A stretch of 64,000 nucleotides of DNA, taken from Blepharisma japonicum. Lineage: Eukaryota; Ciliophora; Heterotrichea; Heterotrichida; Blepharismidae. Under the pieces are notes generated by a model that was given only the letters and a program-made list of their open reading frames with translations, did no database searches and was not told the DNA's origin. The position numbers and the translations under genes are program-made. The stretch spans positions 434,001-498,000 of the forward strand of contig CATKHK010000015.1 of assembly GCA_949751835.1 (NCBI GenBank), given 5' to 3'. Positions 1-64,000 of this stretch are shown here, piece after piece. Numbering within the stretch: position 1 is the stretch's first letter; each line of letters starts with the position of its first letter.

Positions 1-3000
1 ACAAGTCTGTCAGCTAGCTCAAACATTTGATATCTCAGTGACACGATAATAAATTGCGCATTCTTTGTTCTACCTTTTATATAATTGGCTATTACACTTA
101 CATTTTGAAAATCTAGTGCTGCATCTACCTCATCCATTACATACAAAGCATTTGGTTTATAATGATGTAAAGCAAACACAAGTGATAAAGATGATAACGT
201 TTTCTCGCCACCGCTTAAATTTGCCATTTTTTTCCAAGATTTATTTGGAGGTCTCACAGTAAATACAATTCCTTCAGCAAAAGGATCAGTTGAGTCAGCA
301 AATTCAAGCTCAGCGTCACCACCTCGGGTAATCATTCTATACATATCTCTCAGTTTTTGGGAAATTATGGTAAATCCTGTATTAAATTCGTTATATCTTT
401 TGTTTTTAAGCTCATTGTATTTCTTTTTTAGCATATCTTCTCGATCACGGATTGCGTTTAGGTCGCTTTCCTTTGCACGCTTATCATGAAGTCTGGCTCG
501 GTACTCTTGGATGACTGTGATGTTCGGCTTTGCAGCTCGGAGCTCTTCTTGGATAGCGGCTTCAAGGTCTTTAACCTTTTCGAATTTTGGAAGGAGGCTT
601 TCAAGCTCTTCTGGGAGAAAATTTTTATTTACATGGAATCTCAGTGTTTTTCTATCATCGTCAAGTTTCATTCTCTTTCTAGGATTTTCAAGGCTTTCTT
701 CGTTCTCTTCAGATTTTTCAATGCTTTCTATAATCATGTCATCGCCCATAATGTCTTGGTACTCTTTTATTAATCCTTCATAGTCTTCTCTGTTTTTATT
801 AATTCTTTGATCTCATTTGTCAATCTCAGCTTCAATTCTTTTGATTGTAGAGGAAATTTCTTTTTTCTTTCCTTTGATTTCGTCGCGAACTTTTAGAATT
901 TCTTCGAACTCTTTTTTTAAAGCTTCTTGAGCTTTTTCAAGCTCTTTAAGCTGGGCTTCGTTTTCTTTTCTAATAGCAAGTGCATGCTCATGCTTCTGGA
1001 TTAAACTTTCAGCCAAAGGCCTTAATTCTTCTCTTTCAGATTCTATGTCACACAAATTTTGATCAATTTTGGCTAAACTTTCGGCTAGCTCTTGAAGTTT
1101 TTTAGTGATTTTATCATGATCTTTTTTGCATTGTCCAAGCTTTTTTGTAAATTTATTTACTTCGCTTTCCAATAAATCTTCAGCTTCAGCTAAATGCTGC
1201 CTTCTTATTTTAATTGCTTTAAATTCATCTCCGCCGATATCATCAATTTGCTTTTCAATTTGTTCGACCTCTTTTTTCTTAGTTTCTATAAGAATTTCTA
1301 TTTTCTTCATAGCTTTTTCGTTAGCTTCTTCTAGTTTTTTAAGTTCCTCTAACTCTTCTTCTTGCCCTTCATGGTCCATTTCTTGCAATTCTTTTTGTCT
1401 TGCTACTAGCTGAGTCAGTCTTTGAGTTAGACCCTTCAAATCACTTTGAATGATTTTAAGCTGATGAAAAGATTGGTCTTTTTGTTTCTGTTCAGCAGCA
1501 ATTTCTCCTTGAATATTCTTCATAAAGGTATGTGTAGAATTGAGCCTATCATTCGCCTCTTTAATTTTCTGATGCAATAAATCCATATCTTCTGGAGAAA
1601 AACTTGTCTTTTTCTCGCCAACAAGGCTCATAATACCTCTTCTTGGTTTTGCAAATCCTTGCATTTCTCCTGAAGGGTTAATGATTTCTCCTGAAAGAGT
1701 CACTACACGATATCGAGTGTTTCCGCCAAATGCAATTCTTCGGGCATCATCCATTGTGTCGGCTACAAGAGTGTCAGTCATGGCGAAATAGAAAGCTGAA
1801 ATTAATCGAGGGTCATCATATTGGATTTGGTCAAAAAGACGAGTAGCTCTATCATCTGGGGATCGAAAATGAGCTCTCGCTTTTTGCTCCCAAATTGACT
1901 GAACTTTATCAAGCACAATTATTGTGATTTTTCCTAAATTTCGTTGACGTACGAAGTCCAATAGCATATCAGCATCATGGACTGACTCAACTACAAGGTT
2001 ATCAAGTCTCGGACATGCAGAAGAAATCGCTATATCAAATCTGGCATCAATCTTTCCTAATTCTCCTAAACGGCCTAAAACACCTTGAATTTGGCCTATT
2101 CTTTTAGCAGTAGAAATTTCTTGTAGCAGACGATCTCTTCCTTCAGCTTTTTTTTCGGCTTGCTCTGCTTCTTCTAATTGTTTTCTAAGCACAGCCAGCT
2201 GCTTTTTATAAGCTTCAGATTCTCCACTAAGTTCATCATATTTTTTCTTTCTCGCTTCATCATCTTTATGGAGTTTCTGGCACTTTAGCTCAATTTCTTC
2301 TGATTCTCTTGTTTTGGTTTCAAAATTCTTCTGGCAACTTTCAATATCGTTAGCAATATTCGCAAATTCTACATCTTCCTGAGCCCTTTCTTTTACAAGA
2401 AATTCTATTCTTTGATGGGTGTTTTCAACTTTGCTTTTACAATCATCATATTGTTTTTTAAATGGTAAAAGCTGCCTCTCAAGTGAAGATTTCTGAAGCT
2501 GAAGTTCTTCAGTGGCTGCAATGATTTCTCTATTTCTTGCGTGATATTCTTCATCAACCCTTTCTTTGTCTTTTTTAGTTTCTTCAAGACTCCTAACTGC
2601 ATCTGGAAGAATTTGTGAAAGTTCGCCTAGAGATTCTCTGATTTCATTTTTCCTTTTATCTTCAGCCAATTTTTCTTTTTCCAAGCCAGCTTTTTTATTT
2701 TTTAAAAACATTTGATTTTCAATGAGTTCTGCGTCTCTTTTCACTGCTTCTTCAAGCTGGCTTTTCATTCTCTTTTCTTCTTTGCTGTAGATTGCTACTT
2801 GCTCAATTTTTTCTTCATACTCTTTTATTGCAGTCATGTGCAGATTTTTCTTTTCTTTGAACCTGTTTTCTGTTTCTTGAAGCTGGCCTTCAACAACCAT
2901 AAGTTCTTGTCTAAAATTAAATTCCTCAGTCTTAAATTGATGCCTTCCCAAGAAATTTCTTAAATTTCTGATATCATAAAGCTCTTTTTCCAGCTCAATG

Positions 3001-3710
3001 TAAGCTAAAGCTTCATTTTTAGGGCCTTCCAAGTGGTCTAGTGCTTTTTGAGCTTCTTCAACTCTAAGCTTTTGTGCAGTGACTTCATCTCCAATTCCTT
3101 CAAGCTCTGTCTCAGCTTGGTCTATCAAAGGCACATAGACATTAGTTCCTATGATTTCTTCTAAATATTCAAGAAGCCCTATTTTGCCTTCTTCCCCAAT
3201 TGGGGCTTTAGGCTTCATCATTGCAATTTGTTCAACTTCTCCTTGTAAAATTAAAAACCTATTATGTTCTAAATCTATTCCTCGAAGCTTTAGAACTTGG
3301 GTAACTTCTTCATGGGTGCTTGGGTTGCCATCCAATTTATATTGAGACGAACCATCTTTTGAGACTATACGTGTCAGAACTAGCCCAGAATTTGGGATGA
3401 TATCGTATCCATCAGGAGTGTCAACAATGTCTTGGAAATAGACAGAAACCCTTGCAGATTTTAAGTCAGGGAAACTGTGAGAGTGGTGTATAAGCTCTGA
3501 AAGCTTCTTAAGTCTCATTTTCGCAGCTCTCTTCCCGAAGGCAAACAAGAGACATTCAAGCAAATTCGATTTCCCAGAACCATTTGGCCCAACCACGGAG
3601 GTGAAGGACTTGTGAAAGGGCCCGATTTCTTTGATTCCTGCATAAGATTTAAAGTTCTCGAGCACAACTTTATGAATCATAAGCCTCGGCGGTATTTCTT
3701 TATCTTCCAT
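1..3710 (-). CDS. SMC4: Condensin subunit SMC4 (C-terminus cut by window edge)
   Basis: Structural ATPase of condensin that compacts mitotic chromosomes with SMC2. The N-terminus has the SMC4-type FKSYAG and GPFHK segments and Walker A GPNGSGKSN. Long coiled coils flank a hinge (about residues 500-680). The C-terminal head carries the signature LSGGEK and Walker B DEVDAALD near the window start, so only a few residues are missing. The frame crosses an in-frame TGA at 813-815 read as Trp and stays in register to base 1. I chose the ATG at 3708-3710 (MEDKEIPPRL), which starts just before the conserved head; an in-frame ATG at 3789-3791 would add 27 residues that do not look SMC-like. Identification as SMC4 rather than another SMC rests on the N-terminal head sequence. 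Confidence 0.95.
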
Positions 3711-3950
3711 TTTATTATCCCTCTTAATCCAAAAGTCTATGATTTTATGTCCCCAAAATCTCCAGATATTTTTTTTCTTAAATAAAATCATAAAACATCC
3801 TATATATTAATTATAGGAGCAATCCTTACTAATAAATAAAGAGCTATATTTGTCTATGTTACAATATTAATGACTATCATAATAGAATATTTTGGAGGGA
3901 TTTTCAATAAAAAAGCTAATCTAGGTATAAATAAGTTAATTAACATTAAT

Positions 3951-6152
3951 TTATATATTTACAAGGTTCGTTTCTGCAGCATGCCTCACAAGTGGCTCAA
4001 AACCTTCTAACACATCAGGGAGACTTTGAGTAAATGAGTCAGCAGCAAATTCTTGCTCACATTCCCTATACATAGTGTCTCCTAGCTTAAGCGACGTGAT
4101 CCCTCTATGCAAGTACGAAGATTTCATCTTTTTCATATCAATCGCCCGAGGGATAAAAAATTCTGCATTTTTAATTCATGGGTGTTGCAAAGCATCTTGA
4201 GCCGAATAACGCTGTGAAATATCACGATTTAGCAATCGAGATATGAAATCTTTACCAGAATGTGTGATTCGCTCCCAAAAAGTGTCCTCAAAAGTAATTG
4301 GTTTGGTTATAGTCAAATTAATTTGAATTTCTTTATCTTTATGTTCAAATGGAAGTTTCCCACGAAGCAAAAGATAAGTAATCACACCAATACTTCATAT
4401 GTCAGCTTTATGATTGTAGCCTTCTTTTTTAAGCACTTCCGGGGCTGAATATCCTAATGTCCCACATGCCAAATATTGGCTTTCACCTGGAGACGTCAGC
4501 TTGGAAAGCCCAAAATCAGCGACTTTTATTTGTGGGATGTCAGACTTGTCAACTAGCAAAATGTTTTCTGGCTTCAGATCTCTGTGAATTATCCCAATAT
4601 CATGCAAATAAGCAACAACTTCCAAGAGTTGTTTGATTATTCTGCTTGCAGCGTATTCCGAAAATTTATTTTTCATTGAAATTCGTTCGTAGAGCTCGCC
4701 ACCTTTAGCGTTTTCCATTACAATGAGAAGATGCTTTTTGGTATCGAAAACTTCTTTGAATTTTATTACATTTGGATGATCAATAAGTCTCATAATAGCA
4801 AGCTCGCTTCTCATAAAATCTCTTTCCTGCTTATTCAATTTTTTCTTCATGATGACTTTCACAGCAAAAGTTTGATTCGTTTTATACTCTGTAGCTAAAT
4901 AGACATCTGAGAACTTCCCCTTACCAATTCTATTTTTAAGTTCGTAGTACTCTTTGAATTTCCTGCAGTTCGAGGCTTTTTCAAGTTTCTTAATCCAATC
5001 GTCTCTCTCTGCTTTTGTGTCGCATCAGAGTTTGACTTCTTTATAGCCCAGGTTTTGGTGACTCAAAGAGACTGCAAACTTATTCGTCAAAATATAATCA
5101 TTTACACTATTTACATAACATCCTTCCATAAATACAACGCCAGAAGGCATGATATCTTCTTCGTTATCTATAAACATAAGTAAGCTCTTTTTCAACACAG
5201 CATATTTTTTCTCAAAAATATCTTTATCTTCTGGCTTTTTATATACAATTCCTGACATATCAACAGGCTGCAATGGGTGACTTTTAGACAGCTGAAAGCC
5301 TACATAGCTGTTTCTCTCGTCCAAAGACTTGCTTTTTTGGATGCAAATTTCTGGTATGAAATCGTCGTCTCCCCTAACCTTTACTGATCAGATTTCTTCT
5401 TTGAAAATCACTGAAAATAAGTCAAAAAGTTTGGGATGTTGATAAATGAATTGAGTAAACTCGTCAAAATCAAGTGTTTCCTTTCCCCCAAATTGATTTA
5501 AAATATGCCTGACCATTGAATGCACCCGAGAAATATAAGTCGGACCGTCTCGGTTGTAAGTGAACTCTTTCTTCTTTTTAGTAACCGAGTTGCTCTTAGC
5601 TCTCATAAAAGGGGTTCGGATTTTGATGACCAGGTCTCCAGAGGTAGGGCTCTCGAAAACCCCGTCCTCAGTTGTGGAAATATCAGCAATGCTAACAGTT
5701 TCTTTCAATGAGCCATGGACCATGGACACGAGTTCTGCTTTATCAATGAACCCATCTCCTCTTAAATCATACAATTCAAATATCAATTTCAACTTGTCTT
5801 GAATTGTCCCTTTACTATACCTCCCAATTCCAACGATAAAATCTTCAAAGTCAATTGATCCTCGCTTTAAAGTGTCAAAAAGTTTAAATAATCTCTCACC
5901 TAGCAAGCCCTAAATAAAAAATACAGGCAAAGGGAAAAACTGCAAGAACGCATCTTTGTCAATTGTCTTTCCTGAGTCACTTTTTCGAGACAAATCCAAA
6001 TAAATCTCTTTAAGAATGCTCAATTCTTCTTTGGCAACTAAATAAAACTCACATTGTTCAGTAGCACACAGTAGACGAGAAGTCACTCGCATTGTATTAT
6101 CAGTTGTGCTGATAATTGATTTTTCTTTTCTTCTGCTTGAGCAGACGCCCAT
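3951..6152 (-). CDS. EF-hand / PH-domain / protein kinase (CDPK7-like)
   Basis: Calcium-regulated Ser/Thr kinase of about 728 residues, built in the order EF-hands, PH domain, kinase, as in apicomplexan CDPK7 rather than the usual kinase-then-EF order. Start MGVCSSRR is a good N-myristoylation/palmitoylation signal, so membrane attachment is likely. A clear EF loop reads DLRGDGFIDKAE. The PH domain begins near MSGIVYKK. The kinase has GKGKFSDV, AVK, HRDLKPEN, DFGLS and APEV. In-frame TGA codons encode Trp at 5388, 5025, 4395 (ADIW) and 4176. A 15-nt intron at 5910-5924 joins LP to GLLGERLF. It ends at TAA 3951-3953. Only one EF loop is textbook quality; other calcium sites are uncertain. Confidence 0.9.
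5910..5924 (-). other. 15-nt spliceosomal intron in the EF/PH/kinase gene
   Basis: On the minus strand the bases read GTATTTTTTATTTAG. The segment carries an in-frame TAG and its removal joins two parts of the EF-hand region in frame (PLP then GLLGERLFKLF). Size and GTA...TAG borders match the other three introns of this window. Confidence 0.9.
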
Positions 6153-7176
6153 TAAATAGTAATAAAATAATATGACATTTCTGCAGAGTAATGCATAAAA
6201 ATAACATGAATTAATGGGCATGGAGAGATACACTTATATCCAAAAAATTAGGTGAAAAAATTTAGAAGCGTTTGAATTAGTAGCAGTGTCCCTACATAGT
6301 AATTTGAATTCTTTGCTCCAAAAATACTGATCAAGATGGTAAGTATTTAGAAGTTTCAAATAAACCTCAAAAAATAAAGGGCATGAGAAAAGATTTTTCG
6401 AGGCTTACTGGAAGAATAGTAAAATATAATAATCACTAATAATTTTAAGGAAATATTTAACTAAAGATATATTGCAATCGTAATCATATCGATTTTTAGA
6501 GTAAAATAAAAGGTAGAGAGAACCTCATGTATAAAATCTCTTTCTGATAGCAATTTTTAATGAACAGAAGAATTAAGTGAATGAATAAGCATTAGGCATG
6601 GCTAGCTAATATCATTATAAATATTAGTTTTGCATAAGTTTTGTGGGGTGAAAACACAAACTAAGTTAGCTATTTTATTAAAAAAATTTATAATAAAAAT
6701 CATAGAAGATTAATTATTTAGAATGATATTGAATAATTAGATAGACTCAACCCAATAAAAATTATTTTATTAACAGAAAGCTCTTCGAAAAACTGATCTG
6801 ATAATGCTTTTTATTAGCTTTATTATTTCCACTAATTTTACTAATATGGTAAAAGATTTAACCTGAAATTTAATCAGCAATCTTAAAAATGAAAAATTTT
6901 GCACAGATTTTAGACTAAAAATTATAGGCAAACAATTTTTTAGGTTTTTTATAATATTTAAAAGAAAAAATTTAACGAATATTATAATGGAAATGAAATC
7001 GCATAAAAATAGACTTTCATCAAATTATTCTTAATTGATATGAGCCTTAATTCAATATTATCTGAAATTCTAATTTAAAAAATTATTTTTCGAATAATGG
7101 TAATTTTATTATCCATAAGGTTTAAGAATAAAATACAAAATTAAAATGAAAAAGAGTTATTTCAATACTTATAAAA
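6153..7176. other. Intergenic, AT-rich, about 1 kb
   Basis: Lies between the 5' end of the kinase gene and the 3' end of the next minus-strand gene. With TGA read as Trp I still see no long open frame on either strand, and no tRNA-like B box. It must hold the promoter of the kinase gene; I see no specific element. Confidence 0.6.
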
Positions 7177-7869
7177 TTAATTAAATCTAAAACTTTCAGT
7201 AAAGCATGAAGCTACCTCTTCTTGGCAATTGCTGAACATCCCTAATATATCATTTTTTGCTTTATCAATTTGCGTTTTTAATAAAAATTCTATTCTCTTA
7301 CCTCTTTGCGAGTATTTTAATTTAGGCTTTTTTGTGAAAATTATTGTAGGTGGCCTTACAGCTCATTTTCTTATAGGTTCTTTGTGCCAAGCAGGGGATT
7401 CCTCATCTTCAGGATATCTATTTGTGCATAACGCTTGAATTGAATGACTAAGTTTTTGAGATCTTGCAGAATGTGTAGAAACTTGAGGATGACTAGGAAT
7501 TTTCCTATTTTTTATAGGAGTGCCTTTTTGGATTTCTCGAATGTCGAGTGCTTTCACAACACTTTTACTTAACGACGTTGCATTTTTTCTTATCCTTCTA
7601 TTAATAAGTGTGTTTGGAATTTCAAATGAAGATCTTGGAGACTTTGGCTTAATTTTCGTTGTATAAATCACATCTGGTTTTTGCTTGACCTGATGTTTAG
7701 ATGAAATTCTAAGCCTTTCACGTGAGATCTTGAATTTTAAGTAATCCTCATATATATCTCTTGTTGGAATAAGAGCAGGACGTAGAGTTATGCTACGATT
7801 TTTAGGTAAGCAATCGTAGGCATTGAGCTTTTCTGATTTTCACCTCTTATGCTTTCCTTTATCGCCCAT
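7177..7869 (-). CDS. Unknown basic protein, 230 aa
   Basis: Open frame from ATG 7867-7869 (MGDKGKHKRW) to TAA 7177-7179, crossing two in-frame TGA codons read as Trp (residue 10 and at 7363-7365). The protein is rich in Lys, Arg and Ser with short proline-containing stretches (KIKPKSPRSS) and no membrane segment or recognisable domain. Such basic, probably disordered proteins are common around ciliate cortical structures, but nothing here shows a function. The even codon pattern and lack of TAA or TAG across 230 codons support a real gene. Confidence 0.7.
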
Positions 7870-7952
7870 GTTTAAAAAAATCAATAAAATTTTCTTGCTA
7901 TATTAGATTTACGATTCTCTAGCTATTCATTTACCATAATAAGTATTAATTT

Positions 7953-9497
7953 ATGGAAAAAGTCGAGTCTCTCTTTTCTACCATACAAGAGCCTACGACT
8001 CTGCTTACTCCATCAACCGATATACACACACAAGCTAATCAATGCTTAGATTCTTTAGCTAAGGAGTTGAATCAGATGCTTTTTACTAAAGGCTTTGATG
8101 AAGAGCAAATATGAGGACAATTTGAGCTCATTAATAAAAACTTTTTGCCAAAACTCCAGCAAGATGCTGAAAATCACCAGGGAATACAAATGTTTGAAGA
8201 AAGTGAAGAAGAATTAGAGTCAAGCGTCCTAGAAGAGTCATCAGAAAACGAAGATCCTTCTCAAAATGAGGAAGAAATCGAAGAGCAAAGTGGCAGCGAA
8301 ATTGAAGAAGGGTCTGAAAACGAAAATCCTGAAGGAGAAAAAGAAGGAAACCCAGTTGAAGATAAGTTTTTGAAGATAGATGAGCTTGAACAATTTTTAA
8401 AAGATGCAGAAATGGAGGAGGAAGATCCAGCATTATCAGTCTCCGAAGAGGAAGATGAAGAGTCAAATGAGAGTGAAGAAGAAGAAGAAAATGAAGAAAA
8501 GGACAAAGACTTCTTTAAAGGACCTGACGAAGAAGAAAGCGAAGAAGAGCAAGAAAAGCTATTCACCTTTACAAGCCATGAAGAAATGGACAAGATTGAA
8601 GATAAACTTGTCACCAACAAGCCATGGCAGCTTAGAGGAGAAATCTTGTCGACCTCAAGGCCAGTGAATTCTTTGCTTGATACTAAGCTAGACTTCGAAT
8701 TAGCCCGCAACCCCACTCCAAACACTCAAGCACCTGAAGTCACCGACCAAATAGAAGACATCATTAAGCAAAGAATTTTAGACTTGGTCTTTGACGATGT
8801 AAAACCCAAACTTCCGATAGAAAAATCGAAAGCCTTGACTTCTCCAGAAGATTTCATGAGCTACGAAAAGTCAAAAAAGAGTTTAGCTGAGCTGTATGAA
8901 GATGACTATAAAAAAGACGTCCTTCGAATCCCTATGAATGAAGAACAAGAAAAGGCAAAGCAAGAAGCTATAAGAATTTTCAAAAAATTGAGCTACAGCT
9001 TGGATCTTCTGTCAAGCTTAAATCCAGTGGCAAATCCTGTAGTAAAAGAAATGGAAATCAAAAGTGCTGAGGTTCCAGCGCTTGTGATGGAAGAAGTGAT
9101 TCCATTTGGTGTCAGCAGAGAGTCAACCCTAAATCCTAGAGAAGTTTTTGACCCTTCCAAAGCTGAACTTAAAGCTCCTGAAGAATTAACAAGCACTGAT
9201 AGAAATAGTGCCAGGAGAAAAACCAAGAGCACGATCAGGACAAGGAAAAAGGAAAAGCTTGTAAAACTGATGGAAAAAATGGCCAGAGACCCCAGATATG
9301 GCAAATTCGAGTACCGAAAGATGCTGAAGGAACAAAAAGCTAAAAAAGAATTGATTGAAAACAAAAAACAAACAGAGACAAAGTTCACGAGGTCTTCAGA
9401 GTTTTTCAAAAATCTCAAAAAAATTAACAAAGAAGTTGAAACTCGAAAGAAAAAAGAAGAAAGTCACAACAACATAAGCAAAAAAATAAAACTTTAA
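7953..9497 (+). CDS. MPP10: U3 snoRNP protein MPP10 (small-subunit processome)
   Basis: MPP10 is a scaffold of the U3 snoRNP in the nucleolus, needed for early 18S rRNA processing with IMP3 and IMP4. The 514-residue frame starts at ATG 7953 (MEKVESLFSTIQEP) and crosses one TGA (Trp) at 8112-8114. Residues about 70-170 are an acidic Glu/Asp/Ser-rich tract typical of the family. It is followed by the conserved block LLDTKLDFELARNPTPN and IEDIIKQRILDLVFDDV, then a basic C-terminal part with KFEYRKMLKEQ. The TAA lies only 16 bp before the ATG of the next gene. Confidence 0.9.
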
Positions 9498-9513
9498 TTT
9501 TCATTTATAAAAT

Positions 9514-10335
9514 ATGCAGCCAGCAAGTTGTCTATTCTGTGACAAATCCGCAAACCCTTCTAAAACAATCATGGTCTACGAAAACTACAACGCCATCAAG
9601 CCTTTAGTTTTAAAAGAGCATGGGTTTTTCAACAACCGGTTCGGGCTTTTCCATCACGATAGAATAATTTCGACGCCTCTTGGCTCCAAAGTTAAAGAAG
9701 TCAAAGAAAAAGGCTACATTTACACATTGACCACAACTCCAGAGCTTTGAACCAAAGGGATAAGTATGAGGACTCAAATTCTGTACAGAGCTGACATATC
9801 GATGATCATAGGAAACCTTAATATTCGTCCTGGAAGTATTGTGGTAGAAGCTGGGACAGGCTCTGCCTCACTATCAATATCTATCATTAGAAGCTTACTT
9901 CCTCATGGAAAATTGTTTACTTTTGAGTTTAATCCAGGAAGAGCTGAAGAAGCAAAAAATGAATTCATTCAGTTGGGGTTAGAAAACAATGTGGTAAGCG
10001 AGTGCAGAGATGTACTGGAAAATGGATTTTCACATGCTGGGTATACAGAAGCTGATGCTGTATTTCTAGATTTGCCATGTCCGTGAAACGCTGTGGAAAA
10101 GGCGAAAGAGATTTTGAAAGTTGAAGGTAACCTTTGCACCTTTTCTCCTTGTATAGAGCAGGTGCAGAAAACATGCCAAATGCTGAGAAAGCTAGATTTC
10201 CAAGAAATAAAAACTGTTGAAACACTTATAAGGCCTTATCAAGCAAGAACAAATGAGAAAGGGAATTTGTCAATACAGATGGATGCTGAGCAGGAAAGGC
10301 TACACACAGGCTATTTAACGTTTGCGATTAAATAA
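9514..10335 (+). CDS. TRM61: tRNA (adenine58-N1)-methyltransferase catalytic subunit
   Basis: With TRM6 this subunit methylates N1 of A58 in the tRNA T-loop using S-adenosylmethionine. The 273-residue protein shows the family motif TPELWTKGISMRTQILY, where the Trp is a TGA codon (9748-9750), the SAM-binding VVEAGTGSASLS (about residues 109-120), and DLPCPW (catalytic Asp region; Trp again TGA at 10084-10086). These two TGAs at invariant Trp positions are among the best evidence for TGA=Trp here. The N-terminal residues CLFCDKS are unusual for the family and could reflect a downstream true start. It lies 16 bp after MPP10. Confidence 0.93.
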
Positions 10336-10426
10336 ATAACTGAAATTGGCTCAACTTTGCATTAAATATTAATTATATAGATTTCTATAATTTAAATTCT
10401 AAATTTTAATTAGATAGTAAGTGAGC

Positions 10427-13400
10427 TTACAAAAACCAAGGTTTCTGCAATGCAGCAAAATACTTCTCAATTTCAGCTTTCAAAGCCACATTAGGAATCA
10501 AGTCATCCATTGTTATACTAATTCCAGTTATTGGGTCTTTCCCTGTGAATTGAATAGCTTTAGTTATTGTTTCTTTATCATAGCATGTGTTGGTCTTCCT
10601 CACTATAACAGGATTGTCCATAATCACTCCAGTTATAGGGTCCAATAAATGCTTTGGAGCTCCTTGCTCATTATCATTACTCAGCAGCCCTCTTGTTAAT
10701 TCTTCAATGCTTTTTCCTGCATGTCTTCTTGTATGTTCTCTTGCCTTAATTTCATACATTGCATAATTATCTCTATACTCCGCAGCAATATTTGCATCTA
10801 GTGGGTCTAAAGGTTCAGGTGTCATAAATAACCCATAAATGCAGTCTAAAATATACCTGGTAGTAGTATCTACTGTATAAAATTGATCCAAGACTGAATG
10901 ACATATTCTTCCTGTTGCATTTATATTGCAATGGTAAACAGGAGTGATGAATCTGACTTCAGGAGGAGATAAAGGATAGTCTTCGCCAAACTTCATATAC
11001 AGATGAAATAAGCCACCTTCATATGGAGTGTGGTCTGGGCCTTTCATAAATACATTTCAAAATGCAGTATCTAACTCGCACGGATATACACTTGCGCTTG
11101 GATGAGGATTCGTGGTGATTGAGTGCAGTTCTTTCATTATACGCTTGTATTTTACTGCAGAATTGCTGGCATCAAGTCGAGGAGGGGCCACAGAAGCTCG
11201 GTGAATAGTTTGACGTGGATTCTCAGCTTGCAAGGAAGATTGCTGGGGAGGCTTAATTTTTGGCTGATTCGTAGAGAAATCTTTGGTTTGGAGCTGAGCT
11301 AAGTCAGCTTCATCAGATACAGTAACTCGCGGGTTTGACTGGCGGCATCCTACAGATAGAAAAGTTTCTGACTCAAACAATTTGATCCCTTCTTGTATAT
11401 TTGATGGTAAAAATACATAGCCGCCAGTAGAAAAACAAACAGCTTTTAGATTTTGTGATAGCGCTCCAACTACAACTGCATCCATGGTAATATTATTATA
11501 CAATAACGTTTGAGCTGCTTCTAAGTCAGACTTCGTAGAATAGTTATCCTCTCCGTCACTGAGACATAAAATCCTCAAAATCACATCTGGGTATTTCTTT
11601 TTTACTTCTTTCAACTCTTTTGCACCTTCAAAAATTGCATCTCACAGTTTAGTTTGCCCTTCAGCTTGAATACTTTTTGCAGTCCTTGTAAATGTTAGCA
11701 CATTTTCAGTAAAGGTGCAGATTTTGGTAACTTTTGAGTTAAAAAGCACTAGAGAGGTTATGTTTTTGAGATTATAGCCAATTGTACGATCTGCGAAGGA
11801 CTCAAAGATCTGCTTAGTAAGATCGAGCCTTGTATAGTCTTCAGTTGAGCTGAATTTAGTGTTCATAGAGCCACTTGTGTCAAATAAAACAACGATAGCT
11901 TCGTCTGGAATTCGCGTTATGACTTCATTTCCTTCATCTTCTCTGCGGTGGATTTCAATAGCACTGGCAAGCTCAGCGACATCTACAGTTTCAATGCCGA
12001 GATCAAGGATATTCATTAAGTCGACTTTATTAGGCATTTTAGGGGTCAATCCGCAGTTAATGCAGATTTCTTTTGTTTTATTTCAGGTAATGCAGTGCTT
12101 AAACTCCGGAGTCTTGAGTGATAAAGGAGCTACAATTTTAGTCAACTTGTGGTTATTTTTTAGTTCCATTGATTGGATATAGCTAATTCCTCTTGGAAAA
12201 GTTTTTCTTACGTAATCCATTATGCTTATTGAGCCGTTGTAATTCCCAGTTCATACTTCGAGAGACTCTTTCTTGTTCAGTGCTGCTCTTTTAATTAGAT
12301 ACTTAAAATCTGACTCTTCTTTAATGTCTCTTTCGTTTACAAGCCCAATTTCAGCGATTTCTTGCCTATCCCTTGCTTTTTGAATTACTGCGTTAAATTC
12401 TAAATAACAATATTTCCCATCATTTTTTCTTAAGCAGACTGGCCTCTCTATTTGGACAAACGAAATAGGACAAATAATGCTATAGACTTCATGACTTTCC
12501 AGGCTCTGCAGCTCTGACTCATTTTTGCTAGAAACTTCACATAGAATTCCCATGATATCTAAAGTCTGTTCTAAAAGCTTATTATCAGGGATCACATTTT
12601 TAAACATTTCTTGTAGAACAGTCTTGATTAAAATTATGAAGCCTTCTTCTAATGCTATCGAATCAAGAACACTCATAGAACTATTACGACTTAGCTCAAA
12701 TAAAGAGTGCAACAACGGCGAACAGTTATTAGTAAAGCATCTTATGCACGCTAGCAATGCATCTAGCTTTGCCTTTTCTGGCTTATTTTTGGATAAGCCG
12801 TATAAAAATGAATGCAAAGTCCTTTGTCCTTTTAGTGTTTGCTGGAGCGATTGAACAAGAATTGGCTTATAGGTTGTGGTTTTGTAATCATAGCTATCGA
12901 CTTGATATGTGAGAATTTGATTTTCAACAACCCCAAAAGAGGTTAAATAAGCCACATCACTTATTAAATACCTCTCATCTGTTTTAATTCTCAACTCGAA
13001 TGGAGGTACCCCTGTAATATTAAATAGCTTTTGCTTTAGATTTAGAACTGTGCAAGTCGATAAATCTATTTTAATCGCATATCGCTTATTTTCATCAGTC
13101 ACGTGTTTCACAAAAATTATAGAATCTCCAATTTCATGATTTAAAGCTGGCTCAATTTTATTATCAAAATAAGGGACTATAAATACACAGATTTTTTCTT
13201 TACTTTTTAGAACTTCATGGCAAGAAACCAAATATAATTGTGATAGAGTTCCTACAACAGGATATCCATCCTCTGTATAAATCGCACAAGTCCAGTCAGG
13301 ACGCAGACATAACTGATCTTTTAATATTTCATAAGCAAGCTTAGATAATTTTTCATCTTTCTCAATGATGATTTGCCGAAATTGTGAATTTGCAGAATTT

Positions 13401-13786
13401 AAGACTTTATATAGCAAAATCAATTGACTTTCAGGAATTTCTTCTATCATTTTAGTTTCTTCTTGAATGACTTCTTCTTCAGCTTTTGGAGGCTCTGGTA
13501 TTTCTTCAAGAACCATCATTTCATTCCGATTAATAATTTCAACAAGAAGATTGATTTCCTCTTGGTGAGCTGCAATACCTTTTTGGATTAATGAGGCATA
13601 AGTCCTATCGTCAATGATGCGATATAAAGTTCCTTTACGGTCATACATGAAGTGAAATGAATCAACGTTGATTCTGATATGTTCGGATATTAACTGATAA
13701 AGATCTTTAAGAGTTTCGGGAGCAATTATACAGAGAGGAGGGCTACCAGGAATAGAAATGAGGAGATCGATGGAAGAGTTTGCCAT
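10427..13786 (-). CDS. Ubl + VWA + E2 (UBC) + U-box fusion protein, 1119 aa
   Basis: One uninterrupted frame with TGA as Trp. Residues about 235-300 look ubiquitin-like (IKIDLSTCTVLNLKQKL). About 435-505 is U-box-like (CPISFVQIERPV). About 630-790 is a von Willebrand A domain with the metal-site motif DTSGS (D636). About 860-1010 is a ubiquitin-conjugating E2 fold with HCNINATGRICHSVLD, active Cys C962. About 1047-1115 is a C-terminal U-box (LLDPITGVIMDNPV). So E2 and E3 activities may sit in one chain with a protein-binding VWA. Substrate and location are unknown. The start MANSSIDLLISI is 15 bp from the divergent neighbour's ATG. The E2, VWA and C-terminal U-box calls are firm; the first U-box and Ubl are less sure. 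Confidence 0.9.
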
Positions 13787-13801
13787 TTTATTAATTGGTT
13801 T
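13787..13801. promoter_or_regulatory. 15-bp spacer between divergent start codons
   Basis: The start codon of the Ubl-VWA-E2-U-box gene (minus) and that of the unknown Ser-rich gene (plus) are only 15 bp apart, in a pure A/T/G stretch. If both starts are right, promoter elements must lie inside the coding regions. Downstream in-frame ATGs could lengthen the gap. Confidence 0.4.
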
Positions 13802-14782
13802 ATGAGAAAGAAATCTCAGTTTATAGAACGGAAGAAAGGAATATCTAAGACCCAGGGTCTCATCTATAAAAACTTTCTAACTACAGTAGGAATTGATGAA
13901 AAAGCTTTTAATGATTATATGGAAAAGAAGCAAAGTATCCATTACGAATTAGTTAAAAAAATGCTAGAAAGAGAAAGAGAAGCAAATGAAAAACTTCTAG
14001 CTGAAATAAATTCTAAAAATTTAGTAGAGCAATCAACCCAAACCTCTAGCTTTTCTCTTGATAGATTAAATATCATGATTAGTGATTATGATAAAACCAA
14101 CGAAAAATATCAAGATTGCAATTTCTGTGCAAGACCATCATCAAGCTTCAACCGAAGTGATACAGCTGAGCAAGAGTTTTCATCAATGCCTGTTTCTCTT
14201 AATCTATCAGACTCTAGCTCCGACTGTTCAGTCTCAAGCCAATCACAATTTTCATCAAGAAATTCAATGATATTTCCTGATCTTCCCATCAAAACTCTAT
14301 GTGATGAAAATTTATCCACATCTATAAACTCCCCGGATATTAAAACTTCTGCGAAGCCTCGCACAAAAGTGCCGCCTCTTCGCATTGATAAAATACCGCA
14401 ATACAACCCGTTTGACAACCCTATCTCGTTTGATAGTGGAATGTCAAGTTTATCGTTTTCAAAAAACTCATGACTATTAAGCTCACTTAATTTTTCAGAA
14501 AACAGTTCAGGATTATTTAATTTATCGTCATCTCCGAGAACACCAAAAGCTGAGGTAGGGTGCCGCGTCGATCCTGAACTACTTGCCTATTATGGAATAA
14601 AATCTAACCCTGGTGATGATGGTGTCTCTGCGCCGACATCAATGTCATCTTCAAGATTTTTACACAGTAGAGAATGGTCAAATTGCTCAGGAATTGATGA
14701 AGAAAATATCGCTGTGTATATTCCAAGAATTGTACCAGTCGCGTTCTCAGTCATTTCAAGCCAATTTCCAAAGCGTCAATAA
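13802..14782 (+). CDS. Unknown Ser-rich protein, 326 aa
   Basis: Frame from ATG 13802 to TAA 14780-14782 with one in-frame TGA (Trp) at 14471-14473. The first about 75 residues are charged and helical (VKKMLEREREANEKLL). The rest is Ser/Asn/Pro-rich and probably disordered. No catalytic motif, signal peptide or membrane segment is visible. It is divergent from the E2/U-box gene. I do not recognise the family. Confidence 0.75.
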
Positions 14783-14825
14783 TTATAATTGTATCTTGAA
14801 AAATAAATTAATATTTATTTTTAAA

Positions 14826-15881
14826 TTAGGCGACTGGATATGAAGGCTGGATTTGGATACCGCAAACGCCATCACCACTTACAACTGCAATTCTGATGTA
14901 TCCAGCTTCTCCCCAGCTTGCTCCCCATGAATTCTTTACTTTCCAGTATGGAGGAGAGTTGATTTGATCATAGCCTACAATTAAAGCAAAATGATTAACT
15001 TGAGTGCCGCAATTGCTAGCTACAATGCCGCCTTTATAAAGTTGCCAAGCAGATTGATTAGCTTGAACTGCTACTGAAACAGGTTGAAGGGCAACAGCGT
15101 TGTAAATTAAAGATTCAACACCTCTACCTGCATTTCGGTATGAGCCTATTTGCACGGCTTTTGTAGAAGTTTTATAAGTACAAGATCCTTGCTTAGAAAT
15201 ATATGGGTACTGACTTGCAGTTGTGACTCCATTATACTGAATATATTGAAACGCAGTAACCACATTGCCTCCATTACACCCTTTGTTTCCATAATTAGTT
15301 GAACAATCAACCAATTGCTGCTCTGAAAGTGTCAAAAGTGCATTACCACTGATTTTTCAAATACTTTCGACAGCTCCTACAGATGAGAAAGCCCAGCCAC
15401 AAGCGCAGTCTCCTTGATTTAAGACTGGAGTGACTGCGCCTTTCTGTGTCCAGTCAATTGAAGTCGGTATTGAAAGTTTTTCAACTTGGTGGCTTTCATG
15501 AACCTCTGAATGCTGAATTGTAATTGGGCTTGATATTTTATCCGAAAATTCTTGTGATGTTAAATCAGAAAATTCAGTTATGCCCAGAACATAAGTTTCA
15601 CCAAGTGTATTGAAAACTCTAGCATATGCAGAATTGTCACGGAATATTTTGAAGCGATTTTGATATTCTTCTTCGTTTGAATACTGCTTATTGTAAAACT
15701 CAATAAATGATTTGAATTCTTGCTCTTCAAGTTCAAGCTGAGCTAATACTACTGAAGCTTCTCTTGAAGACCAAAAACTGGCAATAATTACTATAGTCCC
15801 AATAACTACCATTAATCCCACAATTTTCAAAGTTTTTTTCTGGCTTTTTGGCCTTGATTCTGCAGAGAAATAATCCTCCAT
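14826..15881 (-). CDS. Papain-family (C1A) cysteine protease with displaced active-site Cys
   Basis: 351-residue type II-anchored protein: a short N-terminal tail, a hydrophobic anchor (residues about 20-40, [16 protein letters not shown]), an I29 propeptide ([22 protein letters not shown]) and a mature C1A domain from about residue 140. The His region ([11 protein letters not shown]) and Asn region ([10 protein letters not shown]) are intact. The usual QGxCGSCWAFS reads [11 protein letters not shown], so the position of the catalytic Cys (162) is Gly and the Cys sits one residue earlier (161). One TGA (Trp) joins the two halves at 15357-15359. Family role: lysosomal or secreted proteolysis. 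Activity of this copy is doubtful. Confidence 0.93.
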
Positions 15882-16005
15882 AATAATTTATTTAGTCACC
15901 AAAATATCAAAAACAGTTCTACCATTGTTTTCTGACAAATTAAAACATTATTAAATTTTATTTAATTATAGCAAAAAACGTAATAGAAAACTTTTTTTTG
16001 ATAAA

Positions 16006-17898
16006 TTAATTACACCTTGGACTTCTTGACCTTTCAAAACTTCTTCCTCCATCATTTTCTCCATTTTCTCTTCTCCTACCTCTATTTTCGCCAGGATTTG
16101 GGCACTCTCTTGACATATGGCCTTCCTGTCCACACTTAAAGCAGCCCTTGCTTCCAACATTTTTAGTGCTTGGATTAGTGCATTCTTTAGACATGTGTCC
16201 AGATTCTCCGCATTTGTAGCAAGCTCTGTCTCCTCCTGATTTTGCTTGGTTTGTGCATTCTTTTGACATGTGCCCAGTTTCTCCACATTTATAGCAGGCT
16301 CTATCACCTCCTGATTTTGCTTGATTTGGGCATTCTTTAGACATATGGCCAGTCTCTCCACATTTGAAGCATTCCCTTCCTTTTGGTTTTTCTTCTCCTT
16401 CTTCACCTTCTTGGCCTTCCCCTTTGGGTTTTCTCATCATTCTTCTAAGTTCCCTTGGGACATTTTGTTGAGCCTCTTCTAAGACCTGTATCAAATTTTG
16501 TGCACATTTTGCATTATCTTTAGTAAAGAAAGAAATAGCAGTTCCTTTAGAAGCCCCTCTTGCAGTTCTTCCAATTCTATGAACATAGTCTTCAATTCTT
16601 TTAGGGAAATCATAACAAATCACATAGTCAAGGTCTTTGACATCAAGTCCCCTGCTAGCTAAGTCTGTAGCAATTACAATAAAATTCCTTCCAGCCCTGA
16701 AATCAAGAAGTGTAGTCATCCTATCCTTCATTGACTTATCTCCATGAAGTGTAGCAGATTTTATTTCTTTTGATTCCAGCTCAGAAGAGAGAATTTCACA
16801 TTGAGCTTTGGTATCGACGAATATAAGGATACGCTTTTCAGCCAGAGGCTTCACAATTTCTACAAGCTTGTCCATTTTTTCTTCTGAGTCGACGATATTA
16901 ATCACTTGTGTAATGTTGTGGTTTGCGGTGACTCCTCCTTCTTTGCCGATGTGGATTTCGATTGGGTCTTTCATGAATTCTTTAGAAAGCTCTTCAAGGG
17001 TATTTGGCCATGTGGCAGAGCAGGCGATAATTTGACGATCAGGGCGGGCTTGGCTTAGAATTTTTCTTAGTTGAGGAGCAAAACCCATGTCGAGCATTCT
17101 GTCCCCTTCATCTACTACGATGTAGCTGGTTCGCTTAAGATTGATAGCACCGCATTCTAGGAAATCGAGAAGTCGCCCGGGAGTGGCAACGACAAGTTGG
17201 GGAAGAACTTCTAAGTCTTTCATTTGAAATTGTCTTCCGTTTCCACCATAAAGACAGACACTGCGGATTTCAAGACATTTGCCGAATCGATTAGCTTCAA
17301 AGATAATTTGTTTAGCAAGTTCACGAGTTGGGGCAAGAATAAGAGCAATTGGGCCTTGACCTGGCTGAATGGGCTGCTGGTTAGTGATGTGGATTAAGGC
17401 TGGGAGTACATAGCTAAGTGTCTTTCCACTACCTGTGCAGGCTATTCCAATTATATCTTTTCCACCAAGTGCACAAGGTAGCATCAAAGATTGTATAGGA
17501 GTTGGCTGAATAAACTTGGAAGCTTCAAACAGTGCTGTAATTGCTTCTGGAAATCCAAACTCTGCAAACGAGATGATAGGCTTTACCTCACTGCCTTTAA
17601 CAACTGAAGCGTTCTGTGTAAAGAAATTATTGACATCTTCAAGTGAAAGAGTTGATTCAAAAGCCTTTGAGACAACTGGGATGAGAGTTTCTGAGTTCCA
17701 ATCTATTTGTTGAAGCTTTTCTCCTAGGGTCTCATAGTTTAGAGGAGGAAGCTGAGGCTTAGCATTAGGGTCTTGGTTTTCATTGTTCTCGGTTGTTATC
17801 GCTTCTGGGACAGATGGTTTTGCAAAGCTGTCTCCCCATCCGCCACTAGTAGTAGTTGATCCCCAAGATGGAGCGTTGTCAAATGCAGTTGCTGACAT
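16006..17898 (-). CDS. DEAD-box RNA helicase with four CCHC zinc knuckles
   Basis: 630-residue ATP-dependent RNA helicase. N-terminal Gly/Asn-rich tail; Q-motif area PTPIQS; motif I ACTGSGKT; motif Ia PTRELA; motif II reads DEGD (263-266) instead of DEAD; motif III SAT; motif VI HRIGRTARG. The C-terminal about 130 residues carry four CCHC knuckles (pattern CxKCGxxGHMSxEC) in near-identical repeats, then an RS/RG-rich tail ending RSRSPRCN. Knuckle-tailed DEAD helicases resemble Vasa/GLH germline proteins and cellular nucleic-acid-binding types. Role could be in RNP granules or small-RNA work during the sexual cycle, but this is inference. It needs no TGA codons. Confidence 0.93.
   Translation of the reverse strand: MSATAFDNAPSWGSTTTSGGWGDSFAKPSVPEAITTENNENQDPNAKPQLPPLNYETLGEKLQQIDWNSETLIPVVSKAFESTLSLEDVNNFFTQNASVVKGSEVKPIISFAEFGFPEAITALFEASKFIQPTPIQSLMLPCALGGKDIIGIACTGSGKTLSYVLPALIHITNQQPIQPGQGPIALILAPTRELAKQIIFEANRFGKCLEIRSVCLYGGNGRQFQMKDLEVLPQLVVATPGRLLDFLECGAINLKRTSYIVVDEGDRMLDMGFAPQLRKILSQARPDRQIIACSATWPNTLEELSKEFMKDPIEIHIGKEGGVTANHNITQVINIVDSEEKMDKLVEIVKPLAEKRILIFVDTKAQCEILSSELESKEIKSATLHGDKSMKDRMTTLLDFRAGRNFIVIATDLASRGLDVKDLDYVICYDFPKRIEDYVHRIGRTARGASKGTAISFFTKDNAKCAQNLIQVLEEAQQNVPRELRRMMRKPKGEGQEGEEGEEKPKGRECFKCGETGHMSKECPNQAKSGGDRACYKCGETGHMSKECTNQAKSGGDRACYKCGESGHMSKECTNPSTKNVGSKGCFKCGQEGHMSRECPNPGENRGRRRENGENDGGRSFERSRSPRCN
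16120..16390 (-). repeat. Tandem zinc-knuckle repeats inside the helicase gene
   Basis: Four successive copies of a unit coding CxKCGxxGHMSxEC plus a linker (for example NQAKSGGDRA), about 75-81 bp each. The central units are nearly identical at DNA level, suggesting recent duplication or gene conversion. Confidence 0.8.
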
Positions 17899-18134
17899 TG
17901 TTTTATAAAGGAAAATAGCCCCCGCTATTTATAGTTGTAAAAAATAAGAGTTTAACTCTTAAGCTGAAATTGTCCCCTCTATTAATTTTTATAAGGAATT
18001 AGAAAATGGTGAAAAGGCTTTAAAAGAGTATAAATTTATCAGATGATTTTTAAAAATATTAAATTGTGTGAGTCACTTAAAACACTAAGCATTCTCATAA
18101 TTAATGACTCAAATTTTAAAGATAATTGTAATAT

Positions 18135-18803
18135 TTATAGAATAGCTAAGCAAATCGACACAAGCCCTGCGATCTTTATAAAGACTGCAAAGCTGTCATC
18201 GAAAAATTGGTATAAGTTTTGCATTGTTCCGTCTTGCAGATGCATCAAAAGTTGATAATCTGAAAACTTATCATCCACACATCCAGGGAGATTTTGGGTA
18301 TAAGGGTATAAATGAACAGTTAAGCTTCACTTGAGAAAGTTATCTATTTTTCCATCACATATCGAATCATACATGCTCTGCATTATTTGGTCATTTGGAG
18401 CAGGTAAGCAATAACTATGCCCATCAAAAGCGCATTCACAATACCACGTTTTTGAAGACCCCTTAATTTTGCAGTCATCATCTGTTTCACAACTCCACCC
18501 GAAAGTATTAGACTCTATATCTCCATTTCTGCGATGACATAAAGAAGAATTAAGTTGATCTTTTCTTTGCTCAGATATCTGGTACATCTCTCTCGTCCTA
18601 ATTGTGCAGTTAACATATCTTTGTTGGGCTTTATAAGCTGGCATGATGTCAGCTAAATTGCATTTCATCGTTTCATTACTGCAGCCACCGACAAATATAT
18701 CATTTCCGTTGATTTCAGCACAGACACCTTCCTTCAAATCTCCGCATTGAATAGTTGGACATACCAAGCCTTGGGTGAAACCTAATAAAAACAATAAAAT
18801 CAT
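18135..18803 (-). CDS. Cys-rich secreted or membrane protein, 222 aa
   Basis: Starts MILLFLLGFTQGLVCPT, a clear signal peptide. The ectodomain has about 18 Cys residues (CNETMKCN, DDDCKIKG, WYCECAFDGHSYCLP), suggesting disulfide bonds, and several N-glycosylation sites. The frame crosses a TGA (Trp) at 18327-18329 and then ends with a hydrophobic segment (FIKIAGLVSICLAIL) right before TAA 18135-18137, fitting a C-terminal anchor or GPI signal. No family recognised; a surface protein is the best guess. Stopping at the TGA would lose the anchor. Start codons of this gene and the SIAH-like gene are 26 bp apart, divergent. Confidence 0.8.
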
Positions 18804-18829
18804 GAAATTTTTATTAATATTATTAAATT
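18804..18829. promoter_or_regulatory. 26-bp spacer between divergent start codons
   Basis: AT-only spacer separating the ATG of the Cys-rich protein (minus) from the ATG of the SIAH-like gene (plus). Any shared promoter must be within it or inside the coding sequences. Confidence 0.4.
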
Positions 18830-19483
18830 ATGAAGCGGGGAATTCCAGCTCTTGATGTTTTAGTTTGCAGTTTGTGCCTCAATGATTTATATTCTAAGAT
18901 TTACCAGTGCAATAAAGGACATTCTTATTGTGAAGCTTGCTATAATGATAATTTAAAATGCAATATTTGCAGGACTGCAATTTTGTCTTTTAGAAATCGG
19001 CTGATTGAAGAGATCACAACTGAAATTGATATCCCTTGCAAATGGAAGCAATGCAAAGAGGCTTTTCCCTGCAAAGATATAGCATATCATGAAAGAAACT
19101 GCAAATACAAAGCAATTCAATGCAGCCTATGCAATGGGTTCATTACTTTTATGCCTGATAAAATTGTGCGGCATGTAGAATCAGTCCACAATATTACCTT
19201 CAAACCCAAAAAGCAACCTTTCTCAATTGATAATAGTAACTCCGATCTGAAAACAAAACAAAAAGGAATAAAGGTAAAAGATATCTTTATAATACTAAAA
19301 ATGCACGAGTCCAGTGATGGTCACACTTATGTCACTTTCCAAACTTTAGATTATCGGCAGCAATTGATTGTTGTAAATTCTCAAAGATTAAATCAATCAA
19401 TAGCAGTATCTGGAGGAGAATCGCATCTAATTTTTAATACAAATAGCAAAGGAACTATTAGAGTAATGGTAAGAATACAATAA
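18830..19483 (+). CDS. SIAH-like RING E3 ubiquitin ligase
   Basis: 217 residues. An N-terminal RING (CSLCLNDLYSKIYQCNKGHSYCEAC, CNICR at about residues 13-48) is followed by a SIAH/TRAF-type zinc finger (CKWKQCKEAFPCKDIAYHERNC, CSLCNGF). The C-terminal about 75 residues fit a short SIAH-type substrate-binding beta domain. The family moves ubiquitin from an E2 to substrates for proteasomal degradation. Shorter than animal SIAH (about 280). No TGA codons inside. The Sel1 gene follows after 20 bp. Confidence 0.85.
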   Translation: MKRGIPALDVLVCSLCLNDLYSKIYQCNKGHSYCEACYNDNLKCNICRTAILSFRNRLIEEITTEIDIPCKWKQCKEAFPCKDIAYHERNCKYKAIQCSLCNGFITFMPDKIVRHVESVHNITFKPKKQPFSIDNSNSDLKTKQKGIKVKDIFIILKMHESSDGHTYVTFQTLDYRQQLIVVNSQRLNQSIAVSGGESHLIFNTNSKGTIRVMVRIQ

Positions 19484-19503
19484 TCTGTAATTGATAATAT
19501 AAA

Positions 19504-19983
19504 ATGCAAGATTATGGCTCAGTTAATTTAAGCGAATGCATTGAAATGTGTGTAGATAGTTGATTTGAAGACAACAGAGAAGAGGCAGAAAAAGGCCACA
19601 CTGAAGCTATGCTTATTTATTCTCAATTGCTCTTCCGTGGGAGTAGAAGCCGCGAACGAGATATCCGCCAAGCAATATTTTGGCTGAGGAAGGCTTGCAA
19701 AAGCAGTCCAGAGGCAGCTTTTAGGTTAGGAAAGTTATATCAAAAAGGCAAATACATAGAGCAGGACCTGGAGAAGGCTTATTTTTATTATAAGCTAACG
19801 ACTGTGTTCAGATGCAAATGCGGAAATCAAAAAGAAGCATATCATACAAATCAAATTAGTAACGTCCACCCATGTTACCCGAATGAAGCTACAGATGCAA
19901 TCAATAGTCTCCCACTAACGAATTCAGCTAAAAAGAAATGTGAAGCTAATTTTAATGCTTGGAGATCATCGAGTTTAAAATAG
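19504..19983 (+). CDS. Sel1-like repeat protein, 159 aa
   Basis: Starts ATG 19504 (MQDYGSVNLSECIEMC) and reads one TGA as Trp (19558-19560). Residues 25-90 hold two Sel1/TPR-like helical repeats (AEKGHTEAMLIYSQLLFRG; AAFRLGKLYQKGKYIEQDLEKAYFYY). These repeats bind proteins, often adaptors in ubiquitin or stress pathways. The C-terminus has a few Cys and His but no clear domain. It sits 20 bp downstream of the SIAH-like gene on the same strand; a functional link is possible but not shown. Confidence 0.75.
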
Positions 19984-20132
19984 TATTTAATGTTCTTATA
20001 TTTATCTTATCTGACAAATAGAAAGATTTCAGGATAATTTTTGGTAAAAATAAATTTAAATATTCTTTCTTTAACTTTTAATTTCTCCCAAAAAGGGAAA
20101 CATAAATAATTGATACCATTTATATTCCAGCG

Positions 20133-20432
20133 ATGGAAATTTCAGGGTTCAAGGCCTATATTTTGATTCTCTCTGCATGTGGATCAGTTTATCTTGTAAA
20201 ATTTACTTAGCTAGGCTTAGGAATCGCTCTTTGCACTGATTATGAATATGTGGAAATCAAAAACAAATTTAAAGGAGGGATCGCCTGCATTATAGCGTCC
20301 CTGGTATATGGAAGTGTTGTTGCTTTTTGGGCTGTACAGAAATATAAGACCACAAGGAGAAAACCAAAAAGAAACTACAGAGTAAACACAGAAGCTGAAG
20401 GAATACAACTTTTACCTTTACGATCTAATTAA
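20133..20432 (+). CDS. Small two-TM membrane protein (2 exons)
   Basis: Exon 1 (20133-20195) and exon 2 (20211-20432) are joined over a 15-nt intron to give 94 residues. Two hydrophobic segments (AYILILSACGSVYLLGLGIAL and CIIASLVYGSVVAFWAVQ) are separated by a short charged loop; the tail is basic. Size and layout recall ribonuclease kappa (a V-ATPase-associated protein) but I am not confident in that. Without splicing the frame meets TAG after 25 codons. Confidence 0.7.
20196..20210 (+). other. 15-nt intron in the small membrane protein gene
   Basis: Reads GTAAAATTTACTTAG. It ends in an in-frame TAG, and its removal fuses the two halves of the first membrane segment (VYL then LGLGIAL). Confidence 0.85.
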
Positions 20433-20761
20433 TGTTAGCTATTTATTGTCATCTTACTCTCTGAAACTTTATATCGCTATATCAAATTTATTTATTATAT
20501 TTTTGAGAATAATATAAAGAAACAATAGAATCTCTCTTCCATTTAATAGCTAAGACAATTTTTTCTCTTTTTCAAATTAAATTTTATACATATAAAGATT
20601 CGAAAATATACAATCAAAATTTTTTATAAGAATTAAAAATTTTATAGTGGATTTTGCATATCATACTAAAGTTTTATATAAAGACCTACATTAATTAATT
20701 TCTATAATAAGAGTAGGCATTTCCTTCTAAATTTACTATAATATAATTTAGAAAAAGACTA
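20433..20761. other. Intergenic, AT-rich, no feature seen
   Basis: 329 bp of AT-rich sequence between two plus-strand genes. No open frame, RNA gene or repeat is visible; it should contain the promoter of the following gene. Confidence 0.5.
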
Positions 20762-21508
20762 ATGAAAAGCTTCTCACCTGTTCCAATGATTCCTATATCA
20801 GGGTTTAAATACCAAAAACAAACTCTCCTCTCTCGATTTCCAAGGCTACGTAAAACAAAATACGAATCAGAGAAGAAAAGCTCATTGTCAAATTCGACTG
20901 TTTTAAATGTTCTTCGAAAATGTATTTATCGGACAATTTTCAGAAAGTTTCGATTACTAATAAAAAGCTTTTGCACTACAATGAACTCATTTTTGCTCCA
21001 ATACATAAGCCCCAGGCTTTCTAAATTGGTTAGGGGTCGGACAAATAATGTGGAAGTTATGTTTAGGCTATCAGGCAAAACATGACCTCCTATGATTGTG
21101 TATAGTGCTAAAATCACCAATATCAAACTTATTGGATTTTATCCAGAAGAAAATGAAACGAAAAAAAATTCTTGGAGAATGCTATTTACAGATGCACCTT
21201 TAAATGAGGATGCTATAGAAACACCTTCAAGTAGATATGGTAGGTATTCTCCAGCTTTGGTGCATCCATCACTTCCATATCATCACCGCGGAATCAGAGG
21301 GCGCAAAAGTGAGAGAAGATCAGGAGATTTAGAAGCTTCATATCATTTAAATAAGTCAAGTCTAATAAAAGACCACAGCTTTTCGAAACCATTCTCAGCC
21401 TTCAAAAGAAGTGCATCTTCCCAAAAATCCCTCTACAGACAAAACTGGGAAAAAACCGGAACAATAAAAATTCAATGACAAAATTTAAATAAAAGTAATA
21501 TACATTAG
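20762..21508 (+). CDS. Unknown basic protein, 248 aa
   Basis: Frame from ATG 20762 to TAG 21506-21508, with TGA read as Trp at 21083-21085 and 21476-21478. Strongly basic with an aromatic patch (KCIYRTIFRKFRLLIKSFC) and Ser/Arg-rich C-terminal part (GIRGRKSERRSGD). No domain recognised, no signal peptide. Because the C-terminal TGA is followed by only nine codons before TAG, the exact end depends on the TGA=Trp code. Confidence 0.7.
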
Positions 21509-21640
21509 TTTTCCATTTAAGCCATTTTTTCACCTAACTGTAATAATCTTATTAAATATCTTATGAATGGTGAGCTTCTTAAGTGAATTTTAATTAAATA
21601 ATCTCATATTAACATAAATTAAAGTACTGTATATAAATAG

Positions 21641-22093
21641 ATGGAAAACCAAAGCTGTTTTGATGACTTAGATTTTGAAGCCCAAGGAAAAGAGTTCACC
21701 CAACACGAGCGATATGGTTCGTTTGTAAACCTCCTCTGCGACCCAGAGATCTTTTTAGAAACTTCAATTCCTTCAGATGTTTTAAAATTGGATCCAGAAG
21801 ATATCCCGATATTTGACCCACCTAAAAGTATTAAAAACGATAAAGAGCCTGCTGAAGAGCCAGTAAAGCCGGCAGTTATTCAACCGAAAAGTGAGCCTGA
21901 AAAGCTTTCATTTGAAGAACGGAAGAAAAAAGTGGCAAAATACCTGGAAAAAAGGAGAAAACGTCCTTGGCATAAAAAATTTGATTATAATGGAAGAAGA
22001 AGGGTAGCAAAGCAGAGGCTACGAATTAAAGGTAGGTTTATTTCAAAAGAACAAGCACAATCACTGGGATTGGATAAAAGTCAACCTTTTTAA
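21641..22093 (+). CDS. CCT-motif protein A (150 aa)
   Basis: Acidic N-terminal two thirds and a C-terminal CCT motif (CONSTANS/CO-like/TOC1 type): KVAKYLEKRRKRPWHKKF, then RRRVAKQRLRIKGRF. In plants the CCT motif binds DNA with NF-Y or mediates nuclear import; in ciliates its role is unknown. The match to the CCT consensus (basic-aromatic, R-x-AxxRxRIKGRF) is strong. A second CCT gene lies 1.6 kb downstream on the other strand. Confidence 0.85.
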   Translation: MENQSCFDDLDFEAQGKEFTQHERYGSFVNLLCDPEIFLETSIPSDVLKLDPEDIPIFDPPKSIKNDKEPAEEPVKPAVIQPKSEPEKLSFEERKKKVAKYLEKRRKRPWHKKFDYNGRRRVAKQRLRIKGRFISKEQAQSLGLDKSQPF

Positions 22094-22208
22094 TTACACA
22101 TAAAGTAAATTGACACAATGTATATATGCAACAATTTATCCAGCATAAGTAATATTAATATCAAATTATATTGGCTTTAAAATTTCTAATAAATTCTCTT
22201 GTCTATAA

Positions 22209-23447
22209 ATGTCAAAATTCTTGTCATTTTTGCAAAAAATCCCCAACATTATAGACCAAGTCAACAAGCCAAAAGCTGCGCAAGATTTAGTTCCAGTGTT
22301 TTCTTCCCAAGAAAGTATTTATTAAGCAGATCTTCCTCCTGAAACATTTTTTGTTACCCCAAGAATTGCAATAATTCCATATCCTACTCAAGATTATAGC
22401 AGTATTTTGGCTGGATATTTTAACACTCATTATGGGCGCAAGTATATGGTCTGGAATCTAAGCGAGCATCAGTATGAAACAGATATATTTGGCGGACAAG
22501 TTTTAGACTTTATATATGTTGGCTATCCAAATCCTCCTCTTGAAGTTATTTTCTCTATTTGTAACTCAATCAAAGCTTGGCTTGATACTGATGCAGAAAA
22601 TATCGCCCTGATCCATTGCCAGGCAACTAAAGCCAGAAGCTTTATGATCCTTGCCTGCTATCTAGCCTGAAGCAGCTTTGACTATCAAAATCCAGAACAA
22701 GCGTTAGCTCACATTTGTGATTTCACGAAAACTGAAAGAATTAACTTGCTTTTTCCAACACAAAGCCGATATTTATGATATTTTGATAGAATCCTACAAG
22801 GCGAAAGAGTAATTAATAAGTAGCCAATCACCCATAAGATTAAGCTGCAAAGACTGATTATGAACGGAATTCCAATAATAGAGAAGCAAGGATCTTGTGT
22901 GCGGCCTTATATCCAAATCTTTAAAGGTTCTAATATGATCTACTCAAGCATAAAGAAAGATGCTCCACCTCTATCATTTTTTGAGTCAGACATGTCAATT
23001 TCTTTTGACATTGATTTAGAAGCAGAAGGCGATATTTTAATCAGATGTCGGCACCAAACAAAAGATAATAAAAGAATTACTATCTTTAGAGTCATGTTTC
23101 ACACTGCTTTTGTAAGTGACATCCATATACGTTTTGCGAAGTCAGACTTAGATTTTGCATCGACTCATGAAGGATTTGGGGAAGATTTCATGCTTGATTT
23201 GTTTATTAGCGGCAGTGAACCTGTAGAAGTTGAGCAGTCACAGCAGCTGTGGAGATATATTGAGAAAAGAAAGAAACATCGCAAAATGTCAGAGAGAAAA
23301 GTGGATACCGAAGAGGAAGAAGAAAAAGTTGATCATGAGCTCATAGAAAAGTTCAAGGATAAGATGGAAGATAGCGGAGAAGAAGAAGGAGAGGAAGAAG
23401 ACGATCTTGATGCATATTTCCAAAGTTTGGAGTCGAAAGGGAAATAG
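22209..23447 (+). CDS. PTEN/tensin-type phosphatase-like + C2 protein, 402 aa
   Basis: Three exons split by two 15-nt introns (22315-22329, 22809-22823). Residues about 35-190 are PTEN-like with the P-loop HCQATKARS (C132, R138). PTEN has HCKAGKGRT and the DHNPP acid loop; here the loop reads YPNPP, so the general acid Asp appears lost. Residues about 200-320 form the PTEN C2 domain (LIMNGIPIIEKQGSCVRPYI). The tail is acidic Glu/Lys-rich (EEEEEKVDHE). TGA is Trp at 22668-22670 and in RYLW. Probably membrane-lipid binding; catalysis uncertain, as in auxilin, formin and tensin relatives. Confidence 0.85.
22315..22329 (+). other. 15-nt intron 1 of the PTEN-like gene
   Basis: Reads GTATTTATTAAGCAG, phase 1 (splits an Asn codon). 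It carries an in-frame TAA and its removal restores ENLPPETFFVTPR. Confidence 0.85.
22809..22823 (+). other. 15-nt intron 2 of the PTEN-like gene
   Basis: Reads GTAATTAATAAGTAG. It contains in-frame stops; its removal joins the phosphatase-like domain (QGER) to the start of the C2 domain (PITHKIKLQRL), as expected for PTEN. Confidence 0.9.
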
Positions 23448-23683
23448 AGATACATTATCGAAAAATTATTTTATAAGCTGAATGATAAATGCATTATTCC
23501 TAAATTGAAAGTGATTTAAAGTTAAAAATTATTAATATAGTTAATTTTCTTATTGTGAAACGATTTTTAGTGCACGGGCTGATTATTTCAAATTTTAAGC
23601 AATTTAGAATAAATTAATATAAAACTATTAATGATAGTAAACAAGAGCGCAGTTAATTATTTAAATTTTAAAATAATCTGAAT

Positions 23684-24298
23684 TTACTCTTTCTTATCTG
23701 GGAAAGATACATTATTCTTTTCATTTTCCAAGCCTCTTAATGCCTCAGCTTGAATTTTCGACACAAACCTTCCTCTAATTCTTATTCTGTCATCGGCAAC
23801 CCTTTTCCTGCACTCATAGGAGATCTTTTTACTGAAATTTCTTTTTTTCCTCTTCTCCCAAAACTTTTGTATTTTTAGGTGCCTTTCTTCAAGTGTCAGC
23901 GTTCCAATTTTGGTGGTATTTGAATACATTATTTGAGGCTTGGGCAACATTTGATTTTCATATTTTGTGCTCTCAGGTTTTTCTTTTGTTGAATTATCTG
24001 AATTCACGATAGGAAAAAACTCAAATGGCTGTGCTATGAATCGCTGGATGTCTTGAGCATCTGGGGGAAATAGAGTGGGATCAAATGAAAAAAATACACT
24101 TGGATCGAATAGCTCTAGGTCTGGACGTGGAGGAAACACTGCTTCCATCATGTCTTCTCTTTTAGGGAACTCGCCGTTATCTACCTCAAAAGGAATGCTT
24201 GCCATAAAAAGCTGCTGGAGATCTGAGAAGTACGGCTGACCATTTCCATCTGGATCGTTCAGATCTCTGTCGTTTTGGAATATATTTGGGTCAAACAT
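23684..24298 (-). CDS. CCT-motif protein B (204 aa)
   Basis: Start taken at ATG 24296-24298 (MFDPNIFQND); the frame is open further upstream but without ATG. The N-terminal part is acidic and aromatic (PDLELFDPSVFFSFDPTLF), like an activation domain. The C-terminal CCT motif reads KIQKFWEKRKKRNFSKK, then CRKRVADDRIRIRGRF. Same layout as CCT protein A, so the two are probably paralogues, although outside the motif they differ. Confidence 0.85.
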   Translation of the reverse strand: MFDPNIFQNDRDLNDPDGNGQPYFSDLQQLFMASIPFEVDNGEFPKREDMMEAVFPPRPDLELFDPSVFFSFDPTLFPPDAQDIQRFIAQPFEFFPIVNSDNSTKEKPESTKYENQMLPKPQIMYSNTTKIGTLTLEERHLKIQKFWEKRKKRNFSKKISYECRKRVADDRIRIRGRFVSKIQAEALRGLENEKNNVSFPDKKE

Positions 24299-24689
24299 TT
24301 CCAATTTAATAGGATTATTATAATCAGAATCTGACTGTTTAATAAGAAATTCTGGATTTTCATTTAACTGATTTTATTTAATTTTAAAAGTTGAAAAAGA
24401 TAAAAATAAAATCATATTTAATTATATCTATACATTTCTTAATAACTTAGCTTTAAATTTTAATAATAAATTACTCGCATTTGCATGATGCTGATAGCTT
24501 TTTATCAAAGCAGCCCTAAATAAAGAAAAATGAGATACATTCATATTCTATCTCAGTTATAATATTTTTATTTGGAAAGCAAAAAATATTGCACTTTTAA
24601 GTGTTCCTTGCTAAATAAAATTAAAAAAATTTACTATAATTAACTTAATGCTTTTCCTATTGCTTTTAATATTTAAATAATTATTATAA
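24299..24689. other. Intergenic, AT-rich
   Basis: About 390 bp between the divergent CCT-B and MsrA genes, likely holding both promoters. The first 70 bp next to CCT-B stay open in the CCT-B frame but lack an ATG. No other structure seen. Confidence 0.5.
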
Positions 24690-25526
24690 ATGCTACACGT
24701 AATCCTGCTTTTTATTTTAAAAGTTTCAGCTGATACAAGTCTTAAGTCAGAAACAACACTAGAAGGTCAGCAATATTGCTCATATCGTCCTAGAGCAGAA
24801 ATTTTTGGGCTTCTAAATGCAGAAAAAATAGAGCTTGAAAAAGGCCATGAATGTGTAAGCTGCGGATATCAGCAAGAATGCCAGAAATTAAAAGAAAAGT
24901 TAACAACTTTCCCATCCCCTGAAGATGCCTTAATAGGTAGAGATCGTGCTGTATCAATTTCTGACACTCATTATGTATTAGGAACAAAATTACTTGGCCC
25001 ATTTCCTCCAGAAATGGAAGTCGCAATGTTCGGTTTAGGGTGTTTTTGGGGCGCTGAAAGGCTTTTTTGGAAACAGCCAGGTGTTTATTCAACACAGGTT
25101 GGATATGCAGGCGGATACACTCCAAATCCTAAATACGAAGAAGTTTGTTCAGGATATACAGGGCACAATGAGGTAGTTAGGGTGGTCTATGACCCAAGAC
25201 AGATTTCATATAAAACGTTACTGAAGCTTTTCTGGGAAAGCCATGACCCAACACAAGGAATGAGGCAAGGACTAGATCAAGGCACACAATATAGATCTAT
25301 GATTATGGTTTACACACCTGAACAAAGAGAAGTTGCAATGGAAAGTAGAAACATTTACCAAAGAGAATTATTTAAGGCGTCTCTTGGGACAATAACTACA
25401 GAAATTCGACCTGCATCTGAATTTTATTTAGCTGAAGAGTATCACCAACAATATTTAGCAAAAAATCCTGGAGGCTATTGTGGGCTTGGAGGAGTTGGAG
25501 TAAAAATGCCAAAGTCATTTGAGTAA
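24690..25526 (+). CDS. msrA: Peptide methionine-S-sulfoxide reductase MsrA, with signal peptide
   Basis: 278 residues. MsrA reduces the S-epimer of methionine sulfoxide in proteins. A signal peptide ([14 protein letters not shown]) suggests secretory-pathway or extracellular location. Residues about 110-265 are the MsrA domain: GCFWGAE with the catalytic Cys, [10 protein letters not shown], the GHNE motif, HDPTQ and YHQQY. A downstream Cys in GGYCGLGG may be the resolving residue. The 80-residue stretch before the domain contains [10 protein letters not shown], not usual in MsrA and perhaps redox-active. Confidence 0.93.
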
Positions 25527-25568
25527 TATAAATACTTGCCGAAATTAATATTATCTAATTTTATTATA

Positions 25569-26147
25569 ATGGATGAAAAGGTGTATTTTATCAAACAAGG
25601 ACTGCCAAGTGAAATTGTTGATCTTTCTTTAAAATGTAGAAGACAAGCTTTGCTGCTTATAATTTATTCTATCATTTGCTTGATAATTACAATCGCAAAT
25701 TTAATTGCCATATCATTTCATACTTTATATTCAGGGATTATAGAATTATTTACATGCCTGATTGGAGTTGCAGTTGGGATATTAGGACTTCGTGCTGTTC
25801 AATTTCAAAAGTTTTTTATTGTCAGGAGATATAAGTACTGCATAATTGTTTATGCAATTTATTTTGTATTGAGTACAGTTGCTACAGGTCTCATTGAGTT
25901 CATATCATACTTGATGTCTTCAAAGGGAGCTGCTGAAGCTAGCATCGTTGGGATAACTTTGAGTATCATCGTTCTGGTAGCATTGCCAGTGTGCTGGTGA
26001 TGCTCGGCCAGCGCTATTATATATGCAAGAAATTTAGAAAACTATGAAAGAAATCCTTATGATACTGGCGAGGTAATTGAAAAAGTATCAACAGATATTG
26101 GTGGATCAAGCTTGAATCCTATAAGAGGTTCAATGATAAACATATAA
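25569..26147 (+). CDS. Four-TM membrane protein, 192 aa
   Basis: Start at ATG 25569 (MDEKVYFIKQGLPSE); TAA 26145-26147. A TGA (Trp) at 25998-26000 lies inside the fourth membrane segment. Four hydrophobic segments are visible (IIYSIICLIITIANLIAI; IELFTCLIGVAVGILGL; CIIVYAIYFVLSTVATGLI; SIVGITLSIIVLVALPVCWW) with a charged C-terminal tail. No family motif recognised. It is 42 bp downstream of MsrA on the same strand. Confidence 0.75.
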
Positions 26148-26328
26148 TTAACTGTATTATTGATTAATACAATTATTAAGAAGTTGAGTTACTTTACATC
26201 ATAAATTAAGCTCAGTTTGAGATCTATCAATAAGATGCAGTCAAAATACTCCCTCTTTGTCATCAGTTAGCTACTTTTGCACTCTTATCCTACTTCACTT
26301 TATGATAGCAAAATTAATATATATTTAA

Positions 26329-29300
26329 ATGGAAGAGGAAGAAGAAATAAAAACCAAAACTGAAAGCGAAGATGCCACTGGTATAAAGTTAAGACCACTA
26401 ACTAAATACGAAGAAGATATGATGCTAAGAGCTAGAATTAAACACAAACAAAACATTACTAAAGAACAAAAATGCTGGGGCAAAACGTTTCAAGGATCCG
26501 CTTTCATTCCAAAGCCAGAAAAAATCCTTTTTGAAGATTTTGAAGTAGGGCAAACTTACACTCAAACAGTCATACTCACAAATGTTTCTTTTACATTCAA
26601 CTCCTTCAAGCTTCTTCCTTTAGACCCGGAAATCAAAGACTTTTTCAATATAGTTTTTACTCCCCCAGGCCGAATGTCAGCTGGGTTAACATGTCCAATC
26701 CAAATAACCTTCACCCCACAGATAAATTCAGACATAATTTCAGTATTCCCAATCTTAAGTGAAACTGGCAGAATTGACATCCCATTAGAATGTTTAAGCA
26801 AGAAAAGTGTAATTTCAGTCCAAAGCAATATTATTGATTTCGGTCAAGTAATTCTAGGTGAAAATTGCAATAGAACGCATGTAATAAAAAATGAAGGTGC
26901 TTTAGGTAGCGAATTTTTACTATTAGATAAAGATGGAGAAGCTATTCCTGTAGTCGCTGATCAAACAATGCTAGTAACTCAAGAATCTTCTATCTCACAA
27001 AGCCAAATTCTTGAAAGCTCACCAACTTATGAAGAAGTCAACCCAGAAAGTTTATTTTCTATGCTAAAATTCCCAAGATCTGGGAAAGTTGATGGATACT
27101 CCACAACGACAATTCCATTTAAATTTTCACCTGCAGATATAGGGGTTTATGAAGATACCATTATGATTGTATTCAAAAACAAAAAAACGAGCCCAATCAT
27201 ATTGACTGTAAGAGGAGAGTGCATTGACGTCCCTATTTATGTTGAGCAAGATATTTATGATTTTAAAGTTTGCGTATTAAACCACACATATCGTGAAAAA
27301 ATTGTTCTCAGGAACAGAAGTGTGAACCCTATGAAAATCCAATTAACATTTCCAAAAGATGCTAAAGAACATTTTGAATTTAGTCCTACCTTAGGATATA
27401 TACAAGGATCAAATAAATTTGATATATGAGTTAAATTTAGACCAGATAATAATGCATATACAATGCTAGCTGCTTTCCAAGAAGCTCCTAACGCTTTTAG
27501 CATTCCCATCAAAATTACTGGAGCTAACCAAGTGATGCCGGTACCTTTTTCAATTCATGTAGAACTTACTAGTGATCTTATTACAATTGACCCACCTTTA
27601 TTGGATTTTGGAGATGTCTATGTACAAACTGCAGTAAGCATGAAGTTTATTATGAAAAGCCACAGTGCTCTGCCTCAGGAATATGCATTTGTTCGTTTAC
27701 CACCAACGATCTCAATACAACCTTTTGATGGGTTTGGAACTTTACTTCCATTTGAAGAGCTCCAAATGACTGCTATTTATAGGCCTGCTCCTGTAAAAGC
27801 TGGGACTGAGCTCGGCAAAGACACAAATGAATTCTACATAAGAGCTAGAACAGGCGATTTAACAGCAAGAGAGTTCAAAGTTTCATACTCCGCTAAACTC
27901 CAGTCCTGTCCAATTGCATTTTCTGCTTACAAAATTGATTTTCCAGGCCTTCCAGTAGGAGAGATGTCAGAATATATGATTTCTGTTACTAATTCATCTA
28001 GAAAGCTACCATATGCAATTGAAATTATCCCTCCTCCATTAGAAGTTGCTGGCTTGAAAATCACTCCTACTGTGATTCCAAGGCTTGCGACTGGAGACAT
28101 GGGCAGGATTCTTATCAGATTTGATTCAGATTTTAGAGACCTTCAAAAAAGGGATGATGTTGAAGAATGGAATTTGGAAAAAGAGCTGTATAATATTGGA
28201 GGAAAAGTTTATGATTTTTATGTGGATGAGCCTGCTAAAAGAAGCCAGCATTATGAGTGACTTATTCCGGTGTATTTTAGACCACTTCTTCCTGATGGAG
28301 TTACTCGGCTGCATTATTTACAGATGAAGACAGTAGTAATAAACAAAACACTGATTGCAGACCCAGAAGTGTTAGATTTTGGGGAGATTGCTGTTTCTTG
28401 TAGAAAAGTGGCAGAGTTTACACTGCTTAATCAAGATACACAGCCAGTCTCTCTATCAATGGACCCACTACCTCCATTTGGAGGGTTTACAGTCTTAAAT
28501 GCTATGAGAGTAGTAGAGTCTGGCCAAAAGAAAGCAATAGTAGTTGAATTCGAGCCAATAAACCAGCAATATTTTGAAGAAAAATTGACAATCAGAACTG
28601 GAAATTCTGCAGTCTCTGTAGTGCTTAAAGGCAGAGGTGTCAGACCAGAGCTAAAGCTTGACCCAGAAGACGGTTTGCTCAATATGGGAAATGCAATTCC
28701 TGGAGATTTTGTCGAAAAAACTTTTACTTTGAAAAATATCGTATCATTTCCATTTGAATTCATGCTCAAGAAAAGAATGGCTGGCGTACAAAATTATAAC
28801 AGCTTAGTCAATTTTACGTTTATTCCTCAGTATGGGAGAATAGAACCAGGAAGTAGTCTACAAGTGAAAGTTAAGTTTAACCCTGACCATCCTTCAGAAA
28901 GGTATTATGAGCATATCCTTATTGATGTCCCGAATCAAATTGATCCAAAAGAAATTTATTTGGCTGGAAGTTGTTGGAAGAGGTCTATGTACGTTAAGTA
29001 TGATAAACCATTTCGATGGCCTTCATCACAAGAATTAATAGAAGAGGAAAAAGAGGGCGCCTTAAACTTTTTGCAAAAATCAGCCGATAAGCCACCAAGA
29101 TTTGTGTTGACGTTTGTTAAAGAAGCTCCTGGGCTTAGTCAAGAGCTGCAGGAGCAAACCAGGCAAAGAAAAATTGTAGTTGGGAACTGCAAACTGAATA
29201 ACTCAAAAAATGATAAGGCAGGGTCGTTTGAAATACTTATGCCTAAGGTGGATAATAATCTGTTTACGTGTGATGTTGTAAAAGGAAATACTCCACCTGG

Positions 29301-29499
29301 TGGTGAACAAAAAATCACCTTCACTTTTAATCCACCACCCCCCGATCCATTGCTTAATGAGTTAGCCGTTCTGAGAGGAATTGGTCAATGGGTCGAAGTC
29401 TTAGTAGAAGGGAGGATTTTAGGAGGTTTCCTCCCACCAGGGATCCCAGAAAACGGTCCTTTTGAAGTGCTATTAAGAGGGTATGTGCAGCAAATTTAA
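26329..29499 (+). CDS. CFAP74: CFAP74-like axonemal protein (ASH/MSP-like beta repeats)
   Basis: 1056 residues in one frame with TGA (Trp) at 27427-27429 and 28258-28260. The N-terminal region matches the CFAP74 pattern: WGKTFQGSAFIPKP, DFEVGQTYTQTV, PPGRMSAGLTCPIQITF. It is followed by many immunoglobulin-like ASH/MSP strands (IIDFGQVILGE, LLDFGDVYVQT, VLDFGEIAVS). CFAP74 belongs to the central-pair apparatus of motile cilia. The protein is shorter than animal CFAP74, mainly lacking an N-terminal coiled coil. Other ASH proteins (CFAP47, CFAP221, hydin) are the alternatives. Confidence 0.8.
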
Positions 29500-29574
29500 C
29501 CTTAATTTCTTATTTTGTCTTTATTTTTCCTAAACTTAAATTAAAGCTATTCTGCAAACTTAAATAAATCCAAA

Positions 29575-30090
29575 ATGTCATCTTTGAGTTACACAGAGAT
29601 GGTGGGTATGGAAATTAAAGTGATTACTACACTTGATGAAGAACACAAAGGGAGAATTTACACTATTGATGAAGATGCAAATGTAGTCATCCTTTATAGA
29701 GGAAATGAAAATTCGCGAGATTATGTTTTTGTGAATACAGAATATATTAAAGATATAGTTGTGCTTGATAGGGAACGCCACAGGGTTGATACTGAAATAC
29801 CTTATATAGATGTGAATAGATTTCTTGAAGACATAAGCAGGCAAATGGAAAAAGACTCACAAAATGCAGGGCAGATAAATGAGTTGGCAAGTCCTGAAGG
29901 CCAGCAAATCTTCAATGAAATTTCTAGGACATATAAATGCGACTGGGATGGAGTTGATATATACCTGGTTGACCTAGATGTCAAGATTTGTGCTCCATAT
30001 TGTAGTGAGAATGTTACAGGAAATCCAAGTGCTGTGCATAGAATTTCAAATGTGTTAATTCAAACGAGGAGAAAGCTAAATTTAGACTAA
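29575..30090 (+). CDS. LSM12: LSM12 homologue (Lsm + AD domain)
   Basis: 171 residues. An N-terminal Sm-like fold (MEIKVITTLDEEHKGRIYTIDED) is followed by the anticodon-binding-like AD domain with the conserved EGQQIFNEISRTYKCDWDG and APYCSENVTGN. LSM12 is linked to RNA metabolism (ataxin-2 complexes) and NAADP signalling in animals; the role in ciliates is not known. Length is like animal LSM12 (about 195). Start MSSLSYTEMVG. Confidence 0.88.
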   Translation: MSSLSYTEMVGMEIKVITTLDEEHKGRIYTIDEDANVVILYRGNENSRDYVFVNTEYIKDIVVLDRERHRVDTEIPYIDVNRFLEDISRQMEKDSQNAGQINELASPEGQQIFNEISRTYKCDWDGVDIYLVDLDVKICAPYCSENVTGNPSAVHRISNVLIQTRRKLNLD

Positions 30091-30438
30091 ATAAATTCAT
30101 TTTGCAAAACTAATATTATGGAGTTGAATTGTGGGTTTAATAAAACAAGCTTATAATAATTTTCTTTCTTTTAGCTTTCAAAGTATAATAAAAATTAATT
30201 AAAGCTTAAAATTATTTAATAATTTTTGTTGATATATAAAATTATTATGAACTATAAAAAAAACTGTCATGAGTTGAATAATGATTTGAATCATAAGACG
30301 AATCAATAAAAAACAAATCAAGAGAATTTATACATATGTTTTAATTTGGAAAATTATCATTTTTCTTATTATTTTGAAGATTATGGCAGAAATATGCAAT
30401 TCTGAATAATAACTTAGCGACAGATTATTAAATAAAAA
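30091..30438. other. Intergenic, AT-rich, nothing seen
   Basis: About 350 bp of AT-rich DNA with poly-A/T runs between two plus-strand genes; no open frame, RNA or repeat recognised. Confidence 0.5.
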
Positions 30439-31248
30439 ATGTTTATGCATAATATTAAAGGTGAAACAGTCAAAAATATTCAAAATAAAGACATAATCAA
30501 GCTAAAAGACACACATTCATTGCCTAAATTATCAACTGCAACCAAGCTAGAATATGTCCCAATAAAAATAATCTCTCATGCTTCATCAGATGAAAATCAA
30601 TTTACAGATAATTCTCAACATTTATTAAGACTGCCTCATATGAGTCATTATTCATCTCTGAAGCCATCTGGAAACAAAGAATATCTATTCAAGCTTAATA
30701 AAATAAGACTCCTTTCTAAGCTCGGCCCTTTAAAATCTAAACAAAAAATTTTTCACAATTCTGACAGAAACCTTATGCTCTATGGTCAGCCATCAGAACA
30801 TTTACATCCATTTGAGTGCCTCCAAGGAACTCCAAGCCCAATTTCTCCCAATAAATCATTTCATAAAATTGAGCCCGCTGAAAAAAGTCAAATTGCAGGC
30901 CAGTTGACTCCAAATTCAATACCAATAAATAATGCAAATAATGGAGTGATTGAAGAAAAATATCTGAAACGCCAAAAATTGTCCATAGAACTTTCAGATG
31001 AATTAATAACAGCTGGAGATAATATAAATTCAAGTCCAAAACTTAGTCTAAATGAAAGATTGTCTATTATTACACCGAGAAAAATATTGAGGCATTCGAT
31101 TGGAAACCCAAAGTTGTTTTTTGGAGCTGATTTTAAAAATATGACAAGAAAGCCAAAAATAAAAAAAATCAGCAACTCAAGTATTTATAGCACGATTTCT
31201 GGGTGGGAGAATTATAATAAAGATGATTCTTTATATCCAGAAAGCTAA
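30439..31248 (+). CDS. Unknown protein, 269 aa
   Basis: Uninterrupted frame from ATG 30439 to TAA 31246-31248. Rich in Ser, Asn, Pro and Lys, with SP/TP sites (TPSPISPNKS, IITPRKIL) that could be phosphorylated; no membrane segment or known domain. Likely disordered. Codon use resembles neighbouring genes. Confidence 0.7.
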   Translation: MFMHNIKGETVKNIQNKDIIKLKDTHSLPKLSTATKLEYVPIKIISHASSDENQFTDNSQHLLRLPHMSHYSSLKPSGNKEYLFKLNKIRLLSKLGPLKSKQKIFHNSDRNLMLYGQPSEHLHPFECLQGTPSPISPNKSFHKIEPAEKSQIAGQLTPNSIPINNANNGVIEEKYLKRQKLSIELSDELITAGDNINSSPKLSLNERLSIITPRKILRHSIGNPKLFFGADFKNMTRKPKIKKISNSSIYSTISGWENYNKDDSLYPES

Positions 31249-31382
31249 AAGCGCAAATTTTCGCTTCTGCTATATAATTTGAATTAATCGTTTTTTATTA
31301 AAATAAGTAAGGATTAAAGCTACTTATTTCAAAATAAAAATTCTAATAATATGCGAAAAATGTAAGTTAATTTACCATGTAC

Positions 31383-32813
31383 TTAAAAAATGCTGCAGCT
31401 TGGACTACAATTTCTCGTGTTTTCTCTTGTCTCAAGAAGAACAGGACATTTACTCCTCAAAATTTCTTCATGGATTTTACCTAAAATCCTATACCTGTAT
31501 CCTCGTTTCTCAATGCCTACATCATTTTTCAAAACTTCATCAGTGATAGGGTATCTTGACAACATAAGCTTCTTATTCATTTCAATATCATCGTATCCAC
31601 TCTCCTCAAAAAATATAAATAAATTGCCTAACTTAATAGAGTCAAGCCATTGCTGGAGTTCCATTTTAGAGTCATTTAGCATTAAACTAGCTCTGGAATC
31701 ATAGTATTCTGATAAAGGGGAATCATAGATCCCTGATTCGTATTCCAAGCCCATAAGCAATCTAAAAATATGTCCTGGCTTCTCGATGCCAATTCCAGAC
31801 AATACTTCAGGGGTGATTGGCAAAGGGGTTTTCATCTGATCGATCATGCTGTCAAGATCATCAAATCCAGAGTCGACCAAGACTGAAAAATAGCACTCAA
31901 GCTTCAAATTTTTCAAAAATTTCAATAGAAATGCTTTGCCTTCAAAGATATTGTTGCTAATACAATTTTCTCTAACTAAAGCACCTTCTGATCCATTAAA
32001 GCTTGAACCAGTGGTTTCTGATTTACAGTCATTTATTGTGTCTGCTCCTATAAAAAGGGTCATTTCTGAGTCAATACTGTATGAGTTACTCATATATTTT
32101 GAATGTTGTGGACTTCCCTGAAAACTTCGGACTGTGCTAGCCGTCTCTTCGTCTCCAATTTGAGCTTCTTTCACACTAAATAAACTACTGCCATTATCAA
32201 AATCAAATTGCAGATAATAGCTGTCTAAAATATTGACAATCACAGAGTTTTCAGCTAATTCTACAGGAAAATTTTCATTATTATCTGTAATACTTGCATC
32301 GGCACCATAATCTAATAATATCTTTAAACATTCAATTTGATTGCATTCTGCAGCAACATGCAACGAAGTTTTTCCAGTTACCGAATTTTTTTCATTTGGG
32401 TTTGCACCTTTTAGAAGCAAAAGCTCTACAATTCTAACATCACCTCTAAAGGTAGCTTGATGCAATGGTGTTTCTCCATCATTTGTTTTAAGATTTGGAT
32501 TTGCATTAAATTCAAGTAATACTCTTACAAGCCTCAACTCCGAGTTATCTGCAGCTTGATGAAGTGGCGTTTCTCCTATTGTGTTTCTACAATTCGGATC
32601 AGAACCCTTTTCCAAAAGAAAATATGTTACTTCATACGAGCCGCAGAAAACAGCATGAAAAAGAGGCTTTAGGTTCAATTTACTATCACATTGCTCTACT
32701 AAAATACTATTATTCCAACACATTTTAGATATTTTTTGCAGGTCTTCTTGGCCGCATGCTACACAAAACTCATCAATTTCTGCTTGATCAGGAATTCTAA
32801 TCTCTTGTGTCAT
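31383..32813 (-). CDS. Ankyrin-repeat protein with two SAM-like domains and CaaX end
   Basis: 476 residues. About five ankyrin repeats (GETPLHQAADNSELRLVRVL, GKTSLHVAAECNQIECLKIL) span about residues 45-200. A Ser-rich linker and two C-terminal SAM-like helical domains follow (LLKFLKNLKLECYF... and LQQWLDSIKLGNLF...), each ending with a GIEKxGHxxRxL block. The last residues CSIF fit a CaaX prenylation box, preceded by other Cys (CSPSC) that could be palmitoylated. Probably a membrane-tethered scaffold. No TGA needed. Confidence 0.85.
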   Translation of the reverse strand: MTQEIRIPDQAEIDEFCVACGQEDLQKISKMCWNNSILVEQCDSKLNLKPLFHAVFCGSYEVTYFLLEKGSDPNCRNTIGETPLHQAADNSELRLVRVLLEFNANPNLKTNDGETPLHQATFRGDVRIVELLLLKGANPNEKNSVTGKTSLHVAAECNQIECLKILLDYGADASITDNNENFPVELAENSVIVNILDSYYLQFDFDNGSSLFSVKEAQIGDEETASTVRSFQGSPQHSKYMSNSYSIDSEMTLFIGADTINDCKSETTGSSFNGSEGALVRENCISNNIFEGKAFLLKFLKNLKLECYFSVLVDSGFDDLDSMIDQMKTPLPITPEVLSGIGIEKPGHIFRLLMGLEYESGIYDSPLSEYYDSRASLMLNDSKMELQQWLDSIKLGNLFIFFEESGYDDIEMNKKLMLSRYPITDEVLKNDVGIEKRGYRYRILGKIHEEILRSKCPVLLETRENTRNCSPSCSIF

Positions 32814-32926
32814 TAAAATTTGTATAAAAACTTGGGGTGTTAAAATATGAATTTTCTCAGAAAATACAATTTAAATCAATTTAGTAAATAAGCTATACCA
32901 AGTTGACATAAAATAAAAACCGCGAA

Positions 32927-34042
32927 ATGGGGATTAAACAGCTCATGCAATTGATCAATGAAAAAGCTTCTGGGGCAGTCCGAAAACTCCCGCTGGATCG
33001 ATATTCAGGCCAAATAGTTGCTTGTGACGCGTCAATGGCAATGTATCAATTTTTAATAGCAACACAATTTAGCACAAAATCAGGCCTTGGGATGCTAACC
33101 GATGCAGATGGTAACCATACAGCTCACTTGCTTGGACTATTTAATAGAACAATTATGTTTCTGGAAAACAGAGTCAAGCCTATTTGGGTATTTGATGGAA
33201 GACCTCCAACAATGAAAGCAGCAGAGCTTGAAAAACGAAAAAAAGCTAAAGAAGAGGCTGAAGAAAACGTAGAAAAAGCAATTGAAGAAGGAAAAGAGGA
33301 AGACATCAAAAAGTTTGGACAGAGAACTATTAGAATAACTCCAGAAATGAAAGAAGATGCTATGCAAATGCTCAGGCTAATGGGAGTCCCTGTAATACAG
33401 GCTCCTTGTGAAGCAGAAGCTCAATGTGCACATTTAGTGAAACTAGGAAAAGCACAAGCTGTAGCATCGGAAGATATGGATAGTCTTACATTCGGCTCAA
33501 CTTATTTATTAAGAGGATTTAACTCCAAAAAGGAGCCAATTGTAGAGATTAGCTATAATGAATTACTTGCAGGACTTGAATTAAATCAAAGAGAGTTTAT
33601 TGATTTGTGCATTTTATTAGGATGTGATTATACTGAGCATATTTCAGGAATTGGGCCAGTGACTGGGTATAAATTAATAAAGCAGTATGGAACGATTGAG
33701 AGAGTAGTGGATCATATTACAGGCTCTGATAAGAAAAAATACGGAATCCCTCAAGAATTCAATTTTGAAGGAGCAAGAGAGCTGTTTTTAAACCCAGAGG
33801 TTGATAATTGTGAGGGAGTTGAAATTCAATGAAATGCACCTAATGAAGCTGAATTATCAGCATATTTAATTGTGCAAAAAGGGTTTGCTCAGGCAAGAGT
33901 TGATGCTGGTATACAAAAACTTAAAAAAATTCAAGGGAGGCCTGCACAGCTTGTGCTGGAACACTTTTTCGGAAAAGCTGAAGTTGTAAAAAGAAAAGCT
34001 CCTGAGCCAAAAGGATCCGCTAAAAAATCAAAGAAAAAATAA
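32927..34042 (+). CDS. FEN1: Flap endonuclease 1
   Basis: 371-residue structure-specific nuclease that removes 5' flaps in Okazaki-fragment maturation and base-excision repair. Starts MGIKQLMQLI. Metal ligands are all present: ACDAS (D34), WVFDGRPP, PCEAEAQC (two Glu), SEDMDSLTFG (two Asp) and GCDYTEHISGIG. The single TGA at 33830-33832 is Trp (the IQW position of the family). The C-terminal QLVLEHFF fits the PCNA-interacting QxxLxxFF box, followed by a Lys-rich nuclear tail. Confidence 0.97.
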
Positions 34043-34232
34043 ATTAGATAATTAGCATGATAAAGCTGGCCAAGATTTGTAAAAACTATATATATTTGAA
34101 TTGGATATATAGAGCAATATATTTACTTATAAATAGATTGATTAAGGACTTTTCTCCACGCTACTACCACTACCCAATTAAAACATCAAGCTAAAAGATA
34201 TTTCCTCAAGAACCTCTTTCTTAATTATTTGT

Positions 34233-34691
34233 TTATTTTTTCTTAGCGACACCAACAGTCTTACCTCTTCTTCCAGTGGTTTTTGTCTTCTGTCCTCTGC
34301 ATTTAACTCCCCACCAATGCCTAAGTCCTCTGTGTAACATCATTTTCTTCATCCTTTCCAGATCTTCTCTCATTTTGGCATCTAAAAAGTTGGCCACGAT
34401 CTGTGAATCAGTTCCTACGACAATATCCCTTCTTCTATTTAAGAACCATGTAGGGATGTTATATTCAGTTGGCTTATTGATGATGGTGACAATTTTCTCA
34501 ATTTCTTCTTCTGTTAGCTGTCCTGCTCTTTTGGTAAGGTCGACACCTGCTCTTTTGAGGATAAGATTGGAAAAGCGTCTTCCTATTCCTTTAATTGCAG
34601 TCAAAGCGTACATTACTTTGCGACGGCCATCAATATTGGTGTTTAGGATACGAAGGATGAAGTTGAATTCACTTTCTTGAGTTACGACCAA
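34233..34691 (-). CDS. RPS18: 40S ribosomal protein S18 (uS13)
   Basis: 152 residues, normal family length. Shows [21 protein letters not shown], the NRRRDIV segment and the C-terminal [22 protein letters not shown]. Component of the small-subunit head. Codon use contains TGG only, no TGA, as might be expected in a highly expressed gene. Confidence 0.98.
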
Positions 34692-35012
34692 TGATGACTA
34701 TGTGACTCTTACCATTCTATGGACTTTAACTATTACTTAAATGGTAAAAGTTAGAAGATGGATTGTGCAATATGCAATATGAGATTGAAATATCAAGAGC
34801 TTAAAAATTTTGGAAATAAAAAATATTGATAATGCCAAAGGGATATATTAAAAATTTTTTACAATTATTTCTGCAAGCTTACTTCTAAGGGCAAGCAATT
34901 TCATTTATAGTGCTATACTTTGTCTTAAATTAGTTGTTTGGGCTTCTGATATTGCCTAATGAAATGTATAATATTAAGCCATGCTTAATTTAATATATAA
35001 AAAATTTAAAGA
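34692..35012. other. Intergenic between RPS18 and the ArfGAP gene
   Basis: About 320 bp between divergent genes; AT-rich. No open frame or RNA seen; it should contain the RPS18 promoter. Confidence 0.5.
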
Positions 35013-35885
35013 ATGGAAGCCGGCTTAACATCCGAAGTGTTTGAAGCCTTGATGGTTGATGACTCAAATAAAGTGTGTGTTGATTGCAACAGCCCGAACC
35101 CAGACCATGGCTCAGTAAACCACGGTGTCTTCATCTGCAATCAATGCGCGGTATCTCATCTAGAACTTAAAGGGACAAGCAAAGTAAAATCTCTAAGAGA
35201 TGAGCCTTGGGATCCCGAAGAGCTCAAATTAATGATCGCAGGAGGCAATGCAGCTTTGCGAGATTATTTTATGTACTATGGGTACACAAATGAAACCCCA
35301 ATAAATTTAAAATACCGAACAAAGTCAGCTGCATTTTACAGAGATATGCTTGAAATAATATCCAAAGAAGTAAGCTGTGAGTCAAATTTTTTGCCTTTAG
35401 AGGATGGAATTCTGCTAGCTCAAGACGACCAAACCAAGCTTTATGCACACCCAAGACCTTCACTTCAAGCTGCAAAAGAAAACTCAAAAGAAGAAATAGT
35501 GAGTTCACAGCCAGAAAAAGGTTTTAAAGGGTGGATAGTAAGGACTTTTAACAAAACGAGAGAAGCTGGAAATAGAGCATTCAAGAGAATTAATGACTAT
35601 GGAAATACTCCTAAAATGAGAAATCTAGAATCAAAATCACTTGGGCTTGTAAATAAAGTAAAGCATACTTTTAGGCCAACTACACAGTTTATTGACAACT
35701 ATAATAGCAATATAGCAGTAAGAGCAGTTCATACTTTTGAAAACATTAATTTGAACCAGGAATCTCAAAAGATAAAGAGAGAAGCAATGAATTTAATGAA
35801 AAATAACTCTGTAAATAACTTGATTCCTGCAAAAGAGGCTATTCTAGAAGGCGCTTATATTGAAGAAAATACTGAGAATCATTAA
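35013..35885 (+). CDS. ArfGAP-domain protein lacking the arginine finger
   Basis: 290 residues. The N-terminal zinc finger has C22, C25, C42 and C45 (CVDC...CNQC) and the family GVFICNQC and LRDEPWDPEELKLM. In active ArfGAPs CxxCSGIHRxLG supplies a catalytic Arg; here the sequence is CAVSHLELKG, with Leu50 in its place. So GTP hydrolysis on Arf may not be stimulated. The C-terminal 170 residues (helical, GFKGWIVRTFNKTREAGNRAF) may bind membranes. Trafficking role inferred from the family. Confidence 0.85.
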   Translation: MEAGLTSEVFEALMVDDSNKVCVDCNSPNPDHGSVNHGVFICNQCAVSHLELKGTSKVKSLRDEPWDPEELKLMIAGGNAALRDYFMYYGYTNETPINLKYRTKSAAFYRDMLEIISKEVSCESNFLPLEDGILLAQDDQTKLYAHPRPSLQAAKENSKEEIVSSQPEKGFKGWIVRTFNKTREAGNRAFKRINDYGNTPKMRNLESKSLGLVNKVKHTFRPTTQFIDNYNSNIAVRAVHTFENINLNQESQKIKREAMNLMKNNSVNNLIPAKEAILEGAYIEENTENH

Positions 35886-36464
35886 TTTAGAATTGCTTAA
35901 AAATTAATTGATTATATAGTAAAATAATCTATTTGGGATACTACCTTTCAGAGGCATTTTTCATTTCATTAAAAAGACAGAAGAAATAGAAATCCCATTA
36001 GCATAGCCCAAGCAATTAAAATTGCTATTAAAAATATAAAGAATTTTGCTTTAAAAATAATCCTATGAGGTTTATGGATATTTTTTCTTTTGTTCTGCTG
36101 ATAAAGAATGAATTTTTCTTTGTTTTACTTCAATTTAAAAACGCCAAAAAACTAAGCTGATGAACTAATAAAAAATTAAATTCTAGGCTTAAAATATAAA
36201 TGGAATAATTGCAGCCAGAGATTAAAAAGCAACCTCTAAACTTTTATTAATTTAAAATTAAGAAATTCTGAGCAGCTTAGAAACAGCCATTCTAGAAAAT
36301 TCAAAAGAAATTTAATTTTAACCCAAAAATTTTGATTAAACTTAATAGCCAAGTCTCGATAAAAAGATCTAAATCTTTTGAAATATTTTCTATTTGAATT
36401 CTAAAACTACTGGTAAGTATTGAAATAGGTCTAGCATTTTTTGATGGTAATTATATATATAAAA
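35886..36464. other. Intergenic, AT-rich, about 580 bp
   Basis: Between the ArfGAP and PP2C genes, both plus strand. Mostly A/T. A short minus-strand frame with a membrane-like stretch (35969-36124) lacks an ATG and is not called. No repeat or RNA gene seen. Confidence 0.5.
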
Positions 36465-37808
36465 ATGGGATCATGCCTCAAATGCGTCAAGAGTGAAAAT
36501 TCAAATAACAACACGATTTCTATATTGGACTACCCCAGAAACAGAGTTCTCGAGGTGGTTAAATGGAACAAACGAGGAGAAGCAGAAGATTTAATCGAAA
36601 AACGCATAGAACTTACTAATCCTAAGATGGTTCTTGCGAGAGAAATTATACATAAAAATAGGAGATATTTTATTTCAGTTTGTACTTTACCAGGCTTAAA
36701 GGCAGAAACTTTTGTTCCTAAAGTCTGCCAAGATCAGTGCCTTGTAGCAGAAGACTCTAACAGTATTCTAATGGCAATTCATGACGGCCATGGGAGTGAA
36801 GGTGAAAAAGTGAGCTCATTCGTGAGCAATGAGTTAGAAAATTATTATAGAACTCACAAGAGAGAATTTGCTAATTCTCCAAAACAGTCATTAATATCAG
36901 CAACTAAGCATTGCGATGAAGCCCTTTACCAGAGTGGGATTTCAATAACCTATTCAGGCACAACACAAGTCCTAGCTTTAATACAAAATAATGAAGTCTA
37001 TTTTGCCAATGTTGGCGATTCTAGAGCACTTATAGCTTCTGGATCTTCTTGGCCAGCTACAACTTGCCGTTCCAATGATGAGTGGGGATCTATTCTAGAA
37101 GATCTAAAAAAAGCAAGAAAATACCCAAATGCATACCCAGTTAAGCCATATCAATTAACAACAGATCACAAGCCAGATTCTGACACAGAAGTTATGAGAA
37201 TTCTAGAAAGTGGTGGTTGCATCAAAAGAAAATCCAATAACGGTGTCAAATCAGGCCCAAACAGAATTTATAAGTTAACAGAAAAAGCACCAGGTCTCGC
37301 TACCTCCAGAACCCTTGGTGATCGAATAGCAAGACAAATTGGTGTTATTTGTGATCCTGAAATCACTTTTCACACCTTTGATTTTCAGCAGGACGAGTTT
37401 ATCGTTATGGCTTCTGATGGTCTTTGGGATGTGATGTCCAATGAAGAAGTTGTCAATTTTGTAGCTGCCTATAAAGAAAACTGTCAAAAAGAAGTTGTCC
37501 AGTCCACAAGTTCAGAAGCAAATTCAAGCAATTCATGTATTGCCCAACTGTTGTGTGAAGAAGCAAGATTAAGATGGCTAAAGATTTCTGCCTATAAAAA
37601 GACAAATGTTGACGATATTACTTGTATAGTGCTAGATCTCAACAAAGGCAATAACGGTTTATTCACAGAGGAAACAAGCGTTGAGAAATCAGATAATAAA
37701 GTCATGCCTGAAATGAGCCCACACACTCCACATGCGGATAGGCAAAAAGAAATGCTTTTCAAACACGTCATGAATTATGCTCCATTTGAAGCTGGAAGAT
37801 GTCCTTAA
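36465..37808 (+). CDS. PP2C-family Ser/Thr protein phosphatase
   Basis: 447 residues. I chose ATG 36465 because it gives MGSCLKCVKS, a strong N-myristoyl/palmitoyl signal in a good context (aaaATGGG); an ATG 24 bp upstream is less likely. Metal-binding and catalytic motifs: AIHDGHGSEG, ANVGDSRALIASG, ASDGLWDVMSNEEVV and DDITCIVL. PP2C enzymes are Mn/Mg-dependent and often counter kinases in signalling. Probably membrane-attached. Confidence 0.93.
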   Translation: MGSCLKCVKSENSNNNTISILDYPRNRVLEVVKWNKRGEAEDLIEKRIELTNPKMVLAREIIHKNRRYFISVCTLPGLKAETFVPKVCQDQCLVAEDSNSILMAIHDGHGSEGEKVSSFVSNELENYYRTHKREFANSPKQSLISATKHCDEALYQSGISITYSGTTQVLALIQNNEVYFANVGDSRALIASGSSWPATTCRSNDEWGSILEDLKKARKYPNAYPVKPYQLTTDHKPDSDTEVMRILESGGCIKRKSNNGVKSGPNRIYKLTEKAPGLATSRTLGDRIARQIGVICDPEITFHTFDFQQDEFIVMASDGLWDVMSNEEVVNFVAAYKENCQKEVVQSTSSEANSSNSCIAQLLCEEARLRWLKISAYKKTNVDDITCIVLDLNKGNNGLFTEETSVEKSDNKVMPEMSPHTPHADRQKEMLFKHVMNYAPFEAGRCP

Positions 37809-37965
37809 AAGTATGTAAATATTCTATTAATATATCTGGTCAATTTTGGATTTTTGATACTCAAAATATCCAAATATTGTGTCAGTTCTATACATAATCA
37901 GAGATTATTTAATTAATAACGACCGCTTGTAACAATAATTATTTATTAGAATCGAAATGAAGACT

Positions 37966-39015
37966 TTAAGATTCTGAAAATATTTCTTTAATTTCAAGCT
38001 TGGTTATATTGTGTAGGATATCTTCTAAAGTGATCATACCAATTATAGATGGAAATTGGTCGTCTTTATTGAGCTGAGTAACAAAAGCAACATGCGATTT
38101 TCCTTGTCGAAAAATATTTAAAAGGTCATAAAATGAAATTTCTTCGTGAACATATAAGGGTTCTATTAATTTTATGCCTGAATTCTTGATAGAAATGTTT
38201 TCATCAACTCCTACAAGCCTCTTTAAGAGCAGAATTCCAATAATATTAGTTTTTTCATATCCTTCATATATAGGTATTCGGCTAAACCCAGCATTTTTGA
38301 TTTCACACAGCATGTGTCTTGTTAAAAGTGTGTCAGAACTGAGACTATAAGTTTTTTCTATAGGAATCATGTGCATATTCACAACATGTGAATTTATGTC
38401 AATTAAATTCATAATTATTTTGAGCTGTTGCAGTCTTGCTGGGTCTAAATTGTTTGATTTTAAATATGTTGCTAATATAAAATTCTTTATTTCATTTTTG
38501 TTGATTTTTCTTTTATGTTTTGAGCCTGAAATTTTATCCAATAATTTAGATAATGGCCATGCAATAGGCAGTAAAATATAAATAATTGCTTTAATTAGCA
38601 GAATAGATTTGCAAGCAATATCAATTTGCTTTGGACCTGTGCAAACAGATTGCGGTATTATTTCTCCAAAAATCAAAACTATTGTAACACTTATAATTAT
38701 TGATCCTATGTCTCCTACCATTGACTCTAAAATCAATGGAAGTGCTTCAAGTGCAAGTGAATTCACAATTATTAGACTGACAAGCAATAAATGGTGCTTT
38801 TTGATTAAGGGGAGTATTTTCATAGCTTGCAATTTTTCTTTTTCTGTTCCTGTAAGTGCTTTAGATTCAAGAGCTTCTACATCTACTGAGAGAAGGCCAA
38901 CTGTTAATCCAGATATCATTCCTGCAAAAGTGACTAGAAGTCCTGAGAGGATTGTAAGAAGAAAATAGACTTCTCAAGTGAAATTATCGGCATATTCGTT
39001 GAAGGGAAATTTCAT
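37966..39015 (-). CDS. CNNM/CorC-type DUF21 + CBS transporter-like protein
   Basis: 349 residues. Start ATG 39013-39015 (MKFPFNEYADNFTW, with a TGA Trp). The N-terminal half is a DUF21 domain with four hydrophobic segments (FLLTILSGLLVTFAGMISGLTVGLLS, LLLVSLIIVNSLALEALPLIL, SIIISVTIVLIFGEIIPQSV, AIIYILLPIAWPLSKLL). The C-terminal half has a CBS pair (HMIPIEKTYSLSSD, FSRIPIYEG, GMITLEDILHN). The family is linked to Mg2+ homeostasis. It lacks the C-terminal cyclic-nucleotide-like domain of animal CNNMs. Confidence 0.9.
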
Positions 39016-39722
39016 GTTTTCCTATAATTAATATTTAGCATTATCAATTATCAGGAATTAATTTAATGCATATTGGAAATATGGCTATTATGATGAATAA
39101 AATTGAGTTAAATTATTTTTTGAATAAGAAAGCTTACTTTTATATTAATGTTTCTATGCTAATTAGATCAATCAGGAATCTTAAAATTAGTGCTTTTATT
39201 AATTAATTACTTTTCAGCAAACTATTTAAAGCTTAAAATTAGTATTTTTCTGACCAATGAATATATAAATTCTTGATAGGCTTGAACTTATTATATAATT
39301 CTTACTATTCCAGCTTTTCTGTGCAGTTCATTTATAATATAAGCCATCAAGCATTAACTTTTTTAATTTAATAAGTGCTTTCAATATCTATACAGTTTTG
39401 ATATTGCTTAATCATTTGAATTTTGATATTTAATTTGAATTAACTTACGCTATTTATACTGAGCTCTTATTAATAATCCAAAAGAGTAAGATATATGATT
39501 CATCAGCTTCCATTGAAATAGAAATTAATTAAATTAGAAATCATGCAAGCATATTTAATTAAGCAAATAATGCAATCATTTAATTATAATGGAGAGAAAA
39601 ATATCCTTTAATAAAGACACATCACAATATGATTATTTATCTCAAAATGAAATTGCTGATTAAAATTTTGCATTTTTTCTCTCAATCTTATAATTATTTT
39701 AATAGAAGCTCTATATATCAAA
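39016..39722. other. Intergenic upstream of the CHAT-STAND gene
   Basis: About 700 bp between divergent genes. It holds an imperfect hairpin at 39272-39351 and a 24-codon upstream frame at 39589-39663. Otherwise AT-rich with no gene. Confidence 0.5.
39272..39351. ncRNA. Possible hairpin element or ncRNA
   Basis: CTTGATAGGCTT at 39272-39283 pairs with AAGCCATCAAG at 39341-39351 (11 pairs, one bulged A), and the stem continues imperfectly inward through the flanking A/T-rich arms. It may be a small RNA precursor or just chance; no family recognised. Confidence 0.2.
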
Positions 39723-42700
39723 ATGTGGGTGAGCTATTCATACGATGTAGGAAGTCTCAGCTCAGGCTCTGATTTATTCGGCTTTGAAATTCCAGAAAAA
39801 TTCGTTACCGATAATAAAATTTCATATGTAGATCTTTGAAATCTTCTACTAGAACACCAAGCATTTACGAATTCAAGCACAACTATAAGTTACTATAACG
39901 AAGAAATAGGCGCATACAAGAATTTATCCTCAAAAGATAAGCTCTCAGCTGAAAGAGAAATTCAGCTTCTCATCCAAAATTCTCAAATTAGTGAAATTGG
40001 CACTATATTAGAACGAATAGAAGACTTAGAAACCAATATTTCGCATCTTAATTCTGCTCTAAAAGAAAATGACCAAGTAAAATCTTCAAATCAGAGCCAA
40101 GCAAGCTCAGAGCATCTTGACATGGCAATGCTATATGCAGCTCCTCTGACAAGAAAGGATGGAATCAAAATAAAAGAATGCGACAATTGGAATTTAAATT
40201 TTGACTTAGAAAGAAAAAAACTATTAGAAGCTTTTGAAAGAAGCCAAATTCATGCATCAATCAGATTTGAAACAGCAACTTTACAGCATTTAGGGGAAAT
40301 ACTGGAGCTACAACCTAAAATACTTCATATAAGCTGTCATGGGTACTATCAAAGAACTTCTCCTAATGAATTTGTGCTGGCTTTTGAAGACAGTAAATGC
40401 TTGGGTATGAGAGATGAAGTCAACCAAAGTCGGCTCAAGAAAATTCTTGAGACCCATTGCAAGTATTTTAATATCGTCATTGTGAGTGCTTGCTTCTCAC
40501 AAGCTATTGGGAACGTATTTTTAGATGCAGGAATCGATTGTGTAATTACAATTCACGACCAATGCAAAATCTTAGACGATGCTGCTATTTCTTTTGCAGT
40601 TACATTCTATAGAAGCTTGCTCCGAGGAAAATCAATAAAAAAAGCTTTTATTGAAGCAAAGAAGAATGTCAATTTTGAGCAAACTGTCATGAGAACAACT
40701 TGTTGCTGTGCCCATAATCATAAGCGCAATTGCCTTTGAAAAGCTAGGAATGACCATGGAGAGCATACACCAAATGAGGAATGCATCTGTGCAAAACGAA
40801 ACAATGATTCAGTTCATAAGTTAAATTGCCAATGGGCAACCAAATTTCTTGCAAAATTCAATAAAGCAAGGACTCCAAGTGAGCAAGAAATCAAGGATGG
40901 AAGCTGAGTAATTTGCTGCTGTTCGCCAGAAGTCCCTCATAATGAAGCAATGAAATTTAAACTGCTGCTAAAAAACAAAGAAGTAGGGAACCAAATTCTA
41001 TTTTCTGGGCGAACACAAAGTGAAATCCAGGAGCCTTATACATATGAAACTCCTTTTAAGCCTCCTCCAATAAGGCAGAAAATCATAGGGAGAAATAGAG
41101 AAATGCAGCAACTATTAGAAATGGGTAAAAACAACAGAGTTGTAATAGTTAGTGGGAAGCTTGGAATTGGGAAATCACTTCTGGTAAAAAGTGTGGCACA
41201 TTATGCTTGTGAAAGAAGAATATTTAAGCATGGAGTTCTCTATTTAAATCTGCAAGGCAAAACCAATTCAAGCACTATTAATCAAATGATAGCCAAAAGC
41301 TTAAACGTCCCTTGGGAAAAAAGCAAAGAAGAAATTGCAAGAATAATTGAAAACATGCATCTTTTAATAATCCTTGACAATATTGGTGGAATAATTGCTC
41401 ACAATAAAGAAAAAGTAAAAAATAAAATTGTTTCATTGCTAGAAAGGACTCAGTTTCCTAAGTTTTGAATTGTGGTGAGTGGTGAAAACACTTTAAAGCT
41501 AGATAGAGCTGCAGAATTCAAACTAGGAGAACTGAGCAAAAGAGCTGCAGCTAAACTAATTAAAACAAGGACAGAAGTTTACCAGAAAATTAGGAACGAT
41601 GTGCTGAAGCTTTTAAATGTAGTCTGCAAGTCTCCTTCTGAGCTGTTTCAATTGATGCCTGTGCTTATGGAAAAAACAGTTGATGAATTTTTACTTGACT
41701 ATCAATCTCATCATTCTAACCTTAATGAATATGAAGATTCCCGCTCTCTTTATTTATCACTTACTTATCTTCAAAACCGCAAGCCAGAAGCTGTTAATCT
41801 TATCAAGCTACTTTCATTGCTCCCTGTAGGAATTTTTAGAGAAAATCTTAGCCTTATATGCAGCCAGCAAATATGTGACTGAAAAGATGCACTATCACTT
41901 TTAGAGTCACAAGAAGGAGAAGAATGGCTTGTGAAAATACATCTGAATGACCATGCAAACAACTCAGATAATAGTGAAGATGAAGAAAGCCAAGAGCTGA
42001 GGTCAAGCACATTTTTGGATATGAGTGAAAGCTTAAGTTCAATGAAAATTGAGCAATTAACAACTCAAGAAATTCTGATGGTCTCTCAGCCTGTTAAAAA
42101 ATATATTAAATCTGAAGTCACTCCATGGGCTGATAATGCAATGGCTTGTATGGAGTATTTAGCTGCTTTGGCTAGAGCTCTAATGCAAATTACTAGCCAA
42201 CTACCCTCTATGGCATGCTCGAATGTGATGAAATCCCTTGGCAATTTTAACGCATTAAATCCTTCGCCTACCTGAAAGCTCTGCAACTACGAAGAAATTG
42301 TTGCAGAAATATTGAGCACTATAAAAAATTCAATAATTCCTCCCCAGAAGTTATTTGAATGTATGGAACGCAATTTCGCAGACTACCTCAGTGAAAATTA
42401 TTTACGGCAGATTTTTAATGAGCGTAGAGATCCACAAATTGGAAACCTTGTTTTCGAAATGGGTCAATGCGTTATGTGTATATACCTACTTTTTGGGAAG
42501 AAAAATCAAGCATTTAATGTTATAGATAGCATGAAAAAATGCCTTAAAACGTTCAGTGCTAATGAGACACTTAAGCATAAATTGAGACTGTCCTGAAGCG
42601 CTATGAAAATTGAATACAAAAAAAAGTTCAGAATAGAAAAAGCTATAAAACAAGCTGAAAAAGCTTTGCAGCATTTTGAAATTAATGAAATGACTGATTG

Positions 42701-44831
42701 CTTGGCAGAAAGCTATTTATTAAGGGCAATTATTTCTATAAATGCACCTCTTAAGCGAAAAGAAATGTATGAGAATAGAGTAAACGAAATAAATGAAAAC
42801 TTAGAGCAGGCAGCAAGCCGCTTTAAAGATTTATGGTTCAGCATTGGAAGCTCAGGACTTGCAAGATCATATTTACTTTATTGTGAATGAAAAATTTCTA
42901 ATAGTCATAGCGATGAAGAAATAATCAGAAGATTGCAAACTTCTTATAGAATATTCAAAGAACTGAATCTAGTTGGTCTACAGGAAAAATCTCTTTGTTT
43001 ATTGGGAAAAGCTTATTTTAATATCGAAAGTTGAATTGCAGCAGAGGAATCTTGGAGATTCGCATTAGAAATTGCACGAAAATTCAAAGACAGAAGTTAT
43101 GAAGTCGAAATCAACGAGCAGCTAAATTTGATTTTTGAGCGCATAAGAAGGCGCAGCGGTAATGTAATTGTTGTATTGAGAGCATACCCCTTAGTATTAG
43201 TTAACTCAACCACTGGAAATTTTATTTTGGATTCTGTGGTTTGCACTCATTTTTCCCCTTTCAAGAGAATTCTTCTTGATACTTTGTATCAACAACGAAA
43301 GCTTATTTATATGAAATTTGATGTCGGAACAAGACAGAAGCTTATGGAGTATATAAAAGAAGGCTGCAAAGTGCTGCATCTCTCTACCTGCATGCCGCAA
43401 ATAGACTCTTTAGTACTAGAAAACCATAATTTTAGCGCTGATAATGTTTCTTTACCAGAATTAGAAGAACTATTTGGCCTAGCTTCAGAGAGATGCGGAT
43501 TGAGCTTAGTTGTGCTAGCCATGCCTTTATCTAAAAAAATTGGTGAGTATCTATTTAACCAAATCGGTATAGATTTTGTGATATGTTTTGACTATAAAGA
43601 ATATCCACTCTGCAAGTATTTGACACAGCTTCAGTTAATGTTTGAAAAAGCTATAGAAACTTTCTGTGAAAAGTTTTATGCACTGTTAGTTGAAGGGAAG
43701 ACAGTGAAAAAGGCATGAAAGGCAGCAAAGCGTATAAGTGACAACTTTGTTGATACTAATTCAAAATTATTTGAACATTTTAATGAAGAAAACTTCAATA
43801 TTGAAGAACTTTATAAAGGAAAAGGCCCTATTTTGTTAGGAAAAGGAGATAAAGCCTTGTTTAGTGACTCTTCAAGTCATATACTTTCACATGAGTCTGT
43901 TCTATTTCCTGGTAATGTTTTACATACTTCAATACAAGGGCAATATGTAAACATCAAAAGAACAAACAGCAGTCTAGTAGGAAGACATAGGGCAATGTAT
44001 GAAGTTATTGAAAAACTGCTTGAAACCAGGCTTGTTCATATTGTAGGACCAAAAGGTATCGGCAGAAGTTCTTTGATAAAGCATATAGGATATTATATGC
44101 ATACAAGACAAAAATTTTCTGATGGGATATTTTGGATTAATATGAGATCCCAAGGGAGCTTGGCACAATTTAATGAAAATTTAGAAAAAGAAGGCTTATT
44201 CATATCATTCGAGGACAGTGATATGGAAGAGAACCTTAGTCATAAAAATCTGCTTTTAATGCTTGATGATTGCGATGATATTATTAGAGAAGCTAGGGCC
44301 CAGTTTCATAATTTAATTGAAACTTTGCATCGAAAGTATAAAGTTAGCGTAATAATTACAAGCTATCCAATCGAACTTGGGTATCCGTGCGAGAGATATG
44401 AGCTTAATCTTCTTGAACCTTTAGAATCAGCCTCGATGCTTTTAGCATGCTTAGAAAGAAGCCTAGATCGTAAAGAAGTAATTCCTTATAATAAAGAAAT
44501 GAATATTGCTCAAGACCTAGCTGAGTCATCACTTCTAAAAGAATGCATGAATTTACCTCTAAAAATAAAAGAACTCGCTGGTAAACTAAACCAGGAAAAT
44601 TTCAAAGTCCTTGAATTCCAAAGAATTCAAATCAGTGACTCCTATGACTCGCTTCCTTCTGCTGTGTCAACTTTGACTGAAGCAAGTGATTTAAGATGGT
44701 CAGACGAAGAAATTTTTGAAGAAGAAAAAGAGACTAATGGAGATATCAAAGAGCATAAAACAAGAGAGATTTCATTAAAAATGAAAAGAAAAAACACTGA
44801 TTGCTTGAAAGAGCAAAAATCAAAACTTTAA
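39723..44831 (+). CDS. Giant protein with two CHAT-protease + STAND-NTPase modules, 1702 aa
   Basis: One frame from ATG 39723 to TAA 44829-44831 with about a dozen TGA Trp codons. Module 1: helical leader (1-130), a CHAT caspase-like domain with H206 (LHISCHG) and C257 (VSACFSQ), a Cys/His-rich insert (about 325-415), then a STAND-type P-loop NTPase with GKLGIGKS (K484) and LLIILDN. A helical TPR-like stretch (about 850-1130) follows. Module 2: CHAT-like with Cys1223 and Met1267 at the catalytic positions, and a P-loop GPKGIGRS with Arg1448 for Lys, and LLLMLDDCDD. So module 1 looks active and module 2 degenerate. CHAT and STAND proteins elsewhere act in regulated proteolysis, defence or cell death; the role here is inferred. 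Confidence 0.88.
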
Positions 44832-45143
44832 TTATATGAAGTTAATGAAATTAATAGGATTTAAATGATAGATTTATAATTAAAATTTAAATAATTTAAA
44901 AGTAAATTAAATAAGCTACTGACTAAATAAATGAAGCTAATAAATAAAATCATATTTCAATTAAAACACCATTTTCTGATGAACTCAAAATTTATATATA
45001 TATAATTAAAGCAAGAGATTTTCAGTAAATATCTTATTTATTACAACATCATAATTAAATTCTGTTTGTCATTTTAAAAATTTTACTGAGCAATTTACGG
45101 TCAAATCGTTATGAATTTAAATGCTTATTAAAATAAAAACACA
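44832..45143. other. Intergenic, AT-rich, nothing seen
   Basis: About 310 bp between two convergent genes; strings of A/T with no open frame or structured RNA recognised. Confidence 0.5.
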
Positions 45144-45338
45144 TTAAGAACTGCAACGAATTTGCTTTCCTCTTGCCGCTCTGATATTTCTTTCATTTTC
45201 TTTATTGACTCGTGACGCTCTTCTTTTATAAAGTTTATTATGCTTAATGGGCTGAAGTACAGGTATTTGGTTTGTCTTTGTAGAAGAAATTAAGCAAAGC
45301 TGGTTTTCCTGACCCAGGTATTGCATACAGTTTCCCAT
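45144..45338 (-). CDS. Small basic protein with N-myristoylation-type start, 64 aa
   Basis: Start chosen at ATG 45336-45338, giving MGNCMQYLGQE, a typical myristoylation plus Cys signal; an in-frame ATG 54 bp upstream would bury it. The rest is basic (KLYKRRASRVNKENERNIRAARGKQ). TAA at 45144-45146. No family recognised. Several signalling proteins in this window use the same kind of start. Short length makes it uncertain. Confidence 0.5.
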   Translation of the reverse strand: MGNCMQYLGQENQLCLISSTKTNQIPVLQPIKHNKLYKRRASRVNKENERNIRAARGKQIRCSS

Positions 45339-45454
45339 TATATTTTTACTGTTAAAAAGCCAATGGATATTATCAAAAAAATAAGTAACCAAAACTGCTT
45401 AATCCTTGGTTCCGATCAATTTTGAAAAATCATCTGATTACAAAAAAACTTAAA

Positions 45455-46066
45455 TTAAATAATTAGGCATTTATTGTTACATGAGCACACAATTTTTTCA
45501 TCTTCATGATCAGAATAATCAGTTGCGGTAGTTGCGGCTAATTGGTTAATATTTTGCTCTAGCCGCTTAATTGCCTCTTTAAGTTCTTTATTTTCTCTTT
45601 CTTTTCCCTTTAAAATTTCTTCTCTTGTACTAAGTCTATGATTCATAGTTTGCACATCCCTCTGAAGATTTTTCAATTGATCCATTATTTGAGATTCTGC
45701 TGCTGAGACTGAATGGTCGTTATACTCATGGAGGGAGCCTAATTGAATCCTATTATTGTTTTGGATGGGGTTTGGAAATCCTGAAGGCTCAATTTTAATG
45801 TCATTTATTTTAGACTTTACATAAGCCTTTAACTTTTTGGTTTGCTTTTTCATGTCATTTACTTTGTGATTTTCTGTGGATAGGTTTTCTATATCAAGTA
45901 AACTATCTGAATCTTCGTTAGATAGAATTTCATGACATCCAGGACTTGGATAAGAATACAAAGAGCTTTCATCTTCATTAAACTCATTGTGAAATGGGTT
46001 TTCGTATTTTTTTTGATAGGAAATGTCACTTTCAGAGCTCGAACTTGATTTTTGGTCTTCAATCAT
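45455..46066 (-). CDS. Coiled-coil protein with C-terminal CaaX box (A), 203 aa
   Basis: Start at ATG 46064-46066 (MIEDQKSSSSSES); an in-frame ATG 33 bp upstream is possible. Ser/Glu-rich N-terminal half, then a coiled coil (about residues 125-180) and the end CSCNNKCLII, a CaaX prenylation box with nearby Cys. Its C-terminal part (ENKELKEAIKRLEQN) resembles that of the gene at 54434-55300 (ENKELKELIARLGKS), so the two are probably paralogues. Likely membrane-tethered. Confidence 0.75.
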   Translation of the reverse strand: MIEDQKSSSSSESDISYQKKYENPFHNEFNEDESSLYSYPSPGCHEILSNEDSDSLLDIENLSTENHKVNDMKKQTKKLKAYVKSKINDIKIEPSGFPNPIQNNNRIQLGSLHEYNDHSVSAAESQIMDQLKNLQRDVQTMNHRLSTREEILKGKERENKELKEAIKRLEQNINQLAATTATDYSDHEDEKIVCSCNNKCLII

Positions 46067-46348
46067 TAAAAGATTTATAAACAATTTAATATGGTTCAAG
46101 CAAGAGAATGCTGTTGAAATTTTGATTATTTTAAATTAAGCCAAAAACGAAAAAATTATTGAATATGCATCAAGAAGTGCGTTTTCTAAATAATTATAAA
46201 CATTTTATTAAATATTTGGAAAATTAAATTTAGTATACTTATATTGGGTACTATTGGAATTGGTGTGATAATTAATCTTTTATTACTAATACCTAATTTT
46301 GTATTAATAATCCCAAAATAACCCAGTTTTATTTAAACTCACACTTAA

Positions 46349-47851
46349 TTACAAAAAAATCATTACTAGACTTATTTCGATAAAGAGCTCAACTCCAAAA
46401 CTTACACAAAATATTCCATGAATATCTTCCATACTGAAAACGAAATCAAAATAATTGTCCGACATTGAATCTTTAAGCTCATAAATTCCCGTAGCGCTAT
46501 CTGCTAAGTAAACATAGCCTCCACATGAGCATATTCCTGAAGGTTCAGCTATATTACTCGTTTCATATAGTTTCTTAGATTTGTCTTTCGGATTGTAAAT
46601 CCATACTTCTCCATTTTCTAGTGTATAAAAAACAGATCCATTGCCTGTGTATGTGACCCCTTTCGCAGATATATTATGAAATGAATAAGTTTCTATCAAG
46701 CCTCCATTTTTGGTTTCAGTTTGTGAATCTGCCTTGTTCAATGTTCCTGAATATCCATCTAGTTGACTATTAATGAAATAAATATCATTTCTGCTATCCA
46801 AATCAATTGCTGTTGGGTAGTTTAATTTGTAATTCATAATGTCTCTTTGATACATAATATAATGCTTATTGAGAAACCCAGAAAATAAGTCCATGTATCC
46901 AATGACGCTGATTTGGTTAAGAGCTGCATCCACGAAATATAGGTTTCCCAAATGATCAACTTTGCAATCATAAGGATTGACTCCGTGATAGATTACATTA
47001 TACATATTTTTAGCTAGAATAAATCTACTATCACTTCATTTTGTTTCATATTGATAAATATAGCCTTTATTATTTAATCTGCTTTCAATAACATATAAAT
47101 AGTTATGATTTTCATCTAAGCAAGTAGCTGTAGGTTTTTGCAGACCTCCAATAAGCTCAACGACCTCATTTTCATTCAAATATAGTGCGCTAACTTTTCC
47201 AGAATCATACTTGTTAGGCAAATATGTTGTTATTAATAGCATTTTTGGTTTAAATACAGACTCTTGTGTTTTACTTTTAAAAACATTAGTCTCAATAAAA
47301 CTTTCAATAACATTTTCATTTTTTCTTTCAGGCTCTGGTATAATTATAGTATTAACTTCATTTGTAATTGCAGATTGGTCTTGATTTGAAATTTGGCCTA
47401 TATTCTGGTTGTTTAAGTTTAAATTCTCTTCAATTCATCCTGCTTCAAGATCTTGTGATAAATCCAAACTGATATGCTCAAGCTTGATTTCATTAGCAAT
47501 AATAATTGGAACTGTATTTTGGAATTCTTGAGTTTTAGTTTCATCTCGATGGTGATCATAAGTATTTGAATCCAAAAATGCTTTCCCTTCTTCTGTTATT
47601 TCTCCTGTTTCAATAGAATTATTGCCAATATTATAGCTGAAATCATCATTATTGGTAAATAGATAATTCTTTTCAAGTTGACCAGCTTTATCATTTTCTA
47701 AAAAAATTGAATAGTCTTCCATTCTGTTATAATTTTCTTCACTCATTTTCATCTCTGATGATACTTCGAGAGGACTCTGCTTTGATGAAGACTCTAAAGC
47801 GAAAAGTTTACTTGTAACGAAAAAAAAGCTTAGAACCTTGGCTACGTTCAT
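46349..47851 (-). CDS. Secreted/membrane beta-propeller (NHL-like) protein, 500 aa
   Basis: Frame joined through TGA Trp codons at 47435 and 47036. A signal peptide (MNVAKVLSFFFVTSKLFA) leads into an acidic region of about 190 residues. The C-terminal 270 residues form propeller-like repeats (KPTATCLDENHNYLYVIES, YPTAIDLDSRNDIYFINS, EPSGICSCGGYVYLADS). It ends with a hydrophobic stretch (VELFIEISLVMIFL). A surface or vacuolar protein; no enzyme signature seen. Confidence 0.75.
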
Positions 47852-47899
47852 TTAATTAATTATTAAAAATTGTATTTTGTATCATTTCTAAGTTAAATT

Positions 47900-48829
47900 T
47901 TAAAGCTTTGGTTTAGCCGTTTCTTGTAACAAATTTAAAACTTTTTTCAAGGTATCAGTTGTAGATGCAGGGTAATCTGGTTTCCCTAGCTTGGTAGTTT
48001 CGAAGCTGTTTATTTCTCTCCATCTAGCCTGAACATCTTCAGCTGAAAAATCTCCTGTGAAAAACATTCCCGCTGATCTTTGCCATCTAACTCTAGTAAT
48101 AAGTCCTCCGCAAGCTTCATATAGCCCTCCATTATCAGTACAGCTTTCATGACACAGATATACGACTAAAGGCACGATTTTTTCAGGTGTCACAATATTT
48201 AGAATTTCAGGAGCCAACAAGTCTTCAGTCATTCTTGAAGCAGCAACTGGAGCAATTGAATTGATCCTGATATTGTTTTTCTCTCCTTCTTTGGCTAATG
48301 ATAAAGTCATCCCATGCAATCCCATCTTCGCTGCCCCATAGTTTGCTTGGCCAAAGTTTCCATAAATTCCTGACCCACTTGATGTATTGATGATTCTGCC
48401 GAATTTCTGTTGTTTCATATATTTCCAAGCCGCTTTTATTACAGTAAATGCTCCTTTCAAGTGAACTCTCATAATGATATCCCAGTCTGCATCTTTCATT
48501 TTAAGAATGCTTGAATCTCTTAGAATTCCTGCATTGTTTATGACAATATCTACTCTTCCAAAATTTTCAATTGCTGTTTTTACTATGCGATCTCCGTTTT
48601 CAACTGAATCGTAGTTAGCAACTGCAGTTCCTCCGAGTTTTTGAATCTCTTGGACTATTATATCAGCTACCCTTGATGAGTGGCCTTCTCCACTTCTTGA
48701 GACTCCTAAGTCATTTGCTACAACTTTTGCGCCTCTTCTTCCAAATTCAAGTGCATATGCTTTACCTAATCCACTTCCTGCTCCTGTGATTATTACAACT
48801 CTATTGTCAAACCTTAAGGATTCTACCAT
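47900..48829 (-). CDS. Peroxisomal-type short-chain dehydrogenase (MFE-2 / HSD17B4-like)
   Basis: 309 residues. Rossmann motif TGAGSGLGKAYALEF, NNAGILRDSS and the catalytic YGAAK (Tyr, Lys) with upstream Ser. This matches the (3R)-hydroxyacyl-CoA dehydrogenase domain of multifunctional enzyme type 2, which acts in peroxisomal beta-oxidation. The final residues PKL resemble a PTS1 peroxisomal signal. The hydratase and SCP2 domains of animal MFE-2 are absent, so this is a single-domain form. It is the last gene before the N gap. Confidence 0.9.
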   Translation of the reverse strand: MVESLRFDNRVVIITGAGSGLGKAYALEFGRRGAKVVANDLGVSRSGEGHSSRVADIIVQEIQKLGGTAVANYDSVENGDRIVKTAIENFGRVDIVINNAGILRDSSILKMKDADWDIIMRVHLKGAFTVIKAAWKYMKQQKFGRIINTSSGSGIYGNFGQANYGAAKMGLHGMTLSLAKEGEKNNIRINSIAPVAASRMTEDLLAPEILNIVTPEKIVPLVVYLCHESCTDNGGLYEACGGLITRVRWQRSAGMFFTGDFSAEDVQARWREINSFETTKLGKPDYPASTTDTLKKVLNLLQETAKPKL

Positions 48830-48913
48830 TATTACGTCACAAGTTAGTCAGAAAATGAAATTCTTATGAGCGCATCTTATTCGGATAATGAATATAGAAA
48901 TTTCCTTTGAGCA

Positions 48914-49040
48914 ATATAATTTAGCTTTTTTGTACGAGTCATTTAAGCACTTAAACACTGAAGTTATCTATTCTGGATTGATTTAGATTCTTATGCAACA
49001 ATTATAAACCTTTTTTATTATGATGAATTTATTGCGGTAT
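48914..49040 (+). repeat. 127-bp direct repeat, left copy (beside N gap)
   Basis: Identical to 49141-49267. The repeat ends exactly at the first N, which points to two contig ends that overlap but were not merged, rather than a biological repeat. Confidence 0.9.
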
Positions 49041-49140
49041 NNNNNNNNNNNNNNNNNNNNNNNNNNNNNNNNNNNNNNNNNNNNNNNNNNNNNNNNNNNN
49101 NNNNNNNNNNNNNNNNNNNNNNNNNNNNNNNNNNNNNNNN
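49041..49140. other. 100-N scaffold gap
   Basis: Exactly 100 unknown bases, a placeholder length. Confidence 0.99.
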
Positions 49141-49267
49141 ATATAATTTAGCTTTTTTGTACGAGTCATTTAAGCACTTAAACACTGAAGTTATCTATTC
49201 TGGATTGATTTAGATTCTTATGCAACAATTATAAACCTTTTTTATTATGATGAATTTATTGCGGTAT
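49141..49267 (+). repeat. 127-bp direct repeat, right copy (beside N gap)
   Basis: Begins at the first base after the gap and copies 48914-49040 without a mismatch. Confidence 0.9.
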
Positions 49268-49894
49268 TACGTTTAATCAATTAGATAATAATTATCGGAT
49301 ATCAAAGGAAAATAGAAATACAATATTTATTTAATATTATTTTTCATAATCGAAAAATACTTTTGCTTGGCTAATATTTATTGATATATTAATTAGTATC
49401 TCGACTCTATTTTGATATTGAGCGATGCAAGAATTTATTTATATCATAGAAGCTAATTATTTTTATGCCAAATTACTAGTTAAATTTATTTAGACTTTAA
49501 ATAAGTAAATTAAGTATTATTCTTACGAATTAGGATCATATTTGTAAAAGATGTATAGCCTTTAAGGGATCACCTTTAGATTTTAATGCCAAAACCAAGA
49601 TTCTATAAAAATAAAAGTATTGCCTTAACTCTAAATTTATTTTTGAGATATTTATATAATAAATTAATTTATCTGAAGAAAAATTATAAAAAGATTTTAA
49701 AGCTGAAAAATCATTTGACTTTAGATATACTCATATATAAAACTTTTAGATGTATTTAAATGAAATCATCTAAAAAATCTAAATAATAAAATTACTATGA
49801 GCATGTGATAAAACAAAATAAAGTGATACATTATTAATATTAATAAATTAAATCTGCTTCACAAGAAAAAAGTTATAATTTTAATAAAAGTACT

Positions 49895-50575
49895 CTAATA
49901 ATCTACTAAGAATTCAGATGGTGAGTCAATTTCATCTTTGAATTCACTACTATCATAAGATGAAAAAGAATTTTTTCTTTCTCCATCTTCATAAGTGAAA
50001 TTGCTTTCCTCACTATAAAAGCCATTACCTTCTCCAATCTCTCCACCGCTTTCAATTCTAATTGTTCCTAACAGTTCATTTGCTTCAAGTCCAGCCCTTT
50101 CACCTTTCCTAATAATACTTTTCCACCTATTTTTTACACTATTTTCAGTTCTACCTTGTAATTCCTTTGAAATCTGGCTTCACTTGCTTCCAATTTCTTG
50201 CTGCCTTTTCAAAATATACATGTCTTCATCAGCAGTCCATCCTCCTTTTTTCAATGACGGATTTAAATGGTTTCCTCATCTTTCTCTGCATTGTTTTCCA
50301 TGCCTTATTAATTTTCCACGATACATTAAATCATTTAACTCCTTAGAAATTGCAGTTCATTTTCTTGTGCCTCTTTTTTTAACAAGTTCCATCAGCAATT
50401 GGTCTTCTTTTTCAGTCCATGATTGCCTTTGAACGTTCATTTCACTTATTTCTGGTCTGCAAACGGGTATAAATTTTTTGCTAGAATCGTCAATTTTGCA
50501 AGGGACCATTCATACATCATTATCGACTTCATATGCAGCGTTGTAGCTGCCCATTTTCTTTCCTTTAGTCTCCAT
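49895..50575 (-). CDS. R2R3-type Myb DNA-binding protein, 226 aa
   Basis: ATG 50573-50575 (METKGKKMGSYN) to TAG 49895-49897. Two Myb repeats (about residues 47-145): SWTEKEDQLLMELV...RKWTAISKEL...QCRERW, then GGWTADEDMYILKR...SKWSQISKEL...SVKNRW. The spaced Trp residues are partly TGG and partly TGA, so the gene is invisible under the standard code. An acidic Ser/Glu-rich tail follows. Likely a transcription factor. Its start is 52 bp from the end of the CDPK gene on the same strand. Confidence 0.88.
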
Positions 50576-50627
50576 TTCATTTATATATCTTATATATTTA
50601 TTAACTGGATATATTACTGATTTATTG

Positions 50628-52112
50628 TTAATATTCACTTTCGTTTGTAAATGTATATAAATATTCTTGAAACTGATCAAAATGAATTTTCCCATCCTCT
50701 GTTACATGCAAATTATTTAGAAACTCTTTAAGGAGGCTTTCATTAATATTTTTGTCCCCTGAAAACCATTCTCTAAGCTCGTTTACTTCAAGATACCCAG
50801 ATCCATCTTTATCGAAAATCATAAATGTCTTTTCCAGGTTTGTTTTGGTGATCATTTTTCTTTTTTCTACTGTAGCTCTTAAAAATTCAGTATAATCTAT
50901 GACACCGTTATTATCTGTATCTACAAGCTCCATGATTCTGTTAGCCTCAGCTCTTGCATCTTCATCAGTCATAGTTTCTTTAAAATTTGTATAAAGCTCT
51001 TCCTTTGAGATTACTCCATCACCATTAATATCCATTGAGCTGAATATGGTTTCCTGAGCTTTAAGCTCATTTGGCTTCATTAATTGGCTTAAAATAAATG
51101 TCTGGATTGCTTGCTTCAATTTAGATGCTCTTCGCAGTCGGTTTATGTGAAAAATGCTATGCCGGATGTCTTCTTTGATTTCATCAGAATTATGATGAAA
51201 AGTGCACCAAGGGTGCATGAAGGCTTGAGAAGCGCTTAATCGTTTATCTACATCTTTAACAAGCAATTTTCTTATTAAATCTTTAGCGTCTTCAGAAATA
51301 TTATTTCAACGGTCTCCTTCTAAGTTAAATTTTCCTTTTTTAATGAGTTTTACAATTTCTGAATCATTTCAGGCATCAAAAGGTGAAGTTCCAGAGAGAA
51401 GTATGTATAAAATTACTCCACAACTTCACATATCGCACTTTTCATTATAATTTTTATCAAATACCTCAGGAGCCATATATAAAGTTGTTCCATATGATCC
51501 AGAGATTTGTGTGTTAATTTCATAAAATGTGGCATTATCAAAATCTATGATTTTTATTTGAAGATCATCTTCGTTACCTTCTAATTCATCAACTATAACT
51601 ACATTTTCTGGCTTCATATCTCTATGAATAACTCCTCGGCTATGTAAGTAACTTAATCCTGAAAATACTTGACTCATGATTTTTGCAGCCTGCTTTTCAG
51701 TAAATACTAATAACTGTGAAACTTTATCAAATAAATCACCTCCTTGACAGTACTCCATGACTATATAAAAATTGGATCTATCTTCAAAATATTCAAAAGT
51801 TTTTAAAATATTTGGATGGTCTAAAGTTTTTAAGATCTCAACTTCATGGAAAACACTGCGGCTGTCCACCTCTGCTTTATTAAGCCCAGCTTTAGAAATA
51901 ATTTTTACAGCTCTAGTATCGCCTGTTCTTAAATCAGTACAGAGTCGAATCTCCCCTAAAGCTCCAGACCCTAGTGGATCAGGGCTAAGTTTATAAATCG
52001 AATAAAAGGACCTGTTATTTTCCTGCACAAAATTCCCAGGTGCCAGCACATCCACACTTCTTGGTCTCGCTATTTCCAAAGCCTTATGTCCTGAGCTACA
52101 TATGCTTCCCAT
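50628..52112 (-). CDS. Calcium-dependent protein kinase (CDPK) with DFD in place of DFG
   Basis: 494 residues, canonical layout: MGSICSSG acylation signal, kinase domain, then EF-hands. Kinase motifs: GSGALGEI, AVKII, HRDMKPEN, MAPEVF. The metal-binding DFG reads DFD (190-192), which is rare. Three good EF loops (DINGDGVISKEE, DTDNNGVIDYTE, DKDGSGYLEVNE) and a fourth lacking key acids (HVTEDGKIHFDQ). TGA Trp codons at 51426 and at two further sites (FDAW, GDRW). Calcium-triggered signalling at membranes. Confidence 0.93.
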
Positions 52113-52135
52113 ATTAATGATATTTTTTAATATCC
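52113..52135. promoter_or_regulatory. 23-bp spacer between divergent start codons
   Basis: Separates the CDPK ATG (minus) from the ATG of the twin CX9C gene (plus). AT-rich; no distinct element. Confidence 0.4.
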
Positions 52136-52405
52136 ATGGAGGATTCTTTTAATAAGCAAGTCAAATTGATGATTGATGCCACAAAATGCCAGGAAGAATT
52201 TCAAGCCTATGATAATTGTATGAGTAAATCAAAAAAGAAATCCGAAGTCAAGAAATGCAAAGAGCTTTATAAGGTTTATCAGTTTTGCATTACAAAAAGA
52301 GAAGATGATAGACTGCATGTGTCAGATGACTGAGCAAAATTTAAGGCCAAATGGGGACATTTACCAAATGAACCAAGCCCTGAAGTTCCAAATAAAAAAG
52401 AGTAA
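52136..52405 (+). CDS. Twin CX9C (CHCH) mitochondrial intermembrane-space protein
   Basis: 89 residues. Two helices each with Cys spaced by nine residues (CQEEFQAYDNC and CKELYKVYQFC), the twin CX9C signature of proteins imported by Mia40 and often involved in respiratory-chain assembly. TGA at 52331-52333 is Trp; then AKFKAKWGHLPNEPSPE to TAA 52403-52405. The precise CHCH family (for example COX19-, COA- or CMC-like) cannot be told. Confidence 0.8.
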
Positions 52406-52825
52406 TATTAAATAAGCAAGAATATATTAAAAATATAATTAATGAATAAGTTCAGTCGAATTCTAATTCAAGAAAAATTAGCAAAGAGTTATTTATAATT
52501 GAAAATGCTATTGAGTATGTATTTTTGTTTCAAGAATAATTAAAAATATTTTTTAATAATCTATTAGGATATAAAATTGGCTCATTAAATTGGAAAAATT
52601 TCAATATTGGTCGCCATATCTTTTCAAAACAATACCAAATTAAAAGAAACAAAAGGTTTAAACATTTTTTAAGCATAAAAGCGCTGTGCAATAATAAATG
52701 TATTTGATGCAAAACTTTTATATTAATGATGGCGTTTATTTTAGTCATTTATAATTCGCTGTGTTGAAATAATTCACTAAAGCTTTATTTTTTAGTTAGC
52801 ATGATTGCTACTAATATACACATAA
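52406..52825. other. Intergenic, AT-rich
   Basis: About 420 bp. A 72-codon minus-strand frame (52530-52748) is hydrophobic and AT-driven and is not called. No other feature. Confidence 0.5.
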
Positions 52826-53758
52826 ATGGACAAAACTGGCAAGAAAAATAAGAAACGATTAGATGATGATTCCGAAGACAGCTATTATGAAGTCCAGCTA
52901 GAAGACATAATCACTCAGGTCAAGCCTGAGGACCAAGTTTCAAGAAGTTCATTAACCATATACTCCTTTGCCAAGTTTCTCTATTCATTTTGTTCATGCT
53001 TAAAAGTATCCACAAAAAAGCCTCAAAAAATAACAGAAAAATCTGTTTTACTCCCTCCAAAAGATTTTCAATCAAAAGTAACCAAGACACTTGTATTAGA
53101 TTTGGATGAAACATTAGTGCACAGCTCATTAAAGTCAGTCAACAACCCAGATATGGTTATTCAAATAGAAGTTGAAGGAATAACAAGCTTGATTTATGTC
53201 AAGATTCGGCCAGGAGTTTCTGAATTTTTGACTAAACTATCAAAAGTATATGAAATTGTGCTATTTACTGCAAGTTTATCTAAATATGCAAATCCAGTGA
53301 TTAGCAAGTTAGATCCAAACAATTATATAAGCTCAAGGCTGTTTCGTGAAAATTGTGTTGTGTATAATGGAAATTATGTGAAGAATTTAAGCCAGCTTGG
53401 AAGGAATGTAAAAGATGTAGTTATTGTGGATAATTCACCAATTGCATATTCCATGCATCCAAATAATGCTGTTCCTATCAAATCATGATTTGATGACGAA
53501 TATGATAAAGAACTTGGGAAAATTATTCCAATTTTGGAAAGTTTATCAAGAGTTGAAGATATTCCTTCAGTGATTCAAGATTTGAATCAGAGGAAAATAG
53601 AGCTAACTCCGACAAACATTTTAAATTTACCAAAAACTATCCAGCAGCAAGTTGAGCTACCTGGACCAAAAACATACAGAGAAGAAGAAAGAAGCTTCTT
53701 CAATTCTCCATTGCATAGATCGACTCCTGAAAAAGTATTCAGATTTGAAACTAATTAA
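52826..53758 (+). CDS. SCP/FCP1-type phosphatase (CTDSP-like)
   Basis: 310 residues. HAD-type phosphatase core with DLDETLVHSS (nucleophile first Asp), the YVKIRPGVSEFL block, FTASLSKYANPV and VVIVDNSPIAY. TGA at 53486-53488 is Trp in KSWFDD, a conserved position. The family removes phosphates from the RNA polymerase II CTD or from signalling proteins. An N-terminal CSCLK segment may be acylated. The C-terminal 100 residues are not conserved. Confidence 0.92.
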
Positions 53759-53863
53759 GCATTTTAAATAAAGTCCAAAAATTATTTTAAATTTAAATTA
53801 TTTTTAACACATCAAACTTTCCTTTTGAGTGTTTTAATCGCTTTTTAGACATTTTTAATTTAA

Positions 53864-54391
53864 ATGATCACTCAACTTATTCATTCAGGCGCCAATTCAA
53901 TACCACGGAATAAAAGCATGCATGATGCCAAATATGCATCAATATTAACACCATTTGGTAAAATTGGTATATCAATTCTCAATTCTAAGCTGGAATCTAT
54001 CTCATGGCTCTCAGATTCATCACCGCTGATAGAGCCTGATGACCAAAATACTAGATATATTGCATCAGAGCTTTCAAATTATTTTATGAATCCTAATCAC
54101 AGGTTCAATGTTGAGATGACACTTAAAGGTACTCCATTCCAAAAACGAGTTTGGGAAGCTTTAATTAATATTCCTCCAGGACAGGTCATGACCTATGGAG
54201 AGCTTGCGAAACAACTTTCTACAAGTCCAAGAGCCGTTGGAGGTGCTTGCAAGGCAAATCCAATTCCAATTATTGTCCCATGCCATCGAGTTGTAGCTAT
54301 GAACAGCCTTGGAGGATTTTTTGGTCAGCAAAGTGGCCATATGATGGATATAAAATCATGACTGCTGAGACATGAAGGAGTTAAAATTTAA
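53864..54391 (+). CDS. Methylated-DNA--protein-cysteine methyltransferase (MGMT/Ogt)
   Basis: 175 residues. Suicidal DNA-repair protein that takes alkyl groups from O6-methylguanine onto its own Cys. Shows GTPFQKRVWEALINIPPG, TYGELAK, RAVGGACKANP and the acceptor motif PCHRVV. The TGA at 54359-54361 is Trp (KSWLLRHEG), the usual family end. The layout is of the bacterial Ogt type; old transfer is possible but such genes are also native in protists. Confidence 0.93.
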
Positions 54392-54433
54392 ATTAACCTA
54401 ATCCTACTGCAAGTTTTCATATATTTTTAAAAA

Positions 54434-55300
54434 ATGATCAACTCTCCCACATCTCAAAAAGGTGTTACCATGGATTTTATCAAAGAAATCTCTGAAAAGG
54501 TTTCACGATTAAGGAATTTAAGCAATTCAAAAAGTATTACCGCTTTAGAAGTCCAGATAAAAGAGTTATCAGATTCTAAAACTTCAATGTCAGGGTTAAC
54601 ATCTCGGGAGATTTCTTATTTAAATGAAAAAACCGACTCATGCATTGAAGTGCCGCCACCTAATGATTTAGAAGCTATGAGTGGATCAGGGATTCCTAAT
54701 GATTCACTTAATATTACAATTAGCAGCTCTGATGCATTGTCTGATAAAGAATATGACCCAATAGGTGACCATGAAAAAATTAAAAAACGGCACAAAGATC
54801 TATGTAAAGCTGTAAAAGGACAGCTGAGTAATTTAAAAAAGAAAAGTGAAGAAAATATAAGCAATACCAAGAAATTTAATAATGAAATAGGATTTTATAA
54901 GGATCAACTGAGTGATATGAAAAAATCTGTTACTGACTTATTGGAAGAAGCTGAGCACACAAAAGAATATTTGAGTAGCCTAAGAGGCCATTTTGAATCT
55001 GTGACTGAAAACTTGAGAGACAAAGAGGAACTTAATAAAGAAGTAGAATTTGATATTAGTGATATAAAATCAAGCCCTCCTGAACAAGCCAATATATTGG
55101 ATATGATAAGGCAGTTGCAAGCAAAAACAAATCTTATGAAGCAGAATATTTATTGTAAGGAAACAGAGCTCGTTTATCGAGAAGAAGAAAATAAAGAGCT
55201 CAAAGAGTTGATTGCAAGACTTGGAAAGAGTTTAGTCGATACAGAACCAAAATTGGAAGTTGAAGAACAAAGCTCAAGTTGTCAATGCATTATAATTTAA
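54434..55300 (+). CDS. Coiled-coil protein with C-terminal CaaX box (B), 288 aa
   Basis: Starts MINSPTSQKG; an alternative ATG (MDFIKEIS) lies 36 bp downstream. Long heptad-rich regions (about 130-215 and 235-275). The end CQCIII is a CaaX box preceded by another Cys. ENKELKELIARLG resembles the paralogue at 45455-46066. The protein is probably prenylated, membrane-bound and self-associating. Confidence 0.78.
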   Translation: MINSPTSQKGVTMDFIKEISEKVSRLRNLSNSKSITALEVQIKELSDSKTSMSGLTSREISYLNEKTDSCIEVPPPNDLEAMSGSGIPNDSLNITISSSDALSDKEYDPIGDHEKIKKRHKDLCKAVKGQLSNLKKKSEENISNTKKFNNEIGFYKDQLSDMKKSVTDLLEEAEHTKEYLSSLRGHFESVTENLRDKEELNKEVEFDISDIKSSPPEQANILDMIRQLQAKTNLMKQNIYCKETELVYREEENKELKELIARLGKSLVDTEPKLEVEEQSSSCQCIII

Positions 55301-56972
55301 GATTAGTTCATGTAATTTATAATTTGCTTATAATAAATATTTAAAATATAAAATATTTCGCATGAGTCTCATCAATATAGAATTTAATTTTTTATTACTT
55401 TTGTATTATTAAAGTAAATTAATGCTCAATTAAATACTTGCTTTCGCAGAAATATCATTAAAACATTATTGAAATATTATAAAATAAAATCAAAGATAAA
55501 TAGCTTTAAAATCAGCAATATCTAATTCTCATTTTTCTTAGGATAAGCTCAATATTGTTTGCAATTTTCCTGGTTTTTTTAATTTTAGAAAATTTCAATG
55601 ACTAACTCAAATTTCCTTCCTAATAGGTTGGTTTAAAGAAAATAAGTAAGCAATTCAAAATATTGGTTCAAGTTTCTTTATAGCAATTGAACACTGATTT
55701 CTCCTTATCTAATAAACTTTAAGAGTTAATTTTAAAATTTGAGATTATTACATTAATCATTTAGATTAATTGAGAAGTCTTACAGTCAGCCTTTGAGGCA
55801 CAAATCAAAAATGCCAGTCACCCTTATTACGCCTTGTTTATGCATCATTCTTCCTATAATTGGCTTGCTCACTATTAAGAGTAAAATGAGTTGAGTCACA
55901 ATGCTGCCTGTGGATTGCCATCTATAAAATTCGAAAAATCAAATTGTTGGTAGGTTGAAAACCAATTGAAACTCAAAGCCTGGTATGCAATTTCCAGTAT
56001 TGTGCTGGAAAAATTGCACAATTGAACTAGTTGGTACCCTAGGCAGTGCTGGGCTTCATTTCTACTTCATGTTACTTTTTCCATGAGAAAAATGTTATAT
56101 ACAGAGTTAAGAAATTCGTTGACTCATTATTATATTTAATGTATGATTTTAATAAGCTTAAATTTTTATTTTATGATATTAATCAGGATTTCTTTAAGTT
56201 TATTGAATTTTTAGCAATTTATAATTAAAATATGTTTAGGCCAATACTTCAATAAAATTCTTTTATTTCTATTCACTTATCTATTTCTAAAATAATAAAT
56301 AATTAAAATGCACTATTTTTTTTTGACCTTTTGATTATACAGCTTCTTCCATTTTTGATAGTGATTTTCTCATATACCTTAAGAATAATGATAATGTTTT
56401 AGCAGACATCTAAAGCTGAATTTATTTTTATTCATTGTGCGGCTGTACTGTAATTGCGTTGAACTTACTCATCTTAAGTGTAATTTATAATTTTTTCAAA
56501 AAAATTCTCCAAGGTTTTATTCGCTAATTTTTTAAGATATTGTTGTAAGGATTTATAATATCTATATTTTAGTCTCTCAAAATTTCTTATTATTGAAAAT
56601 ATTTATAAAACTTAATTTCATCAAATCAGCATTTTAAAGCCCTGAAAATTTTTTTAGAGGTTTCAATGACTTTATTTTGGTTTGCTAAACGCTAAGCTGT
56701 TATAAAATTATATGTTTGCACTATAAATATTAAAAATTAATTATATTCTAGATTTTTAGCATCAATAGTAATTCAAATGCTAATGCAAACTATAGGCTAA
56801 AATGCTTGAAAATTCTACTATCATGCTTAGTAAATACAAAATAGAATAATAAAAGCCAGTAAATATGTTTTAAAATCGCTAATCCATGCTAAACCTTAAA
56901 ACCAAACTTTGCCCTTTTTACAAGTATCCGTTTCACCATTTTCTAATTTTTACTTCGCAGAAAATTTAAATT
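55301..56972. other. Intergenic, 1.67 kb, with a compositional island
   Basis: Longest spacer of the window. Mostly AT-rich, except a more GC-balanced block at 55780-56061 listed separately. No conventional gene recognised. Confidence 0.6.
55780..56061 (-). other. Unidentified 282-bp island: ncRNA, repeat or relic
   Basis: The block is clearly less AT-rich than its surroundings. On the minus strand one frame is open for 94 codons (55780-56061) but without an upstream ATG, and a second frame is open for 69 codons from an ATG (55875-56084). Two overlapping open frames argue for a conserved nucleotide sequence rather than a single protein. It also holds a strong hairpin (55986-55997 with 56005-56018; arms TGCAATTT+CCAG and CTGG+AAATTGCA, 7-nt loop, AA bulge). 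Could be a structured RNA, a dispersed element or a coding relic. Confidence 0.4.
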
Positions 56973-57494
56973 ATGAGCTTCATCGACAGGCTAAATTTGA
57001 CTCAATCAGTGTGGTTTTGCTGCATATATCCTAACTGCAGCAACCACTATAACACAAAGTTCAATCTGAAGCAACATATCGAAAATGTTCACCTAAAACT
57101 CAAGAAATATCAGTGCAAATACTGCCAAAAGCTGCTTATTAGCAAGCAAAACCTTAAGGAACACTTAAATATTCATACCGAATCCACACCTTTTAAATGT
57201 AAGATTTGTGAAAAATCTTTTAGGCAAGCGAGTCAACTTTCACTTCACAAGCGAACCCACTCAGAGAATGATATAATAGCAATAAATCAAGAACAAACTA
57301 AAAAGAGAAATAAGCAAGCAAAAGACTTCTATACCCCCGATGTATCGAAGTTAGAGAGCAACTTTGTGATGACTCCTGTGCTACTAAACCTGCCTCTAAT
57401 CAGAGATAGGAAGGAGTTTGGGCAAAGATTGCCAGCTTTCACATCTATTAGTAGAAAATCAAATCCATATATAATTAAAAACAAACTTCACTAA
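56973..57494 (+). CDS. C2H2 zinc-finger protein, 173 aa
   Basis: Three C2H2 fingers: CCIYPNCSNHYNTKFNLKQH..H, CKYCQKLLISKQNLKEHLNIH and CKICEKSFRQASQLSLHKRTH, joined by partly TGEKP-like linkers (TESTPFK). The basic region after the fingers (KKRNKQAK) may be a nuclear signal. Probably DNA-binding; target unknown. No TGA needed. Confidence 0.88.
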   Translation: MSFIDRLNLTQSVWFCCIYPNCSNHYNTKFNLKQHIENVHLKLKKYQCKYCQKLLISKQNLKEHLNIHTESTPFKCKICEKSFRQASQLSLHKRTHSENDIIAINQEQTKKRNKQAKDFYTPDVSKLESNFVMTPVLLNLPLIRDRKEFGQRLPAFTSISRKSNPYIIKNKLH

Positions 57495-58239
57495 GTAAAG
57501 TTAATAATAATTATTATTTTAATCCTTTAATAAAATGGCAGCCTAGTGACTATAATTATCTCTTAAAAGATGGAGAAGGTGTTAATAATGGCTGAGCATA
57601 AAAATTAATTACTCTATCAATTAAAAGAGAAGAAAACTTATCTATTACTTTAATAAATTTCATTCTTTAATTAACGGGAAAAAATCACTATAGTTTTTTG
57701 TAAATTTTATTAAAGCTGATAAGCTTTAGAATTTCTTTTAGCACTTTTAAATAAAACATATATACAATATTTTTTTCTTTTTTGCTCTTCAAAGCTTATC
57801 CAAGACTAATCATTGAGTAAAATAAATAAAAATATATTTTGAAATAATATTGTGTATCTATGTCTACTATGATTTTAAAAAGTTAAAAAATAATTTCTTG
57901 GTTAAAATTTTATAATAATATTTATTAAAGCTTTTTATTGAAGCTCATTTTATTGAAGATCTTTAATTCTTAATCTTAATTGCTAATTACTCAAGTATTT
58001 AATACGATGCAGATTTCAATTGGGTTCAAATAAAATAATATTTTCAGTGATTTCAAGTCAATAATCCTATTATAGAAGGAAATTAAAGAATTTGTAAATT
58101 TTATTAAAAGAATAGTTTAATTTTGACTCGAGAATTTTAACTCTTCTCTGCAGTCATTTTCAAAAAGCTCTAAGCTGGGTGCATTTAAAATCTTAAAATC
58201 AATGATATCCCATATCCAGTTAAAATAATCATTTTTAAA
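57495..58239. other. Intergenic, AT-rich, about 745 bp
   Basis: Between two plus-strand genes. AT-rich throughout; no open frame, RNA gene or repeat recognised. Confidence 0.5.
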
Positions 58240-59412
58240 ATGATTAAATATGCCTTACTAGGAAGTGCAGCGTGATTATTTTATCCAATTGCGGATAATA
58301 AAATTAAACTTTATTATGTTGAGACCCCTCAGAATAAACAACTCATTGAATCTATTCCAACTCTAGCAAAAGGTTCATTTTTCCCAACTATTTGAATTCC
58401 TGGAGGATTCTTGCAAGCTCTTTTAGGCTCAGGAAGAACAAGGATGAAACATGATGTAAAATTTACAGAAAGCGTCCTTTACCAAAGAGAGTTAATTACT
58501 TTAGAAGATGGAGGAACATATTCAGTTGATTGAGCAATGGGAAATGAAAAGCCAGACAATAATAAAATTTTACTAATTGTTCCTGGGCTCACTGGAGGAA
58601 GTGAAGCTCCTTATATTAAAAATCCTGTGAAGATTGCACAAGATAAAGGCTATAGAGTTGGAGTTGTTCATGGAAGAGGCATATGTGGCACCCCATTAAC
58701 CACTTTAAGACCAAATTTGCTTGGCGATTCAAAAGACTTGGGATTTGCCATTCAGCATATACACAAAAAATACCCTGATGCACCAATAGTTGCATTGGGA
58801 ACTTCAATGGGTGGAAACTTAGTCCTAAAATATGCAGGAGAGTCTGGGAACGATTGCTTATTAAAGGGAATTTCAGTAATTTCAACACCATTTGATATAA
58901 CAATATGTGCCAGATATCTAAGAAAAAATTGGCCGAAATCAAGAATAGCAGATATGTATTTAACAAAAAGTATCCGAAATATGATAACTAGGCATGAAGA
59001 TTTCTATGAAGCTTGGGAGAAAGACTTCGGAGTTAGCATGGATACTGCAATTAAAGTGGAAAGGAGTTTTGATTTTGATTTGCATTTCACTTGCAAAGTT
59101 TTAGGACACGATGATCCTGAAGATTATTACGCATATTCAAGCTGTATTTCATATTTACATAAAATCAAAGTTCCAGTTTTTGCATTGAGCTCTATAAATG
59201 ATCCTGTAGTAACGAGTAAATGCATTCCATATGATGAATTTAAATCAAATCCTAATTTGATTTTAGCAGTCACTAGAACTGGAGGGCATATCGGCTGGTT
59301 TACAGGGCAATTTAAAGCAGAAAGATGATATGCCTATCCTACTCTAGAATTTTTAGATAAAGCTATAGAGAACCCTCTTAATAAACTATCAATTTCATTA
59401 CAAAATAACTAA
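58240..59412 (+). CDS. ABHD1/2/3-type alpha/beta hydrolase
   Basis: 390 residues from ATG 58240, with TGA Trp codons in SAAW, TIWIPGG, VDWAMG and ERWYAYP. N-terminal hydrophobic start (MIKYALLGSAAWLFYP) suggests a membrane anchor. Motifs: PGLTGGSEAPY (oxyanion area), HGRGICGTPL, nucleophile elbow GTSMGGN, acid NDPVV and final HIGW (His). The family (yeast EHT1/EEB1, animal ABHD3) acts as acyltransferase/esterase or phospholipase on lipids. Without TGA=Trp only the middle part is seen. Confidence 0.9.
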
Positions 59413-59524
59413 CAAATCATCTAGCTTTTTCATATAATAATTACTTCAAATATATTTTATCAAATTCTGGTCTAATCTGACAAGTTTTTACTATAAATAG
59501 AAGCCAACCTCTTCTGTTTAACAA

Positions 59525-60703
59525 ATGGCAGACTCAGCAATAAAAAGCGAAGAAGAAAAGAAAGAATATTTCGATACCCCAGAAGAGCTTGAAGCAAAAA
59601 TAGAACAATTAGCGTTATGGGTGCGTGAAGCATCTCACTTTATAGCTTTTACTGGAGCTGGAATATCCACATCAGCAGGAATTCCTGATTTTAGAAGCGG
59701 TTACAACACAGTACTGCAAACAGGACCTGGAGCCTGGGAAAAGAAAGCTCAAGGCAAGAAAACCAAAAAAACTCATCATGTAGCTTCAACAAAAGCTGTT
59801 CCTACACAAACTCATATGTCTTTTGTCAAACTTATGGAAGTCGGCCTACTTAAGCATTTAGTAAGCCAGAACACTGATGGTCTCCACAGAAGAAGCGGCA
59901 TCCCAACAGATAAATTGTCAGAACTCCATGGAAATACAAATCTGGAAGTCTGTACAACTTGTAAAAAAGAATATATGAGAGATTTCCGAGTCAGAACTGC
60001 TCAGCATGTCCATGAGCATCTTACTGGAAGAAGATGTGACAACCCTCAATGCAACGGGCAGCTGAAGGACACAATCATTAACTTTGGGGAAAATTTAGAT
60101 GAAGACATTATTGATTGTGGGTTTCGAAATGGAGCTGAAGCGGATTTGTGTCTAGCTATGGGATCAAGCCTAAGAGTAACCCCTGCAGCTGATATTCCAA
60201 AAAACGTAAGCAAGCATGGAAGGCTTGTGATTGTTAATCTTCAGAAAACTCCTTTAGATGGTCGAGCAGCTTTACAAATTCATGCTTTTTGTGACACTGT
60301 TATGCAATTGCTGATGGAAAAGCTTGGATTAGAAATTCCATCATTTAAATTAGTAAGAAGACTTAAAGTAACTAGAGGAAAAGAAGTAGTCAAAGGAAAC
60401 CTGAAAGACTTTTTGTATTTTCAAGGCGTTGACAGCAATAATGCTCCTTATACTCTGTTTCCTATGATTCAAGTCACAAAAGGAACGGATAAATCTGAAT
60501 TAAAAAAGGAGCCTATGAAATATTTCCAAGATAGGCTAAACGGGAATTATCAAATAAAAGTGAATTTCCAAGGGCATTATGACGAACCTCCTGTAGATAT
60601 TACATTAAATTCAGCTTCAATTAGAGAAGATTCTTATAAGCTATACGTTATGACTTTTGATCCAATAAGAAAATTATGGGAAAGTGTAAACGAAATAAAT
60701 TAA
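59525..60703 (+). CDS. SIRT6/SIRT7-type (class IV) sirtuin
   Basis: 392-residue NAD-dependent protein deacylase. Motifs: FTGAGISTSAGIPDFRSG, QNTDGLH, catalytic His in LHGN, and zinc Cys pairs CTTC and CDNPQC. GSSLRVTPAADIP is typical for class IV. A C-terminal extension of about 110 residues (LVRRLKVTRGKEVV) is not conserved. Nuclear chromatin or rDNA role by family. The TAA 60701-60703 overlaps the stop codon of the convergent Myb gene. Confidence 0.93.
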   Translation: MADSAIKSEEEKKEYFDTPEELEAKIEQLALWVREASHFIAFTGAGISTSAGIPDFRSGYNTVLQTGPGAWEKKAQGKKTKKTHHVASTKAVPTQTHMSFVKLMEVGLLKHLVSQNTDGLHRRSGIPTDKLSELHGNTNLEVCTTCKKEYMRDFRVRTAQHVHEHLTGRRCDNPQCNGQLKDTIINFGENLDEDIIDCGFRNGAEADLCLAMGSSLRVTPAADIPKNVSKHGRLVIVNLQKTPLDGRAALQIHAFCDTVMQLLMEKLGLEIPSFKLVRRLKVTRGKEVVKGNLKDFLYFQGVDSNNAPYTLFPMIQVTKGTDKSELKKEPMKYFQDRLNGNYQIKVNFQGHYDEPPVDITLNSASIREDSYKLYVMTFDPIRKLWESVNEIN

Positions 60704-61692
60704 TCAAAATATTTTGCTTTATAATAATCAACGATTGTATCAGCTTTGCCTTCATTTGTTTCTTCAAGTTTTTCGGCTGCATAAGCTGCTTCAAGTTTGT
60801 CAAGGACTTCTTCTATTGATAAGTTTAGCCTTCCAGAAATGGCTCTGAATAGAACATTTCATCTGAATCTGTTTTGGCTTGGGATTTTCCCGTTATTTAT
60901 TTTTGAAAAATCTATATCATTGCGATCTGCTGGGTTTTGTTTTCGGATACCTCGAATTAACCTTCTGTCTTCTTTTTCTGAAAAGTTTTCAGTACCCGTT
61001 ATCTTTCCATACAAAAATGGACCCCATTTGTGACGGCAGTCAACTGAAGATCTTGTCACTAATATTTCGCTGATTCTTTCCCAATTTATATCTTTTTTAG
61101 CAAGCTTGCCTTTAATTGGTTCAATATATTCTTGTAGCTGCCTTATAACTATATCTTCATTTGATACATCAAATTCTTTCAAATTTAAAGGTGTTAGCCC
61201 TGAGTCCTTAATCACCAAATTAACTAACTCCAAAATTTCTTCAGCGCTTCACGGTCCTTTTTTCCTATTGTCTTTATTTTTTGAACCCATTTGTTTCCAC
61301 TTATCTTTGCAGTTTAAAGCAGTTCTTTGAATCGCTTCACCGATTTCTTTTCATCTATTTCCGTTCCTTTCAACTAGTCTTATAAGTTCTTGTTCTTCCC
61401 ATAACTCTCATTTCCCTTTATAGTTGAGAGGGTTAAAATTACGCTTGCAAGCGTTGTGAACAGATTGGACACTTCGTTCAGGAAAATGCTTGGCAAGTTT
61501 GGTTCAAACTTTAGAGAATTCGTCAGGTGTTGTGTCTTCACAGATGCTTGAGAGCTGCTCTGGAGTAAGTTTGTGACGATGAGCATATCTGCATAATTCT
61601 TTGCGTAATTTGCTGAGTTCTTTGGTCGTTCACTTGCCTGTGGTTAATTTTGAGTTCTTTTTGTGGTCATTTCAACTTCTTTTCGAGTCCAT
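60700..61692 (-). CDS. Myb/SANT DNA-binding protein, REB1/TTF1-like, 330 aa
   Basis: ATG 61690-61692 (MDSKRSWNDHKK) to TAA 60700-60702, with many TGA Trp codons. Two or more Myb-type repeats: GKWELWEEQELIRLVERNG-NRWKEIGEAIQRT-CKDKWKQM and GPWSAEEILELVNLV-INWERISEILVTRS-CRHKW. A third helical segment precedes the C-terminus. Layout recalls REB1/TTF1/DMTF1 rDNA-binding factors. The standard code fragments this gene. Convergent with the sirtuin; the two stops share bases in TTAA. Confidence 0.87.
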
Positions 61693-61974
61693 ATTAATTT
61701 AAGAGTAAAAGTAGTTGGCAATTGTAAAATAAATATTTACCTTTTCAATATTAAACTACTCCGTTTAGTGCTGAGTTTTATAGTTAATTAATGTTTTAAA
61801 CTTAATATCAAGAAATAAGCCTTTGAAATATTAATATTACCAAATAAAAATCTGATAAGATGAAAAACTCAGATCACGCTTTAAAATCTTAATCTTAGTG
61901 CTTAGGTTTTTGATATTCTTTTATTCATTAGGTTGCATCATGTAGGCCATTTCTTAGTTCTTTATAAAAATTAA

Positions 61975-62355
61975 ATGGGAATACCTCCGCCGCATTGCAT
62001 ATGGAGAAGGATCGTGAAGAGCTACTTCAAAAAGACACTACCATCTACCTTGGACGAAACAGTAGCAGCAGGAGAAAAACTTCAGAAATCATGGGAAAAG
62101 TATGGAATGGATGCATATGAGTCAAGACTTGCAGAAGAAGAATACATGCAGGCTAAAGAAAAAGATATCATACTCCACAAATTCTTGAAGAACTTTAGCT
62201 ACAAAAAATATGTGAATGGATATTTGGTTCATGCTGGCACTAAGTATGACAATAGAGGACATGATAGATTAAAGACTCATTGGGTTCCTACCACTCCTAA
62301 GTTCAGATTAGAAGGCATTGAATTAGACAGCTGGAAAAAGAATAAGGTTCTTTAA
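61975..62355 (+). CDS. Unknown conserved-looking protein, 126 aa
   Basis: Frame from ATG 61975 (MGIPPPHCIWRRI) to TAA. Basic, aromatic-rich, with a helical middle (LAEEEYMQAKEKDIILHKFL) and a compact C-terminal part (RLKTHWVPTTPKFRLEGIELDSW). Features such as the basic N-terminus would fit a small mitochondrial subunit, but I recognise no family. No membrane segment. Confidence 0.7.
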   Translation: MGIPPPHCIWRRIVKSYFKKTLPSTLDETVAAGEKLQKSWEKYGMDAYESRLAEEEYMQAKEKDIILHKFLKNFSYKKYVNGYLVHAGTKYDNRGHDRLKTHWVPTTPKFRLEGIELDSWKKNKVL

Positions 62356-62678
62356 GATTTATTTGAGAATTATTTGATCAATTAAAAATAATAAGAGGGA
62401 TCCAATGCGATTCATAACGATTTATTTAAATTTGCTAAATACCCACAGTTCTTGGAATAAAATATAATTAATTAGATGCTTTAATAAAAAATTACTAATG
62501 ACACTATTATAAGAGAAAACATTTTTTAACACAAATAACAGTAATTCTTAAAAAATAATACGATATTTTCTTTTGAAATTTAGATGCAAGCAAGTTAGTC
62601 TTGATAAGTTCATGCTTATTTAATTTCTTAAATTAATTCTTATATTGTAGTCTACCTACCAAAATATGTATTAAAATA
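62356..62678. other. Intergenic, AT-rich, nothing seen
   Basis: About 320 bp between two convergent genes; no open frame or RNA recognised. Confidence 0.5.
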
Positions 62679-64000
62679 TTAATCATCTGATACCATGAGT
62701 TGATGCTTCATCAACAAATTCTCGCTTTCCAGAAGCCTGATCCTAGAAGTTTGTTTTTGTAACTCTTTCTCCTTAATTGCGCTTTCTGAAGTAGTTGCAA
62801 GCAAATCATTTTGAAGCTTGCTTATAAGCGAGATTACTTCATCTCCAATGTCAAATTCATTAGTGGACTCCGATACAAATGGAGCTAGTTTTGATACGAT
62901 TTCTTTGAATTCTTTGGCTTGGCTTTCAATTGCTGTGACACTGCTTAAAGTTGAGTTCAAGCTTTCTGAGCCACTTTGTTCTTTTGCTTCAATTTCGTGC
63001 TTTAATAAATCATATCTTTTTTGAATTGCATCTAACTTATCTGTTTTTTTCCTTAATTCTTCTCTTAAACTATAGTTTTGCTCTTTCAGTTTATTACTTT
63101 CTTCTTTCATTCTTTCATGAAGTTTGATTTTCTGATTTAAATTGTTATGACCTACAAGTTTTGCCAGCTCTTTAGACAAGTTTGCAACCTCAGCCTTTAA
63201 TCTTTCATTATCTTTAAGTAAAGACTCCAGCTGAGATTGATAGCTTTCATTTTCCTCAGTCAAAATGATTTCTCTTTTCTGTAGATTTTTTAAATCATAT
63301 ATCATATTTTCTTTATTTTGAAGTGATAACTTCAGCTCTTCGTTGAGTCTTTTGTTTTTATCATGGACTTGATCTATTTTATTTCTCAAATCTTCAAGTT
63401 CTTCTTTTATTTCTGCTGAATGATTAAAAGATAAGCTTTCAATTTCTTTGTTTAATGCTGATATTTGTCCAAATTGTTCAAGAATAGTCTTTTTAGCTTC
63501 AGCTAAGGAGGTTTTGATTTGAATATTTTCAGAGCTGAGGTTTTCAAGCTGAACTCTTGTGCTTTTCAATTCTTCTTCATAATAATTCTTCGCTTTCATA
63601 AAATCTTTTTCAATTGAAGAAAAATCTTGCTTCATATCTTGATACTGAGCATTTTCTTTCTTTAGATCTTCTATTTCTTGATTCTGTTTTGACATTTCCA
63701 AACTAAGGCTTTCAAGCTTTGCTTTAGAGCTGTTTAGCTCTTCTTCATATGATAGCTTTACTTTCATAAAATCGCTTTCCCTGATCCCAAACTCCTGTTT
63801 CATATTTTTATATTCTGCGTTTTCTCTCTTTAATTCCATTATTTCTTGATTCTGTTTTTCTATTTCACAGCTAAGGCCTTCAACCTTTGTTTTTGCGCTG
63901 CTCAATTCTGCTTCATATGAATTTTTTACTTTCAAAAATTCTTCCTCTATTAAAGCAAACTCTTGTTTCATTTCTTTATACTGCGCATTTTCCTTCTCCA
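62679..64000 (-). CDS. Long coiled-coil protein with 56-residue repeats (N-terminus beyond window)
   Basis: Open from the right edge to TAA 62679-62681, 440 residues seen. Almost all is heptad-rich coiled coil. At the right edge, tandem repeats of 56 residues (eight heptads) run with the block ENAxYxxMKQEF...FMKVKxSYEEEL...KQNQEI. Two full units (63825-63992, 63657-63824) and part of a third are visible. The end (RLLESENLLMKHQLMVSDD) is not repeated. Structural or cytoskeletal/centrosomal role is likely but not shown. Confidence 0.85.
   Translation of the reverse strand, partial: EKENAQYKEMKQEFALIEEEFLKVKNSYEAELSSAKTKVEGLSCEIEKQNQEIMELKRENAEYKNMKQEFGIRESDFMKVKLSYEEELNSSKAKLESLSLEMSKQNQEIEDLKKENAQYQDMKQDFSSIEKDFMKAKNYYEEELKSTRVQLENLSSENIQIKTSLAEAKKTILEQFGQISALNKEIESLSFNHSAEIKEELEDLRNKIDQVHDKNKRLNEELKLSLQNKENMIYDLKNLQKREIILTEENESYQSQLESLLKDNERLKAEVANLSKELAKLVGHNNLNQKIKLHERMKEESNKLKEQNYSLREELRKKTDKLDAIQKRYDLLKHEIEAKEQSGSESLNSTLSSVTAIESQAKEFKEIVSKLAPFVSESTNEFDIGDEVISLISKLQNDLLATTSESAIKEKELQKQTSRIRLLESENLLMKHQLMVSDD
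63540..63992 (-). repeat. 168-bp tandem repeats in the coiled-coil gene
   Basis: Units of 168 bp (56 codons) at 63825-63992 and 63657-63824, and a decaying third from 63656. They keep the reading frame and the heptad phase (56 = 8 x 7). Confidence 0.8.

Follow-up and report, generated by a model that had tools for sequence, protein, structure and literature searches.

CHAT proteases joined to STAND switches are a link between anti-phage defence in bacteria and cell death in fungi, and cFLIP is a pseudocaspase regulator, inactive itself but paired with an active caspase-like unit. Separase is described, in the available portions of the sources, as caspase-like and related to CHAT; we know of no STAND NTPase in it, whereas the protein described here has two. 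In the available sections of two reports, fungal NLRs bear CHAT proteases, with a CHAT effector, a STAND NTPase and superstructure-forming repeats in one chain as in the protein described here, and CHAT proteases activate gasdermins (PMC12881547, PMC10197012). The available part of a study of the Craspase TPR-CHAT protein (type III-E CRISPR) gives a His-Cys dyad, H585/C627 (PMC9729208). A further source, also available in part, did not find the second, inactive caspase-like domain earlier reported for separase, and describes two similar subdomains in gingipain R, an inactive caspase-like unit beside an active one (PMC4626109).

The gene examined here lies in a window of 64,000 nucleotides (the whole stretch of DNA analysed) of the ciliate Blepharisma japonicum. 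CHAT-STAND-TPR proteins are already known, and its product is a variant with a second, protease-dead module. It differs from the fungal NLRs in its ciliate host, its second pseudo-CHAT-STAND module and a Cys/His-rich block, and from cFLIP and gingipain R in that both caspase-like units sit in one chain, each with a STAND NTPase of its own. A limited search of open-licence literature (titles and the starts of abstracts) found no description of a ciliate CHAT-STAND protein, in line with the earlier note, which knew of no such tandem form in ciliates. The order along the chain is CHAT1, Cys/His-rich block, STAND1, TPR-like region, CHAT2 and STAND2, with these features:

39723..44831, + strand: whole gene, 1702 amino acids and then a TAA stop, with TGA read as Trp
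39723..39983, + strand: N-terminal segment, residues 1-87, possibly ubiquitin-like or PB1-like by reading only, the fold being inferred
39984..40073, + strand: possible coiled coil, residues 88-117, from a heptad-like reading
40113..40688, + strand: CHAT1, caspase-like protease domain, residues 131-322 (Pfam CHAT, PDB 8tl0; His206, Cys257)
40689..40967, + strand: Cys/His-rich block, residues 323-415, a putative metal-binding insertion close to the C-terminus of CHAT1
41073..41642, + strand: STAND1 NTPase (NACHT/NB-ARC), residues 451-640 (Pfam; K484, D552)
41643..42302, + strand: winged-helix-like and linker region, residues 641-860, by reading only
42303..43157, + strand: TPR-like region, residues 861-1145, from a four-paralog profile against LGN/Pins TPR chains
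43158..43847, + strand: CHAT2, protease-dead CHAT, residues 1146-1375 (Cys1223 in place of the His, Met1267 in place of the Cys)
43935..44612, + strand: STAND2 NTPase, residues 1405-1630 (Pfam NB-ARC; Walker-A Arg1448)
44613..44828, + strand: C-terminal tail, residues 1631-1702, poorly conserved

The locus had been read as one 1702-residue frame with TGA as Trp, and the open translation through 10 in-frame TGA codons on the + strand of 39723-44831 bears this out. At all 10 TGA positions at least one paralog has Trp in the alignment (with a TGG codon at 9 of them), so the TGA=Trp code is correct. The telomere and code of the genome resemble those of Blepharisma. On the reverse strand, frame 1 alone was translated through, and it has many stops over the same interval. 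No 5-residue gap separates the window copy from C12 or C7 (two of the paralogs introduced below), which counts against an unspliced 15-nt intron inside the frame. It is extremely improbable that two neighbouring genes, or an assembly artefact, have been taken as one gene: an uninterrupted frame crosses both modules at four separate assembly loci. The six residues singled out earlier (H206, C257, K484, C1223, M1267 and R1448) all lie where they had been placed.

The two halves are homologous CHAT-STAND modules in tandem, as proposed before: compared with hhalign, with four low-diversity rows each, they match over 432 columns (probability 99.2, E=6.7e-20), against E=0.35 in a control with half 2 reversed. 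Residues 641-860 lie outside this alignment and residues 651-900 had no significant Pfam match. Among the best-scoring candidates in the organism's own genome were four full-length tandem genes, the window copy and three others (C12, C7 and C39) with 78, 51 and 30% identity to it, and both modules are present in all four. In unrooted CHAT and STAND trees, a 100/100 branch separates the first modules from the second. Judged from sequence, the tandem CHAT-STAND family is old, and the tandem probably came from duplication within one gene, not from two related genes fusing. Because all four paralogs hold both modules, the split is 100/100 and both modules are under constraint, the second module is not a lone decayed duplicate.

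Pfam CHAT (PF12770) matches residues 163-317 with E=3.1e-13 (50.3 bits against a curated cut-off of 24), and the CHAT1 profile matches bacterial CHATs more strongly (E=2.5e-21) than it matches CHAT2 (E=1.7e-12). Compared with PDB 8tl0, which we take to be a SAVED-CHAT filament, CHAT1 gave E=1.6e-4, and H206/C257 align with H355/C402 of that chain; other CHATs, too, line up with CHAT1 at the dyad. The PADLOC SAVED_CHAT model gave E=6.7e-4 against the window protein. The bacterial Craspase TPR-CHAT and SAVED-CHAT proteins resemble CHAT1 in having a His-Cys dyad, but the window protein carries STAND NTPases in the chain and no CRISPR or SAVED part was found. Eight plasmid matches to module 1, including Nostoc BBD63139.1 (CHAT-TIR-AAA_35), share the CHAT core (27-33% identity, covering 19-25% of the query); their partner domains are other ones, and none of the eight covers the NTPase. 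No match was returned by tblastn of module 1 against phages or of module 2 against plasmids. Pattern scans with the first-module alignment, a kind of scan limited to close relatives, gave 135 matches in genome contigs and 138 in viral contigs, none of them confirmed by tblastn. The genome also has one separase-like gene (C34, named by reading), which scored 21.6 bits with the CHAT profile, below the cut-off; a relationship of CHAT1 and CHAT2 to this protein was unconvincing by profile comparison (E=0.036 and 0.15).

The catalytic dyad H206/C257 is kept in three of the four copies (window copy, C12 and C7), and C39 has Gln at the catalytic His position, so proteolysis is not required of every family member. 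We consider it unlikely that the family is a non-proteolytic scaffold, in which the CHAT domains would be interaction modules, the STAND domains assembly switches, and catalysis dispensable or vestigial. CHAT2 is dead in all four copies and C39, with no CHAT1 His, still keeps the Cys/His block, as a scaffold might; against this, both dyad residues persist in three of four copies, and CHAT1, with 64/192 invariant positions, is surpassed in conservation by the Cys/His block alone (32/93). Within that block all 16 Cys and His residues are invariant across the four paralogs, versus 16 of the 77 other residues (Fisher p=1.6e-9). The block had no Pfam match, no match beyond the four tandem genes in the organism's own genome at E<=1, and, searched alone, none in plasmids. 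Both the invariant block and the His-less CHAT1 of C39 had been overlooked in the earlier note.

The His-Cys dyad of CHAT2 is missing from all four copies, and the residues A-M-P at its Cys site are invariant. The whole protein gave one Pfam CHAT stretch at E<=10, that of module 1, and residues 1181-1410 alone (without the first 35 residues of CHAT2) gave no CHAT row. Homology of CHAT2 to CHAT is detectable only by profile-profile comparison, its profile matching five bacterial CHATs with probability 97.1 and E=7e-11. Conservation of CHAT2 is no lower than that of the TPR region: identity to C12, C7 and C39 is 79, 50 and 34% for CHAT2 versus 79, 41 and 24% for the TPR region. Between the window copy and C12, dN is 0.12 in CHAT2 and 0.13 in STAND2, and since synonymous sites are saturated or nearly so, dN/dS is qualitative only; against C39 it was 1.14 in the short linker 416-450 and 0.61 in the tail, where 4 of 72 positions are invariant among the four paralogs. 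Selection appears to have kept a protease-dead module copy, and the absent dyad, the invariant A-M-P and the constrained sequence make CHAT2 a predicted maintained pseudoprotease.

Both NTPases are recognised by Pfam. In the whole protein, NB-ARC (E=5.4e-15, 55.8 bits against a cut-off of 23.5) and NACHT (E=1.5e-13, 51.4 bits against 26.7) each match two stretches, the best at 1424-1627 and 472-590, respectively; module 2 alone is above the cut-off for NB-ARC (38.9 versus 23.5 bits) and below it for NACHT (21.0 versus 26.7). NCBIfam profiles matched P-loop parts just six times, weakly and in every case far under the cut-off. STAND1 has Walker A K484 and Walker B D552 in all four copies; with the CHAT1 dyad, this supports the view that the first module is apparently intact. 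The second half had been called dead, which holds for CHAT2 but not, across the family, for STAND2, where the Walker-A Lys is present in C12, C7 and C39 and D1515 in all four copies. STAND2 is predicted not to be a family-wide dead NTPase, Arg1448 being private to the window copy. That the second module is a mere decaying remnant is very improbable: its CHAT2 dyad is gone, as is the Walker-A Lys in the window copy, and a second winged-helix or TPR part is absent, but the module is constrained while synonymous divergence is saturated, A-M-P is identical in four copies, and changes in the window copy are not significantly more numerous than in C12 (12 versus 7 in CHAT2, 16 versus 11 in STAND2).

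The four-paralog profile of the TPR-like region had its best LGN/Pins match at E=3.4e-12 over about residues 1077-1127, and Pfam TPR_1 at 1089-1120 was below its cut-off. CHAT1, STAND1 and the TPR-like region follow the tripartite effector-NOD-repeat order of NLRs, the TPR part resting mainly on about 50 residues. Our preferred reading, which we hold to be about evenly balanced, is an NLR-like signalling ATPase with an N-terminal CHAT effector and a pseudoprotease module that regulates CHAT1. A signal would be received by the TPR-like region, perhaps also by the N-terminal segment; STAND1 would change its nucleotide state and the protein would self-associate, bringing CHAT1 into an active arrangement in which it would cut its protein target. 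Module 2 may pack on CHAT1, whether in cis or on an adjoining chain, and set the threshold, CHAT2 tuning CHAT1 in the way that caspases are tuned by pseudocaspase partners. The earlier note had proposed that the second module senses or inhibits the first, a role that is hypothetical. What triggers the protein, its oligomerisation, proteolysis by CHAT1, regulation through CHAT2 and any output in cell death or defence are inferred steps of this reading, for which the fungal CHAT-bearing NLRs and the gasdermin-activating CHAT proteases offer a precedent. Weighing against it are the His-less CHAT1 of C39, the scanned neighbours (described below), the saturation that leaves dN/dS qualitative, the values for linker and tail against C39, and the stronger match of CHAT1 to bacterial CHATs than to CHAT2. 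Gasdermin PF04598 had no match in the genome at E<=1, in contrast to the fungal CHAT-NLR systems, though the search also stayed below the cut-off in every control genome; a fungal- or bacterial-type output is therefore only conjectural. In CHAT-gasdermin death modules the gasdermin gene often lies next door.

A developmental or housekeeping protease switch (in old macronucleus removal, encystment or cell-cycle control), as opposed to a defence or death receptor, is a rather unlikely reading. Ten neighbours of the 27 listed window ORFs were scanned and none is a defence gene; nine belong to ordinary Pfam families and one has none, and PP2C, CNNM, ArfGAP and CFAP74/65-like genes are among them. 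These ordinary eukaryotic neighbours would suit such a switch, as would a family of four members (among the best candidates scored) with no large variable set. However, proteins of similar architecture are NLR-like or defence-linked in the available portions of their descriptions, and the TPR region is one of the less conserved parts against C7 and C39 (41 and 24%), as a sensor might be.

More tentatively, and rather improbably, the NLR-like protein could be an asymmetric one-chain machine of two NTPases and two CHATs, in which a new Cys/His metal site couples protease and NTPase and the dyad-incomplete paralog acts in trans. If true, this would place a caspase-clan death or defence switch in a genome where Peptidase_C14 (caspase/metacaspase) had no match at E<=0.001, a search in which one control genome did match. 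With a conserved ciliate family that has a pseudoprotease module fused on, the CHAT-STAND link would reach another eukaryotic branch; such a family may show how receptor-protease switches are controlled, and an active and a dead caspase-like domain, each beside its own NTPase, would be open to study within a single chain. At the second Walker-A residue both variants occur naturally, Lys in C12 and Arg in the window copy, and native proteins would suffice to ask whether STAND2 is required.

The N-terminal segment, present in all four paralogs, had no significant Pfam match, and 15 of positions 1-130 are invariant. Its assignment as PB1 or ubiquitin-like lacked profile support, the best PDB match (E=0.016) being unconvincing, and for residues 88-117 the profile search matched GCN4 chains only weakly (E about 0.07). 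Gene conversion between the window copy and C12 was considered for the first 130 codons, with fourfold-site identity noisy in 40-codon bins; dS between the two is 0.60 there and 1.4 to saturation elsewhere.

The gene at 39723-44831 (forward strand) is a 1702-residue frame with TGA read as Trp. At each of its ten TGA codons one or more paralogs have Trp, encoded by TGG at nine of them, and UGA is reported to encode Trp in Blepharisma stoltei, where introns are mostly 15-16 bp (PMC9942806). The motif residues named in the earlier note (H206, C257, K484, C1223, M1267 and R1448) were all recovered at their stated positions. Pfam placed CHAT at residues 163-317, NACHT/NB-ARC in module 1 (CHAT1 and STAND1) and NB-ARC at 1424-1627; no separate Pfam CHAT match was obtained for the second CHAT domain (CHAT2). 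Comparison of module profiles, which hold four rows each and are of low diversity, matched CHAT2 to CHAT1 (E=1.7e-12) and to five bacterial CHATs (E=7e-11) and STAND1 to STAND2 (E=3.8e-16); controls built from reversed sequence, or from this protein's TPR region or N-terminus, reached E=0.14 or worse. Six of seven other NB-ARC/NACHT-matching loci in the genome had a P-loop stretch (none for locus L028), with best matches of 1e-8 to STAND1 and 8.4e-7 to STAND2 in a weaker test of single sequences against profiles. The alignment of the halves spans only residues ~134-648 and 1149-1622, so module 2 (CHAT2 and STAND2) lacks the winged-helix-like and TPR-like parts. Bacterial CHATs are nearer to CHAT1 (E=2.5e-21) than CHAT2 is, which fits rapid change in a dead domain and is also compatible with a fusion of two related genes, which may have occurred in place of an internal duplication.

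Two genome searches, one using the window protein at E<=0.001 and the other its most divergent paralog at E<=0.01, scored best candidates only and returned the same four genes, without any single-module relative. The paralogs, named here after their contigs, are 78% (C12), 51% (C7) and 30% (C39) identical to the window copy. All four genes carry both modules within one unbroken frame, and in unrooted CHAT and STAND trees a 100/100 branch separates first from second modules, which argues that the two-module form predates the paralogs. Several forks within each group were unresolved, and CHAT1 of C39 formed a long branch. Comparison of the C12 flanks gave collinear matches at window positions 36435-37865, 39721-40757, 44055-44731, 45144-45736, 49902-50584 and 52812-53715, with 71-79% DNA identity, indicating an old duplication, segmental or whole-genome. 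Outside the family, the sole CHAT-profile match at E<=0.01 in the genome was locus L010 (1-1851, contig C34), separase-like by reading, at 21.6 bits and below the cut-off.

Both the His and Cys of CHAT1 are kept in three of the four copies. In CHAT2 the His is replaced by Cys in two copies, by Asn in one and by Glu in one, and Met takes the place of the Cys in every copy, inside an invariant A-M-P. Since no copy has His-Cys in CHAT2, a protease-dead module 2 is predicted to be common to the whole family. STAND1 retains the Walker-A Lys and Walker-B Asp throughout, and Asp1515 of STAND2 is likewise present in every copy. The STAND2 Walker-A residue is Lys in C12, C7 and C39 and Arg in the window copy, where its AGA codon is one substitution away from the AAA found in C12 and C7. 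Most simply, the ancestral STAND2 had the Lys, and the Arg would be a later change.

Change in the individual parts was compared between the copies.

Identity of parts of the window protein to C12/C7/C39 (%)
CHAT1: 89/71/40
Cys/His block: 83/66/44
STAND1: 91/62/34
TPR region: 79/41/24
CHAT2: 79/50/34
STAND2: 77/50/32
Tail (residues 1631-1702): 49/26/17

CHAT2 is at least as conserved as the TPR region against all three paralogs, and STAND2 against C7 and C39. For the pair formed by the window copy and C12, dN was 0.05-0.19 in nine of ten parts (tail, 0.41), dS was saturated in four parts and 1.4-2.1 in five, and dN/dS, where defined, was 0.03-0.31. For CHAT2, dN was 0.12 with 0.82 of synonymous sites differing; for STAND2, dN was 0.13 and dS ~2.1. 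Values against the more distant copies were less clear, with dN/dS of 0.51 for the C7 tail and, for C39, 1.14 in the linker (35 codons), 0.61 in the tail and 0.47 at the N-terminus. When C7 served as outgroup, changes in the window copy did not significantly outnumber those in C12, whether in STAND2 (16 vs 11), CHAT2 (12 vs 7) or the whole protein (87 vs 64, p=0.07), suggesting no clear decay after the Arg change. The first 130 codons (39723-40112) had a dS to C12 of 0.60, below the rest of the gene, possibly gene conversion or noise.

Residues 323-415 form a block which, by reading, lies between the final helix and final strand of the CHAT1 caspase-like fold and which CHAT2 lacks. All 16 of its Cys/His residues are invariant across the four copies, compared with 16 of its 77 other residues (Fisher p=1.6e-9); outside the block, 12 of 68 Cys/His are invariant. 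It had no Pfam or plasmid match, and in the genome only the four tandem genes matched it at E<=1. The block may bind metal.

The order of domains suggests that a STAND switch would control the attached caspase-like protease CHAT1, with the TPR-like region as putative sensor. Maintained pseudoproteases beside an active protease, such as pseudocaspases, often work by pairing with the latter, and by this analogy the role we prefer for module 2 is that of a regulatory partner to CHAT1. In the C39 copy (locus L006, 192800-200600) Gln replaces the CHAT1 His and the Cys is kept, so that neither CHAT has a full dyad; this copy retains both Walker-A Lys residues and the Cys/His block. Its role could be regulatory alone, or proteolysis could be other than the main function of the family, three of whose members keep the CHAT1 dyad. 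CHAT proteases are described in fungal NLRs, and gasdermins under CHAT control (PMC12881547, PMC10197012); a His-Cys dyad is described for Craspase (PMC9729208). In the genome no gasdermin was detected at E<=1 (with no positive control above cut-off) and no Peptidase_C14 (caspase/metacaspase) at E<=0.001, searches that divergent or intron-split genes may escape. No ciliate or Tetrahymena CHAT-STAND protein was found among the open-licence papers searched, judged by titles and the opening of abstracts.

Among 72,556 plasmid records, eight matched module 1, each covering 19-25% of the query, corresponding to the CHAT core, and none matched module 2. Phages gave no match, and the bacterial, archaeal and viral contigs scanned gave no confirmed match. 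PADLOC profiles matched the STAND1 part (mad8, 5.7e-7; PDC-S01, 4e-6) and CHAT1 (SAVED_CHAT, 6.7e-4). Counting this gene, the window has 27 ORFs that are 260 aa or longer. Nine of ten neighbours scanned match ordinary eukaryotic Pfam families (PP2C, CNNM, short-chain dehydrogenase, EF-hand kinase, NIF phosphatase, ArfGAP, XPG nuclease, CFAP74/65-like and ankyrin-SAM), the tenth (46349-47851) having no match; the gene is therefore not a bacterial contaminant. The assembly (45.2 Mb, 224 contigs) contains three-unit repeats of CCCTAACA, the telomere unit reported for B. stoltei (PMC9942806), 77 forward and 91 reverse with none in the backward control; they lie within ~450 bases of the start in at least seven contigs, and at the extreme end of contig C7. 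With this telomere unit and UGA read as Trp, the DNA very probably comes from Blepharisma or a close relative.

On contig C98, the NB-ARC profile search also picked up locus L020 (76-2382, minus strand). Its 769-aa frame has an AAA_22/NB-ARC-like P-loop domain (AAA_22 at 159-246, E=5.9e-8) and, after it, a kinesin motor (321-630, E=4.6e-95); if this is a single gene, such a STAND-like/kinesin frame is unusual. A further NB-ARC match on C98, L021, lies ~10 kb away in a frame open for at least 1061 codons.
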